Assembly: GCA_021797635.1 (NCBI GenBank)
Contig: JAJZZI010000126.1
Location: forward strand, 1-57,699
Reading direction: 5' to 3'
Length of the DNA stretch: 57,699 nt
Source of the DNA: Bacillota bacterium
GTDB taxonomy: Bacteria; Bacillota; Sulfobacillia; Sulfobacillales; Sulfobacillaceae
The notes under the pieces are model-generated. The model ran no database searches. It saw nothing but the letters and a program-made list of their open reading frames with translations, and was not told the DNA's origin. This document shows positions 1 through 57,699 of the stretch, one piece after another; the first letter of the stretch is position 1; every line of letters starts with the position of its first letter. The translations under genes and the position numbers were made by a program.

Positions 1-1481
1 TGGAAGATAGGGCATGGGCGCTGTGGCACCAGCACTTTCCGGATGATTTCAGGCAGTTGCAACGGTCGCGCCGTCGTCTAGTGTTCGACGAATTTTTGGC
101 GATTTCGCTTGCCGTCCATTGGTTGTCGGGACAGCAGCACACGGGACTCCAAGAGAAGCCCAATGGACCCTTGGCACAAAAATTTTTGAGAAATCTCCCG
201 TTTGAACTAACTTCTGATCAAGAAAAGGCCTGGGATGAAATTTCTCAAGACCTGGCCCAATCCCGTGCTATGTCGCGACTGCTGCAGGGCGATGTCGGCA
301 CGGGAAAGACCGTCATGGCAGTCCTGTCGTTATTAGCGGCGGTCGATGCCGGCCACCAAGCTGCCTTCATGGCTCCCACCGAGCTCTTGGCTGAGCAGCA
401 CTATCAGATCCTGGCACGCTATTTGGAACCGCTCGGCGTCCGCACTGGCCTTTTCCTGGCACCATCGAAAGACCGCCAGCGCCTTCGCCAAGCGCTCGCG
501 GATCATCAACTGAACGTCGCCGTAGGCACACAGGCGCTGCTTTCGGATGACATCGTGTTTGAGGACTTGGGCGTCGTGGTTATCGACGAGCAGCACCGTT
601 TTGGCGTGCGCCAGCGGGCGAAGCTGGCTGATAAGGCAAAAAGACCCGATATGCTGGTCATGACGGCGACACCGATCCCGCGTACGATGGCCTTGACCGT
701 GTTTGGGGATCTCGAAATCTCTCGAATTGAGGGATTTCCGCCTGGGCGCCAGCCCATCGCCACCATTCACTTGCCTTACCGCGAGCGCAGGAGGGCTTAT
801 GCCGAAGTGCTTTCCGCCGTTAAGCAAAACGCTCGCGCCTACGTCGTTTGCGCTGTGGTCCACGAGAATCGCGACCTCGATCTCTACGGTGCGGTGGAAC
901 TGGCGCAGGGGATGGAGAGCGTGCCCGGATGGCGGGTGGGATTGATTCACGGACAACTCGCCAGTGAGGATAAGACACGGGTGATGAACGCATTCCGTCA
1001 AGGCGCAATTAACGTTTTGGTCGCGACGAGTATCATAGAAGTGGGAATGGACGTGCCGGAAGCGACGGTCATGGTGATTGAGAATGCGGAACGGTTTGGC
1101 ATTGCTCAACTGCATCAGTTGCGTGGGCGGATCGGTCGAGGGAATCAAAGCTCTACCTGCTTTTTACTCTCGGACGTCGAGTCCAAAGAGGGCCAAGCGC
1201 GCCTTCAAGCCTTGGTCGATCATCAAAGCGGGCTGGACCTGGCAGAAATCGACCTTGGCTTGCGTGGTCCAGGCGAGATGCTTGGCCTACGTCAGCACGG
1301 CAGTAGCGCCTTTCGTTTAGCCGATCCCTTCGGCGATCTGACTATCCTGGAGGAGGCGCGGCAAGCGGCCCGGGAGGTGTTTTTTAAGGATCCTCGGCTT
1401 ACCCTTGCGAAACACGATCGGTTAAAGCAGTGGATGCTAGCCCAACTAACGGAAAGTGTCAGTCAGCCCATGATGAATTAG
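1..1481 (+). CDS. recG: ATP-dependent DNA helicase RecG, C-terminal part (5' end outside window)
   Basis: RecG is a superfamily 2 helicase that remodels stalled replication forks and branched recombination intermediates in the cytoplasm. The reading frame is open from base 3, so the gene enters from the left and its N-terminal wedge domain is missing here. Visible motifs, in order: Walker A GDVGTGKT (about base 288), the DEQH-type Walker B/motif II box DEQHR (about base 585), motif III TATPIPRT, and the C-terminal helicase motifs including GMDVPEA and QLRGRIGRG. The TRG-like tail with the LRGPGEMLG segment typical of RecG/Mfd is present. About 490 residues are in the window, against roughly 680-700 for complete RecG. 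The closest downstream gene is a GNAT acetyltransferase 34 bases on, possibly co-transcribed. Confidence 0.96.
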   Translation, partial: EDRAWALWHQHFPDDFRQLQRSRRRLVFDEFLAISLAVHWLSGQQHTGLQEKPNGPLAQKFLRNLPFELTSDQEKAWDEISQDLAQSRAMSRLLQGDVGTGKTVMAVLSLLAAVDAGHQAAFMAPTELLAEQHYQILARYLEPLGVRTGLFLAPSKDRQRLRQALADHQLNVAVGTQALLSDDIVFEDLGVVVIDEQHRFGVRQRAKLADKAKRPDMLVMTATPIPRTMALTVFGDLEISRIEGFPPGRQPIATIHLPYRERRRAYAEVLSAVKQNARAYVVCAVVHENRDLDLYGAVELAQGMESVPGWRVGLIHGQLASEDKTRVMNAFRQGAINVLVATSIIEVGMDVPEATVMVIENAERFGIAQLHQLRGRIGRGNQSSTCFLLSDVESKEGQARLQALVDHQSGLDLAEIDLGLRGPGEMLGLRQHGSSAFRLADPFGDLTILEEARQAAREVFFKDPRLTLAKHDRLKQWMLAQLTESVSQPMMN

Positions 1482-1515
1482 CCGATGGGCGGCGAGTAAA
1501 GATGGGGGAATCGCG

Positions 1516-2058
1516 ATGTTTAGCTGCACCATCGACGACCAACTCGCCCTGGTTTTGCTGCAAGCAGCCGATGCCGAGGCGCTTTATGCCGTCCTTACGG
1601 CATCACGAACGCATTTGCAGCCGTGGATCGGGTGGGTCGAGGCCGAGAGCGCAGACGATTATCGAGTCTTTTTGCAGCGAAACCTCAACAATTTTGCTGC
1701 CGGCCTCGGGTTTTATGCGGGAATTCAGTGTCACGGCGCATGGGCGGGAGCCATAGGTCTGGAGATTGACGAATGGAATCGAGTGGGCAGCGTAGGCTAT
1801 TGGCTAAGCGAGCCGTTCCAAGGTCGGGGGATCATGACGCGCAGCTTGGCCAAAGTTTTGCATCTTGCCTTTGTCGAGTACGGTGTAAACCGGGTAGAAA
1901 TGCGCACGGCTTCGGGCAACGTGAGGAGTTGCGGCCTGGCAGAACGGCTGGGATTTCAAAAAGAGGGCGATCTGCGCCAGGGACAATGGCTCAACGGTCA
2001 TTTTGTCGACGTCGCGTGTTACGGCCTATTGGCTAATGAATGGCTTGAAAGGGGCTAA
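1516..2058 (+). CDS. GNAT-family (RimJ/RimL-like) N-acetyltransferase
   Basis: A 180-residue protein with the overall pattern of RimJ/RimL-type acetyltransferases, which transfer acetyl from acetyl-CoA to an N-terminal amine. The acetyl-CoA pyrophosphate-binding loop appears as QGRGIMT (about residues 101-107), preceded by the strand GSVGYWLSEPF. It is followed by the usual VNRVEMRTASGNVRSCGLAERLGF segment, described here in parts: residues about 119-142, with N and R/E positions typical of the family. The ATG at 1516 follows a purine-rich GATGGGGG stretch. The physiological substrate cannot be told from sequence; ribosomal protein, drug or small-molecule acetylation are all possible. It lies 34 bases after recG on the same strand. 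Confidence 0.88.
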   Translation: MFSCTIDDQLALVLLQAADAEALYAVLTASRTHLQPWIGWVEAESADDYRVFLQRNLNNFAAGLGFYAGIQCHGAWAGAIGLEIDEWNRVGSVGYWLSEPFQGRGIMTRSLAKVLHLAFVEYGVNRVEMRTASGNVRSCGLAERLGFQKEGDLRQGQWLNGHFVDVACYGLLANEWLERG

Positions 2059-2300
2059 CATCTCCTGCTTGGACCGGATCATCATGAACGGCCTAAGAGT
2101 CCGAGACTCGCCGAAAACGGTTAGCGGAGCGGGGTGGAGATGGCTAGACGCGGTCATGCGGCCTTTCGAACGGTTGGTAGAAGGCAGAGATTTTTGGTGC
2201 GGGCCACCAGGACAACCTGAAAAGAGGAGCTCTAACGTGCGGGTCGGGCTTGAACCGAGTGATGGGGAAGGGTACCCTGTCCAAAGGAGGTGGTAGACGG
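2059..2300 (+). other. Intergenic region upstream of the MscS-like gene, with possible RNA structure
   Basis: No convincing gene. The 3' half contains several potential pairings: GGTG/CACC around 2195-2208, GGACA (about 2209) with TGTCC (about 2279), and the palindrome AGGGTACCCT just before the strong AAAGGAGG at 2284-2291. It may be a folded 5' leader of the channel gene, but I recognise no known riboswitch consensus. Confidence 0.25.
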
Positions 2301-3203
2301 ATGCCGCTAGGTTCAACCGATGGCACGCACGGATGGCGACGCGCGTGGATTTTGATTGGGGTTTTGATTTTGATCGTCATCATGTTGGCTATTGCCTTGG
2401 ATTTGTCAAAGACCCGCCTTCATCTCAGCCCTAACTACCTTCATTTGATCAAGGCGTTAATCATTTTGGTGGTGGGTGGGCTGATTTCGTTTGTGTTGGA
2501 GCGATATCTGTTTACCATGGCCCATCGTAGCGAGGGGCGCCGATCTTCTTTGCGATTTTTTGCCCGCTTGCTCCTCTTCGTGGTGGTGGCCTTGGCGGTG
2601 TTGGCCGCTTTTGGGGTGGGCTTGTCTTCCGTCGTGTTTGGCGGTGCCTTCTTCACCGTCATCGTGGGTTTAGCTGGCCAAACCATGTTTGGCAATTTGA
2701 TTGCCGGCATCGGATTGGTGATCTTTCGGCCCTTTGATGTCGGGGAAAGGATTAGTTTTGTTGCCTGGCAATATCCTATGCTAATGCCTTCGTATCCGCA
2801 TGATGCGCTGAAGCCGGGCTATAACGGGGTGATTACCGATATTAACCTGATGTATACAACGGTTCGCGGCACCAATGGTCCGCCCATGGTGGTGCCAAAC
2901 GGAATTCTCATCCAAGCCTTGATTGAGAATCATTCCCGCTCCCGCAGTCGGCGCTTGCGTTTTCGATTTGATGTGCCCCTGGCCGTGCCCTCGCGTCCGG
3001 TGCTTGACGTTTTACATGAGATCCTCGGGCGTACGGGCTATGCAGGCGGTGCCTATGTGATTGACCTCGGACCTACCACCTATTCTGTGGTAGTCGACTG
3101 TGAATATGTGAGTGACGGTCAACCCGAGGATGCCTTGAAGAGCGATATCTTTGGTCAACTCCTCCCCAAAATGGTGGAACTGCAGGCGCAGATTTCGAAT
3201 TAG
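2301..3203 (+). CDS. MscS-family small-conductance mechanosensitive ion channel
   Basis: A 300-residue membrane protein of the MscS family, which opens under membrane tension to release solutes during osmotic downshock. Two hydrophobic N-terminal helices (about residues 14-34 and 46-66) precede the pore helix and beta domain. The glycine/alanine-rich TM3 reads VFGGAFFTVIVGLAGQ then FGNLIAGIGLVIFRPFDVG, a clear MscS signature, followed by a VVPNG motif from the cytoplasmic beta domain. The ATG at 2301 is chosen because AAAGGAGG lies 9 bases upstream; an in-frame start at 2250 would put the ribosome site inside the coding region. The 3' end overlaps the end of the convergent MFS gene by 4 bases. 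Confidence 0.92.
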   Translation: MPLGSTDGTHGWRRAWILIGVLILIVIMLAIALDLSKTRLHLSPNYLHLIKALIILVVGGLISFVLERYLFTMAHRSEGRRSSLRFFARLLLFVVVALAVLAAFGVGLSSVVFGGAFFTVIVGLAGQTMFGNLIAGIGLVIFRPFDVGERISFVAWQYPMLMPSYPHDALKPGYNGVITDINLMYTTVRGTNGPPMVVPNGILIQALIENHSRSRSRRLRFRFDVPLAVPSRPVLDVLHEILGRTGYAGGAYVIDLGPTTYSVVVDCEYVSDGQPEDALKSDIFGQLLPKMVELQAQISN

Positions 3204-4408
3204 AAGGGAGCCTGCGGTTCTAACTCGGATGGCATTTTCGCGTGTAAACAGCGAAAGCCAAGGCGGATAGCTAAAAGACCAAGCCATAGGCAGGCGGCCA
3301 AGCCGGCTAAGCACCACAGCACCCCGTGGATGGCAAGATGGTCCATGGCGTAGCCAATAAAGGCAGGGAAGACGGCCCCTCCGGCGCCAGCCAGGGCCGT
3401 GACCAGACTAGTGATGGTGCGGGTCATGCCGGGAAAGGTGTGATTGGCATACACCATTAGAACGGAATAAATGGCGGCCATGGCCAAGCCTAATCCGAAG
3501 ATGAGGGCGAAGCCTGCACCTTGGTGACGAACAGCGGTGAAGGCCAATAACACCAAAAGCGCCAGCGACACGCTAATCCAAAGATATTGGTCATATCGCA
3601 GGTGCCGCGCGGCCCAACCGATGGCGAGACGGCCCAGCACCATCGCTATCCAAAAGACGCTGGAACTTAATACCGCCACGTCGTTGGCGGTATGAAGACC
3701 CGTGGCAAAGATGGCGGGCATGAAGCTGTTGACACTGCCTTCTAGGCCGACGTAAATGAAGGTCATGAAGAGGAAAATGGCTAACATGGCGATCTTGGCC
3801 AATCTTCCCGGAAAGACCGGCGGGGGGGTCATGTCAGCGTCGCGATGATGCGAGGCCACGACGGGGTCCTTAGGGACTTCAATGGCCTGCCAAAAGAGCG
3901 CCAAGGCCAGGCTTAGACCGGAAATGAGCAGAAAGCTGAATCGCCAGTGGCCTAAGGCAATAAGGGCGCTCGCACAGGCGGGAAGAAGGAGGGCACCCAG
4001 ACCAAAAGAGACCTCGAGCCGACTCATGTAGATGGCCCGTTGTTCTACAAGCAACTCCAAGACCACGGTCGCTACGACCGTCTCTAGGGCAGAGGCGCCG
4101 ATGCCATTAAAGATTACCAAGAGATAGACCAAAGCCATCGGCGGTAGCAAGAATAGCGCCACTTGGGCGAGGCTAACGCATAGGGCAGCTGCCGAGAGGA
4201 TGTGACGAAGATGATACCGGGTCATGGCATGATAGACAAGCGGCACGCCAATCAGAAAGCCGATGGCCTGGGTAAATACTACGCGTCCGCCAACGGCATA
4301 AGAGGTGTGGTAGTAGCGAAGAAATTCCGGCATGATGGCGCCCAAAATGACGGCCGTGGTCCCTGATAGGGCATACATGCCATATGCTGCCCAAGCGAAT
4401 CGACGCAA
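3200..4408 (-). CDS. MFS transporter
   Basis: A 402-residue major facilitator superfamily permease with about 12 hydrophobic helices. The N-terminal half starts with WAAYGMYALSGTTAVILG and the middle has the basic/acidic loop (VPKDPVVASHHRDAD) separating the two six-helix bundles. The second half contains LGRLAIGWAARHLRYD, a degenerate form of the MFS loop motif GRxxDRxGR. The start is TTG at 4408. It is convergent with the mechanosensitive channel, overlapping it by 4 bases. The substrate is not predictable; the overall look is of a fucose/sugar- or drug-type exporter. Confidence 0.85.
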   Translation of the reverse strand: MRRFAWAAYGMYALSGTTAVILGAIMPEFLRYYHTSYAVGGRVVFTQAIGFLIGVPLVYHAMTRYHLRHILSAAALCVSLAQVALFLLPPMALVYLLVIFNGIGASALETVVATVVLELLVEQRAIYMSRLEVSFGLGALLLPACASALIALGHWRFSFLLISGLSLALALFWQAIEVPKDPVVASHHRDADMTPPPVFPGRLAKIAMLAIFLFMTFIYVGLEGSVNSFMPAIFATGLHTANDVAVLSSSVFWIAMVLGRLAIGWAARHLRYDQYLWISVSLALLVLLAFTAVRHQGAGFALIFGLGLAMAAIYSVLMVYANHTFPGMTRTITSLVTALAGAGGAVFPAFIGYAMDHLAIHGVLWCLAGLAACLWLGLLAIRLGFRCLHAKMPSELEPQAPF

Positions 4409-4504
4409 TATCGTGGCCCCCTTGGGGTATCATCGCACATTTACGGAGGTGCGGCGAGCGGCCTCATGATAAACTTAAGCCAGAAGTGCTAAAGGAGGGT
4501 AAGT

Positions 4505-4948
4505 ATGTTTGGTCAAAACCAACAAGTCACGGGAATGGAAGAGATACAGCGGGAGTTGCATCAGAAAAAGGAAGGCCAAGCCGCGACCAGCAATCTCAGC
4601 GCCATGGACTTTTGGCTGATTACGGATGCGGGTTATGAGGCACTAGGATTTGTCTTGGGAAACTCCGTGATGAGTATGGGCGTATCAGGAGGGATTGCGA
4701 CCGCCTTTAAGGGCCTGCAACGCGGTGAACTGACTCAATTGACCCAGCTCATGTACGCGGCTCGGGAGCTCTCCTTGCAACGTATGAAAGCAGAGGCCGA
4801 CGAGCTCGGCGCAGATGCCGTCGTGAACGTCCAGATAGAAATTATTCATCGCTCGGAAGAGATTATGGAAGTCGTCGCTACGGGGACGGCCGTCAAGCGC
4901 GTGGGCGCTCCCTCTGGCCGTCCGCTTACCTTGCAAGTCAAACAGTAA
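4505..4948 (+). CDS. YbjQ/UPF0145-family heavy-metal-binding-domain protein
   Basis: A 147-residue soluble protein. The C-terminal part (about residues 40-135) matches the YbjQ/UPF0145 family pattern: a glycine-containing start (FVLGNSVMSMGVSGG), a helix with YAARELSLQRMKAEADELGADAVV in parts, then the strand VNVQIEIIHRSEEIMEVVATGTAVK. The residues LGADAVVNVQ are the family hallmark. YbjQ proteins form pentamers or decamers of unknown function, sometimes annotated as heavy-metal binding, although no metal site is evident here. The ATG at 4505 sits 5 bases after AAAGGAGGG, an excellent ribosome site. About 35 extra N-terminal residues are charged and probably flexible. Confidence 0.82.
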   Translation: MFGQNQQVTGMEEIQRELHQKKEGQAATSNLSAMDFWLITDAGYEALGFVLGNSVMSMGVSGGIATAFKGLQRGELTQLTQLMYAARELSLQRMKAEADELGADAVVNVQIEIIHRSEEIMEVVATGTAVKRVGAPSGRPLTLQVKQ

Positions 4949-4984
4949 GACGGCCCTGCGCCGAAGCGAAGGAGTCGATCGACC

Positions 4985-5878
4985 TTGCGGATTTTCATGG
5001 TTGGGGCAGGCGGTATCGTACGCAAGATGTACCTCCCTCTACTTAGCAGTTGGCCTGGGATCGAAGTGGTTGGCCTCACTTCGCGCCGGCGTGAGTCGTA
5101 TGAACCTTTGGCCAGGGCGTTTCGCCTGCCGGCCGTAGCAGACGTCGACGCCGGGCTTAGATTAAAGCCCGACGTCGTTTTTATCCACAGTAGCACCGAT
5201 ACCCACAGCGAGTTGGTCGTGAAGGCGATGAAAGCGGGTATGGCCGTCTTTGTTGACAAACCGCTCGCGTACCATTTGCAAGAGGCCGAACGCGTGATCG
5301 AGGTGGCAGCCAGCACCGGCAGGGCGCTTCTTGTGGGATTTAATCGACGTTTTGCCCCATTTTACGTGAAGGCGAAAGCCGCTATCGCTCAACCGAGCCT
5401 CATCGTGGTGGAAAAACACCGCCGTGATCAGTGGTTTGGTGATCCTCGTGAAAGTCTGTTCGACGATTTCATCCATCCTTTGGACACGCTCTTAGGTCTT
5501 AGCGGTTCCATAGCGCATGCGGAAATGATTGTTCGGGAGGGACAGACATTGATTCAGGCGGATGCCGGACCGGGACGCATGGCGCTAATGCACCGGGGCA
5601 TCGCTTACGAGGGCGAGCGTTTAAGCATTGCGGGCGTCGAGGGACGCATCGAGGTAGAGGACCTGGAGCACTACCGGCATCTACGGCTTGGCCAGACCAC
5701 CCAAGAGAATTTTCTGTCCTGGCAAAGCATTGCTTGGCGCCGAGGTTTTCAGACCATGATCGAGTCGGTAGAGCAGGTGATTCAGGGGCATGGACGATGG
5801 CCGATTAGTCTAGACGACCTGTTCCTAAGCCATCGAGTGGTCGAGTCGTTGGCCGAAACGGGTAGCTTTCAAGCTTAG
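4985..5878 (+). CDS. Gfo/Idh/MocA-family NAD(P)-dependent oxidoreductase
   Basis: A 297-residue protein with the N-terminal Rossmann fold of the Gfo/Idh/MocA family. It starts RIFMVGAGGIVRKMYLPLL, where GAGGI is the dinucleotide loop. VFIHSSTDTH corresponds to the strand after the second helix, and FVDKPLAY contains the EKP/DKP motif whose lysine contacts cofactor and substrate. A histidine-bearing segment DDFIHPLDTLLGL occurs where the catalytic D..H pair normally lies. It is somewhat short for the family (typically 330-370), mainly in the C-terminal sheet. The start codon is TTG at 4985 after GAAGGAG. Substrate unknown; sugars, inositols or biliverdin-like compounds are used by relatives. 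Confidence 0.85.
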   Translation: MRIFMVGAGGIVRKMYLPLLSSWPGIEVVGLTSRRRESYEPLARAFRLPAVADVDAGLRLKPDVVFIHSSTDTHSELVVKAMKAGMAVFVDKPLAYHLQEAERVIEVAASTGRALLVGFNRRFAPFYVKAKAAIAQPSLIVVEKHRRDQWFGDPRESLFDDFIHPLDTLLGLSGSIAHAEMIVREGQTLIQADAGPGRMALMHRGIAYEGERLSIAGVEGRIEVEDLEHYRHLRLGQTTQENFLSWQSIAWRRGFQTMIESVEQVIQGHGRWPISLDDLFLSHRVVESLAETGSFQA

Positions 5879-5967
5879 TACAACGATAAATCAGCCTAAG
5901 TGTCTTCGTGGGGGAGTTTCGGCACCGTTCGAGAAACCCCGGGCGCCAAGATCGGGATGGCCGGGGC

Positions 5968-6000
5968 CGAAACGGGGATGCCCTCAGGCTCCCCGTTTCG
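5968..6000 (-). terminator. Perfect inverted repeat across the stop codon of an MFS gene
   Basis: CGAAACGGGG (5968-5977) pairs with CCCCGTTTCG (5991-6000) around a 13-base loop holding the stop codon of the reverse-strand MFS gene. There is no U-tract on the minus strand, so this is terminator-like rather than a classical intrinsic terminator. Confidence 0.45.
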
Positions 6001-7264
6001 AGGTAAACCAACGGCGGCGTACTCGGTAAATCCAGTGAGAAGAAATCCAGGGCGCCGAAGGCAGAACTCCGGTGCCCCAAAGGAAAATCAAAGCGCCGAC
6101 TAGTCGCCAGGCGGCCGAGACCAAAAGCGCGAGATCCATGTGAATTTGTGAGAGCAACCATACTCCGATTTCCGGGGCAACGAATCCCACCAGGCCGAGA
6201 ACCACGTTATAGGCGGCAATGTAGGTGGGCCGATGGGTCTTGGGGCTGGCATGCAAGAGCTGATTGAAGAGCAAGAGATTGATACCCGCCGTGAATACCC
6301 CGCCTTCAAAATTTGTGAAGACCAACCATGGCAAGGCACGGCTCATCACGGTGAGGGCGGGTGACGCAGCCAAGCCCATGCCGGCAATGGCTAGAGGGAT
6401 AAGATTTCCCCTTTGGATCGATATCCGCCCCCACCATCGAAAGGCAATGATCTGTCCAATCTGACCGGCCACGGTGAACAGGCCAACCCACAGGCTGGTG
6501 GCGTGGGCCAGACGGATTTGGTAGATGGCATAGAGGGGCCAAGCCATTTGCCAGCCTAAGTTGAAGAACGCTGAGGCGGCGATAAAGGCTAAGAATCGTT
6601 TGGCGCTCAAGACGGACTTCCAAGCCACATCTTGGGGGAGGACGAAGGGTTGTTGGACCACAGGCTCCTGGTGGCGACTAAGCCAGTATGCCTCGCCCAA
6701 GCCTGCCAAGGTGGCTAAGACGAAGATGCTTTGATAGGGGATCAGAGCATGGACCGAGAATTGCGACAAGATAAGACCAAGGACTAAGGTGGCGATCAGG
6801 GCGACAATCGTCGTCACGACATTGCGCTGACTAAAGTAATTAGCTCTGAGCCTGGCCGGGATTAATCGGTCAATTAGGGCTTGCCAAGCTAAACCGCCAA
6901 TGCCTTGCATGAAGCTCGAGGTGGAGTTGGCATAAATGGCCACCATGGCCGCATTCGCCCCGAAAAGAGGGGCCAAGCTCAGGCACGCATAGGTGACTCG
7001 TGAGAGCACGGTGGCCGCGACGGACAACTTCTTATACTGGGTTAGACGAGTTAAAATGATGGCCCCGACGACAATGGCGACGGCGCCTAAGAGTGCGGGC
7101 AGGGCGTTGGCCAGCGCGATCGCTTGATTGCTGGCATGGAGGCCATCGATGAGATAAAGGGGAAGATAGGTGCCCACGATGCCCATGGCCACCACCGCAA
7201 AGGAGCCATTTAAGATGGAATAGCGGGCGTTTTGCCGAACTCGACCCTGGGATCTGGTAGCCAT
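5984..7264 (-). CDS. MFS transporter
   Basis: A 426-residue major facilitator superfamily permease with about 12 predicted membrane helices. The first helix region contains ILNGSFAVVAMGIVGTYLPL and the protein has many WAxY-type aromatic/glycine positions typical of the family. A central charged loop (SRHQEPVVQQPFVLPQD) separates the two halves. ATG at 7264 is preferred over the adjacent TTG at 7267 because of the AGGTGA sequence just upstream. The C-terminus overlaps a hairpin. A strong promoter for the next gene faces the other way just upstream, so the two units are divergent. Substrate unknown. Confidence 0.82.
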   Translation of the reverse strand: MATRSQGRVRQNARYSILNGSFAVVAMGIVGTYLPLYLIDGLHASNQAIALANALPALLGAVAIVVGAIILTRLTQYKKLSVAATVLSRVTYACLSLAPLFGANAAMVAIYANSTSSFMQGIGGLAWQALIDRLIPARLRANYFSQRNVVTTIVALIATLVLGLILSQFSVHALIPYQSIFVLATLAGLGEAYWLSRHQEPVVQQPFVLPQDVAWKSVLSAKRFLAFIAASAFFNLGWQMAWPLYAIYQIRLAHATSLWVGLFTVAGQIGQIIAFRWWGRISIQRGNLIPLAIAGMGLAASPALTVMSRALPWLVFTNFEGGVFTAGINLLLFNQLLHASPKTHRPTYIAAYNVVLGLVGFVAPEIGVWLLSQIHMDLALLVSAAWRLVGALIFLWGTGVLPSAPWISSHWIYRVRRRWFTSKRGA

Positions 7265-7347
7265 CAATCACCTGCCTGCGAGACGTTGCCTAGAGTATTC
7301 GCCGGAGAAAGCAAGATCCCTGTTGACCAGGCACGCCAATTCATTCC

Positions 7348-7376
7348 CTGACAGGGAAAGATTTAAGCGATATAAT
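7348..7376 (+). promoter_or_regulatory. Sigma-A-type promoter for the leader RNA and aldo/keto reductase
   Basis: The -35 box CTGACA (7348-7353, one mismatch to TTGACA) and a perfect -10 box TATAAT (7371-7376) are separated by 17 bases. Transcription would begin near 7383, giving an unusually long 5' leader of about 220 bases before the coding region. Confidence 0.8.
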
Positions 7377-7382
7377 GGAAAC

Positions 7383-7603
7383 AGATGGTGGACATAAGGC
7401 CCGTGAGACAGCGACCGAGGAGTCGCTTGCCATCGATCGGTGCGAGGTCGATGGGCTCGCGCGGTTAATGGGGTCCGAGGGCCAAGTGCGCGAGTCTAGC
7501 CACCAACCAAGTGGAACGGATACATAGGGAGTAGCTGAACGGGAAGGAAGACTTAGGCGGAGCAAGGCTGGCTCTACCCCCAAAAGGAGGCCTACGAACG
7601 ACG
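7383..7603 (+). ncRNA. Structured 5' leader RNA candidate of unknown class
   Basis: This 220-base untranslated stretch follows a near-consensus promoter and is rich in nested pairings. TGGTGG (7386-7391) can pair with CCACCA (7500-7505) as a closing stem. Inside it are hairpin GCGAC/GTCGC (7411-7426), hairpin CATCGA/TCGATG (7431-7453) and hairpin CTCGCGC/GCGCGAG (7456-7494). GGCCC (7398-7402) is complementary to GGGCC (7479-7483) within the last loop, which would make a pseudoknot. The strong AAAAGGAGG lies at 7582-7590 beyond the folded part. I compared it by eye with T-box, cobalamin, SAM, lysine, yybP, c-di-GMP, RNase P, SRP and tmRNA hallmarks and found none. A riboswitch-like regulator or a stable RNA is possible; the class is unknown. 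Confidence 0.45.
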
Positions 7604-8485
7604 ATGATGGAAGAGCGACGTTTGGGTAAGCTGGGACACAGAAGCACGGTGGCAATCTTTGGAGCGTGTGCACTGGCGGAAGTGAGCCAAGATCAGGCGG
7701 ATGAAACGATTGAACTGGTGCTCAAGTATGATATCAATCACTTTGATGTTGCTCGAAGTTACGGGGAAGCCGAAGTGCGTCTCAAGCCGTGGATGCCCAA
7801 GATCCGTTCCCAGATCTTTTTGTCTACCAAGACGGGCGTTCGCGACAGCGATGGTGCTCGAAGAGAACTGGAAGAATCCCTGAACCGGATGGGTGTGGAC
7901 CACGTCGATTTGATCCAGATTCACGCGGTGACCTCGTTTGAGGAACTCGATCGCGTCACCGCGCCCGGCGGGGCATTGGAAGCCCTAATACGGGCTAAAG
8001 AGGAGGGCTTGGCGGCTGCCGTTGGCATTACCGGGCATGGCCATTTGGCCCCCTCGGTACATCGCGAGGCGCTTCGCCGTTACCCCTTCGACACCGTGCT
8101 GACTCCTTTGAACTTTGTTCTCTATGCTAATCCAGCGTACCGCCAAGCTTATGATTTGTTGGTGGAAGAGGTGAAGCGTCAGGATGTGGGCTTGATGGTC
8201 ATCAAGGCGGTGGCTCGGGGAACCTGGAACGAGGGGGAGTCCCGTCCCTATTTCACCTGGTATCGTCCGTTTGATGAGGCAACGCAGATCCGGCGAGCCG
8301 TGTCTTATGTTCTGTCCCATCCCGAAATTACGGGGTTCGCGACAGCATGTGACGTGCACCTGTTACCTAAAGTGTTGGAAGCGGCGGCGAACCCCTTGGC
8401 ATGGTCTGCCCGTGAGAGCGAAACGTTATTGGCCGAGGCGGACCAATATCAGTCTCCTTTCGGACCATTTGCTCCCGTCGGTTAG
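7604..8485 (+). CDS. Aldo/keto reductase family protein
   Basis: A 293-residue TIM-barrel oxidoreductase that would reduce aldehydes or ketones with NAD(P)H. The catalytic tetrad is visible: D in [10 protein letters not shown] (about residue 47), Y in the same segment, K in STKTG (about 74) and H in IQIHAV (about 106). The [15 protein letters not shown] stretch is the standard aldo/keto reductase signature 2. ATG codons occur at 7604 and 7607, downstream of AAAAGGAGG with rather long spacing of about 13 bases. It is the only gene behind the structured leader and appears monocistronic, ending at a hairpin. Confidence 0.9.
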
Positions 8486-8512
8486 GGCAGGCAAGCCATG
8501 ACGGGTAAAGAC

Positions 8513-8549
8513 GCGCATCTGGCAGCCTTCGTCGGGTAGCCAGATGCGC
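8513..8549 (+). terminator. 11-bp hairpin downstream of the aldo/keto reductase
   Basis: GCGCATCTGGC (8513-8523) and GCCAGATGCGC (8539-8549) are perfect complements around a 15-base loop. No U-tract follows, so termination is plausible but not certain. The following 140 bases up to the next gene show nothing else that I can support beyond a GGAGG-type ribosome site. Confidence 0.55.
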
Positions 8550-8687
8550 TGATCTGCTAGCGGGGCCCTAGAACTCTTTCACCCCATTTGGGATTAAGAT
8601 AGGGTAAGACTGCTCTCCTCTGGGTCTTTAAAGGGGGGAGTATGCTTGTCTGCGCAGGCATGCGAGAGGTGATGGTGGAGGGATGGT

Positions 8688-9887
8688 GTGAAGTTAGGAA
8701 AATCGGATCTACTTCTTTGGGTAATGGCCTTCATATCGGCCGCTACCGTGGCGAACTTGTGGTACAATCAACCACTTTTAGGAGCCATGGCAGAGACCTT
8801 TGGTCGGGCGCCCGCCGTCCTAGGTAGGGTCGCAACGCTGACCCAAGCGGGCTATGCCATAGGGCTTTTCTTCTTTGTGCCGCTGGGAGATTTGGTCGAG
8901 CGTCGACGGCTCATCGTGCTTCTCACGGTGGCCGTGGGTCTTGCTTTAATTCTACAAAGCTCGGCACCGTCCCTGATCTGGCTGGAAATTGCCGCCGGTC
9001 TTGTTGGATTGACTACGCCCATCCCCCAAATCATCTTACCGCTGGTGGCCGACTTGTCGGATCCTGCGGGCCGTGGACGCGCGGTGGGCGTCGTGATGGG
9101 GGGGCTCCTAATTGGGATCTTGGCTGCGCGTACCATTGCGGGATTTGTGGCCAGCTGGCTAGGATGGCGAATGGTCTTTCGCGGGGCGGCCCTGCTCATG
9201 CTGATCGTGGCCCTTTTGGTGCGAAGATTCTTTCCCATCAGCCACCCGCACCCGACAAACCTACGTTACCGCCAAATTTTAGGTAGCCTTTGGCCACTCT
9301 TTCGAACTCAACCAGAACTTGCCTCCGCCGCGATGACCGGAGCAGCGCTATTTGCGACCTTCAGCGGGTTTTGGACCGCGCTGACGTTTTTGCTGCGTAA
9401 GGCCCCCTTTCACTACAGCCCTGAAGTCATTGGCCTATTTGGCCTGGTAGGGATCGGAGGAGCCAGTGTGGCGCCTCTGGCGGGCAGACTTGCGGACTCG
9501 GGCGATCCCCGCCGCACGGTAACGATGGCCTTATTCGGTTCAGCAATATCCATGGCCTGGCTTCTTTTGGCCCCTCGAACGGTGTGGGCTATCATCATCG
9601 GCATCGTATTACTCGACGTCGCGACGCAGTCGGGGCAGATTTCGAATCAATCCAGGATTTATTCCTTGAGCCATACGGCTCGTTCGCGCCTGAATACGGT
9701 CTATATGGTCTCATATTTTGTTGGTGGCGCGATGGGATCGGGCGTGGCCAGCATGGCCTGGGGATTTCTGGGTTGGCCGGGGGTGACGGCAGCGGGCATG
9801 GGGTTTTTGGCACTCGGAGGCTTGGCCCATCACTGGGGATACGTGAAGTCTAAGCCTCCGAGTGCGTCTCAAACGGGGCAAGGTTAA
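8688..9887 (+). CDS. MFS transporter
   Basis: A 399-residue major facilitator permease. The N-terminal half carries WYNQPLLGAMAETFGR and the loop 2-3 motif PLGDLVERRR, a good match to the MFS G-x-x-x-D-R-x-G-R-R pattern. The second half has the related PLAGRLADSGDPRR loop. About 12 helices are visible. The arrangement resembles the YnfM/CynX-type and multidrug members, but the substrate is not predictable. The GTG at 8688 is preceded by GGAGGGATG. The stop overlaps by a few bases the stop of the convergent galT. Confidence 0.87.
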   Translation: MKLGKSDLLLWVMAFISAATVANLWYNQPLLGAMAETFGRAPAVLGRVATLTQAGYAIGLFFFVPLGDLVERRRLIVLLTVAVGLALILQSSAPSLIWLEIAAGLVGLTTPIPQIILPLVADLSDPAGRGRAVGVVMGGLLIGILAARTIAGFVASWLGWRMVFRGAALLMLIVALLVRRFFPISHPHPTNLRYRQILGSLWPLFRTQPELASAAMTGAALFATFSGFWTALTFLLRKAPFHYSPEVIGLFGLVGIGGASVAPLAGRLADSGDPRRTVTMALFGSAISMAWLLLAPRTVWAIIIGIVLLDVATQSGQISNQSRIYSLSHTARSRLNTVYMVSYFVGGAMGSGVASMAWGFLGWPGVTAAGMGFLALGGLAHHWGYVKSKPPSASQTGQG

Positions 9888-10801
9888 ATCAGATAGCGAG
9901 CGAAAGCTGCTTCCACTAAGGGCCGTAGTCGGTGAGCCACCGTTTCGGGCAGCATGTCGCCCACGAACGCTCCCATGGCGAGCTCAGAACCGGCTAGATA
10001 TTTGATCTTGTCCCGCCCTCGCTCAATGGGCAGGAAGTCGAAACGCAGATGATATTGTTCGCGGCCAAAGTGATGGGCGGGAGCTTGATAGAGTGCTAAG
10101 ACTAAGGCCGTACGATGACCGAAGTAAGCGTCATAGGCCTGGTAGACCGTCTGAATGATGGCCATGGCCTCTTTGGCGGATGATTCCGGTATGGGAATCA
10201 TGTCACAGTGGTGCTTAAGCGGGTAAAGCGTCAATTGAAAAGGCATGCGCGCCGCCCAAGGGGCGATTAGTTGCCAGTCAGGAGTACTCAAGAGCGTGCG
10301 CGCTCCCAGATCCGGGCCATCGCCCAGGCAGAGGGCGCAGTGGGAGTTTGACCCGCGGATGGTTTCGCTGACCATGCGTGGCGGCAAAAAGGGATAGGCA
10401 TAGATTTGGCCATGGGGATGGGCAATGCTGGCGCCTACTTTTTTGCCGCGATTTTCAAAGACAAATACCTGAGCAACATCTGCACGGCGATTTAAGCACT
10501 GTGTGCGATCGCACCATGCATCCCAGATGGCTTGTGCGTGGCTCAGGGGCAGTGTCGCCAGATCAGCCCAATGATCGGCCGCATATACGACAATTTCGCT
10601 GTGGCCAGGGGCGTCAAACGCGGGGAAGCGATTATCGAACACGGCGACCTCAAAGGGTTCAGTGCCTACCTCAGTCCCGGGTCCCGGGCAAAAGGGACAG
10701 GGAGTCGCGTTGCCGGCAGAGACGGTTAGCGGTCGGATTTGCCGGTCGCCGGAGAGACTAATCCATGCGCCCGTCAATGGATCTTGGCGGATCTCAGGCA
10801 T
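9884..10801 (-). CDS. galT: Galactose-1-phosphate uridylyltransferase
   Basis: GalT (Leloir pathway, cytoplasm) swaps UMP between UDP-glucose and galactose-1-phosphate. The protein from ATG 10801 is 305 residues and begins MPEIRQDPLTGAW, the classical GalT start. Cys35 and Cys38 (PCPFC) match the structural metal site, and HPH at 128-130 inside AHPHGQIYAYP is the catalytic His-Pro-His triad whose last histidine carries the uridylyl group. The start at 10801 is chosen because AGGAGG lies 9 bases upstream inside the end of galE; the open frame upstream lacks GalT-like sequence. It overlaps galE by 8 bases, implying translational coupling. At 305 residues it is slightly shorter than E. coli GalT (348). 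Confidence 0.93.
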   Translation of the reverse strand: MPEIRQDPLTGAWISLSGDRQIRPLTVSAGNATPCPFCPGPGTEVGTEPFEVAVFDNRFPAFDAPGHSEIVVYAADHWADLATLPLSHAQAIWDAWCDRTQCLNRRADVAQVFVFENRGKKVGASIAHPHGQIYAYPFLPPRMVSETIRGSNSHCALCLGDGPDLGARTLLSTPDWQLIAPWAARMPFQLTLYPLKHHCDMIPIPESSAKEAMAIIQTVYQAYDAYFGHRTALVLALYQAPAHHFGREQYHLRFDFLPIERGRDKIKYLAGSELAMGAFVGDMLPETVAHRLRPLVEAAFARYLI

Positions 10802-11873
10802 GATCGCCATCCTCCTCCTGACTCGCTTGCCAGGCATCGCTGACCACGGCCTCGATGTTGGAGTGTCGAGGCTCCCACTTGAGCAGGAGCTTGGCCTGAT
10901 CAATGTCGGCGACTAGACGAGGCGGATCGCCGGCTCGCCGATCGGTTAACTGCGGCGGAACGGCATTGCCGCTGATTCGAGAAAACGTGTGGATAAGTTC
11001 CAACACGGAGGTGCCTTTGCCCGATCCGAGATTAATCGGCATCGGAGTTCCGCCGGTTGCCAGGTATCCGGCTGCACGGAGGTGCGCATCAACCAGATCG
11101 GCCACGTGAATATAGTCGCGAATGGCACTGCCATCCGGCGTGTCGTAGTCATGGCCATAGACCACGGGTTGCCTTCCCTGTCGGATAGCCGTGGCCATTA
11201 AGGGAAGGACATGCGTTTCTGGCTGATGGCGTTCTCGCACCGTACCAAGATGCCCGGCCGCATTGAAGTATCGCAAGGCAACGTAGGGCATTTGGTAGGC
11301 GCGATAGTAATCGTCAAGGATTTGCTCGAACTGTCGCTTGGTCGTTCCGTACGGTGAGAGAGGCTCCTTCTTAGCGGTCTCTGGGATGGGCACCGTTTCC
11401 GGGTTGCCGTAAACGCCCGCCGAAGAGGAGAACACGAGCGGAATGGGGGTGCCAAGGCGCAAGTGATCAAGCATATGAATCGCTTCGCTGACGTTTTGCT
11501 GATAGTACCGGGCCGGGTCGGACACCGATTCGGCTACGGAAATAAGGCCGGCACAGTGATAGACAACCTCTATCTGATAGCGTGCGCGAATAAACTCCCA
11601 GACCTCGAGGTCGCCCACGGAGCCACGGACCACATCGATCTTGGGCACCTGGCTAGGAATCTCTCTTACGTCAACCACGACCACCGTCTTCCCTTCCGCC
11701 CGAAGGCGGTAGGCGAGCGACTGCCCGATATACCCTAGTCCCCCGGTAATAATCGAAGCGGTGGGCAAAGCGGGTGCGGTGCTTGGCCGTCGATAGTAAT
11801 GAATCGTACGCCCGTCGGGCATGGATCGTGATGTATGCGTGGTCTTGTCGCTTTCTACGGACATGCGGGCCAT
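10794..11873 (-). CDS. galE: UDP-glucose 4-epimerase
   Basis: GalE interconverts UDP-galactose and UDP-glucose with bound NAD. The NAD-binding glycine loop GGLGYIG sits at residues 44-50, and the catalytic YxxxK is Y175-GTT-K179, preceded by the FSSSAGVYG strand (about 148-156). ALRYFNAAGH and the DGSAIRDYIHVADLVDAH segment are typical GalE substrate-site motifs. There are about 38 residues before the Rossmann fold, an unusual N-terminal extension. The true start may be ATG 11873 or ATG 11864, since AAGGAG lies only 2 bases before the former. The gene starts 8 bases after panB and overlaps galT, so panB-galE-galT form one reverse-strand operon. Confidence 0.93.
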   Translation of the reverse strand: MARMSVESDKTTHTSRSMPDGRTIHYYRRPSTAPALPTASIITGGLGYIGQSLAYRLRAEGKTVVVVDVREIPSQVPKIDVVRGSVGDLEVWEFIRARYQIEVVYHCAGLISVAESVSDPARYYQQNVSEAIHMLDHLRLGTPIPLVFSSSAGVYGNPETVPIPETAKKEPLSPYGTTKRQFEQILDDYYRAYQMPYVALRYFNAAGHLGTVRERHQPETHVLPLMATAIRQGRQPVVYGHDYDTPDGSAIRDYIHVADLVDAHLRAAGYLATGGTPMPINLGSGKGTSVLELIHTFSRISGNAVPPQLTDRRAGDPPRLVADIDQAKLLLKWEPRHSNIEAVVSDAWQASQEEDGDHA

Positions 11874-11880
11874 CGCTCCT

Positions 11881-12753
11881 TCAATCTCTTTTCACTTCTT
11901 GACTCATGGTATCAGACAATGGGCATCGACTCTGAAAACGGGCCCATTCTTTATCGGCAATATGATAGGCATGGTCGGAATCGGGGAACGTTCCGTTCAA
12001 CACGGCCTCGCGGTATTGCTCCAGGCCTTGACCAAGGACTTGGCGGCCTTGGGCGAAGGGCGTGACAAACTTCGGTGTTCGTTCAGACAAACCGAGACAG
12101 TCATGAAAGACGAGGACCTGGCCATCTGTGGCTTGGCCCGCGCCAATGCCGATACTAGGCACGGCGATCCGTTCGGTAATCAGCTCGGCGACGCGGTCGG
12201 GAATGCCTTCGAGCACCAACGCCGTAATCCCTGCCTGAACCAGGCTTTGCGCGTCGTCCAAGATTTGAACAATGGCTTCTTCGGTTTTGGCTTGGACCCG
12301 GTAGCCGCCCATAATATGTACGCTCTGAGGAGTAAGACCCAGATGTCCCACGACCGGGATCCCTTCGCTGACTAGTCGTTGGACACACTCAGCCACACGA
12401 CGACCCCCTTCCAACTTGACCGCGTCTGCTGACGCTTCTTGCATCAGTCGGCCGGCATTGGTGAGCGCGATCTCTGGGGAGCGGTAGGTCAGAAAGGGAA
12501 GATCGACGACCATCACCGTTTGAGGTGCGCCCCGGCGCACGACCCGGGCGTGGTAAACCATGTCATCCGTCGTCACCGCGAGGGTATTGCTATAGCCAAG
12601 CATCGTCATGCCCAACGAGTCGCCCACCAGGATAGCATCCATGGAAGCGGCCTCAGCCAGTTGCGCTTGGATGAAATCGTAGGCGGTCAGCCAGACTTGT
12701 GGACGTTGTGCCTTGAGCATCCCCAAGTCCTGAGCAGTCTTAGGTCGTACCAC
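11881..12753 (-). CDS. panB: 3-methyl-2-oxobutanoate (ketopantoate) hydroxymethyltransferase
   Basis: PanB adds a hydroxymethyl group from methylene-tetrahydrofolate to alpha-ketoisovalerate, the first committed step of pantothenate and CoA synthesis. Family hallmarks include LTAYDFIQAQLAE (residues near 20-32), ILVGDSLGMTMLGY, VVDLPFLTY, the metal/substrate segment VKLEGG, GHLGLTPQS and GIGAGQATDGQVLVFHD. GTG at 12753 is chosen because GGGAGGGG ends 9 bases upstream; the longer frame from 12783 would run through the ribosome site. The result is 290 residues, against 265-280 for most PanB. panC and panD are not adjacent; instead it leads an operon with galE and galT, an unusual partnership. 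Confidence 0.95.
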   Translation of the reverse strand: MVRPKTAQDLGMLKAQRPQVWLTAYDFIQAQLAEAASMDAILVGDSLGMTMLGYSNTLAVTTDDMVYHARVVRRGAPQTVMVVDLPFLTYRSPEIALTNAGRLMQEASADAVKLEGGRRVAECVQRLVSEGIPVVGHLGLTPQSVHIMGGYRVQAKTEEAIVQILDDAQSLVQAGITALVLEGIPDRVAELITERIAVPSIGIGAGQATDGQVLVFHDCLGLSERTPKFVTPFAQGRQVLGQGLEQYREAVLNGTFPDSDHAYHIADKEWARFQSRCPLSDTMSQEVKRD

Positions 12754-12844
12754 GATGTTTATCCCCTCCCAAAAGTGGTGCAAGGCTTTTAAGGCCTGCC
12801 CGATTAGCCATATGCCTGGGATTCATGTGACGCGTATCAGGCAT

Positions 12845-12872
12845 TTTGCATCTTCATGACTTATGATATAAC
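12845..12872 (+). promoter_or_regulatory. Possible promoter for the 12927 gene
   Basis: TTTGCA (12845-12850) and TATAAC (12867-12872) are 16 bases apart, a moderate match to the vegetative promoter, about 55 bases before the start codon. The 170-base region between panB and this gene otherwise shows only the AAAGGAG ribosome site. Confidence 0.4.
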
Positions 12873-12926
12873 TCAATGACAGTTTGCACATCTTTAGCAA
12901 CACACCATGGGTCAAAGGAGATTGAG

Positions 12927-13610
12927 ATGAGCTATAAAACGGTACCGCACCGATGGATGGAGACCCTGGCCGACGACCCGGTACGTGTTGTGGGAGGGTG
13001 CGGCTTGCCAAACGATGGCCCAAAAGTACTGGTCGATTCGCCGACTCCTTGGTCCCAGAGAATTTCTGCTTGGTTAGAGGGACTGGTGTTGACCGTGGGC
13101 GGGGACGCGGGAACCGCCTATCATCCAGCGACGAAGCCTCCCTCCAGTTGTCCGAGGTTGCCTTCGCCAGATGACTTGGCCGTGATCGTCATGTCACGCC
13201 CGGGAGAAGGCTACGCCTACTCGCATCGGGCCGTGTTTAGTGCTGGCCAGGCCATGCAGGCCTTTGGCATCACACGGGTCGTCGATGCTCCGGATGCGAT
13301 TTCTTGGTGGAATGAATGGCCATGGACGGAGGGCTCAGAGCAACGATGGACACCAAAGCCTAGCCCAATTGCGGGATGCCTCGCCTTTGGGCAGGGGGAT
13401 CGGCTGGTGTACTGGCATCCTAGCGTCTTAGGACCGATGATGATGGAAGATGGCCAAGGTGCTCGCCACTGGGCGCCAGAGTTAACTGGGTCGACCGAGG
13501 GCAGCTTCGCCATCCGAGGCGAGGCGGTGCCAGAAGGACGCTGGACGGGCAAGGAAGTCGTTCCGGTAACCTTTCCTGGGGGGTGGTGGTTTGCCAATCC
13601 CCCCGTCTAG
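12927..13610 (+). CDS. Hypothetical protein with faint resemblance to AMP-binding (ANL) enzymes
   Basis: A 227-residue protein that I do not recognise firmly. The segment DDLAVIVMSRPGEGYAYSHRAV (described in parts: DDLAVIVMSRP at about 85-95, GYAYSHRAV following) has the spacing and SH-R-A ending of the adenylate-forming A3 motif, which normally reads TSGTTGxPKGVxxSHRA. The conserved lysine and most glycines are missing, so any such domain would be degenerate or truncated; full ANL enzymes exceed 500 residues. The rest is rich in tryptophan, glycine and proline, with no signal peptide or membrane helix. ATG 12927 follows AAAGGAG by 6 bases. It stands alone between panB (divergent) and ddl. 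Confidence 0.6.
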   Translation: MSYKTVPHRWMETLADDPVRVVGGCGLPNDGPKVLVDSPTPWSQRISAWLEGLVLTVGGDAGTAYHPATKPPSSCPRLPSPDDLAVIVMSRPGEGYAYSHRAVFSAGQAMQAFGITRVVDAPDAISWWNEWPWTEGSEQRWTPKPSPIAGCLAFGQGDRLVYWHPSVLGPMMMEDGQGARHWAPELTGSTEGSFAIRGEAVPEGRWTGKEVVPVTFPGGWWFANPPV

Positions 13611-13713
13611 CCCGAACCAGCCCGAAGCTCCCCCATAATCCGGTGTCACCCAGGCAAGTCGACTCGTATGATGCCGTAACGAAGGGATCGTCCCTAAAGG
13701 AGTGGATTTTAGA

Positions 13714-14784
13714 TTGCCTAAAAAGTTGAGGGTGGCAGTGCTCTTTGGTGGAAAATCTGAGGAGCATCAGGTCTCGATGATGTCTGCCAAGGCCGTATTG
13801 GAAGCCCTATCGTCCGGGCCGTATGAATTAATACCAGTGGCGATTAGCCGAGAAGGAAAGTGGAATGCCGGTCGGCCCGCACTCGATATGATGCGCCGCG
13901 CCATCGGCAGCGCTCCGGAGGCCTTGTCCCTGGGGTTAACCTCCAAGGAAGGCGAAAAAGGGCTCCTTCAGCTTTTTCAAGCCCAAGCTGGGAGCCCATT
14001 CGCTGATGTGGTGATCCCCATGTTGCACGGCCCGTTCGGAGAAGACGGAAGTGTCCAAGGGTTGTTGGAACTAGCGGGTATTGCCTACGTCGGCTCTGGC
14101 GTGCTAGGATCAGCCCTTGGTATGGATAAGGTGGCAATGAAGACGATGCTCGGTGCTCACGGCATCGCCCAGGTGGGCTATCATGGGTTTTCTCGTGGGC
14201 AGTGGCGAACGGATCGTCAAGCGGTATTGACGGAGATAGAGCGAAAATTGCCCTATCCCATTTTCGTTAAACCGGCCAACCTAGGGTCTAGTGTGGGAGT
14301 ATCCAAGGCAGGGAACCGTGAGCGACTAGAAGCGGCCATTGATTTAGCCCAACACTATGATCGACGGCTCATTGCGGAAGAGGGCGTTGATGCCCGTGAA
14401 TTTGAAGTGGGGATCTTAGGTTCGCAGGCGGCGGAGGCTTCAGTGGTCGGAGAAGTGCAAGTGCAAGGCCATGATTTTTATGATTATGACGCTAAGTATG
14501 GGGATCAGGGGACGGTCATGACCATACCCGCCAATATTCCCGGTGAGGTATCTGAGTCCATGCGTGCCATGGCGATTCGGGCATTTCATGCCTTGGACCT
14601 CGCAGGGCTGGCGCGAGTCGACTTCTTTTGGGAGCGGCAAACCGGAAGAATTTTGTTGAATGAGGTCAATACTTTGCCCGGGTTTACTCCTTACAGCATG
14701 TATCCGGTACTATGGCAAGCATCTGGCGTTTCCTACGCGAGCCTCTTAGATCGACTCATGATCTTGGCCCTTAACCGTGATTAA
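13714..14784 (+). CDS. ddl: D-alanine--D-alanine ligase
   Basis: Ddl joins two D-alanines with ATP for the peptidoglycan pentapeptide. From TTG 13714 the protein is 356 residues and starts PKKLRVAVLFGGKSEEHQVS, with the diagnostic GGKSxEHxVS. Later motifs are LHGPFGEDGSVQGLLE, the ATP-grasp loop PIFVKPANLGSSVGVSK, and the metal/substrate end LNEVNTLPGFTPYSMYP. All catalytic regions look intact. The TTG start is preferred over GTG 13702 because AAAGGAG directly abuts the GTG but is 11 bases from the TTG. It agrees with a D-Ala-D-Ala peptidoglycan and with murE further on, though the two genes are not linked. Confidence 0.95.
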   Translation: MPKKLRVAVLFGGKSEEHQVSMMSAKAVLEALSSGPYELIPVAISREGKWNAGRPALDMMRRAIGSAPEALSLGLTSKEGEKGLLQLFQAQAGSPFADVVIPMLHGPFGEDGSVQGLLELAGIAYVGSGVLGSALGMDKVAMKTMLGAHGIAQVGYHGFSRGQWRTDRQAVLTEIERKLPYPIFVKPANLGSSVGVSKAGNRERLEAAIDLAQHYDRRLIAEEGVDAREFEVGILGSQAAEASVVGEVQVQGHDFYDYDAKYGDQGTVMTIPANIPGEVSESMRAMAIRAFHALDLAGLARVDFFWERQTGRILLNEVNTLPGFTPYSMYPVLWQASGVSYASLLDRLMILALNRD

Positions 14785-14989
14785 GCCCTCCCCCATCCAT
14801 GGCTCGATCGTCGTCGCGGCATCGATTAATTTCGGTATGGTAAAAAACGGGGATAGGGCATATGCGCCTAGGCTTTAAAAATGGCTTAGCCATCAAAGGT
14901 GATCACGACCAGCGGAATCCAACGAGGCGTCGTGTTTACGACGCTGGTTCAAGCTGACACAGAGACAGCGAAGGGAGGGATGCGCTCCG

Positions 14990-15958
14990 ATGGCCGCCGA
15001 GGGCGATTGCGTAATGACTGACACGACCTTGCAGCAGCTGATCCAACGATTTGTGCCCGCTTCAGATTTATATTATTTTGAGGATAGCCAAACCCTGAGT
15101 GCCCTTCTTCAGGCAGGCGTTGCCGTATACACTCGGCAAGAATTTTCTGCGAGCTATCCGTGCTTTTCCTTAGACTATGGAGACGTTTATCACGTGGGTA
15201 GGCTGTCGCTTGCCGATTCCGCATGGCGGACACTTCTTCCTGCCCACCAGTTGAGTGTCTTGAGTCCTACGCTCTTGGAGAAGTTGCTAGCGTATCAAGT
15301 TAGGTGTGGACGCGGGCACGTTTATGACGCGGACTGGTTTTTGGAGGGGGAACGCCCCGTCAACACCACCGTCACCGTAGATGGACGGTGGTTTTACCTT
15401 CTTACCGCGGCGGACTGGGCGCAATATAGCATGGATGTCCGCAAAGAATGGGTATTGAAGTGGCTTAGCAATCGGCATCAGTACGACCGATCCACGGTCT
15501 TAGATCTCGAACCCGCCCACGAGCGTGTGCCTTATGCCCTGATCACCGAATATGCCGGAACGTTTGCCGCTGAGAGTGGTCCGAATTGCTTTGCTGCCAC
15601 GATAGCCATGGTGGTTGGAGGAAGTGGGCCCCACCATTATCCCCAAAGTCGTTGTCTGATGGCTCAGTGGCTCCATCCCGAGCCGTTTTTCCGTCTGCTT
15701 CGGGCGCAAGGGTATGTGAAAGTGACCGAGTTACGCAAGATAAGCGAAGGGTCAGCGGTCATCCCCTCGGACGTCTTGGTGTGGTACACCCGGGATGCGG
15801 GGGTGGTCCATGCAGCCTTCGCTGTCACGCATGTATTGGTGTTTCAGAAAAACGCGCAAGGCTGGGATCATCCGTGGCAGGTTTTGAGCCTGGCCGACGT
15901 GTGGTATAACGAATGCTTGCCTTCAGGAGGGCATATCGATCTTTATCGACGAGTGTGA
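14990..15958 (+). CDS. Hypothetical protein, putative cysteine-peptidase-like C-terminal domain
   Basis: A 322-residue soluble protein that I cannot assign with confidence. Its C-terminal third has a papain/NlpC-like order of residues. Cys200 begins a helix in SGPNCFAATIAMVVGG; His274 lies in VVHAAFAV after a strand DVLVWYTRD; polar N288 or D293 occurs in the next strand VLVFQKNAQGWDHPW. The N-terminal 180 residues are rich in aromatic residues and show no known motif. No signal peptide is visible, so it would act in the cytoplasm. ATG 14990 follows GGGAGGG; an alternative ATG is 15014. The 205-base gap before it contains a short palindrome (ATGGC TTA GCCAT) but no clear promoter. Confidence 0.62.
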   Translation: MAAEGDCVMTDTTLQQLIQRFVPASDLYYFEDSQTLSALLQAGVAVYTRQEFSASYPCFSLDYGDVYHVGRLSLADSAWRTLLPAHQLSVLSPTLLEKLLAYQVRCGRGHVYDADWFLEGERPVNTTVTVDGRWFYLLTAADWAQYSMDVRKEWVLKWLSNRHQYDRSTVLDLEPAHERVPYALITEYAGTFAAESGPNCFAATIAMVVGGSGPHHYPQSRCLMAQWLHPEPFFRLLRAQGYVKVTELRKISEGSAVIPSDVLVWYTRDAGVVHAAFAVTHVLVFQKNAQGWDHPWQVLSLADVWYNECLPSGGHIDLYRRV

Positions 15959-16230
15959 CGATAAAACGGTCACGGTGCCCGATGTTCGGTGAGGCCCGGT
16001 TGGGCTCGTTCGTGCCACAGCATCTGCCCTCAACCATTGTGGTAGCTCATGGTAAGTAGTTCTACGGGTGGGATTTTCGCGTGCCGATTCCAATGGGCGG
16101 GGATGGAAGCGGAGCCTATCGAATTCAGATCTCCTATTCCAATCTTGGTTGAACTGGGGAATTTGCGAATGATGGCGGTTTGGACTAACGAGGGAACAAT
16201 TCTAACCTCACGTGGTATCGTACATAGCCG
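15959..16230 (+). other. Intergenic region without a supported gene
   Basis: A short open frame exists at 16049-16276 but it lacks a ribosome site, runs into the terminator hairpin and has no recognisable composition. I see nothing else here. Confidence 0.4.
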
Positions 16231-16268
16231 CAAAAAAGCAGCAGAGCGTATAATGCTGCTCTGCTGCT
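16231..16268 (-). terminator. Intrinsic terminator of the secreted-protein gene
   Basis: A perfect 11-bp stem, AGCAGCAGAGC (16237-16247) with GCTCTGCTGCT (16258-16268), has a 10-base loop. On the minus strand it is followed by a run of six T, making a classical rho-independent terminator 13 bases after the stop at 16281. Confidence 0.88.
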
Positions 16269-16280
16269 TGATTTGATGGC

Positions 16281-17981
16281 CTACTCCGTCTGAGCAAGCT
16301 TGGATTGGACGAATTGGTAGGCCTTCGCATAGTCTAGATAGGCTCGTGCGTAGGCTCCCTTGCCGAGTTCCGTGTTAGCCGTTTGCCATTCGCCTTGGGC
16401 TTGTGTGACCGATAGCCCTGCTTTCTGGGCGGCGACGATAATGGCAGCATCGAGTTGTTGGACCGTGTTTAACCGACCCCCGTCCGCGTTGGGCAGGGCC
16501 ATGGTCACGATCAGCGTCCCCTTCGACAGGATTTGCTCCAGTTGTAGGTTATGAGCGCTGGTCAGTTGACCTTCCATGGTTTTGGCGTCTTGAGCCAAGT
16601 TAACGGTCAGAACATCTAACTTATGTCGGTTGGTCACAATGCCCGCGTTGGCCGTGTTGACACTTTGTTGCAATACGCCCAGAGCAGACATTTCCTTGGT
16701 GAAGTCCGTCTTTAAGGCAGCCAAGATGGTGTTGACACCATTGCTCAGGTTGGTTTCGAGCGTGCTGAAGTCACTAAATACCGTCGAGAAGTCTGATTTG
16801 ATGACTGCTAAGGTATTTCCGACCGACTGTGCTACGGCCGAAATTTGTCCGCTGATTGTATCGAGTTTCGTGCTCACTCTGGACACTTGCGTGCTCACAC
16901 CGGAGACCTGACTGCTAACGGCATTGATGTTGGCGTAGTTGGTCGTGGTGTAAGCCATCAAATTTTTGTGATAGCAGCCTACGACCATGTCGTGCCCCAG
17001 GGCCATGCCAGACGTCAGGGTATCTAGTCCCTTGCCTAGAATTCCAAAGGTCGTTGCGACCGCTTCGAGGGCGATGCGAATGGGATCGGGGAAGGTCGTG
17101 GTGGCACCTTCGCCTAACACTTCCGCGCCTTCCACGAGTTCAGCAGGAGCCATTTGTGCGGTAGCCTTGGCGATGGAAGCGGCCAGGGCATACGAGTTGG
17201 CTTCGATGGTGAAGACATCGATATTTACGGGGGTGTCGAAGGTGTTATAGCCTAAGCCTGTTGGCACCGTGCAAGGCGTAGGAACGGTGGTCAGACTGGC
17301 CAATTGATTCGTGGCGTACACCAGGGCTGCTTCCAGGTGGCGTGTGGAACGGGTCTTGGGAATGTCGGCCAGTAACTGAGGCACTAGCTGGTGCTTTAAG
17401 CGGGCTACGGCGAGTTGATAGGACCGGGGTAGCCGGTGCGAGGCTAGCGCGGCGCGCGAACCATGACCGTAGAGTGCTACCGAGATTTCCTGACCCGTGC
17501 GCTGAAGGGCTGCATTCACCGCCAAAGTATGTTGCAGATGGGCAGATACTCCAGTAATTTGAGGGTTTTTTTGCATGTTGCGGCTAAGGTCATAGGAGCT
17601 CTGAGCAGGAAGCTGAGAGGAGAACACTTGAGCCGAGTATACGCTATAGACAACATTGGTCGTAGTAAGATGGGAAACGCCATGATTTTTCTCCAGCGAA
17701 TCCAGGTGAGAGACCTGAGCATTCAGCCCGTTGGCGACCGTCGTGAGCCCAGAGAAAAAAGTAGAGAGATTGGCACGAGCCGAGCTCGAAGGCGATGGTA
17801 CCGACGGTAGGTTTGAACCTTTAGGGTAATGCCCATATTGGACGGTAATGTTTCCACCATTCTTGTTTTTTCCCAGAACAGTAGGCGGAGGGGCGGCCAA
17901 GGCCGGAGCTGAAAACGCCACCGGAAGGGCGATGACGAGCAGCGACACGAGGGGCGCTAACATTCGTACAAGACGTTTCAT
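16281..17981 (-). CDS. Large secreted coiled-coil protein of unknown function
   Basis: A 566-residue protein with a textbook Sec signal peptide: basic MKR start, hydrophobic LAPLVSLLVIALPVAF, and an AxA cleavage site near residues 26-28 (APALA). The mature part is alanine-, serine-, threonine- and valine-rich. Two cysteines (PTPCTVP and VVGCYHK) could form a disulfide and flank a rather hydrophobic region with GILGKGLDTLTSGMALG. After it comes a heptad-like repeat stretch of the SSQVSGVSTQVSRVST type (about residues 355-450), suggesting a long coiled coil or stalk, then a tail with alpha-helical repeats. No LPxTG anchor or enzyme motif. ATG 17981 is preferred over GTG 17984 given AAGGAG spacing. 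It has its own promoter and terminator. Role unknown: surface, adhesion or pore-forming functions are only possibilities. Confidence 0.85.
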   Translation of the reverse strand: MKRLVRMLAPLVSLLVIALPVAFSAPALAAPPPTVLGKNKNGGNITVQYGHYPKGSNLPSVPSPSSSARANLSTFFSGLTTVANGLNAQVSHLDSLEKNHGVSHLTTTNVVYSVYSAQVFSSQLPAQSSYDLSRNMQKNPQITGVSAHLQHTLAVNAALQRTGQEISVALYGHGSRAALASHRLPRSYQLAVARLKHQLVPQLLADIPKTRSTRHLEAALVYATNQLASLTTVPTPCTVPTGLGYNTFDTPVNIDVFTIEANSYALAASIAKATAQMAPAELVEGAEVLGEGATTTFPDPIRIALEAVATTFGILGKGLDTLTSGMALGHDMVVGCYHKNLMAYTTTNYANINAVSSQVSGVSTQVSRVSTKLDTISGQISAVAQSVGNTLAVIKSDFSTVFSDFSTLETNLSNGVNTILAALKTDFTKEMSALGVLQQSVNTANAGIVTNRHKLDVLTVNLAQDAKTMEGQLTSAHNLQLEQILSKGTLIVTMALPNADGGRLNTVQQLDAAIIVAAQKAGLSVTQAQGEWQTANTELGKGAYARAYLDYAKAYQFVQSKLAQTE

Positions 17982-18040
17982 CACGATATCTCCTTATTAT
18001 GGAATAGATGGGCGTGCTTTCCACGTTCCCACCGTAAAGG

Positions 18041-18069
18041 ATTATACGAGTTGATTCATATTTTTTCAA
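18041..18069 (-). promoter_or_regulatory. Sigma-A-type promoter of the secreted-protein gene
   Basis: On the minus strand TTGAAA (18064-18069) and TATAAT (18041-18046) are separated by 17 bases. This near-perfect promoter gives a leader of about 50 bases before the start codon at 17981, suggesting strong constitutive expression. Confidence 0.85.
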
Positions 18070-18313
18070 TTCCGACTTCGGTACTTGAGGATGGGTGCAG
18101 GAGTGAAGGAACTAACTCGTTCAGGGTTTGCGAAGACAAACTTTGAGAGCAAAGCCCTTTCCCACATCTCTTTAAGACGGGATGCCTGACGGATGAGAGA
18201 AACTTTCAGGGCATGGGCTGGCGTTGGCCGGTAGAGCAACGGTCGAGGCCTCGGATGGCAGGACTGTTGGCATTGCTCGCCGAATTGGGAAATAATCGGA
18301 CTTAGGGGGACTC
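18070..18313 (+). other. Intergenic region upstream of the broken phosphorylase
   Basis: No gene. Small complementary segments (for example GTTT/AAAC near 18126-18142) are present, but no convincing promoter for the rightward gene. Confidence 0.3.
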
Positions 18314-19089
18314 ATGATGTTGCGCCGGGATTATCCGATTTTAGAGTTTGACGCCACGCGTAAAGCCGTGATCAACGCGGTCGATCACCATCCTCGCATT
18401 GCGATTCCTGAGCATTGCGTGGTGTGTTTTTTTCAAGATGTTATCGATGGTCTGGTGGCCGAGGGGCGCACACGCCTTCTGTTCGAATTCCGCTCTGAAA
18501 TGGGAGAACATCCCGTCTACGAGGTGACCCTGGGTGAAGCCAAGGTGGCGCTCATGCATCCAGGGGTAGGGGCCCCGCTGGCAGCCGCCTTTTTGGAGGA
18601 AGTCATTGCCTTGGGATGCTCGAAATTTATTGCCTGTGGCGGCGCTGGCGTCCTCGATCGGAATCGGCGGTTCGAGATGAGGGCACTTCGTATCACTACC
18701 TGGCACCCAGTCGGGAAGTGGAGGCTCATGAAGCCGGCATTCGGGCGGTGAAACGGGTTCTTGTTGCACACGAAGTGCCTTACCTCGTGGCCAAGACGTG
18801 GACAACAGATGCGTACTTTCGCGAAACGGCGAATAAGATCCAATTACGAAGGTCCGAAGGTTGCTTGACGGTGGAGATGGAATGTGCCGCATTCTTTGCC
18901 GTGGCCCAGTTCCGAGGCGTCGTGTTCGCCCAACTTCTATATGCCGGAGATGACTTGGACTCCGAAGCGTGGGATTCGCGGGGCTGGACGGAGCGAGCTT
19001 CTACCCGAGAAAAACTATTCTGGCTAGCGGTCGAGTCCTGTTTGTCGATCGCCGATTCAGAGATTGAAGATGAGCCAAGAGGCATTTAA
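18314..19089 (+). pseudogene. Nucleoside phosphorylase (PNP/UDP family) disrupted by a deletion-frameshift
   Basis: Two frames together make one purine/uridine phosphorylase-like protein. The first frame (18314-18751) carries the N-terminal part through HPGVGAPLAAAFLEE and the phosphate-site-adjacent FIACGGAGVLD. The second frame, entered near 18660, continues as SAVRDEGTSYHYLAPSREVE, and further on contains TTDAYFRET and the ribose-binding VEMECAAFFAVAQF. Between GVLD and SAVRDEG the family normally has roughly ten more residues, so a small deletion of about 30 bases that is not a multiple of three probably caused the shift near 18655-18675. The intact enzyme would release bases from nucleosides using phosphate. 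A sequencing error could explain the shift, but less easily the missing residues. Start at ATG 18314 or 18317 after AGGGGGA. Confidence 0.82.
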
Positions 19090-19730
19090 GCGCGAACCGC
19101 TCCATCTCAACTGGAGGTCTTTGGCAGTCCTAGCTTCCTCCGCTTCGTTGCAGAGAGAACGGTGCTCTCAAGGATGATGACAGATTGGCGACGAAGCGCG
19201 CTCGTGAATGGATCCCGCAGGGCCTTGGTCAGCGCGCGCGGGAACACCAAAATCTTCATCATTATACGGCAAATACTGCGCAATGCTGAAGCGCCTCCCC
19301 AGAGCCTTGGCGTCGCGATTGTGCTTAGACTTGTCCGCCTTTGTGAGTCTCGACGATAGGCTTCTGGCGTCATGACCGTGACGGCCGCCACCCAAGAGCC
19401 CACTGCCAAAAAGCGCGGCGCTCGACGCCCACCAATCCCGGTTGCGCTCAATAGCGCGCTGAGTGCTCCGATCATAATGGTTAACGATAGGATCGACAGT
19501 CAAACTTCCGTGAAATCGGGTGCCGTATTGCAAGATTTCGTTCTCCCGGGAATGCTCGATGAGTATATTCTAAGGTTAATGTCTGGGCCTGCCATGCTCT
19601 GTACGTTTGGGAACTCGGTCAGGACTTCGGTACATCTCGGATTGTATCGGCTTTGGCGTGCGAAAGCTTGACAACGACAACTACTCGACCACAGGGTTAA
19701 TGGCCTGGGTGAAAAGGGGATCGACCGTTC
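19090..19730. other. 640-base stretch without a supported intact gene
   Basis: Long open stretches exist on the minus strand in two overlapping frames (19107-19475 and 19168-19533). One reads ERNRDWWASSAALFGSGLLGGG and resembles a membrane-protein fragment, but neither has a ribosome site or a family I recognise. It could be a decayed gene. On the plus strand AAAAGGGG at 19715-19722 serves the next gene. Confidence 0.3.
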
Positions 19731-20729
19731 ATGCTGAAATTTCGAGGGTTTGCTTTATCGTCTTTGGCCTTCGCTGGAGCCTTCTGCTTTTCGGCCTGTG
19801 GACTGGTAAACTCCGCCAGGAGCGTGCGGCCCGCAAACCAGCAGGTCTATGTAGCCTATGCTGGGTCGCTACAATGGTTAAACGACCGCTATTTAGGACC
19901 AGGCTTTCATAAAGCTACTGGAATTAGCTACCGCGGTCAGGGGGGTGGTTCGTATGGTATGGCTCACCTGGTGTCTAACAAGACCATTGACGCCAACGTA
20001 TTTGAAAGCATCGGCACCGGACCTTTAAAGGTGTTGGGCTCGCAGGTGCATTATGCCATCGGCGTGGCTTCATCGCCGTTGGTGATTGCCTATTCGCCAT
20101 CGAGTCCCTATGTCAAGACCTTAAACGCCATTAGACGGGGTCAACTGCCGCTGCGTCGACTGTTTATGCTGATGGCTCGGCCAGGATTTCATTTAGGGCG
20201 TACCAATCCCGCGACCGATCCTCAGGGGCAGGCCTTCTATATGATGATCCAAAGCGCACAGCGACGCCTGGGCTTGAAACCAGGCACGGCTAATCAAGTT
20301 CTGGGCTCGTTGGAAAATCCCCATCAAATCTTTGCCGAAGAAAGCATCTTGAGCCAACTGCAAGCGGGGCAATTGGATGCTTCCAGTGCTTTCCTTTCGG
20401 AGGCGGTGCAACGCCATTTGGACTATATCCCCCTGCCCAATGGACTCAACTTTGGTGACCCAGCGGACGCGAAGCGCTATTCTCGACTGCACCTTACGCT
20501 GGCTTCTGGAAAAATCGTACACGGCGCATTGTTGGAAGTGTATGTGGCGCCGCTGGCCCATTCCTTTGATTCATCGGCAGCCAACCGCTTCGTGGCTTAT
20601 GTATTGTCCAAGGCAGGGCTCGATCAGTTTAAGGCGGAGGGATTTCGGGTGACGCGGCCCATGATCCTGGGCAGAAGGTCCGCCATGGCCCCGGCCATTC
20701 GCCAAGAACTTGGCCAGGCGCGCGGATAG
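19731..20729 (+). CDS. Molybdate/tungstate-type ABC transporter substrate-binding lipoprotein
   Basis: A 332-residue exported lipoprotein. The N-terminus has a hydrophobic signal and a lipobox-like FSAC with Cys23 as the lipid-bearing residue. The mature start VYVAYAGSLQWLND followed by GISYRGQGGGSYGMAHLV matches the WtpA/ModA-like family, where AGSL and the GGGS loop contact the oxyanion. NPATDPQGQAFYMM corresponds to the second oxyanion-contacting helix (NPxxDPxGYR in relatives). It would capture molybdate or tungstate outside the membrane and deliver it to the permease 15 bases downstream. Which oxyanion is bound cannot be decided by eye. AAAAGGGG lies 11 bases before ATG 19731. Confidence 0.87.
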   Translation: MLKFRGFALSSLAFAGAFCFSACGLVNSARSVRPANQQVYVAYAGSLQWLNDRYLGPGFHKATGISYRGQGGGSYGMAHLVSNKTIDANVFESIGTGPLKVLGSQVHYAIGVASSPLVIAYSPSSPYVKTLNAIRRGQLPLRRLFMLMARPGFHLGRTNPATDPQGQAFYMMIQSAQRRLGLKPGTANQVLGSLENPHQIFAEESILSQLQAGQLDASSAFLSEAVQRHLDYIPLPNGLNFGDPADAKRYSRLHLTLASGKIVHGALLEVYVAPLAHSFDSSAANRFVAYVLSKAGLDQFKAEGFRVTRPMILGRRSAMAPAIRQELGQARG

Positions 20730-20744
20730 GCATAAGATGAGAAG

Positions 20745-21587
20745 GTGGACTCGGTACATTTCCTGGTTAACGGAGAGGAGATTGGTCTAATATCCCGCCA
20801 GCGCACCTCGGTCGCCACTACGCACTTTACGGTTTTGCTCCCCTTAGCCGCATCCGTGCTGGTTGGCTTGTTGCTTTTGCCAACGGTGGCCCTTTTGGCC
20901 CATCAGCCGTGGACCCACCTCATAGGCGTTTGGCGCCAGCTCGGGATGGGACCCTTAGGGATTTCCTTGATGACCACCCTAATAGCCATGGTGATCATGA
21001 CCTTAGCGGGAACACCCCTTGGCTGGTGGATTGCGCGTGGTGGGCGAGGATGGCGTGTGCTCGAATACAGTCTCTTGTTTCCTCTTCTCATGCCACCCTT
21101 GGTCGTGGGCTTAGTGCTCGCCTACCTATTGGGACCATACGGACTCTTCGGGCCGTGGTTTCACGCTTTGGGGATATCGGGCACCAACAGTGAACTGGCG
21201 GTCGTGGTGGCTGAAATCTACGAGGCTATGCCCTATTACATATTGGCCGTTATCGCCAGTGTTCGCCAAGTGCCAAGAGCATTGGAACAGGTCGCCTGGG
21301 TCCTGGGATGTCCGCCCTGGAAGGCAGCATGGCGTGTCCTTTTGCCTTTGGCCTGGCCGGGATTGGTGGCTGGCCTGGCCATGGCCTTTGCTCGGGCCGT
21401 AGGTGCATTTGGCGCCGTCATTGTGGTCGCCTACTTCCCCCACACTTTGCCCGTTGCCATCTGGGTGGGCTTGCAGGAACAGGGCATTAGGGCAGCCTTT
21501 CCCTTAGCCCTCTTGCTCCTACTGGTTGCCTTGCCGGCACCCTTGATTCTCTTTGTCTGGAGGCGAATGCCCCATGCTGACCTGTAG
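20745..21587 (+). CDS. Molybdate/tungstate-type ABC transporter permease
   Basis: A 280-residue integral membrane protein with about six helices and the ModB/WtpB pattern. The helices include FTVLLPLAASVLVGLLLLP, PLLMPPLVVGLVLAYLLG and LALLLLLVALPAPLILFVW. The cytoplasmic EAA loop that docks with the ATPase is visible as EQVAWVLGCPPWKAAWRVLLPL (given here as EQVAWVLGCPPWKAAW at about residues 185-200), with the invariant glycine. The GTG at 20745 is the first start in frame, but its ribosome site is weak (GAGAAG), so a later start is possible. It follows the binding protein by 15 bases and overlaps the ATPase gene by 14 bases. Confidence 0.88.
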   Translation: MDSVHFLVNGEEIGLISRQRTSVATTHFTVLLPLAASVLVGLLLLPTVALLAHQPWTHLIGVWRQLGMGPLGISLMTTLIAMVIMTLAGTPLGWWIARGGRGWRVLEYSLLFPLLMPPLVVGLVLAYLLGPYGLFGPWFHALGISGTNSELAVVVAEIYEAMPYYILAVIASVRQVPRALEQVAWVLGCPPWKAAWRVLLPLAWPGLVAGLAMAFARAVGAFGAVIVVAYFPHTLPVAIWVGLQEQGIRAAFPLALLLLLVALPAPLILFVWRRMPHADL

Positions 21588-22545
21588 CCTGGCAGTAAAA
21601 CGTCCCAAGCTGGGCATTGAGGCCGCCTTTTCGGTTAATGCCGGAGAAACTCTGTGCCTCTTCGGACCATCGGGGAGTGGCAAAACCAGCCTCTTGTCGG
21701 CTATTTCCGGGTTGCTTCGGGCACGCGGCAGGGTGACTTGGCGCGATGTAGTATGGCTGGACAGCGAGAACAACACGTTTGTTCCACCGTGGAGGCGACG
21801 TCTGGGTTTGGTCGGTCAATCCAATCTTTTGTTTCCCCACCTCACGGTCCGTGACAACCTGGGGTTTGGTCTCGAGGGCGAGTCTAAGGGTGTGGTTCAC
21901 CGCCTGGCCGAGCGCCTCGAGCTGGGAGCGTACCTCGATCGATATCCCCGCGAACTTTCTGGGGGCCTTGCCCAAAGGGTCCAATTAGGCCGAGCCCTGG
22001 CACCGGAGCCGCCCGTCCTATTACTTGACGAACCTTTTTCGGCGCTTGACAGCGTTAACCGTCGCTCATTGCAAGATCTCATGCTCACACTTCGCCAGGA
22101 TCTCGATTTGGCCATGATTTTTGTTACCCATGATTTGGCCGAGGCACAGCGGATGGCCACGACCCTAGGCGTGATGCACTCCGGACGCCTTTGTGATGTA
22201 GGCCCTATGGAGCGTGTGACCATGGCGCCATCAAACCCAACCGTCGCCAAACTCCTAGGCTATCAGGTGCTTAGACATAGTGACTTGGTGGTAAACGGGG
22301 ATCCCAATCGCATGATGTTGGTTCACCCAGATCGCGTGCGGATGGGACGTCATCCTCAGCAAGGCTTGCTGGTGCGAGCCAAAGTCACTGGCGTAGAGCC
22401 GTATTTCACGGGCGCTCGCGCCCATCTCATGCTGGAATCGGGAAGGGACCTGGAAGCACGAGTTTCTCCTTGGGAACCCCTTAGCGTGGGAGACACATTG
22501 ACGCTGACCCTGATCGGCTTGGAGGGCAAAGAACCACATGGTTGA
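21574..22545 (+). CDS. Molybdate/tungstate-type ABC transporter ATP-binding protein
   Basis: A 323-residue ATPase that powers the uptake system. Walker A is GPSGSGKTS (about residue 32), the Q-loop lies in GLVGQSNLLFPHL, the signature is LSGGLAQRVQLGRAL, and Walker B is VLLLDEPFSALD, followed by the switch histidine in FVTHDLAEA. A C-terminal TOBE-like oxyanion-binding domain follows (VRAKVTGVEPYF to the end), as in ModC/WtpC. ATG 21574 is selected because GGAGGCG lies 8 bases upstream within the permease end, implying coupled translation. The gene ends 22 bases before the end of the convergent thrB. Confidence 0.9.
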   Translation: MLTCSLAVKRPKLGIEAAFSVNAGETLCLFGPSGSGKTSLLSAISGLLRARGRVTWRDVVWLDSENNTFVPPWRRRLGLVGQSNLLFPHLTVRDNLGFGLEGESKGVVHRLAERLELGAYLDRYPRELSGGLAQRVQLGRALAPEPPVLLLDEPFSALDSVNRRSLQDLMLTLRQDLDLAMIFVTHDLAEAQRMATTLGVMHSGRLCDVGPMERVTMAPSNPTVAKLLGYQVLRHSDLVVNGDPNRMMLVHPDRVRMGRHPQQGLLVRAKVTGVEPYFTGARAHLMLESGRDLEARVSPWEPLSVGDTLTLTLIGLEGKEPHG

Positions 22546-22566
22546 GATGGTGCGCCGACGCGGAGT

Positions 22567-23475
22567 TTAGCAGGATACCGGAGATCTATCGAGAGCCCCT
22601 GTCGGCGACGCGGTGGTGGTAACGATACGCGCATCAATACGGTTTTGTGCAAAGGCTCCCCGCATGGCAGCGCCAATCGCCTGCTCGCGGCCTGATGGAG
22701 CCATGGCCAACACCGTCGAACCGGATCCCGAGAGGGCGACCAGAGCTGCCCCACACGCCGTGGCCGCCTCGAGCGCATGATGGAATCCTGGCAATAAGGC
22801 GCTTCTGGCGTCTTGGTGTAGTCGATCTTGGCCAGCAAAATGAAGCACGTCCCAGGCATGTTGGCTCAGCGCATAAATCCAAAGTCCTACGCGCTGCGCG
22901 TTAAACACGGCGTCTTGACGCGAGACCATGGGAGGCAGGATCTTCCGGGCCATGTCGGTTGAAACGAGATAGTCGGGAATCGCTAAAACGATGGGGAAAG
23001 GAGGGGGATCAAATCGACGGTAGCATGGGCGGCCGCTTTCTGTAAAGACCAAGGTAGCCCCACCCACAATGGCCGCCGCGACATTATCCATGTGTTTTTC
23101 GATGGCCGCCGCGCGTGCCAGGCACTGTTCGGCCGAAAGCTCCGTGTCGGCCAAGGCGTAGGCGAGGCGCACGGCAGCCACGACCGCGGCCGCGCTGGAG
23201 CCTAGCCCCCTTGCCACCGGTATCTCACTGTCGATCGATAGGTATCCGTAGGGAAGGGCTCGACCGGTAAGATCCCGAAACGTGTCATCTAAAATGTGAT
23301 ACACCATATTGGTCGTATCGTGCGGCAAAAGCTCGGAACCTTCACCCCGGACCTCTACCACGGTGCGGGGGTACGCGCGCCATTCGACACTTAACCACAG
23401 ATTTAAAGCGAGCCCTAACGTGTCATATCCCGGGCCAAGATTAGCTGAGGTGGCGGGAACCCGAACGATATTCAC
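22567..23475 (-). CDS. thrB: Homoserine kinase
   Basis: ThrB phosphorylates homoserine with ATP, the step before threonine synthase. It is a GHMP kinase of 302 residues from GTG 23475. The N-terminal VRVPATSANLGPGYDTLGLAL is the family signature (in parts: PATSANLGPGYD at about residues 6-17). The phosphate loop is PVARGLGSSAAAVVAAV (about 84-100). The C-terminal glycine motif LSGSGSTVLA is also present. The GTG is chosen because GAGG lies 7 bases upstream and the protein then starts exactly where homologues do; the upstream ATG 23505 has no ribosome site. thrC lies 13 kb away, so the threonine genes are dispersed. Confidence 0.94.
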   Translation of the reverse strand: MNIVRVPATSANLGPGYDTLGLALNLWLSVEWRAYPRTVVEVRGEGSELLPHDTTNMVYHILDDTFRDLTGRALPYGYLSIDSEIPVARGLGSSAAAVVAAVRLAYALADTELSAEQCLARAAAIEKHMDNVAAAIVGGATLVFTESGRPCYRRFDPPPFPIVLAIPDYLVSTDMARKILPPMVSRQDAVFNAQRVGLWIYALSQHAWDVLHFAGQDRLHQDARSALLPGFHHALEAATACGAALVALSGSGSTVLAMAPSGREQAIGAAMRGAFAQNRIDARIVTTTASPTGALDRSPVSC

Positions 23476-23899
23476 TGGCTGGCCTCGTTTCGCCTGGTTA
23501 CGCATCGTTGTCGAACGAATCGACTAGTGGTTGGTACCATCGATGAAACCATGCCGCCTTGCGCCAGGAAGAGGGCAGCCAAGGCGGCCTGATTGTTGAT
23601 AACCGAAGCAGAAAGCCCAGATGAACCTGGCATTGTCAGGCAACCATCGCCGTTTCGGGATTTTGATGGCAGGGATATGCCTTGACATAGGCATAAAATG
23701 GAGCGCCAAGCGGGGTTGGGGATTGTGCCCACTCCCTTTGAATGGTCGTCCCGAATACGCCAGGTGTTACCACGTCGACGCCGATCGCCTATGCCAGCCA
23801 CAGCCACTCTTCCTCCGATGCAATACCTTGCAATACTCCATCTGCAATTTTCTACAGTGTATCAGCCCTCGGAAGGAGATGGAAGAGATCCAGCGCCGG
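23476..23899 (-). other. Intergenic region between serA and thrB
   Basis: No gene I can support. A minus-strand open frame runs through it into thrB but has no ribosome site or recognisable family. A weak TTGACA-like box (23682-23687, plus strand) has no partner -10 driving a gene. Confidence 0.35.
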
Positions 23900-25471
23900 T
23901 TAGTCGAACCAATATACGGCAGCGATTCCCGGAATGCTTAGCAATGCCTTACGCAATGCTTCGCTCGGGGGCGTGTCTAAGGCCATGACCATGATGGCTT
24001 CGCCTCCCAAGGTTCGACGGCCTAAATGAAGATTGCCGATGTTTACTCCAAACTCCCCCAGGAGCGTTCCAATTTGTCCGACTACCCCCGGAGTGTCTTG
24101 GTGGCGCGTGACCAACGCGATGTCGGGCCAGGCTAGGTCGAAACTGATGTCGTTGATACGGCGCAAGTAGAGGCCTGAACTGCCGTTTTGCTGCCAAGCG
24201 AACTCAGCTTGACTTTCTGGCTGTCCATCCCAACTAAGATTTAAGGACAGGCTTTGTGGCGCTTTAGGATTGTCGTCGACGGTTAAGGTTAGGCCATGTT
24301 CTTCGGCTTTGATAAGGGCATTGACGGCGTTGACTCGCTCATCGACGCGATTTTGTAATACGCCGGCAATGAGATTTTGTCGGATCCAGGGTAGGGCTTC
24401 CGCGGGAACTTGTCGACCCGGGGTGAGGATCAGACGCGAGCCAAAGGTGGGGTTAAGTTGACTAAAGACCTGGCCTAGAGCTCGGCACACCCGGTCTAGC
24501 GCCGTTAGTTCGGGCACCTCTAGGGGCGGAATGGGGACATTGACGAGATTAGGCGGCGTGATGCCGGCTAAAGTTTCGATGACCCCCGTGGCCGTCATGA
24601 CACCGACATTGGCTAGCGCTTCATGGGTTGATCCGCCCAGGTGAGGGGTAACCACTACCCGAGGCAGTTGAAACAGACGGGCTTGCGGATTGGGGGGTTC
24701 TTTGGGAAAGACGTCGCAACCAAATCCGGCGAGGTGATGATCCTCTAGGAGGCGCACGACCGCGTCTTCGTCATAAAGACCCCCGCGAGCCACATTTAAG
24801 GCGAAAGCGCCCTGAGGCAACTGGCGTAGGAGCGCTTCATCAAGGTGAGGACCTGACTTTGGCGTATGAATGGTCAGAATATCGGAGACTTCCAACAGGG
24901 ATTCTAAGCTATCTTTTCGGATGGCTCCATTGGCTTGAAAGATATCTTCGGTGATGTAGGGATCATAGGCGAAGACCTCCATGCGAAAGCCATGGGCCAG
25001 ACGAGCGACGTTACGACCGACGCGACCCAGACCGATGATTCCGATCCGGCGACCGTGGAGTTCCTCTCCCAAATGAGCCTGACGATCCCATCCGCCACTT
25101 CGCACGTGAAGGTCACCTAAACGGATATTGCGCATGACGGCCAACAAGAGACCAAAGGTGTGCTCGGCGGCGGCAATGGCGTTTGCACCGGGAGCGTTGA
25201 CGACTGCAATGCCCAGTTCGGTACAAGCATCCAAGTCCACATTGTCAACGCCGGCCCCGGCGCGAGCCACCACTTTCAACCGCGGTCGGTTCACGATTAA
25301 ATCGCGGGTAATACGATGAGCGCTTCGAATGATGACCGCATCAAACTCTCCCATGAGTTCAGGCAGTTGATCGGCCGGAAGCATGTCGTAGGCGGTAAGC
25401 TCTGCATGTTCTTTTAAATAGGCAAGTCCTTCAGGACCTAGAGCCTCCGTCACTAAAATCTTTGGTTTCAA
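23900..25471 (-). CDS. serA: D-3-phosphoglycerate dehydrogenase
   Basis: SerA oxidises 3-phosphoglycerate to 3-phosphohydroxypyruvate with NAD, starting serine synthesis. The 523-residue length is that of the long form with an intervening domain and an ACT domain. The Rossmann loop is GIIGLGRVGRNVA (about residues 145-157). VARGGLYDEDAV and the catalytic histidine in VVTPHLGGSTHEA are present. The C-terminal ACT domain (about 450-523) starts ALVTRHQDTPGVVGQIG and includes GVNIGNLHLGR, a serine-sensing fold in relatives. TTG 25471 follows GGGAGGAA by 5 bases. It starts 33 bases after the aminotransferase and shares its T-box leader. Confidence 0.96.
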   Translation of the reverse strand: MKPKILVTEALGPEGLAYLKEHAELTAYDMLPADQLPELMGEFDAVIIRSAHRITRDLIVNRPRLKVVARAGAGVDNVDLDACTELGIAVVNAPGANAIAAAEHTFGLLLAVMRNIRLGDLHVRSGGWDRQAHLGEELHGRRIGIIGLGRVGRNVARLAHGFRMEVFAYDPYITEDIFQANGAIRKDSLESLLEVSDILTIHTPKSGPHLDEALLRQLPQGAFALNVARGGLYDEDAVVRLLEDHHLAGFGCDVFPKEPPNPQARLFQLPRVVVTPHLGGSTHEALANVGVMTATGVIETLAGITPPNLVNVPIPPLEVPELTALDRVCRALGQVFSQLNPTFGSRLILTPGRQVPAEALPWIRQNLIAGVLQNRVDERVNAVNALIKAEEHGLTLTVDDNPKAPQSLSLNLSWDGQPESQAEFAWQQNGSSGLYLRRINDISFDLAWPDIALVTRHQDTPGVVGQIGTLLGEFGVNIGNLHLGRRTLGGEAIMVMALDTPPSEALRKALLSIPGIAAVYWFD

Positions 25472-25504
25472 CGCAATTCCTCCCAGAATGGATGCCTTAG
25501 ATGA

Positions 25505-26626
25505 TTAAGATTGGTGCCAAATGGCAAAGACTTCTGCCAGAACGTCGGCGGGATTGGATAGCTGATGGGCCAGCACGGCTAGACTAGCAAAGAGCATTTG
25601 TGGAGAGACGGCTCCGACATGGCCCAGTCGAATGGCGGTGTTGGCCCAGGGGCCAAGGCCTCCGGCAATTTGGAGCCCTCGCTCTTTGGCGGCTTGGCGA
25701 ATCGACTGGGGAGTCGTTCCTTCTGGAGTTTTTAAGCTGGTGATGGTGGCTGAACCATGTCCGAGTTCCGCCAAGGGCGGCCAGCCAGCTACTTCGCCGA
25801 AGCGGCGAGCCATTTCGCCTAAGAGTTGATGGCGGGCAAATCGTTCCGCTTCACCTTCGTCAATTAACAAGTCAAGGGCTGCGTCTAAGCCATACCATAA
25901 GGAGACAGCGGGAGTATAAGGAAAGTGGCCGTGGAAATAGGGGTTCAAATCGAAATAGTAGCGACCCTGCCGTTCTTTTAGTAACCTGCTTAATGCGCGA
26001 GGGCCGGCCGCGATGAGGCCTAGTCCTGGCGGGCACATGAAACCCTTCTGCGACGCGGCGACAATGACATCAATGCCGGGTTGATCGATGAAGAGGGGAA
26101 GTGAAGGAACTCCACTGATGCTGTCAACAATAAGCAAAGGGGCATCGGTGGCCCCGCTGAGGGCGGTAGCCAGGCGATCCACAGGATTCGTGACCCCGGT
26201 TGACGTTTCATTGTGGGTGACGAGAACGGCCCGATACGACTGTTCAGTCGCCTTAGCCAAAACTTGAGCAACGTCAAAAGCGTCGCCCCACGGAACCTCT
26301 AAACGATCGACGGCGATTTCCATGCTGACGGCAGCCTCATAAAACCGTTGACCGAAGAGGCCCGTAGTCACGGCTAAAGCACGGTCACCCGGGCGAAGAA
26401 AGTTTTGGCAGACGGCTTCCAGCATTCCCGTGCCGCTGGCGGGCAAGACCGCTACGGCTCCGTCAGAGCCAACGTGGAAGATTTTTTGTAACTTTTCCAG
26501 AACGCGTATACGGACAGGGTCAAAAACCGAGCCACGGTGGTCGGACATCGAGGTCAGCATGGCACGTTGAACCGACTCTGGTACCGGGGTCGGTCCGGGC
26601 AATAGTAGATCGGGCGGAAAAAGCAT
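25505..26626 (-). CDS. Class V aminotransferase (serine-pyruvate / alanine-glyoxylate type)
   Basis: A 373-residue PLP enzyme of aminotransferase class V. It begins FPPDLLLPGPTPVPESV, the substrate-entry loop of the alanine-glyoxylate/phosphoserine-related branch. SGTGMLEAV binds the cofactor phosphate, LLIVDSISGVPSLPL holds the PLP-ring aspartate, and K in ASQKGFMCPPGL is the Schiff-base lysine. Near the C-terminus IRLGHVG supplies the carboxylate-binding arginine. Position directly before serA and behind a serine-type T-box argues that in vivo it makes phosphoserine (or serine) rather than degrading glyoxylate; this is an inference from context. In several bacteria lacking classical SerC a related enzyme has this role. 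Confidence 0.9.
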   Translation of the reverse strand: MLFPPDLLLPGPTPVPESVQRAMLTSMSDHRGSVFDPVRIRVLEKLQKIFHVGSDGAVAVLPASGTGMLEAVCQNFLRPGDRALAVTTGLFGQRFYEAAVSMEIAVDRLEVPWGDAFDVAQVLAKATEQSYRAVLVTHNETSTGVTNPVDRLATALSGATDAPLLIVDSISGVPSLPLFIDQPGIDVIVAASQKGFMCPPGLGLIAAGPRALSRLLKERQGRYYFDLNPYFHGHFPYTPAVSLWYGLDAALDLLIDEGEAERFARHQLLGEMARRFGEVAGWPPLAELGHGSATITSLKTPEGTTPQSIRQAAKERGLQIAGGLGPWANTAIRLGHVGAVSPQMLFASLAVLAHQLSNPADVLAEVFAIWHQS

Positions 26627-26863
26627 AGCGCGCCTCCTAGTGGTCTAAAAACAAAAATAACGTCCCCACAATTAGGGACGGTCTAAACCGCGGTGCCACC
26701 CTATTTGATGGGTTGCCCCATCCGCTTAACTCCGTAACGCTGGAGTGCGATCAACTCATCGCTGATACTCTCCCGGGTGGAATCGGGCTTGGACAGAACA
26801 TCGGCTTGCACTAGTGCCGACTCCCTGAAGAACCATCCAGCTCTTCCCGTTCATAGAGCCACT
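26627..26863 (-). promoter_or_regulatory. T-box leader, inferred serine specifier UCC
   Basis: On the minus strand the diagnostic T-box AGGGTGGCACCGCGG lies at 26702-26688, followed by a terminator. Upstream, CGGC-(loop)-GCCG with an AGTGCAA loop resembles the apical part of Stem I. It is followed by TCC-ACCC-GGGAG, where the specifier normally sits; this gives a UCC (serine) codon at 26781-26779. A GGATGGG/CCCATC hairpin corresponds to Stem III. Uncharged tRNA-Ser would stabilise the antiterminator and switch on the aminotransferase-serA operon. The T-box itself is certain; the specifier assignment is inferred from alignment by eye with the second leader in this window. Confidence 0.88.
26647..26680 (-). 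terminator. Regulated intrinsic terminator of the serine T-box
   Basis: On the minus strand CGTCCC and GGGACG (26675-26680 and 26661-26666) form a stem around an 8-base loop, followed by TTATTTTTGTTTTT. It competes with the antiterminator formed by the T-box sequence just upstream. Confidence 0.88.
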
Positions 26864-26869
26864 AAGAGA

Positions 26870-26898
26870 ATGATAGCAAATCCGCATAAAGGTGTAAA
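26870..26898 (-). promoter_or_regulatory. Promoter of the serine T-box operon
   Basis: On the minus strand TTTACA (26893-26898) and TATCAT (26870-26875) are spaced by 17 bases, placing the transcript start near 26863. Confidence 0.75.
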
Positions 26899-27245
26899 GA
26901 TAGGAGGGGGAGCACGGGGGCAGCTTAAACCTTCGATCGACCTATACAACCATATGGTTATCGCCAGGGGATTCTGTCATGGGCGCAATGGGTGTAACGT
27001 TCGGATGGTCGCTGTGGCTTAAGTGTCGCATCCGATACGCCCCTGCAGTGGTCGAGGCGCTGGATCGCAAGAGGAACATGGGCTCTTTTTGGATAGCACA
27101 GTGTAAGGCGGTTATCGCGGTATCTTCGCATCTCATATTCGTTTGACCGGCAGAACAGCACCAAGTCTTTAGGCAAGCCAAGTATCGATTTAGCTAATCT
27201 TTTCGAATCTGACCGTCTGATCGTGGCCGGATGTAAGCGTCCTAT
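26899..27245 (-). other. Intergenic region without a supported gene
   Basis: Short minus-strand open frames (about 72-79 codons) are present but lack ribosome sites or recognisable sequence. No terminator or repeat was seen. Confidence 0.35.
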
Positions 27246-27971
27246 TTAATCAAGTAGATGTTGAGCTTCGCCCTCGCAATAAAGCTGGCGGTACATGTTG
27301 GCTTCAGATAGAGCGATATCTTGGCCTGAGGTAAACATGCATTGGAGATTATGACGGTCACTAGCCAGGGTTAATAAGACGTTTCGGCATAAGTGGTAAT
27401 GCCGAGGTTCGTCAGAATCGGCATGAAGCTCCCAAAATTGCGGGTTAAGGGGTCCAAACCGCTGGTATTGAGGATGGCGAAGTCCTTGCCCAATTAGTCC
27501 CATAATATCACCGGCAAAGAATTCAGAACCTAATCCCACGGCGGCCATGGCTTGCAAGGAGGTAGCATGGTGAAAAAAGGTTATAAAGTGATCGATGGCT
27601 GTGCTGACGGCTAGGCTGCGCGGCCACTGAACTAATCTGTGCTCAAACTCTGATGGGCTCATGACGCTTAAGGCAAAAGTGCGATAAAGCTGGGAATGCG
27701 CGTGGCCTTGCCGCCCTCGTCCAGCCTCGTCCCAAAGGTTGTCGGCCAGCGGGATCCACCAGGAATCGTTGGGTTCCATAGCGGAAATGGCCGCACCTAA
27801 GACTCGGGGGAAATGAGCGCTGTAATGCGCGTATTGTACGGTGAAGTATTCGAGAAAACGCCGCGACCAGCTTCCACTAAGTAGACTCTGAAAAAATGGC
27901 TGAGGATAAAAAGCGTCTTGGACGATCTGCTGCATAGCTTGCTCAACTTCCGAGTAGAAGGCAAACGGCAT
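27246..27971 (-). CDS. Heme-oxygenase-fold (TENA/PqqC-like) iron-containing redox enzyme
   Basis: A 241-residue all-helical protein of the TENA/THI-4/PqqC-like superfamily, specifically resembling proteins labelled iron-containing redox enzyme or heme-oxygenase-like diiron oxidase. The key segment is NLWDEAGRGRQGHAHSQLY (about residues 78-96): a DE-x-G followed by H-x-H spacing that supplies metal ligands. A further acidic/histidine pair occurs in FWELHADSDEPRHYH near residue 180. FFQSLLSGSWSRRFLEYFTVQY begins the typical first helices. The reaction is unknown; relatives oxidise amino-acid-like or fatty-acid substrates. It is encoded alone, divergent from the ImuB/DnaE2 cassette, with about 140 bases between the coding starts or promoters. 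Confidence 0.78.
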   Translation of the reverse strand: MPFAFYSEVEQAMQQIVQDAFYPQPFFQSLLSGSWSRRFLEYFTVQYAHYSAHFPRVLGAAISAMEPNDSWWIPLADNLWDEAGRGRQGHAHSQLYRTFALSVMSPSEFEHRLVQWPRSLAVSTAIDHFITFFHHATSLQAMAAVGLGSEFFAGDIMGLIGQGLRHPQYQRFGPLNPQFWELHADSDEPRHYHLCRNVLLTLASDRHNLQCMFTSGQDIALSEANMYRQLYCEGEAQHLLD

Positions 27972-28111
27972 GGCAACGAACCTCCGACAACCAGGTTACG
28001 AGGTGGAAGCACCTGGAGAAAGTTGCTGTTTGACACCTCTTCATCCTAACACGGATGTCAATGGATGAGGGGGCTTTGGCCTTATTCCAACCGTTTCCAA
28101 CAAAATGGAGC

Positions 28112-28141
28112 TTGCATCTCTTTTGGCAGAGATGCTATACT
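28112..28141 (+). promoter_or_regulatory. Likely promoter of the ImuB/DnaE2 cassette
   Basis: A good -10 box TATACT (28136-28141) is preceded at 18 bases by TTGCAT (28112-28117), a weak -35. Transcription would start near 28148, just before the LexA-like box. A weak -35 is usual for damage-inducible promoters. Confidence 0.5.
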
Positions 28142-28151
28142 GGGTCTTATC

Positions 28152-28163
28152 AAACAAATGTTC
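28152..28163 (+). promoter_or_regulatory. LexA (SOS) operator candidate
   Basis: AAACAAATGTTC fits the Gram-positive LexA consensus GAAC-N4-GTTC with a single mismatch in the first base. It lies at about +5 to +16 relative to the predicted start of the mutagenesis cassette, a typical repressor position. The known SOS control of ImuB/DnaE2 operons supports it. Confidence 0.65.
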
Positions 28164-28224
28164 ACAAAGGTCAAAAACGGCACTTTGCATGCCTTTACTG
28201 GTGGAAGAAAGGAACGGGTTGCCC

Positions 28225-29346
28225 ATGGCGGTCGTGGTTTGGAGGCTTATTGGCTTGAACTTCACGGCAAGGCCGAATACGCCATATTGGATAGAGCGAG
28301 ATGGTCGGGTGTGCGACGTAGATGCTCTGGGGTGGAAACTTGGAGTGCGTCCTGACATGGATCACGCGGTAGCGCGGTGGCATTATCCCCAAGGCACTGC
28401 CATACCCTGGGATTCCCACAGGTTTACTGAGATTGAGGCAAATCTTCGAACTTGGCTGAGGCAGCGTATGGAACGATTTGAGCAGGCAAGTCCATGGGGC
28501 GGGTGGTGGGAGTGGCCTGCCCTTCGATTTAAGCAATTTGAACAACAGATGGCTGAAATTATTCCGAACTGGGCCCTTCAAATCAATGCGGGGGTAGCTT
28601 CCAATCTATTGTTGGCCAAGGCAGCGCTTGCCTTGGGTGAGGCATGGAGCCTTTCATTGTGGAGCGGACCGGGATTTCAAGCTTGGATCCTGCCGCCATC
28701 GCAAGAGGCCCAGTGGTATCCACAAATTCCGTTATCGCTGGTTGAAGGCATTTCCAAAGAGGCGATCCGCCAGTGCAATCTGCGTGGATGGAAAACGATA
28801 GGTCAGGTGCCAATAAGTTTTCGCCAGAAATTCCTATTAAAGTTAAAGTCAGAAGATACTGCCTCGCAGCGGTCACCCGAGACAATTTATGTGCAATACC
28901 ATTGGGAGCTAGCCGCAGAGGGGGGATTTGTAGAGGTTCTGACGCGATTGGCTACCCAGATCACAGAGGAATTGCAACGGCGGGCGGTAGGATTTCAACG
29001 ATTAGAGGTTACTTGGCGGGGACCATGGACGCCGGTAAGACATCAGCGAGAATGGCCAATGGCTACGGGAGAGCCAGGTAAAGTGCTTTTGCGGGTACTC
29101 GATTTTTTGAAAAGTCCTCCTCCAGGTCCGCCAGAAGCGATTGAAATCTTGGCAAGCGGTCTCGTGGCCTGGGGATCGGAACAGTTGCAATGGGGATTCT
29201 TCAGGCCATCCGGGGGGGACAAAGTTGGAAAGCAACGGTCCGATGTTCGTATGGGCATCAATCGCCGGGAAGCCATGTTGCAGTTTTGGGATCCATGGCG
29301 ATTTTCCCCCTCGGCAGACCTAAATGGAAAGAAGGGATTTAAATAA
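28225..29346 (+). CDS. ImuB-like inactive Y-family polymerase protein
   Basis: A 373-residue protein resembling the thumb and little-finger parts of Y-family polymerases as in ImuB, the adaptor that links DnaE2 to the beta clamp during mutagenic repair. INAGVASNLLLAKAAL (about residues 125-140) is the Y-family GxSxNxLLAKxA motif. IPLSLVEGISKEAIRQCNLRGWKTIGQVP (in part: LRGWKTIGQVP) is the helix-hairpin segment, and the little finger begins YVQYHWELAAEGG. The catalytic acidic residues of true polymerases are not evident, as expected for ImuB. Start: ATG 28225 or TTG 28219, both after AAAGGAA; the open frame extends to 28105 but that would place the operator inside the gene. It is somewhat shorter than proteobacterial ImuB. 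Confidence 0.78.
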   Translation: MAVVVWRLIGLNFTARPNTPYWIERDGRVCDVDALGWKLGVRPDMDHAVARWHYPQGTAIPWDSHRFTEIEANLRTWLRQRMERFEQASPWGGWWEWPALRFKQFEQQMAEIIPNWALQINAGVASNLLLAKAALALGEAWSLSLWSGPGFQAWILPPSQEAQWYPQIPLSLVEGISKEAIRQCNLRGWKTIGQVPISFRQKFLLKLKSEDTASQRSPETIYVQYHWELAAEGGFVEVLTRLATQITEELQRRAVGFQRLEVTWRGPWTPVRHQREWPMATGEPGKVLLRVLDFLKSPPPGPPEAIEILASGLVAWGSEQLQWGFFRPSGGDKVGKQRSDVRMGINRREAMLQFWDPWRFSPSADLNGKKGFK

Positions 29347-29573
29347 GAAAAGTTTTTGTCTGGACTAAAAATGGAGTACCTAAAGCTTTTCAAACTCGGA
29401 ATAAAGTCATTTCGGTGGTCGCGGTGCTAGATCTTTGGCGCGAGAGCGGAGAGTGGTGGGAGATGGCCCCCGAAGTATGGGTTTGGCGAGTCCAAGGTGA
29501 AAATCAGGGGGTGTATGAACTAGCACGTCATCCTGCCCCCGATCAGTGGTGGATTGATCGAATCTATGACTAA
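29343..29573 (+). CDS. DUF6504-like small protein, apparently with an ATA start
   Basis: A 76-residue open frame overlapping the imuB stop by 4 bases (ATAA). The sequence has VLDLWRESGEWWE in the middle and ends WWIDRIYD, the pattern of the DUF6504 domain that is often encoded beside Y-family and DnaE2 genes. The frame is blocked by a stop immediately upstream, and the first ATG/GTG/TTG codon occurs only after the conserved N-terminal part. GAAGGGA lies 7 bases before an ATA codon at 29343, so I infer initiation there; an internal GTG would give a truncated domain. Function unknown; it may be a fusion partner of ImuB elsewhere. No gene call would normally be made here. Confidence 0.66.
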   Translation: MRKVFVWTKNGVPKAFQTRNKVISVVAVLDLWRESGEWWEMAPEVWVWRVQGENQGVYELARHPAPDQWWIDRIYD

Positions 29574-29644
29574 GGGCATCCGCGATCTAGGCGTCGTATG
29601 AGGAGCACATCTAGGAAAGAAAGTAAAGAAAGAAGGGGTACGAC

Positions 29645-29782
29645 ATGGGGAAAGTAATTGCTTGGCCAAAGACCGTACCGGAACCTGAATCTCACCGAAC
29701 GGTGCGCCGTCGCTCAACCAAGCGATATCGGGTACGGGCGGGTTCCCTGCTCGATCGGGTATTGAGTATATACCTGCGATAA
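29645..29782 (+). CDS. 45-residue basic ORF inside the mutagenesis cassette
   Basis: ATG 29645 opens a 45-codon frame 7 bases after AGAAGGGG, a strong ribosome site, and it ends 7 bases before the first possible dnaE2 ATG. The peptide is strongly basic: the middle contains RTVRRRSTKRYRVRAG and the end is LLDRVLSIYLR. It has no cysteine or membrane segment. The position and the good ribosome site suggest a real gene co-translated with dnaE2. I recognise no family. It could be a nucleic-acid-binding or clamp-related peptide, or a leader that couples translation. Confidence 0.55.
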   Translation: MGKVIAWPKTVPEPESHRTVRRRSTKRYRVRAGSLLDRVLSIYLR

Positions 29783-29819
29783 AGGCTGAATGAGAGACTA
29801 TGCGGCAAGGGATGAGATG

Positions 29820-32800
29820 ATGGCAGGGGTTCAATTGCATGTGCATTCCACGTTTTCGTTTTTAAATGGGGCCTCTTCACCCAAGGATTTGATGGAATCG
29901 GCTGCGGTCCATGGGATCTCGGCGGTGGCCCTGACGGACATGCATCGAATTTCAGGAGTGGTGCCCTTTCTCCGAGCTGCCGCCGAAACCCGAGTGAAAC
30001 CCATTATCGGAGCCGAAGTGGAGGTCGGCGGAATGGGGCACCTTGTCTTGCTCGCCTCTGGTCAGCCTGCCTATAGGGCTCTAACTGAGTTGCTAACGGA
30101 GGCGCACTTGAACCATCCTCGCCATCAACCTGGGGTGGATTGGAGTTCCCTTGAGCGACATGGATCCAACCTTATCGCTCTAACGGGAGATCGCAGCGGT
30201 ATGATGGCACAAGCTTGGTTTAGGGGAGGCCGCCATCGCCTCCTCGATCGAGTACGGCAGTTGCAAACGGTGTTTTCGCCAGGCCGTTTATATCTAGAAA
30301 TCACCAGCGATTGGCTACCCGGCAACCGGCGGTTTTTTGGAGCGCTAGCCGATCTAGCGGAATTCACCGGAGTTCCCCTAGTGGCCACCGCCGCTGCCTA
30401 CTATGCGAATAAAGAGGATTTTCCGTTATTTGACCTAATGACGTGCATCCGGCTAGGCCAGTCCGTTTCGGAGGTCCACCCAGAGCGTCGACTAAATTCG
30501 GAAAACTATCTCAAGGCGTGGCCCGAAATGGAAGAGGCGCTCGCATCATGGCCTAGGGCACTGGAAAATGCCATCCATTTGGCCGAACGCATTGAATCCC
30601 CGGATTTGCTCAATAAGCGTCGTGCTCCCGCCTATGAACGGGTGCCACGCGGGATGAAGGCAATAGACTATTTGGTTTCCCTGGTGCGCAAGGGGGCACG
30701 CCGACGATATGGCCAGCAGGTGTCGAAGGTATGGCCTCGCATTCGAAACGAACTGGCCATCATCCAAGACCTTCATTTTGTAGACTACTTCTTAGTCGTC
30801 TGGGACGTAGCCGAGTTTGCTCGTCGTTCTGGGATCCGGTTTGCAGGACGGGGTTCGGCAGCGGACTCGGTGGTGGCCTATTGCCTTGGAATTACTCAAG
30901 TAGACGCCTTCCATCGCGGTCTCCTGTTTGAACGTTTTATGAGCCGAGAGCGCAGAGAAGCTCCTGATATCGATATTGATTTTGACGCTAGTCGACGAGA
31001 CGAGGTGGAGGCATATGTTGTTCAATCATATGGGGCGGAACGCGTGGCTCGGGTCGCTACTTACCAAACCTATCGGCAAAGATTGGCGCTTCGCGACGTG
31101 GGCAAAGCCTTAAATTTTCCGTCAGAGGTCCTCGATCGCTTGGCCAAATCTCTACCTGAAAAGCCGATTGCTCGAATCCTTGAGGAGTGGCAGGAAATTC
31201 CTGAACTACGTCAATATGAGAATGAAGACGTCTTAAAACGCGTGCTTACCTGGGCGGAGAAGATAGAAGGCGTTCCCCGCCATTTGGGTACGCATTTGGG
31301 AGGTGTAGTGGTAAGCCGCGATCCATTGTCCTGGGTGAGTCCACGAGAACGTTCGGCTAAGGGGATTCAGGTGGTTCCTTTTGATAAGCGGGATGTGGAA
31401 GATCTAGGGCTATTAAAATTGGATCTGCTTTCTCTGCGCACCTTTACCGCGGTGGAAATCGCTACCCAAAAAATTGCCGAAGTCCATCCCGACTTTTCCT
31501 ATGACACCATTGCGCTGACTGATGATAAGACCTATGCTCGACTCCAAGCAGGAGAGGGGATTGGAGTGTTTCAGCTCGAAAGCCCGGCTCAAAGATCGCT
31601 TGCGCTGCGCCTGCAGCCGGATCGTTGGGAAGATATCGTGGCTAGCTTGGCATTAATTCGACCAGGCCCAATCAAAGGGAACATGGTTGATCCCTTCATA
31701 GCCCGCCGACGCGGGGAAGAGCCCATCACTTACCTTCACCCGCTGCTCGTGCCAATCTTATCCAAGACGTTTGGAGTCGTCCTTTTTCAGGAACAAGTCA
31801 TTGCCATAGCTACGACGTTAGCGGGATTTTCGGCAGGAGAGGCAGATAGCCTGCGTCGGTTGATGACTCACGCCCGTTCGCCGAGCGAAATGGAGAAGAT
31901 GGGAGAAACCTTTAGGTCGCGAGCCGTGGCTCGAGGAATCTCCAAAGAGGTCGCCGATGAAGTGTTTAGGCAACTCTTGGGTTATGCGAGTTATGGCTTT
32001 AACGAAGCGCATGCCGCAGCGTTTGCTGAGACGGCGTATCGGACCGCCTACTTACTAGAACATCATCCGGCCCAGTTTTTTCTGGGATTGTTCAATGCAG
32101 AGCCCTTGGGATATTACCCCATTGATGTTCTGCTGGTGGAAGCTCGGCGCCGGGGGATTTCTATTTTGCCTATCGATATTAATCAAAGCGATGTCCAAGC
32201 GACGTTGCCCGATCCACACGGCATTCGTGTTGGACTAAAATTTTTGCAAGGTATCAGCCTGGCAGAAACGAACACTTTGGTTGAACGGCGACCGCCCACC
32301 GGGTATGTCCATCCTATGGAAGTGGTGGAACGTGGGGGGGCGTCAATGGATATCGTGTTGCGAATGATTCGCGTGGGGGCGTTTGATCAAATTGTCTCTA
32401 ATCGCCAGCAACTTTTGACTGAGACCCGAGCAGATAACCGACTCATCCTTCGTGCGCCAGAGTCGGAAGATTCTGGGTGGAGCCGAACGCAGCAGGTGAT
32501 GATGGACTATCGCTTTTTGGGCTTTGGCCAACACGAGCAATGGCTAGGTCCATGGAGATCTCAGCTGATAACTCAGGGCTACATGACGCTTTCCGAGGTA
32601 AAAAAAGTACCATTGGGCAAAATGGTGCGAGTGGTGGGGTGTCTGATTCGCCCGCATCGACCACCGACACGTAGTGGGCGGTTGGTGGTATTCTTTTCGT
32701 TGTTGGATGAAACGGGGGTGCTGGAGGCGCGATTAAACGACCTACGGTATCAGAAATATGGGCAGTGGTTGTTTGGCTCGGTTCATCCCGTAATTGAGGT

Positions 32801-32873
32801 GGTAGGGCGGACAGAAGCTGGAGGAATTGAAGTGTACGCCATTACTCCTTGGACAGCAGAGGTTAATCGGTGA
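29820..32873 (+). CDS. dnaE2: Error-prone DNA polymerase DnaE2 (Pol III alpha type)
   Basis: A 1017-residue C-family polymerase of the DnaE2 type, which performs damage-induced translesion synthesis. The N-terminal PHP domain starts VQLHVHSTFSFLNGASS with H7 and H9. The palm contains GRGSAADSVVAYCLGIT and the catalytic acidic motif PDIDIDFD (D383, D385, D387). Fingers include HLGTHLGGVVVSRDPL and ASYGFNEAHAAAFAETAY, and a C-terminal OB-fold segment VVGCLIRPHRPP is present. It lacks the long C-terminal tail of replicative DnaE1 (about 1150 residues). The start may be ATG 29820, 29817 or 29790; the first matches homologue starts and AAGGGATGAG lies before it. It is the main catalytic gene of the cassette. 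Confidence 0.93.
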   Translation: MAGVQLHVHSTFSFLNGASSPKDLMESAAVHGISAVALTDMHRISGVVPFLRAAAETRVKPIIGAEVEVGGMGHLVLLASGQPAYRALTELLTEAHLNHPRHQPGVDWSSLERHGSNLIALTGDRSGMMAQAWFRGGRHRLLDRVRQLQTVFSPGRLYLEITSDWLPGNRRFFGALADLAEFTGVPLVATAAAYYANKEDFPLFDLMTCIRLGQSVSEVHPERRLNSENYLKAWPEMEEALASWPRALENAIHLAERIESPDLLNKRRAPAYERVPRGMKAIDYLVSLVRKGARRRYGQQVSKVWPRIRNELAIIQDLHFVDYFLVVWDVAEFARRSGIRFAGRGSAADSVVAYCLGITQVDAFHRGLLFERFMSRERREAPDIDIDFDASRRDEVEAYVVQSYGAERVARVATYQTYRQRLALRDVGKALNFPSEVLDRLAKSLPEKPIARILEEWQEIPELRQYENEDVLKRVLTWAEKIEGVPRHLGTHLGGVVVSRDPLSWVSPRERSAKGIQVVPFDKRDVEDLGLLKLDLLSLRTFTAVEIATQKIAEVHPDFSYDTIALTDDKTYARLQAGEGIGVFQLESPAQRSLALRLQPDRWEDIVASLALIRPGPIKGNMVDPFIARRRGEEPITYLHPLLVPILSKTFGVVLFQEQVIAIATTLAGFSAGEADSLRRLMTHARSPSEMEKMGETFRSRAVARGISKEVADEVFRQLLGYASYGFNEAHAAAFAETAYRTAYLLEHHPAQFFLGLFNAEPLGYYPIDVLLVEARRRGISILPIDINQSDVQATLPDPHGIRVGLKFLQGISLAETNTLVERRPPTGYVHPMEVVERGGASMDIVLRMIRVGAFDQIVSNRQQLLTETRADNRLILRAPESEDSGWSRTQQVMMDYRFLGFGQHEQWLGPWRSQLITQGYMTLSEVKKVPLGKMVRVVGCLIRPHRPPTRSGRLVVFFSLLDETGVLEARLNDLRYQKYGQWLFGSVHPVIEVVGRTEAGGIEVYAITPWTAEVNR

Positions 32874-32887
32874 GGAGGCCAGGCAAG

Positions 32888-33448
32888 GTGGATACTGGCG
32901 CTAAATTTGACTGGACAGAAGAAGTATATGATTATCGCCGGCGGGGCACCTATATCATCAGCGTGTCCGATGGCGAGCGTAGTCACATGCATGGAGGATG
33001 CTGGGTGAGCCCGGTGTCGCACAAGCCTCCGCGTATGGGAGTCGCTATGCCTAAAGAAATGGAGGGTTCTCGCATCGTGGTTCGCGGTCGACGCTTCGGG
33101 CTGTCTTTACTTGCCGAAGACCAACGCGACCTCATGACCCGATTCTTTCAGGGAGCGCAAACGCCGGCCGCCTTAGGTGAGGGCGAAATTACCTATGGAG
33201 TTCAGACGGGCGTGCCTCTTTGGTCTAACGCGGTGACGCAATTTGAATGCTGGCTTGAGCAATATGTGGACCTAGGAGATTTTCTTTGGCTTATTGGTAA
33301 GACGGTTTCCGCTACCCTTTCGCGCCCTGTGGCCGATATGTTGGCCAATGATATTGGACCCATACCGAAAACGCGGGTGCCTTTTCGCGGGTACGATGAT
33401 GTGCGACTGTTGCCGGATCCCGTATTGGACGGCGCTCCGATGGGCTGA
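32888..33448 (+). CDS. Flavin-reductase-like (FMN-binding split barrel) protein
   Basis: A 186-residue protein with the flavin reductase-like split-barrel pattern. RGTYIISVSDGERSHMHGGCWVSPVS forms the first strands (in part: GTYIISVSDGE, then MHGGCWVSPVS), and the flavin site follows with PPRMGVAMPKEMEGSRIV. Later GQ-like segments are replaced by FFQGAQTPAALGEGEITY. GTG 32888 is chosen because GAGGAGG is 9 bases upstream; a GTG at 32870 overlaps the dnaE2 stop. It directly follows dnaE2 with no room for a promoter, so it is the last gene of that transcript. Its role with a polymerase is not obvious, and the partner oxygenase is not nearby. Confidence 0.75.
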   Translation: MDTGAKFDWTEEVYDYRRRGTYIISVSDGERSHMHGGCWVSPVSHKPPRMGVAMPKEMEGSRIVVRGRRFGLSLLAEDQRDLMTRFFQGAQTPAALGEGEITYGVQTGVPLWSNAVTQFECWLEQYVDLGDFLWLIGKTVSATLSRPVADMLANDIGPIPKTRVPFRGYDDVRLLPDPVLDGAPMG

Positions 33449-33533
33449 ACGGTATGGACCTCGAGAAATTCGCTCCTTGCACAATGCATAGTTCCATGCT
33501 ATCATCTCGCTTGTGCCCTTTTTGATAGCCGTC

Positions 33534-33563
33534 TTGACCAAAGCATTATCGGCCATTATAATG
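33534..33563 (+). promoter_or_regulatory. Promoter of the tRNA cluster
   Basis: TTGACC (33534-33539) and TATAAT (33558-33563) are 18 bases apart, ending 33 bases before the first tRNA. This is a strong vegetative promoter. Confidence 0.8.
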
Positions 33564-33596
33564 GAGCATGCTGTTGGCGGTGAGTTGATAGCTTTG

Positions 33597-33671
<75 letters not shown>

Positions 33672-33674
33672 TGT

Positions 33675-33750
33675 GACCCCATGGTCTAGAGGCCTAGGAC
33701 ATCACCCTTTCAAGGTGGTAACCCGGGTTCGAATCCCGGTGGGGTCACCA
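33675..33750 (+). tRNA. tRNA-Glu (anticodon TTC)
   Basis: Acceptor GACCCCA pairs with TGGGGTC; the anticodon arm is CACC-CTTTCAA-GGTG and the T arm CCGGG-TTCGAAT-CCCGG. CCA is encoded. It follows tRNA-Ala by 3 bases. Confidence 0.94.
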
Positions 33751-33756
33751 TGAATT

Positions 33757-33833
33757 GGGCCATTAGCTCAGTTGGTTAGAGCATCCGCCTTTTAAGCGGA
33801 GTGTCGAAGGTTCGAGTCCTTCATGGCCCACCA
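33757..33833 (+). tRNA. tRNA-Lys (anticodon TTT)
   Basis: Acceptor GGGCCAT pairs with ATGGCCC; anticodon arm TCCGC-CTTTTAA-GCGGA; T arm with TTCGAGT loop; CCA encoded. Confidence 0.95.
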
Positions 33834-33842
33834 TTTTGTTAC

Positions 33843-33919
33843 AGGCCAGTAGCTCCAATTGGTAGAGCAGCGGTCTCCAAAACCGCCTGTTGGGGGTTCG
33901 AGTCCCTCCTGGCCTGCCA
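33843..33919 (+). tRNA. tRNA-Trp (anticodon CCA)
   Basis: Acceptor AGGCCAG pairs with CTGGCCT, G discriminator as is typical for tRNA-Trp; anticodon arm GCGGT-CTCCAAA-ACCGC; CCA encoded. Confidence 0.95.
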
Positions 33920-33922
33920 TTT

Positions 33923-33996
33923 GCGGGTGTAGCTCAATGGTAGAGCCTCAGCCTTCCAAGCTGATTACGTGGGTTCGATTCCCATCACCCGCTCCA
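33923..33996 (+). tRNA. tRNA-Gly (anticodon TCC)
   Basis: Acceptor GCGGGTG pairs with CACCCGC, U discriminator; anticodon arm TCAGC-CTTCCAA-GCTGA; short D loop typical of tRNA-Gly; CCA encoded. Confidence 0.95.
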
Positions 33997-34003
33997 TATC
34001 AAA

Positions 34004-34079
34004 GGGGCTTTAGCTCAGCTGGGAGAGCGCCTGCTTTGCACGCAGGAGGTCAGCGGTTCGATCCCGCTAAGCTCCACCA
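34004..34079 (+). tRNA. tRNA-Ala (anticodon TGC)
   Basis: Acceptor GGGGCTT pairs with AAGCTCC with one G-U; anticodon arm CCTGC-TTTGCAC-GCAGG; CCA encoded. It is the second alanine isoacceptor in the cluster. Confidence 0.95.
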
Positions 34080-34089
34080 TGAGACAAAT

Positions 34090-34165
34090 TGGGGAGTCGC
34101 CAAGTTGGTAAGGCACGGGACTTTGGATCCCGCATGCGCAGGTTCGAGTCCTGCCTCCCCAGCCA
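34090..34165 (+). tRNA. tRNA-Gln (anticodon TTG)
   Basis: Acceptor TGGGGAG pairs with CTCCCCA, G discriminator as usual for tRNA-Gln; anticodon arm CGGGA-CTTTGGA-TCCCG; CCA encoded. It is the last gene of the cluster, and the accessory patch begins after it. Confidence 0.95.
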
Positions 34166-34178
34166 ATATTTTTGAGAC

Positions 34179-34206
34179 ACCGCAAGGGATTGCGGTTTTT
34201 TATTTT
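34179..34206 (+). terminator. Intrinsic terminator of the tRNA cluster
   Basis: ACCGCAA (34179-34185) pairs with TTGCGGT (34190-34196) around a GGGA loop and is followed directly by TTTTTATTTT. This is a classical rho-independent terminator. Confidence 0.92.
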
Positions 34207-34565
34207 AACTCCAGTCCCCAAAAATCCCCAGCGTCACCAAGAGTGTTCTGAGCCAAAATGTACTATATGTAAGAGTCGTCGTGGGCCACTCTCAGCTTTT
34301 CAGGAATCACTTGTCCGGGCCATCTGAAGAACCTGCGAAACCGATAAAGAGTCTCATCCCTTATCGTCGCTGCTACTGCTTTACCATGGATTCATGCTCT
34401 CTCTCCCATCTGGATTGTTACCCAACTGTCCCCCACAACGACCGGACCCGGCCCCATGGCTCACGCCCCCGAAATTAGGCGTCATCCAGTTCCGCCAGTC
34501 CGCCCAGTTGATAGCGCGCATTACGGTCCTTCATTGCCTGTTGAAATCCAGGGGGCGAGCGAGCC
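34207..34565 (+). other. Intergenic region, possibly holding a decayed hicA
   Basis: No intact gene. Around 34390-34520 one frame reads SHLDCYPTVPHNDRTRP and another LGVIQFRQSAQLI. These vaguely recall the G-S-H...TVPHH and GTLRxIxRQAGL parts of HicA toxins, which are normally encoded directly before hicB. The frames are disrupted, so at best this is a remnant. Confidence 0.25.
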
Positions 34566-34982
34566 ATGAAAGACCGATATCTATTTCCAGCTATTTTTGA
34601 ACCTGGCGATACCGCCGGGTATACGGTCACCTTTCCCGATCTGCCGGGTTGTAGTACGGAAGGGGACACCCTGGAAGATGCGTTCGCCATGGCCAAAGAA
34701 GCCTTAGAATTGCATGTATATGGCATGGAAGAGGATCACGATCCGATTCCTGAGCCGTCTCGGTTGAAGCTCGCAACCGTCCCTCCCCAGGCGATGGTCG
34801 CCGTGGTGGAGGCATGGAGGCCCGTGATCCGCAGTAAAATGGCCAACCAGTCGGTCAAGAAAAACTTAACGGTTCCCACAGACGCGGCGGACCGGGCTGA
34901 CATCAATTATTCCCAAGTCTTGCAAGAAGCCCTCAAGTCGCGGCTGGGTGTGGCCGGGGGACTGGTGGACAATTCCTCTTGA
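34566..34982 (+). CDS. HicB-family antitoxin-like protein
   Basis: A 138-residue protein with the HicB fold at its N-terminus: RYLFPAIFEPGDTAGYTVTFPDLPGCSTEGDTLEDA (in parts: GYTVTFPDLPGCSTEGDT at about residues 18-35, then EAFAMAKEALELH-like helix). PDLPGCxTxGDT is the diagnostic HicB motif. The C-terminal part NLTVPTDAADRADINYSQVLQEAL resembles a ribbon-helix-helix DNA-binding or partner-binding tail. In a working HicAB pair it would bind and neutralise the HicA RNase and repress the operon. No intact hicA is visible, so this looks like an orphan. The ribosome site is weak (GGGGGCGAGCG). Confidence 0.82.
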   Translation: MKDRYLFPAIFEPGDTAGYTVTFPDLPGCSTEGDTLEDAFAMAKEALELHVYGMEEDHDPIPEPSRLKLATVPPQAMVAVVEAWRPVIRSKMANQSVKKNLTVPTDAADRADINYSQVLQEALKSRLGVAGGLVDNSS

Positions 34983-35169
34983 TCGGATGCCTCTGTCCGC
35001 CCCGGCACCGTCATACTGCGGAGCGACGGATGGACCCTTTTGTGATCACCAATGACCCCCAGCAGGACTTCCCCACATCCGTCGCGAACGCTTCTCATGG
35101 GGATGCTAATCCTATGCCAAACCAAGATCCCTATGCCGTCGAACCTCGCCGCCTGCCCTTGGACCTCTA

Positions 35170-35328
35170 GAAAGGCGGGTGGTGCGCTATGACCAGGAAT
35201 CAGGGAAACGGCACGAACTGACCCAGACTTTCGACACCAAACGCGAAGCGAAATAGTGGGACGAAACCGAAGAACCGAAACGACCAACCACCGAGAACCA
35301 GCGATATAATGATTGGAATTACGCATGA
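35170..35328 (+). pseudogene. Remnant of a phage-type tyrosine integrase (N-terminal arm-binding region)
   Basis: Frame 35170-35328 reads VVRYDQESGKRHELTQTFD then TKREAK-stop-WDETEE. This closely follows the N-terminal arm-binding (AP2-like) domain of tyrosine recombinases, which has R-Y-x-D...GKR...TFxTKREAEAW. A TAG replaces the residue before the conserved W, and no catalytic domain follows, so it is a dead fragment. It lies about 1 kb after the tRNA cluster, a common integration target. Confidence 0.6.
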
Positions 35329-35396
35329 ACGGTTCCGTGCCAACCAAGGCCTTAGCCCGATGGGCCGAGAGATGAATCGAGACCAGGGAGTGTCAG

Positions 35397-35981
35397 ATGA
35401 ACGATTGCGCGAATCTTAAAGCCCCCGCCGTGCTTAGCACCATCCGAACTGAGGTCGCATCGACCGACTTCACCATGCCATCCGACGACCTGACGGGCTC
35501 GTTGCTACGGACCTTGGTGGCCTCAAAACCCCGGGGATCTTTGCTGGAACTGGGAACCGGAGCAGGGGTGTCGACGGCCTGGCTAGTGGACGGGATGGAC
35601 TCTGAGTCGAGACTGATCACCGTCGAAAATGATTGGCACATCCAAGCCATTGCTAAGAGGCATCTGGGCGCTGACCCTAGGGTGACGTTCGTCCTGGACG
35701 AGGGGGAGTCCTTTATCGAGAGTCATCGGCAAGCGCGCTTTGATCTGATTTTTGCAGACACCTGGCCAGGGAAATTTTATCTGGTCGACGAAGTCCTGGG
35801 AATGCTCCGTGGGGGTGGCCTCTACATCGTGGACGACTTGTCGCCAGTCGATAGTTGGTCAGAGCAACATGCGCATCAAGTGGTCCAATTGGTGAACTAT
35901 CTGGAAGATCGTTCGGATCTCCTGATCACCAAACTGTCCTGGTCGACGGGCTTGCTGATCGCGACCAAGGTGCGATTATGA
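35397..35981 (+). CDS. Class I SAM-dependent methyltransferase (O-methyltransferase-like)
   Basis: A 194-residue protein with a Rossmann-type methyltransferase core. SLLELGTGAGVSTAWLVDGM is motif I (ELGTGAG near residues 51-57). LITVENDWHIQAIAKRHLG holds the acidic residue that binds the SAM ribose (E77). FDLIFADTWPGKFYLVDEVLGML contains motif IV, and GGGLYIVDDL is post-motif IV. It resembles caffeoyl-CoA-type or plasmid-borne O-methyltransferases. GGGAG lies 6 bases before ATG 35397. It sits in the accessory patch between the integrase remnant and thrC, so horizontal acquisition is plausible. Substrate unknown. Confidence 0.82.
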   Translation: MNDCANLKAPAVLSTIRTEVASTDFTMPSDDLTGSLLRTLVASKPRGSLLELGTGAGVSTAWLVDGMDSESRLITVENDWHIQAIAKRHLGADPRVTFVLDEGESFIESHRQARFDLIFADTWPGKFYLVDEVLGMLRGGGLYIVDDLSPVDSWSEQHAHQVVQLVNYLEDRSDLLITKLSWSTGLLIATKVRL

Positions 35982-36540
35982 CGTGACGCTCGCTCGAGTG
36001 GGGAAAAGCGGGCACTGTGGGGTCGACGTTGCTTCTTCCTTTCAAGACCAACCGCGATGCGAGGCTTTGCATTGACCTATAGAAAGAGGGCGATTGGTGA
36101 AGGGTCTCTTGTCTCCTGCCCGTGATTGACCTGTTTGCTGCAAACGCTGGTTGATGGCAATAGCCGTGTGAATCGGCGAGCTTTCATCCACATCAGGCTA
36201 GAGTGCGCCTGATCGACCCTAACCATTGCGTCTACGAGCGGAAAAGCCCTTTCCGGTCTGGGATTAGCGGGTAAAGGGGATGTATCTCCTGATAGGCTGT
36301 GGGCTTTTCTGTCATCGTAAAAAGTAACCCGCTTGAGACAGCAGCCTTGGCAGATTACGGTGAGTCTTTAGGCCTCCGTTCAACGATCGCAGACTCGCCC
36401 CAAAGGCACCACAACCAGATTTTTCGTAAGCGGTTTGGTATCCCATTTCGCCATCTACGCCACAACTGGCTCGCTGGGAATCAGGTCCGATAGCGTGTTT
36501 TGATTCATGGGCGAAAATCTTGCTACCTATGGCCAAACTT
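35982..36540 (+). other. Non-coding stretch with possible gene remnants
   Basis: No supported gene. One short frame (36299-36493) ends FGIPFRHLRHNWLAG, which weakly resembles the HxLRHTxA box of tyrosine recombinases and could be another part of the dead integrase. The rest is broken in all frames. Confidence 0.3.
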
Positions 36541-36569
36541 TTGCCAGACCCGTCTAAGACTGGTACAGT
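36541..36569 (+). promoter_or_regulatory. Promoter of thrC
   Basis: TTGCCA (36541-36546) and TACAGT (36564-36569) are 17 bases apart, about 40 bases before the start codon. Confidence 0.62.
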
Positions 36570-36609
36570 GCCATTAAGGAATGGACCGCCAGATTAAAGG
36601 AGAGAAGCG

Positions 36610-38001
36610 ATGCGATACCTGAGCACGCGGGGGCATGTGGCTCCTGTGGGGTTTCTTGATGCCGTGATGATGGGCATGGCCGATGATGGGGGACTGCTCG
36701 TCCCTGAGACCATACCCCAGATAGATGCCGCGATGCTCCAGCGCTGGAAAGATCTCTCCTACCAGGATCTCACCCTAGAGATTTTGCAGTGCTATGTTCA
36801 AGACGAGATTTCACGCTCCGACTTGAGAAGTCTGATTAACGCAAGTTATACGGGATTTCGTCACGATGAGGTGGTTCCCGTACGCCAACTCGATCCGACT
36901 CACTTTGTTTTAGAACTGTTCCATGGCCCCACATTTGCCTTCAAAGATGTAGCCCTGCAATTTCTGGGCAACCTGTATGCCTATATCGCCCGAACCAGCC
37001 AGGCCCAAATAAACATTTTGGGAGCTACGTCAGGAGATACCGGGGCATCAGCCATTGAAGGGGTGCGTGGCAAAGAGGGGATTCGCATTTGCATTCTCTA
37101 CCCCTATGGCAAAGTGAGTAAGGTTCAAGCACTTCAAATGACGACCGTTAATGACGCCAACGTGTTGAATTTAGCCGTCGAGGGCTCATTTGATGATTGC
37201 CAGCGAATCATCAAGGACCTATTTGCGGACGTGTCCTTTAAGCGGAGCTATCATCTTCGCGCGGTCAATTCCATTAACATCGCACGCATTTTGGTCCAAT
37301 CGGTGTACTACTTTTACGCCTATTTTCAACTGGTCAAGGCTGGCCATCGAGGATCCTTCGAGGTCAGTGTGCCTACGGGAAACTTCGGAGATATCTTTGC
37401 GGGATACCTCGCCCGGCGCATGGGACTGCCCATGGACAAGTTAATCTTGGCAACGAATGAAAATCGGATTTTGGAACGGTTTGTAAACCAAGGGGTTTAC
37501 CAGCCCGCTGAAGTTCGGAAAACCTACAGTCCGTCGATGGATATTCAAGTAGCCAGTAATTTCGAGCGCTATCTCTACTATCTGTCCGAAGAAAATCCTG
37601 AAGTCGTGCGCGAGCTCATGCAAAGGTTCCACGGAGAAGGTCGAATAGAGGTCGACTGCCATAAACGGCGCCAAGTACAATCCGACTTTGCCGCTGCCAG
37701 GGTGAGCAACGAAACATGCTTAGATACGATCGTAGACTACCATGAACGTTATGGCTATTTAATCGATCCTCACACGGCCTGCGCCGCCGCTGCAGTGGAG
37801 GCCGTCGGTTCTGAAAGAACTCCAACGGTTATCTTGTCTACTGCCCATCCGGCAAAATTTAATGAGGCGTTGGCCCTGCGTAACCTTGCTGGGCCCTACC
37901 CCCGAGAGATAGAAGCACTTTTTTCCAAGCCCAAATTTGAAAAAAGGATGGCGGCGAGCAGCGAGGAGATCCAGCGTGAACTCATCCACTTTCTTGGTTA
38001 A
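36610..38001 (+). CDS. thrC: Threonine synthase
   Basis: ThrC converts O-phosphohomoserine to threonine with PLP. The 463-residue length and the N-terminal YLSTRGHVAPVGFLDAVMMG place it in the long (E. coli/yeast-like) class rather than the short B. subtilis type. The PLP lysine is in PTFAFKDVALQFLGN (about residue 112). The phosphate-binding loop is SVPTGNFGDIFAGY (about 255-268), and GATSGDTGASAIEGVRG is the substrate-loop motif (about 140). ATG 36610 follows AAAGGAG by 8 bases. It is monocistronic and lies 13 kb from thrB. It is followed by a convergent PadR gene. Confidence 0.96.
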   Translation: MRYLSTRGHVAPVGFLDAVMMGMADDGGLLVPETIPQIDAAMLQRWKDLSYQDLTLEILQCYVQDEISRSDLRSLINASYTGFRHDEVVPVRQLDPTHFVLELFHGPTFAFKDVALQFLGNLYAYIARTSQAQINILGATSGDTGASAIEGVRGKEGIRICILYPYGKVSKVQALQMTTVNDANVLNLAVEGSFDDCQRIIKDLFADVSFKRSYHLRAVNSINIARILVQSVYYFYAYFQLVKAGHRGSFEVSVPTGNFGDIFAGYLARRMGLPMDKLILATNENRILERFVNQGVYQPAEVRKTYSPSMDIQVASNFERYLYYLSEENPEVVRELMQRFHGEGRIEVDCHKRRQVQSDFAAARVSNETCLDTIVDYHERYGYLIDPHTACAAAAVEAVGSERTPTVILSTAHPAKFNEALALRNLAGPYPREIEALFSKPKFEKRMAASSEEIQRELIHFLG

Positions 38002-38113
38002 GCGACTGCCTTTCGCTCCAGGAAAAGCCAGTGGCATGGAGCCTAAAGTGCCCGCATGTTATCGTGCGCTTGCTCTGCCCTGGGAGGTCTGTTTTTTCAT
38101 AAAGGGACGAGGA

Positions 38114-38148
38114 TCTGAAATGATTTTTCTCTGAATAGCAATTTCAGA
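38114..38148. repeat. Inverted repeat between thrC and the PadR gene
   Basis: TCTGAAAT (38114-38121) and ATTTCAGA (38141-38148) are perfect complements separated by 19 bases, overlapping the end of the PadR gene. It may act as a bidirectional terminator or an operator. Confidence 0.4.
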
Positions 38149-38578
38149 CGTCGGGGCGAGACTTTGTCGGGATGGTGTAGTCGCCCCGAGACCCATCCCG
38201 CGCTGCGTCCGTGCTAGCTGGGGGAGGCGTGTCTGATCGAGACTTTGACCAAAGCTTGACAAAGGTCTGAAGGGACTGGATGCGCAGGGCGATATCCTCA
38301 TGCCATTCGTCGAGGAGTACCCGTCCTTGATCGGTCAGTCGATAGACGCGAATCGGGGCTCCGGTATCTTCGGTGACCCAGGTCGATGCGACCGATCCTT
38401 GGGATTCCAAACGGCGCAACAGGCGATAGACTTGCCCGTCGTCAACGGTCCACAGGGGCGGCAATATAGACTTGAGTTGTCCGATAACGGCCGCGCCGTG
38501 TAATGGCTCCAGCGCAATCACCAGAAGGACAAATGCCTCGAGATGTTTTCCGGTTTGATAACTTCTTACGTTTGCCAA
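38144..38578 (-). CDS. PadR-family transcriptional regulator
   Basis: A 144-residue winged-helix regulator. LEAFVLLVIALEPLHGAAVIGQL (residues about 13-35) is the PadR helix-turn-helix start, with LHGAAVI replacing the usual LHGYxI. VDDGQVYRLLRRLESQGSVAS is the recognition helix (normally SxGxIYRALxRLExxGLV), and the wing is RVYRLTDQGRVLLDEW. The proline/aspartate-rich tail is probably disordered. TTG 38578 follows AAGGAAG. PadR proteins typically repress a neighbouring efflux or stress gene; none is obviously paired here, since the next reverse gene is downstream of a 670-base gap on the other side. Confidence 0.83.
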   Translation of the reverse strand: MANVRSYQTGKHLEAFVLLVIALEPLHGAAVIGQLKSILPPLWTVDDGQVYRLLRRLESQGSVASTWVTEDTGAPIRVYRLTDQGRVLLDEWHEDIALRIQSLQTFVKLWSKSRSDTPPPASTDAARDGSRGDYTIPTKSRPDV

Positions 38579-39248
38579 CGTGCACTTCCTTATGACGTCG
38601 TTTTTGGTTAGGTCCCTCGATATAGTATAGGATATGCGCTTTAGGGTTTCCGGATGGACTTTTCCGCTTCCGAAGAACGAAGCACCAAACGCTCATCGAG
38701 CCGAGCAAGCGAAAGACGGCGCGAAATCCTTAGTGAAATGGGATCCGGCGGGATCCAAAAGGGCGCTCGGCAACTTAAGGGCCGAATGCCAGGCCAGTCG
38801 CTTGGATCCAGAGAACTTCAGACCCTTAAGGCCTAAAGATGCCAATAGGCAGATTAGCCAAAAGATGATGCATCATCCCGAGCGGTGAGCGGGCTAACCT
38901 GCCTCTGGGGACCACGGTTCTCATCATGCTCAGCATCTGATCGGCGCGAGCCCGCGGGAGTAAGTCTTAAAAGTTGGCCGCAATCGCTCTGACTAGCGAG
39001 CCCGCGACGAAGGTTGCGGCACCGACCGAACACCCTTTGCTCCACTGAAATGGTCGTCAGTCTGTGCGCCACCGTGCCGTACCAAAACCCTGAGGGCAAC
39101 GTTGGCCACGGTAAATCTAAGTGCACCATGAAGCTCTCCGAGGTGGCGAAAGCAAATAAAGCGGGCCCCTCGAAACGCCCCAAAGGCGCTACGCTGATGT
39201 CAAACCTTAGACGGGAACACTGTGTGCCCCCTTGCCGGCGTAGGTGCC
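38579..39248. other. 670-base stretch without a supported gene
   Basis: Several short frames exist on both strands: for example 38654-38836 plus, a basic serine-rich peptide, and 38854-39183 minus, reading GFWYGTVAHRLTTISVEQRVFG. None has a good ribosome site and I recognise none. They may be remnants of a mobile element, but no terminal repeats were seen. Confidence 0.3.
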
Positions 39249-39914
39249 TTACCGACGACTGCCGAATGCGGCCATGCGATCTTTGACTTGCTCGATGGCT
39301 GCAGGATCCAATTCTTTGGCTCCACCCAGTGCCTTGGCCTGAATGACCAGTTCCGCCGCCTCATCGAGAGTGGACAGAAGGCGAGCGGTGTTCACCGGAT
39401 CCTGGTGGAACACCAAGACGCCGTGGTTGGCCATCATTACCGCAGGTAAGCCTGGATGATTAGACAGCACATCAATGATGGCGTTCACCGACTTATCTGA
39501 TCCACGAGGCGCCCAGGGCACGACTGGAATCGATTCGGTGACTCCGAATCGAAGCAACGGTTCATAGACCAAAGGGATAGGTTGATTGGCCACAGCAAAG
39601 ACGGTCACGTGTGGTGCATGCGTGTGGATCACGGCACCGACGCTAGCGCGGGCCTGATAGACACGGATGTGCATCTGGATGACTTCCTGCATGGTAGCGT
39701 CCATGGCTTCTCCATCGGCCAAGTTGCCCTGTAAGTCCAACACGGCCAGATCGTCTCCAGAGAGATTGGCGATGGAGCCTCCACGAGTCATCAGGATATG
39801 CTGGTCGTCTAATCGTGCAGAGAGGTTGGCGTGTTCTCCCCGGTACAGCATGCCGGATTTTGCGAGCAGATGCGCGGCTTCGACAATTCGTAAACGGACT
39901 TCCTTTTCTAACAT
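39249..39914 (-). CDS. Class II aldolase/adducin-family protein (L-fuculose-phosphate aldolase-like)
   Basis: A 221-residue zinc-dependent aldolase or epimerase of the FucA/AraD family. HANLSARLDDQHILMTRGG is the substrate phosphate region (NxSxR...TxxG). IHTHAPHVTVFAVA supplies two zinc histidines (H-x-H near residue 99), and MMANHGVLVFHQDP contains the third (about 160). The catalytic glutamate lies in the MQEVIQMH helix (E of xxE-x3-H). ATG 39914 is chosen for AAGGAGG located 8 bases upstream; a longer frame to 40010 has no ribosome site. It would cleave a phosphorylated sugar into dihydroxyacetone phosphate and an aldehyde, or act in methionine salvage-like reactions. Substrate not predictable; it stands alone. 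Confidence 0.87.
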   Translation of the reverse strand: MLEKEVRLRIVEAAHLLAKSGMLYRGEHANLSARLDDQHILMTRGGSIANLSGDDLAVLDLQGNLADGEAMDATMQEVIQMHIRVYQARASVGAVIHTHAPHVTVFAVANQPIPLVYEPLLRFGVTESIPVVPWAPRGSDKSVNAIIDVLSNHPGLPAVMMANHGVLVFHQDPVNTARLLSTLDEAAELVIQAKALGGAKELDPAAIEQVKDRMAAFGSRR

Positions 39915-40465
39915 GATGTTAGCCTCCTTGGCATGTTGAAAAACCGTGGTGTGAGTGTGCCCCGAGAGCATCAACATCATCATAACACGAAATTCAGTAT
40001 ACCGAAACATGCAGTATCAACGGAACGAATGGAGCACGGAGTCATAGGGAACGCTCCCATCTCGTAGCCGCTTCGTCTCCTTAAGCGTGCTGTGGTGGGC
40101 CATTTCCCGGGTAAAAGCGCCAACAGAATGCGGGAATATGGACTGGTATTGGGATCCCGTTTGGTCTGACCGCGGCGCTAGGGGAAACGGTTGGAGACCG
40201 CGATCTTGCGGCTCCATCGGGAAAATGGGTTCGATACCGATAGAGCGTCCCACGCAGGGCAAGTAAGGGGTGCGTTTCTTCGTTGTTGCGTTGCGAAAGG
40301 AACGCGACGGAAGATCTCGCTCTCACTTTTCGGAGCCACGGTAATTTCTAGAGCTGGAGTCAAGCCACTCACGGCGAGCCCCATGCTCAACACGGGATGC
40401 GCCCTTCGCAGCTGGCGCTAGCGTTTCCCCTGCCATCCAGAGGCTTCTATGATTTAGAACAGCCC
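39915..40465. other. Intergenic region between the aldolase and a small membrane-protein unit
   Basis: No supported gene. Short minus-strand frames overlap without ribosome sites. The aldolase promoter probably lies near 39985-40015 on the minus strand (candidate -10 TATGAT), but I cannot choose a convincing -35. Confidence 0.3.
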
Positions 40466-40494
40466 TTGACATCCTATACCCCGCGCGGTATCTA
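40466..40494 (+). promoter_or_regulatory. Sigma-A-type promoter upstream of a long leader
   Basis: A perfect TTGACA (40466-40471) and TATCTA (40489-40494) are separated by 17 bases. The next ribosome site is about 200 bases downstream, so the transcript has a long leader. Confidence 0.68.
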
Positions 40495-40500
40495 TGGTGT

Positions 40501-40721
40501 GTGAGAAGGTAACCCCGGTTAGTAAGGCGTAACGGTTAACCGAATAGGTCAGGGGATAAGCGCTTAGTTGGGTGGTTAGAAGGAAGACGTAATCCAGTTG
40601 CGAGAAGGGGCGGAGATGCGACGAAGATGCAGCACGCATGCGCCTTTCCTGGCAAACTACGTCCATCGCCAAGTCCTGGGGGAGACCTCGGGTTTCCCCA
40701 AAAACGAGGAAGGGATGATGG
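40501..40721 (+). ncRNA. Long 5' leader, possibly structured
   Basis: About 220 untranslated bases contain the palindrome CGGTTAACCG, TAAGCGCTTA, a GGGGCG/CGCC pairing (about 40605-40643) and a long-range GACGTA (40586-40591) / TACGTC (40658-40663) complement. It resembles no RNA class that I know. It may regulate the small membrane protein that follows, or be a stable RNA. Confidence 0.35.
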
Positions 40722-40961
40722 ATGAATAACTACGACGGGATAATGGTCGCGTTGACATTGCTGTGGGTTCTTGGACTACGTTCGATGTGGCGGAGGACTG
40801 GATGGCTCCCCAGAACGCTCTATGTGGCAGGGGGGATGACCATAGGCGTCTCACTCCTCTGGATTCGGCTTCAGCCTCTTTGGGTTGCTGGACTAATGGT
40901 TGTGCTGCTTTCGCGTATGCTGCCTGCCCATGGATGGCATAGACAACCCGGTGAAGGATGA
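40722..40961 (+). CDS. Small membrane protein of unknown function
   Basis: A 79-residue protein with two hydrophobic segments, IMVALTLLWVLGLRSMW (residues about 7-23) and TLYVAGGMTIGVSLLWI followed by PLWVAGLMVVLLSRML (about 32-66), joined by short basic loops. This suggests two or three membrane helices with a charged C-terminal tail. ATG 40722 follows GGAAGGGATGATGG. The good ribosome site, upstream promoter and downstream hairpin support a real gene even though I recognise no family. Confidence 0.6.
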   Translation: MNNYDGIMVALTLLWVLGLRSMWRRTGWLPRTLYVAGGMTIGVSLLWIRLQPLWVAGLMVVLLSRMLPAHGWHRQPGEG

Positions 40962-40973
40962 GGTTTGGATTAG

Positions 40974-40990
40974 GACGTCCGGTGGACGTC
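40974..40990 (+). terminator. Hairpin after the small membrane-protein gene
   Basis: GACGTCC (40974-40980) pairs with GGACGTC (40984-40990) across a GGT loop. It lacks a U-tract, so it is only terminator-like. The 350 bases from here to murE hold no supported gene. Confidence 0.4.
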
Positions 40991-41343
40991 TTCGAGAATT
41001 GGTGATCGGAGGTGGGCCTTGATTCCCCAAAATGAAGCCGTGCGCGAGCGTGTCAAACGGTGATCGTCCACCTGGAAACCCGTATGGGATATACGGAAAG
41101 AATGCGAATTGTCGGGCGTGCTAAGAGAGGCGCAAGGTGAGGGGGACGCCGTTAACCACGGACAAAGTCGCCGATCCCCCGAAGCGCAGGAGGCTCTCAA
41201 GGGCGCGAGGACTTGGCCTTGCCAAATCGCCTAGAGGGCTTAAGAGCGTGCCGTCTTCTTGGGTGCGTTGGCCCTAAAGCCAGCCTCACGAATCGCAGGA
41301 AATCTTGTGGCGGCCTCGCGGATGATTTTGGCTTCGTCACGCA

Positions 41344-42813
41344 TCATTCGCGGAGAACTTGGCGGGCAACCTCTCGATCATCGAAATCAAGCGAGGTATC
41401 ATTATAGATTTGATATGTTTCATGTCCCTTGCCCACGATCATGACCACGTCCCCTGAACGAGCCCGGAGTATCGCCGTGCGGATAGCGTCTTCGCGATCG
41501 AGTTGGACTGTCCAGTGCCCGTTGACTGCCCGCACGCCCTGTTCAATCTGGCTGACGATAAACGCGGGATCCTCGGATCGGGGATTGTCGGTAGTAAGGA
41601 CGACCCAATCGGCATGCCGACCCGCTATTTGTCCCATCATGGCCCGCTTATCGTGATCGCGATCGCCCCCGCAACCAAACACCACAAATACTCGACCTTG
41701 AGTGAATTCCCTGGCGGTTTTCAGAACGTTTTCGAGACCGGCCGGGGTGTGCGCATAGTCCACGATTACCGTGAAGGGCTGGCCCAGGTCAATGCGCTCG
41801 AAGCGGCCGGGCACACCTGGTGATCGGCACAGCGCGGCGGCCATGACTTGAACATCAATGTCCATTAAGTAGCCTACGGTGATAGCAGCCAAGGCATTTA
41901 AGACGTTGAATTGCCCGGCCATGGGCAAGCGCACCCGTTGTTTGCAGCCATTAGCCAGTACGACCGTGAATTCGCTGCCGCTACACGAAATTTTCACCTG
42001 TTCGCCCCGGATGTCAGCGTCAGAGGAAAGCCCGTAGGTGAGCACCGGAACGGAGGATTCTTGAGCAAATCGTTGACCATAGGGGTCGTCACCATTGACG
42101 ACGGCCGCTTTGGGCCCCTTGTTCTGCTCTTGCGTTAGGGAGCGAAACAATTGCGCTTTGGCTTGATAATAGGCCTCGAAGTCCTTGTGAAAATCTAAAT
42201 GCTCCTGGCTGAGATTGGTAAATACGGCCACGTCATAGGCGACGCCGACCACCCGTTTAAGGGCCAACGCCTGAGACGATACTTCCATTACGGCGGCGTG
42301 CATGCCCCGGCCAATCATGTAACGCAACATTCTTTGTAAATCGGGCGCTTCCGGGGTCGTGCGAACTGAACTAAATGCTTCATGCCCAATTAAACTATGG
42401 ATGGTGCCCATTAACCCGCATGGCACCTCGGCCGCCTCCAAGATGGTGCGGGTCAGATGGGCCACCGTCGTTTTGCCATTCGTTCCCGTGATGCCAATCA
42501 TCCATAGCTGGTGAGAAGGCGAATCAAAAAGGATGTCGGAGGCGATGGCCATGGCGTGTCGCACGTCGTTGACGACGATGCCCGGGAGGCTAGGAGGAAT
42601 GGCATCCACCCTATTTACTAATACGGCCGACGCCCCCCGCGTCTGGGCTTCTTGGCAAAATCGGTGTCCATCCGTCCGCGCGCCAGGCGAAGCACAAAAG
42701 AGATCTCCCGGGGCTACACGGCGTGAGTCGTATTGAATTCCCAAAATTTCTCGATCAAGGTCACCGACAGAACCCTTCACGTCCAGGTTTCGGGCGAGAT
42801 CACGCAAACGCAT
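41344..42813 (-). CDS. murE: UDP-N-acetylmuramoyl-L-alanyl-D-glutamate--2,6-diaminopimelate ligase
   Basis: MurE adds the third residue to the peptidoglycan stem peptide with ATP. The 489-residue protein has the substrate-binding IQYDSRRVAPGDLFCA (about residues 27-42) and the P-loop GITGTNGKTTVAHL (about 106-119). TTPEAPDLQRML precedes the VMEVSSQALALKRV metal/ATP segment. VDYAHTPAGLENVL and the DNPRSEDP motif follow. DNPR in that position marks meso-diaminopimelate rather than lysine specificity, so the cell wall is mDAP-type. ATG 42813 has AAAGGAG 8 bases upstream. It is outside the usual dcw cluster in this window, transcribed alone. Confidence 0.96.
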   Translation of the reverse strand: MRLRDLARNLDVKGSVGDLDREILGIQYDSRRVAPGDLFCASPGARTDGHRFCQEAQTRGASAVLVNRVDAIPPSLPGIVVNDVRHAMAIASDILFDSPSHQLWMIGITGTNGKTTVAHLTRTILEAAEVPCGLMGTIHSLIGHEAFSSVRTTPEAPDLQRMLRYMIGRGMHAAVMEVSSQALALKRVVGVAYDVAVFTNLSQEHLDFHKDFEAYYQAKAQLFRSLTQEQNKGPKAAVVNGDDPYGQRFAQESSVPVLTYGLSSDADIRGEQVKISCSGSEFTVVLANGCKQRVRLPMAGQFNVLNALAAITVGYLMDIDVQVMAAALCRSPGVPGRFERIDLGQPFTVIVDYAHTPAGLENVLKTAREFTQGRVFVVFGCGGDRDHDKRAMMGQIAGRHADWVVLTTDNPRSEDPAFIVSQIEQGVRAVNGHWTVQLDREDAIRTAILRARSGDVVMIVGKGHETYQIYNDTSLDFDDREVARQVLRE

Positions 42814-43203
42814 GGGGGATTCTCCTTTCGCTCAAGCCCTCGATCTACCAAGTGTCGGCGTTCGTCGTGTTCCGGCCGACACCAGTTGGCCTGCCATTCG
42901 ACATCATTTTATACTAAGCGTCTGACTTCGTTCCGCGGTGCTATAGAATTCGCACTGTGGTCAACGGCTGACAAACGAAAGGGCGCGGTTTATCAGGGAG
43001 GACGCCAAGCAGGTGGCCTTAAGACAAGCATCGTCATCGCCTCGGAGGTGGGTTGACCAAGGGATACTGGCCGCAATGTGGTAGGCTGAACGCGACGGCA
43101 GTGGTTCGGTCGTCGGCTTCGGTCTGGGTAAAAGCCGCCGTTTTTCTCCACGGCAGGGGTGGTGGGACGTCGGCAAGATCTTGTTTGGGAGAGGATGACG
43201 CAT
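42814..43203 (+). other. Intergenic region between murE and gadB
   Basis: No supported gene. GGGAGAGG near 43187-43194 serves gadB. A minus-strand TATAAA-like box near 42910 may belong to a murE promoter but its -35 is unclear. Confidence 0.35.
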
Positions 43204-44607
43204 ATGTCCAAATGGCGAAACCATCCGCAGCGTCGGATTATGCACCATGAAATCGCGATTAATCCGCTCTTTTCGCGCGACGGAGAGGTATCGGTACCCC
43301 GGTATCGGTTGGCCGATCAAGGCCTCTTGCCGGAAACGGCTTATCAAGTGATCCACGACGAGTTGGCCTTGGATGGAAATGCCCGGCTTAACTTGGCTAC
43401 GTTTGTCGGCACGTGGATGGAACCGCAAGCGCGAGTACTATACGCAGAGGCTGCCGACAAGAATATGATCGACAAAGACGAGTATCCGCAGACGGCCGCG
43501 ATCGAAGATCGCTGCATCCACATCATGGCCGATTTGTGGAACTCGCCGAGCTCCAAGGACACCATTGGCGTTTCCACCACCGGTTCTTCAGAAGCTTGTA
43601 TGCTCGGGGGGCTGGTGCTCAAGCGTCGCTGGCAGGCCAGGCGAAAGGCACAAGGATTGACCGTGGATCGTCCTAATATCGTCTTTAGTTCGGCCGTTCA
43701 GGTGGTCTGGGAGAAGTTTGCCAATTACTTTGAGGTTGAGCCTCGCTATGTCGACGTGACTCCCGAGAGGCCTTGCCTCACCCCCGAAGGCGTGCTAGAA
43801 GCGGTTGATGAAAACACAATTGGTGTAGTTCCCGTGCTCGGTGTCACGTACACTGGAGTTTACGAACCGGTAGAGGCCATCGCAAGCGCCCTAGATCGGC
43901 TTCAACAGGATAAAGGGCTTGATATTCCCATTCATGTTGATGCAGCTTCTGGGGGATTTGTGGCACCATTCTTGCAACCGGAGTTGCGCTGGGACTTTCG
44001 CTTGCCTAGAGTGCATTCGATAAATGCCTCAGGGCATAAGTACGGTTTGGTTTATCCTGGCATCGGTTGGGCCCTTTGGAGGGAAAAGACGCTTGTTCCC
44101 GAAGATTTAGTGTTTGAGGTGTCCTACTTAGGGGGCAACATGCCAACGTTTGGCTTGAATTTCTCTCGGCCCGGGGCTCAGGTGCTTTTGCAATATTACA
44201 ACTTCCTGCGCTTAGGACGGCAGGGGTACTATCAGGTGCAAAAGACGTGTCAGGAGGTGGCTCATTTTCTAGCCCATCAGATTGGAGCTATGAAAATGTT
44301 TGACCTCTTGACCGATGGCTCAGACATCCCCGTGTTTGCGTGGAAACTGAGTGAGGAAGCGAGAGACTACTGGGACCTCCATGACCTTTCCCATATTTTG
44401 CACGAACGGGGATGGCAGGTTCCAGCCTATCCCTTGCCCTCCGGGATGCAAGATACGACCATTATGCGAGTGGTGGTCAGAAACAGCTTTTCCATGGATT
44501 TGGCCCGGGCTTTCCTCGATGATTTGACTCGTGCGGTTGAGCGCCTGGAGAAACTAAAATCGCCATTTCCATCCGGCTTGCGCTCCAACAAACCGTTTCA
44601 TCATTAA
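43204..44607 (+). CDS. gadB: Glutamate decarboxylase
   Basis: A 467-residue PLP enzyme that converts glutamate to GABA while consuming a proton, a cytoplasmic acid-resistance reaction. GADs of E. coli type are about 466 residues, the same as here. SRYRLAD-like VPRYRLADQGLLPETAYQ near the N-terminus, GVSTTGSSEACMLGGLV (PLP phosphate), VPVLGVTYTGVYEPV, and IHVDAASGGFVAPF are all family motifs. The Schiff-base lysine lies in INASGHKYGLVYPGIGW (about residue 276). ATG 43204 is preferred because GGGAGAGG is 9 bases upstream; upstream ATGs lack spacing. No antiporter gadC is adjacent. A strong hairpin follows. The gene fits an acidophile. Confidence 0.95.
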   Translation: MSKWRNHPQRRIMHHEIAINPLFSRDGEVSVPRYRLADQGLLPETAYQVIHDELALDGNARLNLATFVGTWMEPQARVLYAEAADKNMIDKDEYPQTAAIEDRCIHIMADLWNSPSSKDTIGVSTTGSSEACMLGGLVLKRRWQARRKAQGLTVDRPNIVFSSAVQVVWEKFANYFEVEPRYVDVTPERPCLTPEGVLEAVDENTIGVVPVLGVTYTGVYEPVEAIASALDRLQQDKGLDIPIHVDAASGGFVAPFLQPELRWDFRLPRVHSINASGHKYGLVYPGIGWALWREKTLVPEDLVFEVSYLGGNMPTFGLNFSRPGAQVLLQYYNFLRLGRQGYYQVQKTCQEVAHFLAHQIGAMKMFDLLTDGSDIPVFAWKLSEEARDYWDLHDLSHILHERGWQVPAYPLPSGMQDTTIMRVVVRNSFSMDLARAFLDDLTRAVERLEKLKSPFPSGLRSNKPFHH

Positions 44608-44637
44608 GCACGAGAATCATTAGAGACAACCCATGCT

Positions 44638-44674
44638 GGCAGCGAAAGACCCCGAGCTGGGGTCTTTCGCTGCC
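44638..44674. terminator. 16-bp perfect hairpin after gadB
   Basis: GGCAGCGAAAGACCCC (44638-44653) pairs perfectly with GGGGTCTTTCGCTGCC (44659-44674) around a 5-base loop. It has no U-tract but the very stable stem 30 bases after the gadB stop is likely a terminator. Confidence 0.65.
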
Positions 44675-44799
44675 ATACCCCGGCTTTCACCAGGCGGAGA
44701 CGCGCGCATTGGGAAGGGCCTGTTATATAATAACGGAGACCTTCACCTAGGCACCTAGGAATATGGGTCCCGATTGTGCGAAGGGCAGGAATTCGCTAT

Positions 44800-45234
44800 A
44801 TGGAACGATTCAAGTTGATTAGCTCGGTCCACCTGTTTCTCATTTCAGACCGCAGATTGCTTCTCTTGCGACGGTGCAACACGGGCTACGAGGACGGAAG
44901 CTATAGTGTCCCGGCCGGTCATATCGAACAAGGCGAGCCCGTCACGGCGGCTGCATTGCGAGAGGTAAGAGAGGAGTGCGGGATCGATATTGCCGGAGAA
45001 GACTTGCAGGTTGTCGGGGTCATGCATCGCCGGTCTGATCAAGAGCGGATCGACTTTTTTCTAGCGGCAACTCAATGGAAGGGCGAAATATCCAACTGTG
45101 AGCCCGACAAGTGTGACGACTTGCGGTGGTGGCCCATCGACCGTTTTCCGCAAAACATCATCCCATATGTTAAATTTGCCTGGGAGAATTATCGCCGAGG
45201 CCTGTGGTTTTCCGAGTTTGGTTGGCCCTCTTAA
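44800..45234 (+). CDS. Nudix hydrolase
   Basis: A 144-residue pyrophosphohydrolase. The Nudix box G-x5-E-x7-REVxEE-x-G is clear as GHIEQGEPVTAAALREVREECGI (described as GHIEQGE then REVREECGI, about residues 38-60). The catalytic glutamates of the REVREEC segment are intact. It begins ERFKLISSVHLFLIS, a typical Nudix strand for cleaning oxidised or non-canonical nucleotides. ATG 44800 is chosen since GAAGGGCAGG lies 10 bases upstream and the frame from 44776 starts inside that ribosome site. Substrate cannot be predicted. It precedes the site-2 protease gene by 136 bases. Confidence 0.9.
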   Translation: MERFKLISSVHLFLISDRRLLLLRRCNTGYEDGSYSVPAGHIEQGEPVTAAALREVREECGIDIAGEDLQVVGVMHRRSDQERIDFFLAATQWKGEISNCEPDKCDDLRWWPIDRFPQNIIPYVKFAWENYRRGLWFSEFGWPS

Positions 45235-45370
45235 CGGCATGCAAGGCGGGTCGGCCTTCATGGGGGAGCACCCTGGCTGATGGAGCTAACGTGGTACGAG
45301 ATGAGATACCTCGCTTGGGAGAGGCGACCCTTGTTCTTCGCCGACCCGGGCAGGAAAGGTGGCGTTCGCA

Positions 45371-46387
45371 ATGCCGGTATGGCCAGATGAAGCCTGGCGG
45401 CCTCTGTCGTCCATTGACCCACACTGGCGCTGGTTGACGCGCCACGTGCCGATCGCAGGGACGTTGCCCGGTACCTGGGAGATTCGCGGTCAACTGGCCG
45501 AATCGGAACATCTCTTTGGATCGTTGTCTGATGAGGACGCTGTGCGCATTGAGCATATCTTGGGCAACAAAGACCCCAAAGATGCCCATCCTGTGGTGCT
45601 TCATCTTGGCGGGGCGGAAATACGATATCTGCCTCCTGCGGTTACAAGCCCTACGGGGCGATTTAATTTGCGCCGCATTTGGACGGTGATCATCGGACTT
45701 CTAGTCAAGTTCAAGCTGGTGTTGGTTTTTGGCTCAGTCGTTCTGAGTTTGTTTGTCTATGGGTTCGCGTTAGGCTGGGCCTATGCCGTCGGCTTAGTCG
45801 TCATCATTGGCATCCATGAGTCAGGTCATGTTGTGGCTAATCGCATCAAAGGCATTCCGGCCAGTTTACCCATCTTCATTCCCTTCTTAGGGGCTTTCAT
45901 CGGGTTGAAGAAATCCCCGAAAAACGCCGCGGATGAGGCGTTCATTGGGGTTATGGGCCCTCTTTTCGGATTAGCCGCTACGCTCGTGGCACTCGGTCTA
46001 GGCCTAGGCACCCATCGTCCCATCTTTTTTGCGGTGGCCGAGATGGGGTTTTTGCTGCATGTCTTTAATTTAATGCCCGTTTTACCTTTAGATGGCGGGC
46101 GCACGGTGGGCTTTTGGCGTTGGAAGGCCTGGATTCCCGGGATGGCAGGCGTGTTGGTGGTGCTCTTTTATAACCCCATTTATAACCAATTCCGCTTCGA
46201 TCCGTTGACGCTGTTCATTGTTTTACTCATTGTTATATCGATGGTGCGTGAGCCTAAACAGCATGGCCCCGACTATTCCCTCATCGCGTCCCGGTGGCAG
46301 TGGACTTATACGGCCATCTGGGGCTTTGCTTTGCTGGTTAGCATTTTGGGGTACTGGGGTGTAGGCCACTTTCATCCGTTTGTGTGA
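45371..46387 (+). CDS. Site-2 protease family zinc metalloprotease (M50)
   Basis: A 338-residue membrane protease. The N-terminal 110 residues are soluble. Then come helices with KFKLVLVFGSVVLSLFVYG and VVIIGIHESGHVVANRI, where HESGH (about residues 148-152) is the zinc-binding HExxH. The second zinc/catalytic motif, NLMPVLPLDGGRTVG (about 239-253), supplies the aspartate. Four to six helices follow, ending AIWGFALLVSILGYWGVGHF. Such enzymes cleave membrane-embedded proteins, for example anti-sigma factors. ATG 45371 is chosen over GTG 45359, which directly abuts AGGAAAGG. No sigma factor is adjacent, so the target is unknown. Confidence 0.9.
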   Translation: MPVWPDEAWRPLSSIDPHWRWLTRHVPIAGTLPGTWEIRGQLAESEHLFGSLSDEDAVRIEHILGNKDPKDAHPVVLHLGGAEIRYLPPAVTSPTGRFNLRRIWTVIIGLLVKFKLVLVFGSVVLSLFVYGFALGWAYAVGLVVIIGIHESGHVVANRIKGIPASLPIFIPFLGAFIGLKKSPKNAADEAFIGVMGPLFGLAATLVALGLGLGTHRPIFFAVAEMGFLLHVFNLMPVLPLDGGRTVGFWRWKAWIPGMAGVLVVLFYNPIYNQFRFDPLTLFIVLLIVISMVREPKQHGPDYSLIASRWQWTYTAIWGFALLVSILGYWGVGHFHPFV

Positions 46388-46496
46388 GGCCGGGCGAACG
46401 CCAGAGATCTTCCTACACGTTCCCTTCTCAAGTGCAGGGTTTAGCGCCGCCTGATGCGAGAGGACTGCCTCGGTCATTCGCACGCCGCTATGACGT

Positions 46497-46943
46497 CTAG
46501 CCATGGCCTGTGCTGCCAAACCCGCCGCTTCTCCGTCCTTGAACCTGATCTTCGTCCACCAGCCCGTAATGGACGAAGATGGCTTGCGCAATGCGCTGAC
46601 CAAAAGCAATTTCGGCGGGTTTAGAGGACAGATTCATGAGCGGCACCATGATATGACCCTCGTTATGAGGGTTATCCACATAGTCGGCATCGATCACGCC
46701 CACTTGGTTGGCGAGCACCAACTGATGCTTGACGGCTAAAGAACTTCGAATAATTAGCAAAAGGACATCGGTAGCGTTCATGTAGACTTTAAGGCCGGTT
46801 GGCACCAGGACAGACTGCCCAGGAGAAACGGTGAGGTTCTCGGCTGAGGCTAAATCATATCCTGCAGATTGTTCGGTCGTGCGGACCGGCAGCGACAAAC
46901 CTTCGTGGTGATCGTAACGGCTTATCCAGGCAAACTTTCTCAA
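46497..46943 (-). CDS. dut: dUTP pyrophosphatase
   Basis: Dut hydrolyses dUTP to dUMP, preventing uracil incorporation into DNA. All five trimeric dUTPase motifs are present in 148 residues: motif 1 AGYDLASA (about residue 28), motif 2 RSSLAVKH (about 67), motif 3 QVGVIDADYVDN (about 80-91), motif 4 FGQRIAQAIF (about 113-122) and motif 5 GRRSGGFGSTG (about 136-146). TTG 46943 has GGAGGTG upstream at 5 bases. It is encoded alone, convergent with the protease gene. Confidence 0.95.
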   Translation of the reverse strand: MRKFAWISRYDHHEGLSLPVRTTEQSAGYDLASAENLTVSPGQSVLVPTGLKVYMNATDVLLLIIRSSLAVKHQLVLANQVGVIDADYVDNPHNEGHIMVPLMNLSSKPAEIAFGQRIAQAIFVHYGLVDEDQVQGRRSGGFGSTGHG

Positions 46944-47049
46944 AAAGACACCTCCGCGGATTGAAAGACGATATGTAACACCTTAATCGACCTTTGGTGC
47001 GCTTGTCGAGGCCAGATCTTGAGACAGAAAAATGAACGTAGAGTCCCTG

Positions 47050-47078
47050 TTGGCTTTTGTAGCGAAAGCGTGTATAAT
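47050..47078 (+). promoter_or_regulatory. Promoter of the leucine T-box operon
   Basis: TTGGCT (47050-47055) and a perfect TATAAT (47073-47078) are spaced 17 bases apart, giving a start near 47085. Confidence 0.78.
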
Positions 47079-47084
47079 GCTATG

Positions 47085-47416
47085 CATAACCCGCTCACAA
47101 AAAAAGTTCACTGAGTGGCACGAGATTTAGTTTGTGAAGCGAATATCTTTCTTCATAAAGTGATTGTTGGCAGTACCACGATGAAGGGGAACGGTCTGGC
47201 TAACGGGATAATAGCGATCCGGGAATAGGTGAAAGCCCGGTCCCAAGGTCCGCCCTGCTCGCCCTGGAGTGTGCTTCTTGAAAGGGCCTTAAGCCTTAGT
47301 AGACGAAGCCGGGTAATTCCGTTAGCAATTGACGAGATTCCGGAAACGGAAACAAGGGTGGTACCGCGCGAGAGCGCCCCTTGCTACTGACAAAACCAGT
47401 AGTAGAGGGGCATTTT
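47085..47416 (+). promoter_or_regulatory. T-box leader, inferred leucine specifier CUC
   Basis: The T-box AGGGTGGTACCGCG is at 47355-47368. Upstream, CCGGG-AATAGGTGAAA-GCCCGG (about 47218-47240) is the apical Stem I element with a GGTGAAA loop. It is followed by CTC-GCCC-TGGAG, giving a CUC (Leu) specifier at 47258-47260. The AGTAGACGAAGCCGG and CCGTTA elements typical of Stem III lie at about 47297-47325. The terminator stem GCCCCT (47376-47381) with AGGGGC (47406-47411) and inner CTACTG/CAGTAG is followed by ATTTT. Uncharged tRNA-Leu would allow read-through into ilvN-leuA-ilvB-ilvE-pheA. The T-box is certain; the specifier is inferred by eye. Confidence 0.92.
47376..47416 (+). terminator. 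Regulated terminator of the leucine T-box
   Basis: GCCCCT (47376-47381) pairs with AGGGGC (47406-47411) and CTACTG (47384-47389) with CAGTAG (47397-47402), followed by a short ATTTT tract. It is mutually exclusive with the antiterminator built from the T-box sequence. Confidence 0.8.
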
Positions 47417-47449
47417 GGACTTTGCGGACGATTGAAAGGAGGCCGGCAC

Positions 47450-47818
47450 ATGAGTTACATCATTGAAGTTTCCATGCAGGACCGCGAGGGGGCAGTCGCA
47501 CGCCTGATTATGCTATTTAGCCAGCGCCATCTGGATATCGTTCAATTTAGCGCGAAACGCAGTGGTGCCGGCATGATATCTGCCACCATCGAGGTGGAAG
47601 GGCCGCGCGAGCGGGCACCCTGGACGCTTCGCCAAGTTGCGCGCAATCACAACGTGGTCACCGCCTATATGCTTAATCCTGGGGAGCCGAAACGAGCTCG
47701 AGTGATCAAGAAGGATGCGGAGTCCATGCGACGTTATCCCGTACGAGGACGTTCCCTAAATGGGCAGCGAACTTTGATGGTGCGACGAGATTCGCGCTTG
47801 GCTGCCGCCAAGTCATAA
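47450..47818 (+). CDS. Short ACT-domain protein, likely acetolactate synthase regulatory subunit (IlvN/IlvM-like)
   Basis: A 122-residue protein whose first 80 residues form an ACT domain: SYIIEVSMQDREGAVARLIMLFSQRHLDIVQFSAKR in parts (EGAVARLIMLFSQR at about 12-25, then SAKRSGAGMISATIEVEG). The ACT loop, NxPGVL in IlvN/IlvH, is DREGAVAR here. The remaining 40 residues are very basic and lack the second IlvH domain, so it is IlvM-like in length. It would bind the acetolactate synthase catalytic subunit encoded two genes downstream and tune feedback by branched-chain amino acids; this is inferred from operon position. ATG 47450 follows AAAGGAGG by 8 bases. Confidence 0.85.
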   Translation: MSYIIEVSMQDREGAVARLIMLFSQRHLDIVQFSAKRSGAGMISATIEVEGPRERAPWTLRQVARNHNVVTAYMLNPGEPKRARVIKKDAESMRRYPVRGRSLNGQRTLMVRRDSRLAAAKS

Positions 47819-47848
47819 TCTCATCAATCCGAAAGGAGGGGGTTAGGG

Positions 47849-49402
47849 GTGTCTTCGGACCAGGTCTACATTTTTGACACGACCTTGCGCGATGGAGAAC
47901 AGTCGCCAGGAGTCGCTCTCAGCCCTTCGGCTAAGTTGGCTATCGCCGAACAACTGGCTAGGTTGGGCGTCGACATCATTGAGGCGGGCTTTCCGCAAGC
48001 CTCTGCCGGTGATCTTGACGCGGTTAGATTGATTGCCGATCAGGTACGAGAGCCCGTTATAGCCGCGCTGGCGAGATGCCATCCAAGTGACATTGAGGCG
48101 GCAGCCCGGGCCTTGGAATCTGCCGAACGCCCACGCATTCACGTGTTCATTGCGAGTTCGGCCGTGCACATGGAAGCCAAACTGAAGATGACGCCCGATC
48201 AGGTGCTCGACCGGGTGGGGGAGATGGTGGCTAAAGCGCGTAGCTACGTTGAGGACGTGGAATTTTCGGCTGAAGACGCTACCCGCTCCGAGCCAGGATT
48301 TTTGGTGGACTTAGCCAAACTGGCGGCATCCATGGGAGCGCGCACGATTAACTTGCCCGATACCGTTGGCTATACCACCCCGGAAGAGTACCGAACGTTG
48401 GTGACCTTGATTCGCGAGGCGTTGGACGACCCCAAAATCCGTCTTTCCGTGCACTGCCATGATGATTTGGGACTGGCTGTGGCCAATACGTTAGCGGGTA
48501 TTGAGGCGGGAGTGCGGCAGGTCGAAGTGGCGGTTAACGGCATTGGTGAGCGCGCGGGCAACGCTGCCTTAGAAGAAGTGGTCATGGCGATAACGGCGCG
48601 AAAAGATCAATTTCAGGTGCAACATCGGATTCAAACCCGAGAGCTCTTTCGGACTAGTCAACTGGTCAGTCGCTTGTGCGGCATGATGGTGCAACCTAAT
48701 AAGGCCATCGTAGGCCGCAACGCCTTTCGGCACGAGTCGGGGATCCATCAAGACGGGATGCTCAAGGATCGTCGCACGTATGAAATTTTAACTCCCGATG
48801 ACATCGGTGTGGAACAGACGCTATTAGTGCTGGGAAAGCATTCCGGACGCCATGCACTGCGCCAGCGTTTGTCCGAGCTCGGCCTTAGTGCCTCGAGCGA
48901 GGAACTTGTACGCATTCAAAATCGAATTAAAGGGCTGGCCGAAGTGAAGTCCGAGATTAATGATCAAGACCTGGTAGCGGTATGGCAAGATGAAGTGCAA
49001 GGAGTCAAAGTGGAGGATATCGACTTAGTCGCTTGGCAGGTAAGCACCGGAACGCATATGCGACCGACCGCACAAGTGGCCGTGCGCTTTCGCGGGAAAG
49101 TGCGCGAAGACTCGGCTATTGGGGACGGACCCGTCCATGCCCTGTTTCAGGCGCTTAGTCGAGCACTCGATTTGAATGGGTTGGAGCTGGCAAGCTATCG
49201 CTTAGTACCCGTCTCTCCGGGAGAAGAGGGGTTGGCCGCGGTTTCCGTGGAGGTCAGCGGATACGGGCATCGGGCGGCTGGATATGCATCGGACGTCGAC
49301 GTGCTCAAGGGCTCTGCCCTAGCTCTGACGGATGCGATGGGTAGCTTGGCGGGACGAGTGCTGCCAGAGGCGACCGGGGTGCTGGGAGCGATTGTCGAGT
49401 AG
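47849..49402 (+). CDS. leuA: 2-isopropylmalate synthase
   Basis: LeuA condenses acetyl-CoA with 2-oxoisovalerate, the first committed step to leucine. The 517-residue length is standard for LeuA type 1. The N-terminal [17 protein letters not shown] (about residues 5-21) holds the metal-binding and catalytic [22 protein letters not shown] and the [17 protein letters not shown] signature (about 202-218) carry zinc ligands, followed by [24 protein letters not shown] is the flexible subdomain. The C-terminal regulatory domain (about 390-517) binds leucine. GTG 47849 has AAAGGAGG about 10 bases upstream. leuBCD are not in this operon. Confidence 0.96.
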
Positions 49403-49498
49403 CAAAGTAGAAGAAGACCTTCATGGGGGAGGCCCCAGCCTGACCTATCGACGCTTTCGGGGATGAAACAGCACTTTTAAAGAAGAGGGAGTGACAAG

Positions 49499-51154
49499 AT
49501 GAATGGGTCACAATGGACCTGGAACGTGCTTGAATCGCTAGGTGTCGACACCATCTTTGGAATTCCAGGGGGAGCCATCTTGCCACTGGTGGATGCTATG
49601 GTCGAAAAAGGGCAGGCGCTCTCTTTCATTGTGACGCGGCACGAGGCCGCTGCGGTGCACGCAGCAGACGGTTACGCTCGCGCGGGCGGAAAACCAGGTG
49701 TGGTCCTAGTGACCTCCGGACCAGGGGGCACCAATGTACTGACCGGGCTATCCACGGCGATGGCGGATTCCGTGCCTATGGTGGTGTTAATTGGTCAGGT
49801 TGCCGTTTCGCTAATCGGTACCGATGCATTTCAGGAAGCCGATCTTTACACGATGACCATGTCGGTCGTAAAGCACAGTTGGCGGATTACCGATCCGAAT
49901 GCCATCGCCGAAACCCTGGAGGAAGCCTGGCATGTTGCGAGTCATGGTCGGCCCGGGCCCGTCGTGGTGGAATTTCCTAAAAATGTCCAACTGGCGGAAG
50001 TCACGGAGATGCGACATTGGTCGGGACCCCCACAGGAGACCACGAAGATTCGACCCTTAGACTGGTCGAGGGTTCGGAGTCTTATGAGATTTTCTAAGCG
50101 TCCGCTGGTCTACCTGGGTGGGGGGGTGACAGCAAGCGATAGCGCGGCGTTAGTCCGTCAATTGGCTGAAAAGATGGACGCACCCGTCGTTTCCACCTTG
50201 ATGGGTCTTGGCGTGATGCCGCACCAACATCCCCTATTTTTGGGAATGTTGGGTATGCATGGCACATGGACGGCCAACCATGCGGTGCAGGACGCAGACT
50301 TAATTATCGCCCTCGGCGCACGTTTCGATGATCGCGTCACGGGACGGGTCGACCAATTTGCCCCTAAAGCTAAAATCATCCATGTTGAGGTGGATGCGGC
50401 CGAAATTGGTAAAATTATCCACTCCGATGTGGGTCTCAATGGGGATCTTCGCGATGTTCTACCCAAACTAGTGCGAATTGCCCCTAAGGCGCAGCACCCG
50501 GTTTGGAACCAAATCCTGAAGGACTGGCGAATCAAGCACCCTTTGCGCTACCAACCCGGTGAGGAGTGGCTGAGTGCGCCGGAAGCTTTGGAGGCTATTG
50601 CCAAGCATCTTAACCCACAAGACGTGGTGGTCACCGAGGTTGGGCAGCATCAGATGTGGGCGGCACTCTACATTCCCCGGAGTCTTCCCCGTCGCTTTAT
50701 CACGTCGGGTGGATTAGGCACAATGGGCTATGGCTTTCCAGCGGCTATGGGAGCCAAGATTGCACGGCCGAACGATCGGGTCTGTCTTATCGCTGGAGAC
50801 GGCAGCATTCAGATGAATTTACAGGAATTTGCTACGCTGGCTCAATACCGAATACCGATTTGGGTTATTATCTTTAATAATTCTGGCCATGGCATGGTGC
50901 GCCAATGGCAAGATTTGTTCCATGGGGAACGGCGTCATGGAGAACTTTTGGAAAATCCGGATTTTGTTAAACTGGCAGCAGCTTTTCAAATTCCCGGATT
51001 CAGCGTCAACACTGCCTCGGCCTTGGACGAGGCGCTGGCCACCATGAAGACGGTGAACGGCCCAGTGGTCTTGGAAGTGTTAGTCCCTCAGGACGATCAC
51101 GTGTATCCCATGGTGCCTTCGGGGCAAGCATTGTCGATGGTGATTGAGGAGTAG
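49499..51154 (+). CDS. ilvB: Acetolactate synthase catalytic subunit
   Basis: IlvB makes acetolactate or acetohydroxybutyrate from pyruvate (and 2-oxobutyrate) using thiamine diphosphate, magnesium and FAD, starting valine and isoleucine synthesis. The 551-residue protein has the N-terminal VDTIFGIPGGAILPL (about residues 17-31) and the catalytic glutamate in VTRHEAAAVHAADGYAR. VVLVTSGPGGTNVLTGL follows, and a central FAD domain contains ALGARFDDRVTGR. The ThDP motif GDGSIQMNLQEFATLAQYR (about 428-446) ends with IFNN. GGGAG lies 6 bases before ATG 49499. All catalytic motifs appear intact. Confidence 0.96.
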   Translation: MNGSQWTWNVLESLGVDTIFGIPGGAILPLVDAMVEKGQALSFIVTRHEAAAVHAADGYARAGGKPGVVLVTSGPGGTNVLTGLSTAMADSVPMVVLIGQVAVSLIGTDAFQEADLYTMTMSVVKHSWRITDPNAIAETLEEAWHVASHGRPGPVVVEFPKNVQLAEVTEMRHWSGPPQETTKIRPLDWSRVRSLMRFSKRPLVYLGGGVTASDSAALVRQLAEKMDAPVVSTLMGLGVMPHQHPLFLGMLGMHGTWTANHAVQDADLIIALGARFDDRVTGRVDQFAPKAKIIHVEVDAAEIGKIIHSDVGLNGDLRDVLPKLVRIAPKAQHPVWNQILKDWRIKHPLRYQPGEEWLSAPEALEAIAKHLNPQDVVVTEVGQHQMWAALYIPRSLPRRFITSGGLGTMGYGFPAAMGAKIARPNDRVCLIAGDGSIQMNLQEFATLAQYRIPIWVIIFNNSGHGMVRQWQDLFHGERRHGELLENPDFVKLAAAFQIPGFSVNTASALDEALATMKTVNGPVVLEVLVPQDDHVYPMVPSGQALSMVIEE

Positions 51155-51192
51155 GGCACTTACCCAAGACCGTTTAAGAAAGAGGGAACAGC

Positions 51193-52098
51193 ATGGCGCA
51201 TAGGGCCAGTAAAGTGTATGTGAACGGGAGCCTGGTTAGTCGGAATGAAGCCACGGTGTCCGTGTTTGATCATGGCTTTTTGTACGGTGATGGCATTTTC
51301 GAAGGAATTCGTGTCTATGAGGGGCGTATCTTCAAGTTGAAAGAGCATTTGGAGCGTTTGTTTATGTCGGCTAAGGCGATCATGCTGACGGTGCCGCTTT
51401 CCTTGGAAGAAATGCAAGAGGCCGTGATGGAGACGGTCCGGGCCAATGGCTTGCCTGACGCCTATATTCGTCTGGTCGTGTCTCGAGGACCTGGTGACCT
51501 GGGACTGGATCCTCTGCGCTGCTCGCGCCCAACCGTCATCATCATTGTCGAAGAGATTAGCCTGTATCCCCAAACCGTCTATCAAAACGGTCTAGAGCTA
51601 GCCTCTGTCGTGGTGCGCCGTCCTGCACCGGATGCACTCAATCCCGCGATGAAGACCTTGAACTACTTAAATAATATTCTTGCCAAGATTGAAGCAAACC
51701 AACGCGGTCTGGTGGAGGTGCTGATGCTTAACCACGAAGGATGGGTGGTCGAAGCATCCGCCGACAACATCTTTTTGGTGAGACGGGGGGAAATTGTGAC
51801 GCCTCCCACGTATGTCGGTATTTTAAACGGCATTACTAGACAAGTCGTCATCGCCCTGGCTACCGATGCAGGCTATCGGGTTCGCGAAGAGAACATGACC
51901 TTATTTGATGTCTATAACGCAGACGAAGCCTTCTTAACCGGTACGGCGGCGGAAATGGTGCCGGTGGCGAGGTGCGATGGCCGCGTGATTGGTGATGGCC
52001 AGCCAGGGCCGATCACAAAAGATCTCATCGAGCGCTTTAGGATCTATGCCAAAGGAGAAGGCGTCCTGGTGCCTAGGCTTAACGCGATACAAGCATGA
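51193..52098 (+). CDS. ilvE: Branched-chain amino acid aminotransferase
   Basis: IlvE transfers amino groups between glutamate and branched-chain 2-oxo acids, the last step to leucine, valine and isoleucine. This is a fold-type IV PLP enzyme of 301 residues. VFDHGFLYGDGIFEGIRVYEG (in part: HGFLYGDGIFEGIR, residues about 28-41) is the signature start. The Schiff-base lysine is in PAMKTLNYLNNILAK (about 155-165), and EASADNIFLVR and GITRQVVI hold PLP-phosphate contacts. LFDVYNADEAFLTGTAAEM is the C-terminal substrate loop. ATG 51193 follows AGAGGGAA. The stop overlaps pheA by 4 bases (ATGA). Confidence 0.95.
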   Translation: MAHRASKVYVNGSLVSRNEATVSVFDHGFLYGDGIFEGIRVYEGRIFKLKEHLERLFMSAKAIMLTVPLSLEEMQEAVMETVRANGLPDAYIRLVVSRGPGDLGLDPLRCSRPTVIIIVEEISLYPQTVYQNGLELASVVVRRPAPDALNPAMKTLNYLNNILAKIEANQRGLVEVLMLNHEGWVVEASADNIFLVRRGEIVTPPTYVGILNGITRQVVIALATDAGYRVREENMTLFDVYNADEAFLTGTAAEMVPVARCDGRVIGDGQPGPITKDLIERFRIYAKGEGVLVPRLNAIQA

Positions 52099-52946
52099 TT
52101 GCGCCCAAGATCTTCTTTCAGGGCGAACCCGGTGCCTTTAGTGAAGCGGCCGTGATCAATCATTGGCCCGCAGCAGAACCGGTCGGCTTGCCTAGTTTTG
52201 CCCAAGTGTTCGAAAAATTATCGGAAGATCCTGAGACGGTTGGACTGCTGCCTATTGAAAATGCCTACGCGGGCACTGTGCACGATGTATTGGATCTGAT
52301 CATTCAGCATGCCGAACTGTCCATTTGGGCGGAAGTCGTGCAGCCGGTAGAATTAGCCCTATTGGGGCTGCCGGGGATGCATAAGAGCGAGGTGCGACGG
52401 GTGCGTTCCCACCCGCAGGCGTTAATGCAAAGCCGGGGATATTGGCAGTCGCAAGGCTGGCAAATGGAACTCGGCTCGGATACGGCGGGCAGTGCTCGCG
52501 AACTCCTACAACATCGCTGGCCAGGGGTTGCGGCCATTGCCGGGCCGCATGTGGCCGAAGAATACGGCCTGGTCGTTTTAGAAAGCCGCATTCAAGATCA
52601 CCCGGACAATCGGACGCGGTTTTGGTTGATCTCGGGACGTCGACCTCCCCGGCTGTGGCCGGGATTAAGTGCCACTCGGGCCAAGACCAGTCTGGTCTTT
52701 GACACGATCAACACGCCTGGGAGTCTCGTATTGGCGCTCTCGCCCTTTTCTGATGCACAAGTCAACTTGACCAAAATCGAATCGCGTCCGAGACCGCATC
52801 ATCCTTTTGCCTTCAGATTTTGGATTGATTGTGAGGGCGAGTTAGACTCACCCGATGTCATTTCACGGGTGATTCCCCAATTCCGCCAGACGACGGAATG
52901 GCACCGTATCCTAGGGCGCTATCCCTTGTTGCAGCGCCGAAGATGA
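52095..52946 (+). CDS. pheA: Prephenate dehydratase
   Basis: PheA converts prephenate to phenylpyruvate for phenylalanine. The 283-residue protein has FFQGEPGAFSEAAV (residues about 7-20), VGLLPIENAYAGTVHDVLDL (about 54-73), and the DNRTRFWLIS segment (about 172-181), where T-R-F is the catalytic motif. A C-terminal ACT domain follows with the regulatory ESRPRPHHPFAFRFWID. Chorismate mutase is not fused. ATG 52095 overlaps the ilvE stop (ATGA), so it is translationally coupled to the leucine-controlled operon. That couples phenylalanine synthesis to a leucine T-box, which is unusual but not unheard of. Confidence 0.95.
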   Translation: MIAPKIFFQGEPGAFSEAAVINHWPAAEPVGLPSFAQVFEKLSEDPETVGLLPIENAYAGTVHDVLDLIIQHAELSIWAEVVQPVELALLGLPGMHKSEVRRVRSHPQALMQSRGYWQSQGWQMELGSDTAGSARELLQHRWPGVAAIAGPHVAEEYGLVVLESRIQDHPDNRTRFWLISGRRPPRLWPGLSATRAKTSLVFDTINTPGSLVLALSPFSDAQVNLTKIESRPRPHHPFAFRFWIDCEGELDSPDVISRVIPQFRQTTEWHRILGRYPLLQRRR

Positions 52947-53020
52947 GGAGGGAGAGCCGAGGTTCACGAGTGAGGCGCTTTCGACCCCAGTATTTTAGGC
53001 AGGTAGGAGGAATTCGCTGA

Positions 53021-53851
53021 ATGGAAACGGTGCTAAGGTTGAGGGACATCATCCTGGTCCGTGGGGAACATCGGATCCTCGATGGGCTTTCATGGACGGT
53101 CACGGCCGGGCAGCACTGGGTTCTTATGGGCCCCAACGGTTCCGGCAAGACGGCCCTTTTAAATGTCTTAACAGGGTACCTTTGGCCTACGCACGGTCAA
53201 GTCGAGGTGTTGGGTGAACGATTCGGAGAGACGGACCTAAGGCAGCTTCGTAGGCGGCTCGGCTGGGTTAGCGTAGGACTGGTGGAGCAGTATGCCCGCT
53301 ATCACGGGGAGCTCTCTGCCCTCCAAGTAGTGATGAGTGGCGCCGAGGCCTCAATCGGCATTTACCGGGAGCTTGGGCCTGAAGTCCGCGATCGTGCGCG
53401 CGAGGTGCTTGATCGTCTCGGTGCGGGAACCCTTGAGCACCGAGCGTTTTCCGTGCTCTCTCAAGGCGAGCGCCAGCGGGTGGTGTTGGCACGCGCATGG
53501 TTGGCGCAACCCGAAATCCTCATCTTAGATGAACCGACGACAGCGCTAGACATGGTTGCCCGGGAGGCGCTCTTGACGGGGTTAACCCGATTGGTGGAGG
53601 ACTCGAAAACTCCTCCGACCGTGATCTATGTGACCCATGCGGTCGATGAGGTCCTGCCCTGGTTTAGCCATGTGTTGCTTTTGCGCCAGGGCAAGGTGGT
53701 GGCTCAAGGTGAAAAAGCCAAGGTGTTGGCCGACGACCCGCTAAGGCGCGCGTTTGAGCTTTCCGTGCAGCTCGTGTGGCGCGACGGTCGGCCTTTTGTC
53801 ACGCTAGGATCTTACGCGGAGCGTAGTGCCGTTCCAGCGAACCAGAAGTAA
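53021..53851 (+). CDS. ABC transporter ATP-binding protein (YlmA/ModF-like)
   Basis: A 276-residue cytoplasmic ATPase subunit. Walker A is GPNGSGKTALLN (about residues 38-49), the Q-loop region has GWVSVGLVEQYARYHG, the signature is LSQGERQRVVLARAWLAQ (LSQGE replacing LSGGQ), and Walker B is ILILDEPTTALD with the switch histidine in IYVTHAVDEV. The LSQGERQRV form and the GEL or RYHGELSALQVV segment are typical of the YlmA/ModF-type ATPases of unknown partner. No permease gene is adjacent. ATG 53021 has TAGGAGG 10 bases upstream. The end overlaps the small secreted-protein gene on the other strand by 48 bases. Confidence 0.87.
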   Translation: METVLRLRDIILVRGEHRILDGLSWTVTAGQHWVLMGPNGSGKTALLNVLTGYLWPTHGQVEVLGERFGETDLRQLRRRLGWVSVGLVEQYARYHGELSALQVVMSGAEASIGIYRELGPEVRDRAREVLDRLGAGTLEHRAFSVLSQGERQRVVLARAWLAQPEILILDEPTTALDMVAREALLTGLTRLVEDSKTPPTVIYVTHAVDEVLPWFSHVLLLRQGKVVAQGEKAKVLADDPLRRAFELSVQLVWRDGRPFVTLGSYAERSAVPANQK

Positions 53852-54049
53852 GCGGTATCCCGTGGATCCCCGAAGAACGATGAGGTAGCCCAAACGGACG
53901 GGACGCGCACTGATGGCCTGGTCCTTATGTTTTGTTGCCATGTGGGCGATGGCCTCGGCGGCGGCTTGGCTGATGTGATGGGGAGCAGGAAGGGCGGGGG
54001 CCATCAAAGCTCCTGTCACCAAAGCCGTTAAGCAGGTCGGCAAGTTCAC
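53804..54049 (-). CDS. Small putative secreted protein
   Basis: An 81-residue protein that begins with a short hydrophobic signal-like stretch (LPTCLTALVTGALMAPALP), with a possible AxP/AxA cleavage near residue 20. A central amphipathic segment SQAAAEAIAHMATKH and a C-terminal beta-rich part YLIVLRGSTGYRLLLVRW follow. GTG 54049 has GGAGGTG at 8 bases, a strong ribosome site, which is the main reason to accept it. I know no family. It overlaps the end of the convergent ABC ATPase gene by 48 bases. Confidence 0.5.
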   Translation of the reverse strand: MNLPTCLTALVTGALMAPALPAPHHISQAAAEAIAHMATKHKDQAISARPVRLGYLIVLRGSTGYRLLLVRWNGTTLRVRS

Positions 54050-54371
54050 GTGGGTGTCACCTCCAACCTAACCTTGTCAAAAGGTGACTAACCTATACCT
54101 CGCCATTTTCTGCGCCAAAGCCCCTCTCGAAGGCAGTTTCATCGACCATCATGGACCCATTGCCATAATTCGCATCGCATAGGTCTGGACTGAACCCTGT
54201 TTCTGTATAATAAGTGAAGCATAAAGGTTTTCGCGGCCGGGGATGGAATGGTAGGGATGTTCGGTCTGCCTGTTTTTGGAATTGGTTTGACTAGCCACGA
54301 GTAACGTCGGTCCCAACAGCATGGGGCCGTCCGGCTGCGCGATCTTATGGAAACGGGCTAGGGGGGGAAGC
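54050..54371 (+). other. Intergenic region upstream of the glycosyltransferase
   Basis: It holds a perfect TATAAT at 54196-54201 but no convincing -35 at the right distance, so the glycosyltransferase promoter remains uncertain. No other gene or repeat is visible. Confidence 0.35.
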
Positions 54372-55607
54372 ATGGACCAATCTCGGCGATCATCGGCGGC
54401 AGAGATGGATGCGTTGATCGAGGCGGTCGACGCTATGCCTGACCACCATCAAGCCACGTTGGCTGGGCATCCCCAGATCTTGATTTTGGCCGCTCGATAT
54501 GGCGACGGTCATCTTAGGGCAGCGAAGGCGGTAGCGATGGAATTGCTGCATCGCCATCCCGACCCTTCGTTAGGGTTGTTGGATTATTATCGTTTCGTTA
54601 ACCCCCGTCTAGACAACGCTATTCGCTGGGCCTATCTTTCTAGTGTGCGTTTTGCTCCTGGGCTCTGGCGCTGGTTTTATACGTCTACCCAACGTATCGA
54701 CCCCACATCTAACGCCCAAAAGTTTTTGAATCATGTGGGATTGAACCGATTCTACCAGGCCATTCGGGAGCACCCTCCCGAAGTCATCGTATCCACCTAT
54801 CCCACCGCGGCCGGAGTGGTTTCGTCGTTGAAGAGCAAGGGCCGGCTTCGTGTTGCGAATTTTGTGGTGATGACTGATTATAGCGTGCACTCGCAGTGGA
54901 TACATCCTGGAATCGACCGTTACTTTGTTGGCAGCGAGGACATGAAGTTGGCACTTCAGGACCGTGGCTTAAAGGAAGAGAGTATCATTGTTTCTGGCAT
55001 TCCCGTGGATCAGCGTTTTCGTTTGCCCGTCGACGAACAGAAGGTGCGCCAAGAATTAGGCGTGGGCGACAGGCCGGTGGTGTTGTTCATGGGTGGGGCC
55101 TACATGCCTCAGAATGAGTTCCATGCCGTGTTGGAGGCGATTGACAGGGCACCGGCGGATCATGCGACGGTGGTCATCGCCGGCCGCGCGGGGCAGCGCC
55201 GGGCGATTGCGGAGGCCTACCAATTGAGGGCCAAAAATCAAGTGGTGGTCTTGGAGTATGTCAACAATGTACACGAATTGATGGCGATCTCGTCGATGCT
55301 GGTCTCCAAGGCTGGCGGGTTGACCACGACCGAGTCGCTGTGTCGCGGACTGCCAGTAGTAATCTACCGCCCTATTCCCGGGCAAGAAGACGCCAATGCC
55401 GACTTTCTGCAAAGGCACCGAGCTGGTATTCGGGCGCACCGGGAAGAAGAGGTGGGAGAAATCGTCGGCGACCTTTTAGCCAGCCCCTGGCGACTCAAGG
55501 CCATGGCTCGAGAGGCCGCCCTGCTGGGGCATCCCGAGGCTGCGCAAACCGTGGCCAGTTATGTTTTGGCAGCTATATCGGAGAGGCGAGCCAACCTTCA
55601 TGCTTAG
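54372..55607 (+). CDS. MGDG-synthase-like (UgtP/YkoN-type) family glycosyltransferase
   Basis: A 411-residue family 28-type glycosyltransferase. The N-terminal QILILAARYGDGHLRAAKAV (in part: ARYGDGHLRAAK at about residues 38-49) is the MGDG synthase start that binds the acceptor lipid. MTDYSVHSQWIHPGIDRYFVGSED and the nucleotide-sugar region VVLFMGGAYM plus VSKAGGLTTTESLCRGLPVV (about 315-334) complete the two Rossmann domains. It would add sugars to diacylglycerol or a related membrane lipid. ATG 54372 follows GGGGGGGAAG by 2-4 bases; the longer frame from 54321 has no ribosome site. It is next to a deacetylase gene, suggesting cell-envelope or glycolipid modification. Confidence 0.85.
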   Translation: MDQSRRSSAAEMDALIEAVDAMPDHHQATLAGHPQILILAARYGDGHLRAAKAVAMELLHRHPDPSLGLLDYYRFVNPRLDNAIRWAYLSSVRFAPGLWRWFYTSTQRIDPTSNAQKFLNHVGLNRFYQAIREHPPEVIVSTYPTAAGVVSSLKSKGRLRVANFVVMTDYSVHSQWIHPGIDRYFVGSEDMKLALQDRGLKEESIIVSGIPVDQRFRLPVDEQKVRQELGVGDRPVVLFMGGAYMPQNEFHAVLEAIDRAPADHATVVIAGRAGQRRAIAEAYQLRAKNQVVVLEYVNNVHELMAISSMLVSKAGGLTTTESLCRGLPVVIYRPIPGQEDANADFLQRHRAGIRAHREEEVGEIVGDLLASPWRLKAMAREAALLGHPEAAQTVASYVLAAISERRANLHA

Positions 55608-55703
55608 GGGGCCAGAGCCCCTGACACCTTTGCGGGAGGCCGTTGTCCGACACTCCCGAGCTACACCCACCCACATAGAACGTTATGGAGGAGATGAATT
55701 CGG

Positions 55704-56987
55704 TTGATCACCGGTGTCCTTGTCATCGTGTTCGGGCTGTGGCTGTTAAGCTATCCGCTGGCCGACTTCTTACTTCATCATGTGCAAGGGGGAGCGTTTC
55801 ATGCCAGCGAAGCGAGCCGACAAGTCGCCCTGACGTTTGACGACGGACCAGACGCCAGCACACCTGAGATGTTGGCTGTCTTACGGCAGGCGGGAGTGAA
55901 GGCCACGTTCTTTATGATTGTCGAACGAGCTCAGGCCCACCCGCATTGGGTAAAAATGGTCGCTGAGGAGGGGCACGAGATAGGACTCCATGGCGTGCGT
56001 CACCGCTCGTCCTATCTCATGACGCCGCGCGCCACGATGGCCAGTATTCGCCGTGGCGTGGCCGAGTTGAAGGCTCTAAGCGGCCAGGAGATCCTTTGGT
56101 ATCGCCCCCCCTGGGGACATCATAGTCTCTGGACCTGGTGGGCCTGCCGCCGTTTGGGCTTAAAGCGGTTGCTGTGGACGGTGGCCCCCAATGACTTTCG
56201 TGCCGAGAACTCACCCAAGCAAATCGCCAGTTATGTGTTTCAAGCCTTGTCGGCAGGTGGCGTGGTCGTCTTGCATGACGGTGGTGGGGACCGTTCACGA
56301 ACGGTAAGCGCTCTACCTCTGATCGTGCAAAATGTGCGTCGCATGGCGTTAGAGCCCGTGACGGCCAGTCAGCTTGTAGGAGAACGCTCGTGGCTCAAGG
56401 TGGCGTGGCGGTGGTGGGAGACGCGATTTCAGCTGGCCTGGAAGGTCGAGCCGATCCCGTCGCGGGTGGGCTCTATGCCAATTTTTCGGATCGGTCGGAT
56501 TCGATATCACGGGCCGAGAATCCCCTCTCCGGCAGGCACGCTGGAGCCTGGGGCATGGTTCGGCGAGATCCACTTTGACAATGGAATCCTGTCGAGATAC
56601 AGCACCGAACCGAGCCACATGCTGAAGGCTTACCAGCTAATTCGTCGATCGCTTTCCGATCTGGCCACCTTCGTTAGTGAAAACGAACGGTATCGCGCGG
56701 TAACCAGTTTTGGGGGGATCACTGTCCTTGACGCGGGACAGGCCACTGAGCGTCTTGGCTTTCGGCGCACTCCCGTCCGGGGATGGCGCAAGGTGAGCAT
56801 GCGCATTTATTTGATCCTGCTCATGGCGATGTACCATCGCCGGGGGTGGAGGACGCTTCGGGGACGTTGGACGCAACTTCACCCGGTGTTTTTAACCATC
56901 GACCGCCGCACGTTAATCGAACGATATGGTCGCGACCCGATCGCATCGGAAGTTCGCGTTCAGGCGGTTAACCATGATCCCCGCTAG
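55704..56987 (+). CDS. Polysaccharide deacetylase (NodB) fused to a YkoP-like domain
   Basis: A 427-residue two-domain protein. The N-terminal hydrophobic helix ITGVLVIVFGLWLLSYPLADFLL (in part) anchors it in the membrane. The NodB domain follows: TFDDGPDAS (about residue 45) with the metal/catalytic aspartates, H-x3-H in GLHGVRHRSS (about 95), and YRPPWGHHS (about 133). WTVAPNDF and VVVLHDGGGDR complete the active site. The C-terminal half (about 245-420) has FRIGRIRYHGP and GAWFGEIHFDN, typical of YkoP-like domains. TTG 55704 follows GGAGGAG. In B. subtilis ykoN and ykoP-like functions are neighbours; here a GT and a YkoP fusion are adjacent. Confidence 0.83.
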   Translation: MITGVLVIVFGLWLLSYPLADFLLHHVQGGAFHASEASRQVALTFDDGPDASTPEMLAVLRQAGVKATFFMIVERAQAHPHWVKMVAEEGHEIGLHGVRHRSSYLMTPRATMASIRRGVAELKALSGQEILWYRPPWGHHSLWTWWACRRLGLKRLLWTVAPNDFRAENSPKQIASYVFQALSAGGVVVLHDGGGDRSRTVSALPLIVQNVRRMALEPVTASQLVGERSWLKVAWRWWETRFQLAWKVEPIPSRVGSMPIFRIGRIRYHGPRIPSPAGTLEPGAWFGEIHFDNGILSRYSTEPSHMLKAYQLIRRSLSDLATFVSENERYRAVTSFGGITVLDAGQATERLGFRRTPVRGWRKVSMRIYLILLMAMYHRRGWRTLRGRWTQLHPVFLTIDRRTLIERYGRDPIASEVRVQAVNHDPR

Positions 56988-57026
56988 TCTTTGCTGCTTA
57001 GCCGTGCAAAAGGGGTTGAGAGTGCG

Positions 57027-57650
57027 ATGCTAGGTTTGGTGGCGGTGGTGTTATCCGCGGGATTGGGTACGCGCATGGGCCAAAATAAGGGGAAATTGCC
57101 GTGGCCCGGGCATGAAAACTTGCTACACCGGGCGGTATGGGCGGCAACAAAGTGGGCCGATCAGGTGCTGGTGGTCGTGGGACCGGGCGAGGACCACCTC
57201 GAGCTGCAGTCAAAAACCATCCACGTTATTCGCAATGGGAACCCCGAGCGAGGGCTCTCTTCTAGCCTAAGGGTGGCAATCGGTGCTGTGCAAGCGGCAA
57301 CGTGCCAAACGCTTGCCTGGACCTTGGTCGACCAACCTTTTGTGACCCCGGAAGATGGGGCATCGGTCCTGGATCACTGGACAAAAAGACCGTCGTCGAT
57401 TAGAATTCTTCGCCCTACCTACAACGGGAAGCCTGGACATCCGTTATTCATCGAGTACCCCTTGGCCATTCAACTCGTATCTGAACTTCACGGCGACGTT
57501 GGCCTCTCACGAATCATTTCAGGCCGAGACGACTACGGGACCTTTGAGCGAACCATCGTGGGTAGGCCGCTACCGAGTTTCGATATTGACAAACCCAGCG
57601 ACTATCAGCAAGCTTTGCGATGGCTTGCCTGGAATCCGGGGATGGTATAA
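57027..57650 (+). CDS. MobA-like NTP transferase (molybdenum cofactor cytidylyltransferase-type)
   Basis: A 207-residue nucleotidyltransferase with the GT-A-like fold. VAVVLSAGLGTRMGQNKGKLPW (in part: LSAGLGTRMGQNK, residues about 7-19) is the phosphate-binding loop. The metal-binding aspartate is in WTLVDQPFVTPE (LVDQP, normally xxDxP, about residue 97), and TYNGKPGHPLFI is the C-terminal substrate loop (about 132-143). MocA-type enzymes attach CMP to molybdopterin; MobA adds GMP. ATG 57027 is preferred since AAAAGGGG lies about 11 bases upstream and homologues begin there. It follows the deacetylase by 39 bases. Related in theme to the oxyanion transporter at 19.7-22.5 kb but not linked to it. 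Confidence 0.85.
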   Translation: MLGLVAVVLSAGLGTRMGQNKGKLPWPGHENLLHRAVWAATKWADQVLVVVGPGEDHLELQSKTIHVIRNGNPERGLSSSLRVAIGAVQAATCQTLAWTLVDQPFVTPEDGASVLDHWTKRPSSIRILRPTYNGKPGHPLFIEYPLAIQLVSELHGDVGLSRIISGRDDYGTFERTIVGRPLPSFDIDKPSDYQQALRWLAWNPGMV

Positions 57651-57651
57651 T
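57643..57651 (+). promoter_or_regulatory. Extended -10 promoter candidate at the window end
   Basis: TGG-TATAAT (57643-57651) is an extended -10 element overlapping the stop codon of the nucleotidyltransferase. TTGCCT upstream is only 15 bases away, so the -35 is weak. It points out of the window, and a short AGATCT...AGATC inverted repeat follows. Confidence 0.5.
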
Positions 57652-57699
57652 AAAGGACAGTAGATCTGAAGGCTTAGATCGGAACGGAGCACCGACCAT

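Follow-up and report, generated by a model that had tools for sequence, protein, structure and literature searches.

Mutation after DNA damage is driven by DnaE2 mutasomes, which in Mycobacterium tuberculosis also generate mutations to drug resistance, and the control of their assembly is still being worked out. The locus described here raises the question of whether a cassette built around a dnaE2 gene encodes such a machine, and what a 45-residue reading frame is doing in the middle of it. The window, i.e., the whole stretch of 57,699 nucleotides that was analysed, belongs to the draft genome (G000, 3.06 Mb) of an uncultured Sulfobacillaceae relative (Sulfobacillus-like). The cassette occupies positions 28151-33448 of the + strand, and its genes follow the operator in the order given by the original prediction: imuB-like, DUF6504, the 45-aa ORF, dnaE2 and a flavin-reductase-like gene (FR) (Table 1). 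It is probably an operon induced by DNA damage whose products form a known type of mutation-prone complex for copying DNA, that is, a mutasome of the ordinary kind in an unusual family, plus one strictly linked small gene which is apparently undescribed. An anti-phage defence function was also considered and rejected, the cassette giving no PADLOC match.

Table 1. Features of the cassette, in positions of the window.
Feature	Position	Strand	Evidence and remarks
Possible -10 element TATACT	28136..28141	+	Just upstream of the operator; read from the sequence; weak, low confidence, no good -35
LexA-type operator CAAACAAATGTTCA	28151..28164		Conserved upstream of imuB; the only exact copy in the whole window genome
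imuB-like, inactive Y-family polymerase (iPolY), 373 aa	28225..29346	+	Pfam, hhalign, AlphaFold/Foldseek
Putative beta-clamp-binding motif QLQWGFF	29182..29202	+	In the disordered ImuB tail; binding suggested by position and motif type
Conserved C-terminal ImuB motif RRExLLQxWDPWR	29263..29301	+	Sits where other mutasomes carry the RecA-NT motif
DUF6504, stand-alone ImuB-C domain	29343..29573	+	PF20114 (E 4.5e-8); alignment of 26
45-aa small protein, signature (G/A)K(V/I)IxFP...YRIRPxS...R	29645..29782	+	Family-wide conservation, dN/dS; no known-family match
dnaE2, 1027 aa	29790..32873	+	Palm aspartates intact (PDIDIDF, LKLDLL); PHP metal site partly degenerate
Flavin-reductase-like protein (PF01613)	32870..33448	+	PF01613 (E 1.9e-16); GTG start overlaps dnaE2 stop by 4 nt

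The type of the polymerase is supported by phylogeny. Maximum-likelihood analysis places it with DnaE2 proteins of Sulfobacillia and other Bacillota, while replicative DnaE proteins, namely the 930-aa DnaE of the same genome and seven others, form a separate clade supported at 100/100; the tree thus bears out the predicted DnaE2 type and rules out a replicative DnaE1 or DnaE3. Other branches of the tree have limited support, and the L025 row is a wrong-frame ORF to be disregarded. DnaE2 proteins from Alicyclobacillaceae cassettes with this layout join the Bacillota DnaE2 group with weak support (86/76). The best NCBIfam match of the protein is NF004225, below the cut-off (791 of 939 bits). The genome also encodes PolC. 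A search for active Y-family polymerases found none in this genome or in 12 of the 18 other cassette-bearing genomes of the family that were checked; for this reason, lesions may be bypassed mainly through the cassette in these bacteria.

The first gene of the cassette had been predicted to encode an inactive Y-family adaptor, and the structural comparison agrees. The window copy is very divergent: PF00817 is sub-threshold in it (E 0.0097), and 14 of 20 homologues match the model. Profile comparison with Agrobacterium ImuB gave E 3.4e-6 (hhalign), and the AlphaFold model (pLDDT 82) retrieved the Y-family polymerases Dpo4, Rev1 and pol kappa with Foldseek E-values of 1e-16 to 1e-17. The whole-chain TM-scores reach only approximately 0.4, which is to be expected if the domains are oriented differently. 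By inspection, the aligned ImuB sequences lack the palm carboxylates and carry WEWP where a DE motif would be expected. The clamp-type motif of the tail reads QLxWW in relatives and its Q is invariant in 20 sequences. The start of the gene was misplaced in the original prediction, at 28105. The aligned homologues begin near the ATG at 28225, and the earlier position is not accepted because the box at 28151-28164 would then fall inside the gene; with the true start, the LexA-type box lies upstream of imuB.

The claim that the adaptor domain has been split off as DUF6504 proved correct. The DUF6504 Pfam model also gives a weak match to residues 428-498 at the C-terminal end of the canonical Agrobacterium ImuB (E 0.0027), and the profile comparison between the two gave E 4.9e-4 (hhalign); no DUF6504 match was seen in Burkholderia ImuB. 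In the window and the aligned relatives ImuB-C is a separate reading frame, not fused to ImuB. No ATG, GTG or TTG stands at the homologous start of DUF6504 in the window: the codon at 29343 is ATA, against GTG in the closest relative. Both reading frame and homology are nevertheless sound (62% identity to L035 over 74 aa). As the two frames overlap, a programmed-frameshift fusion of ImuB and DUF6504 was considered, and it is ruled out by the separate starts found in relatives.

This split-adaptor layout in Bacillota is already published and not new. An iPolY - ImuB-C - DnaE2 arrangement without ImuA was described in 2019 for Kyrpidia tusciae (PMC6511836, Fig. 8), and the same arrangement was named the DnaE2X-type system in 2026 (PMC12926913). 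Further examples of the layout occur in Alicyclobacillus, in loci of other Bacillota and on a plasmid from Abditibacteriota. The window cassette shares with the DnaE2X-iPolY-ImuB-C-RecA module of the Kyrpidia tusciae type an inactive Y-family gene, a stand-alone ImuB-C and dnaE2 in the same order, the lack of imuA in the cassette and a PolC-bearing genome. It differs from that module in a small gene, specific to the family, that separates ImuB-C from dnaE2, in the FR gene behind dnaE2 in some Sulfobacillaceae genera, and in the iPolY tail, which in Sulfobacillaceae ends in RRExLLQxWDPWR with no RecA-NT motif recognised by an HMM of limited power. The HMM was built from Alicyclobacillaceae and Abditibacteriota tails; the motif is recognised in the tails of Alicyclobacillaceae, but the HMM fails on known ImuBs too and gives RecA a weak score. 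Compared with the ImuA-ImuB-DnaE2 mutasome of M. tuberculosis, P. aeruginosa and C. crescentus, the inactive Y-family scaffold, ImuB-C, DnaE2 and the LexA-type operator are shared, whereas the window cassette has no imuA, carries ImuB-C as its own gene and contains the extra small gene. A genome-wide search for imuA yielded one RecA and one weak RecA-fold match of 19 bits. Pol V and the YqjW-YqjX(YolD)-RecA complexes likewise have a small accessory subunit alongside a Y-family protein; the one considered here, in contrast, has no similarity to UmuD or YolD (no Pfam match) and is paired with DnaE2.

The regulation of the cassette was addressed through its upstream region. Among all positions of the window, CAAACAAATGTTCA at 28151 is the top match to the Gram-positive LexA box, and the operator form (C/A)(G/A)AACAAATGTT(C/T) is present upstream of imuB in all 22 testable loci, the window included. 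Each of the 22 upstream regions scores at least 10.5, which corresponds to a perfect six-base core, compared to 56 of 2028 control windows (2.8%) taken from the same loci. The box is thus conserved in relatives, and LexA control of the operon is likely, judging from sequence. The original prediction called the cassette SOS-type, and the similarity to the Gram-positive LexA box speaks for this, but the lexA and recA promoters examined in Sulfobacillaceae carry no clear box of their own and the lexA promoter of the window genome lies off the contig, so that the regulator is not proven. In an order-level relative (L105) the lexA gene bears two near-consensus boxes. The TATACT element was missed by a consensus promoter scan. 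The further claim that the cassette has no internal promoter is weakly supported, the promoter-like matches being near the number expected by chance (7 seen, 4.3 expected).

What sets the cassette apart is the 45-aa ORF. A search of all 34 Sulfobacillaceae genomes gave strong matches in 27, which are 27 of the 28 genomes bearing the cassette. The gene is always placed between DUF6504 and dnaE2, with one or both of these flanking each match, and an ORF with the signature, in its fuller form (G/A)K(V/I)IxFP...G..YRIRPxS...R, is found in every Sulfobacillaceae locus whose DUF6504-dnaE2 gap is readable. The sole cassette without it (G019) is cut by a contig end, and in one locus (L135) an IscB insertion parts it from DUF6504. 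All six family genomes that lack DnaE2 (G003, G011, G012, G013, G024, G049) lack the small protein as well. Its HMM recovers loci outside the training set (L009, L012, L019) at E-values of 1e-14 to 1e-15. The dN/dS of the ORF is 0.2 between the window and L035 and 0.2-0.5 in other close pairs with finite dS, which indicates purifying selection; together with the family-wide conservation, this rules out a chance ORF. The possible extra component of the original prediction is therefore a conserved additional gene. On all three points that could have refuted that prediction (loss of the small ORF in relatives, loss of the box, grouping of the polymerase with replicative DnaE1) the outcome was in its favour. 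The ORF was also described as basic, which is not a trait of the family: the net charge ranges from -3 to +11 across the family, and such variation argues against simple DNA binding.

Outside the family the small protein seems to have no counterpart. Among 399 genomes across the phylum there was no full-length match beyond Sulfobacillaceae, weak partial matches reaching at most 23 bits, and in the neighbouring families (f2, f3) the DUF6504 gene of the cassette abuts dnaE2 with no adjoining small gene. Nothing significant was found in Pfam or PHROGs, nor any match in the PDB, and no report of the protein was found in open-licence PMC papers. The AlphaFold model of the protein alone (pLDDT 67) is mostly disordered with a C-terminal helix, which fits a peptide folding on a partner, and is otherwise uninformative.

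With good confidence, the operon can be read as a damage-inducible translesion-synthesis mutasome of the DnaE2-iPolY-ImuB-C kind, with a small accessory or regulatory subunit and FR as a rider. LexA would occupy the operator just ahead of imuB, and DNA damage would lead, via RecA-stimulated LexA cleavage, to transcription of the operon, whose short and often overlapping genes would be co-translated. ImuB would act as the scaffold: its predicted Y-family fold lacks catalytic residues, and its flexible tail carries the clamp-type motif and the WDPWR end. ImuB-C would be the counterpart of the beta-domain that contacts the PHP domain of DnaE2 in M. tuberculosis models (PMC6511836, PMC12926913), and DnaE2, with its intact polymerase site and degenerate PHP site, would copy across lesions with errors. 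The small protein (43-62 aa, its C-terminus predicted to be helical, with an IxFP arm), the gene of which is locked between those of ImuB-C and DnaE2, most likely folds upon binding ImuB-C, DnaE2 or the ImuB tail and is most likely a lineage-specific small subunit of this mutasome. More tentatively, it may be a new obligate subunit which in Sulfobacillaceae has assumed part of the assembly or control role of ImuA or of the RecA-NT contact. If so, the mutagenesis machine has gained an additional component in one lineage. The cassette, with a small protein so strictly co-inherited, offers a minimal handle for experiments on how mutasomes assemble. The RecA link of the published model finds no support here, no RecA-NT motif having been recognised. 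As the WDPWR end is common to related families without the small protein, and as the RecA-NT test has low power, we do not go so far as to propose the small protein as a substitute for RecA binding.

Two other explanations of the small ORF have to be weighed. It might act in cis on the translation of dnaE2, as a leader or spacer (coupling or attenuation), the peptide having no function of its own. Its start, which often overlaps the DUF6504 stop, its end close to the dnaE2 start and the largely disordered model would all suit such a role, but an amino acid signature (I5, P8 and R31 invariant, S34 nearly so) is kept while the nucleotides diverge, the gap to dnaE2 varies in length (e.g., L048, L059) and the neighbouring families do without any spacer gene, which makes this explanation improbable. 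We consider it just as improbable that the protein acts elsewhere in the SOS response, e.g., as a cell-division checkpoint peptide or a nucleoid protein, and is merely co-transcribed. Small SOS-induced checkpoint proteins such as SidA and YneA do exist, and YRIRPGS superficially resembles the first residues of a LysM repeat such as YneA has; against this stand the lack of a LysM match and, by inspection, of an obvious transmembrane segment, the strict position between ImuB-C and DnaE2 and the absence from genomes without DnaE2.

Across relatives the five-gene order is kept in part, the small ORF being kept family-wide but FR being limited to a subset of genera. Close FR homologues (64-71% identity) occur in the window genome and nine other genomes of the family (genera g2, g9), and in all ten the gene is directly behind dnaE2 with overlapping or abutting starts. 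By any match, FR is found in 4 of 11 genera, adjoining dnaE2 in only three (g1, g2, g9). In the closest genus (L035) an FR remnant with an IS607-like recombinase is found in its place, and in L036 an IS1634-like element occupies the position, both element types being named by eye. The consistent placement could suggest that FR genuinely works together with the cassette, giving reduced flavin to a damage-linked enzyme, e.g., in nucleotide supply, but this is rather unlikely given that most cassette-bearing genera lack it, that an insertion has disrupted it in the closest genus and that one extra copy lies far from any cassette (G008 C106). Its restriction to a subset of genera and its loss by transposon insertion identify FR as an optional rider that is probably not required for the mutasome; it would share the transcript and perhaps provide reduced flavin to a stress-linked enzyme. 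Open-licence PMC papers yielded nothing relevant on DnaE2 with a flavin reductase or on DnaE2 in Sulfobacillus. Downstream of the FR gene of the window there is a tRNA array.

In the window, the codon that corresponds to the GTG start of the DUF6504 gene in the closest relative reads ATA (29343-29345), which may be either a genuine start codon or an assembly error. The next standard start is the GTG at 29415, the use of which would remove approximately one third of the domain. Behind the operon, seven or more tRNA-like genes form an array, which is accompanied by a strong promoter match.

In two closely related genomes the expected place of the flavin-reductase-like gene (FR) is taken by two different mobile elements. 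In addition, IscB-like ORFs interrupt the mutasome cassettes of Sulfobacillus relatives (loci L044, L050 and L049), and two different gene junctions are hit by these insertions. One genome (G020) carries two complete cassettes on contigs C106 (L050) and C116 (L048), each having its own small ORF and its own FR. A cassette is also borne by the Abditibacteriota plasmid pIAD-21, where parts of it are without annotation.

Features in the window and in the compared loci
Feature	Locus	Position	Details
Promoter match	window	33534-33562	TTGACC-17-TATAAT
tRNA-like array	window	33534-34164	
IS607-like recombinase	L035	9110-9620	at FR place
IS1634-like transposase	L036	9433-11193	at FR place
IscB-like ORF	L044 and L050	4144-5439	RRXRR + HNH
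IscB-like ORF	L049	4468-5754	RRXRR + HNH
pIAD-21 cassette	L173	1145-7216	lexA - 78-aa ORF - iPolY (inactive Y-family polymerase) - DUF6504 - dnaE2
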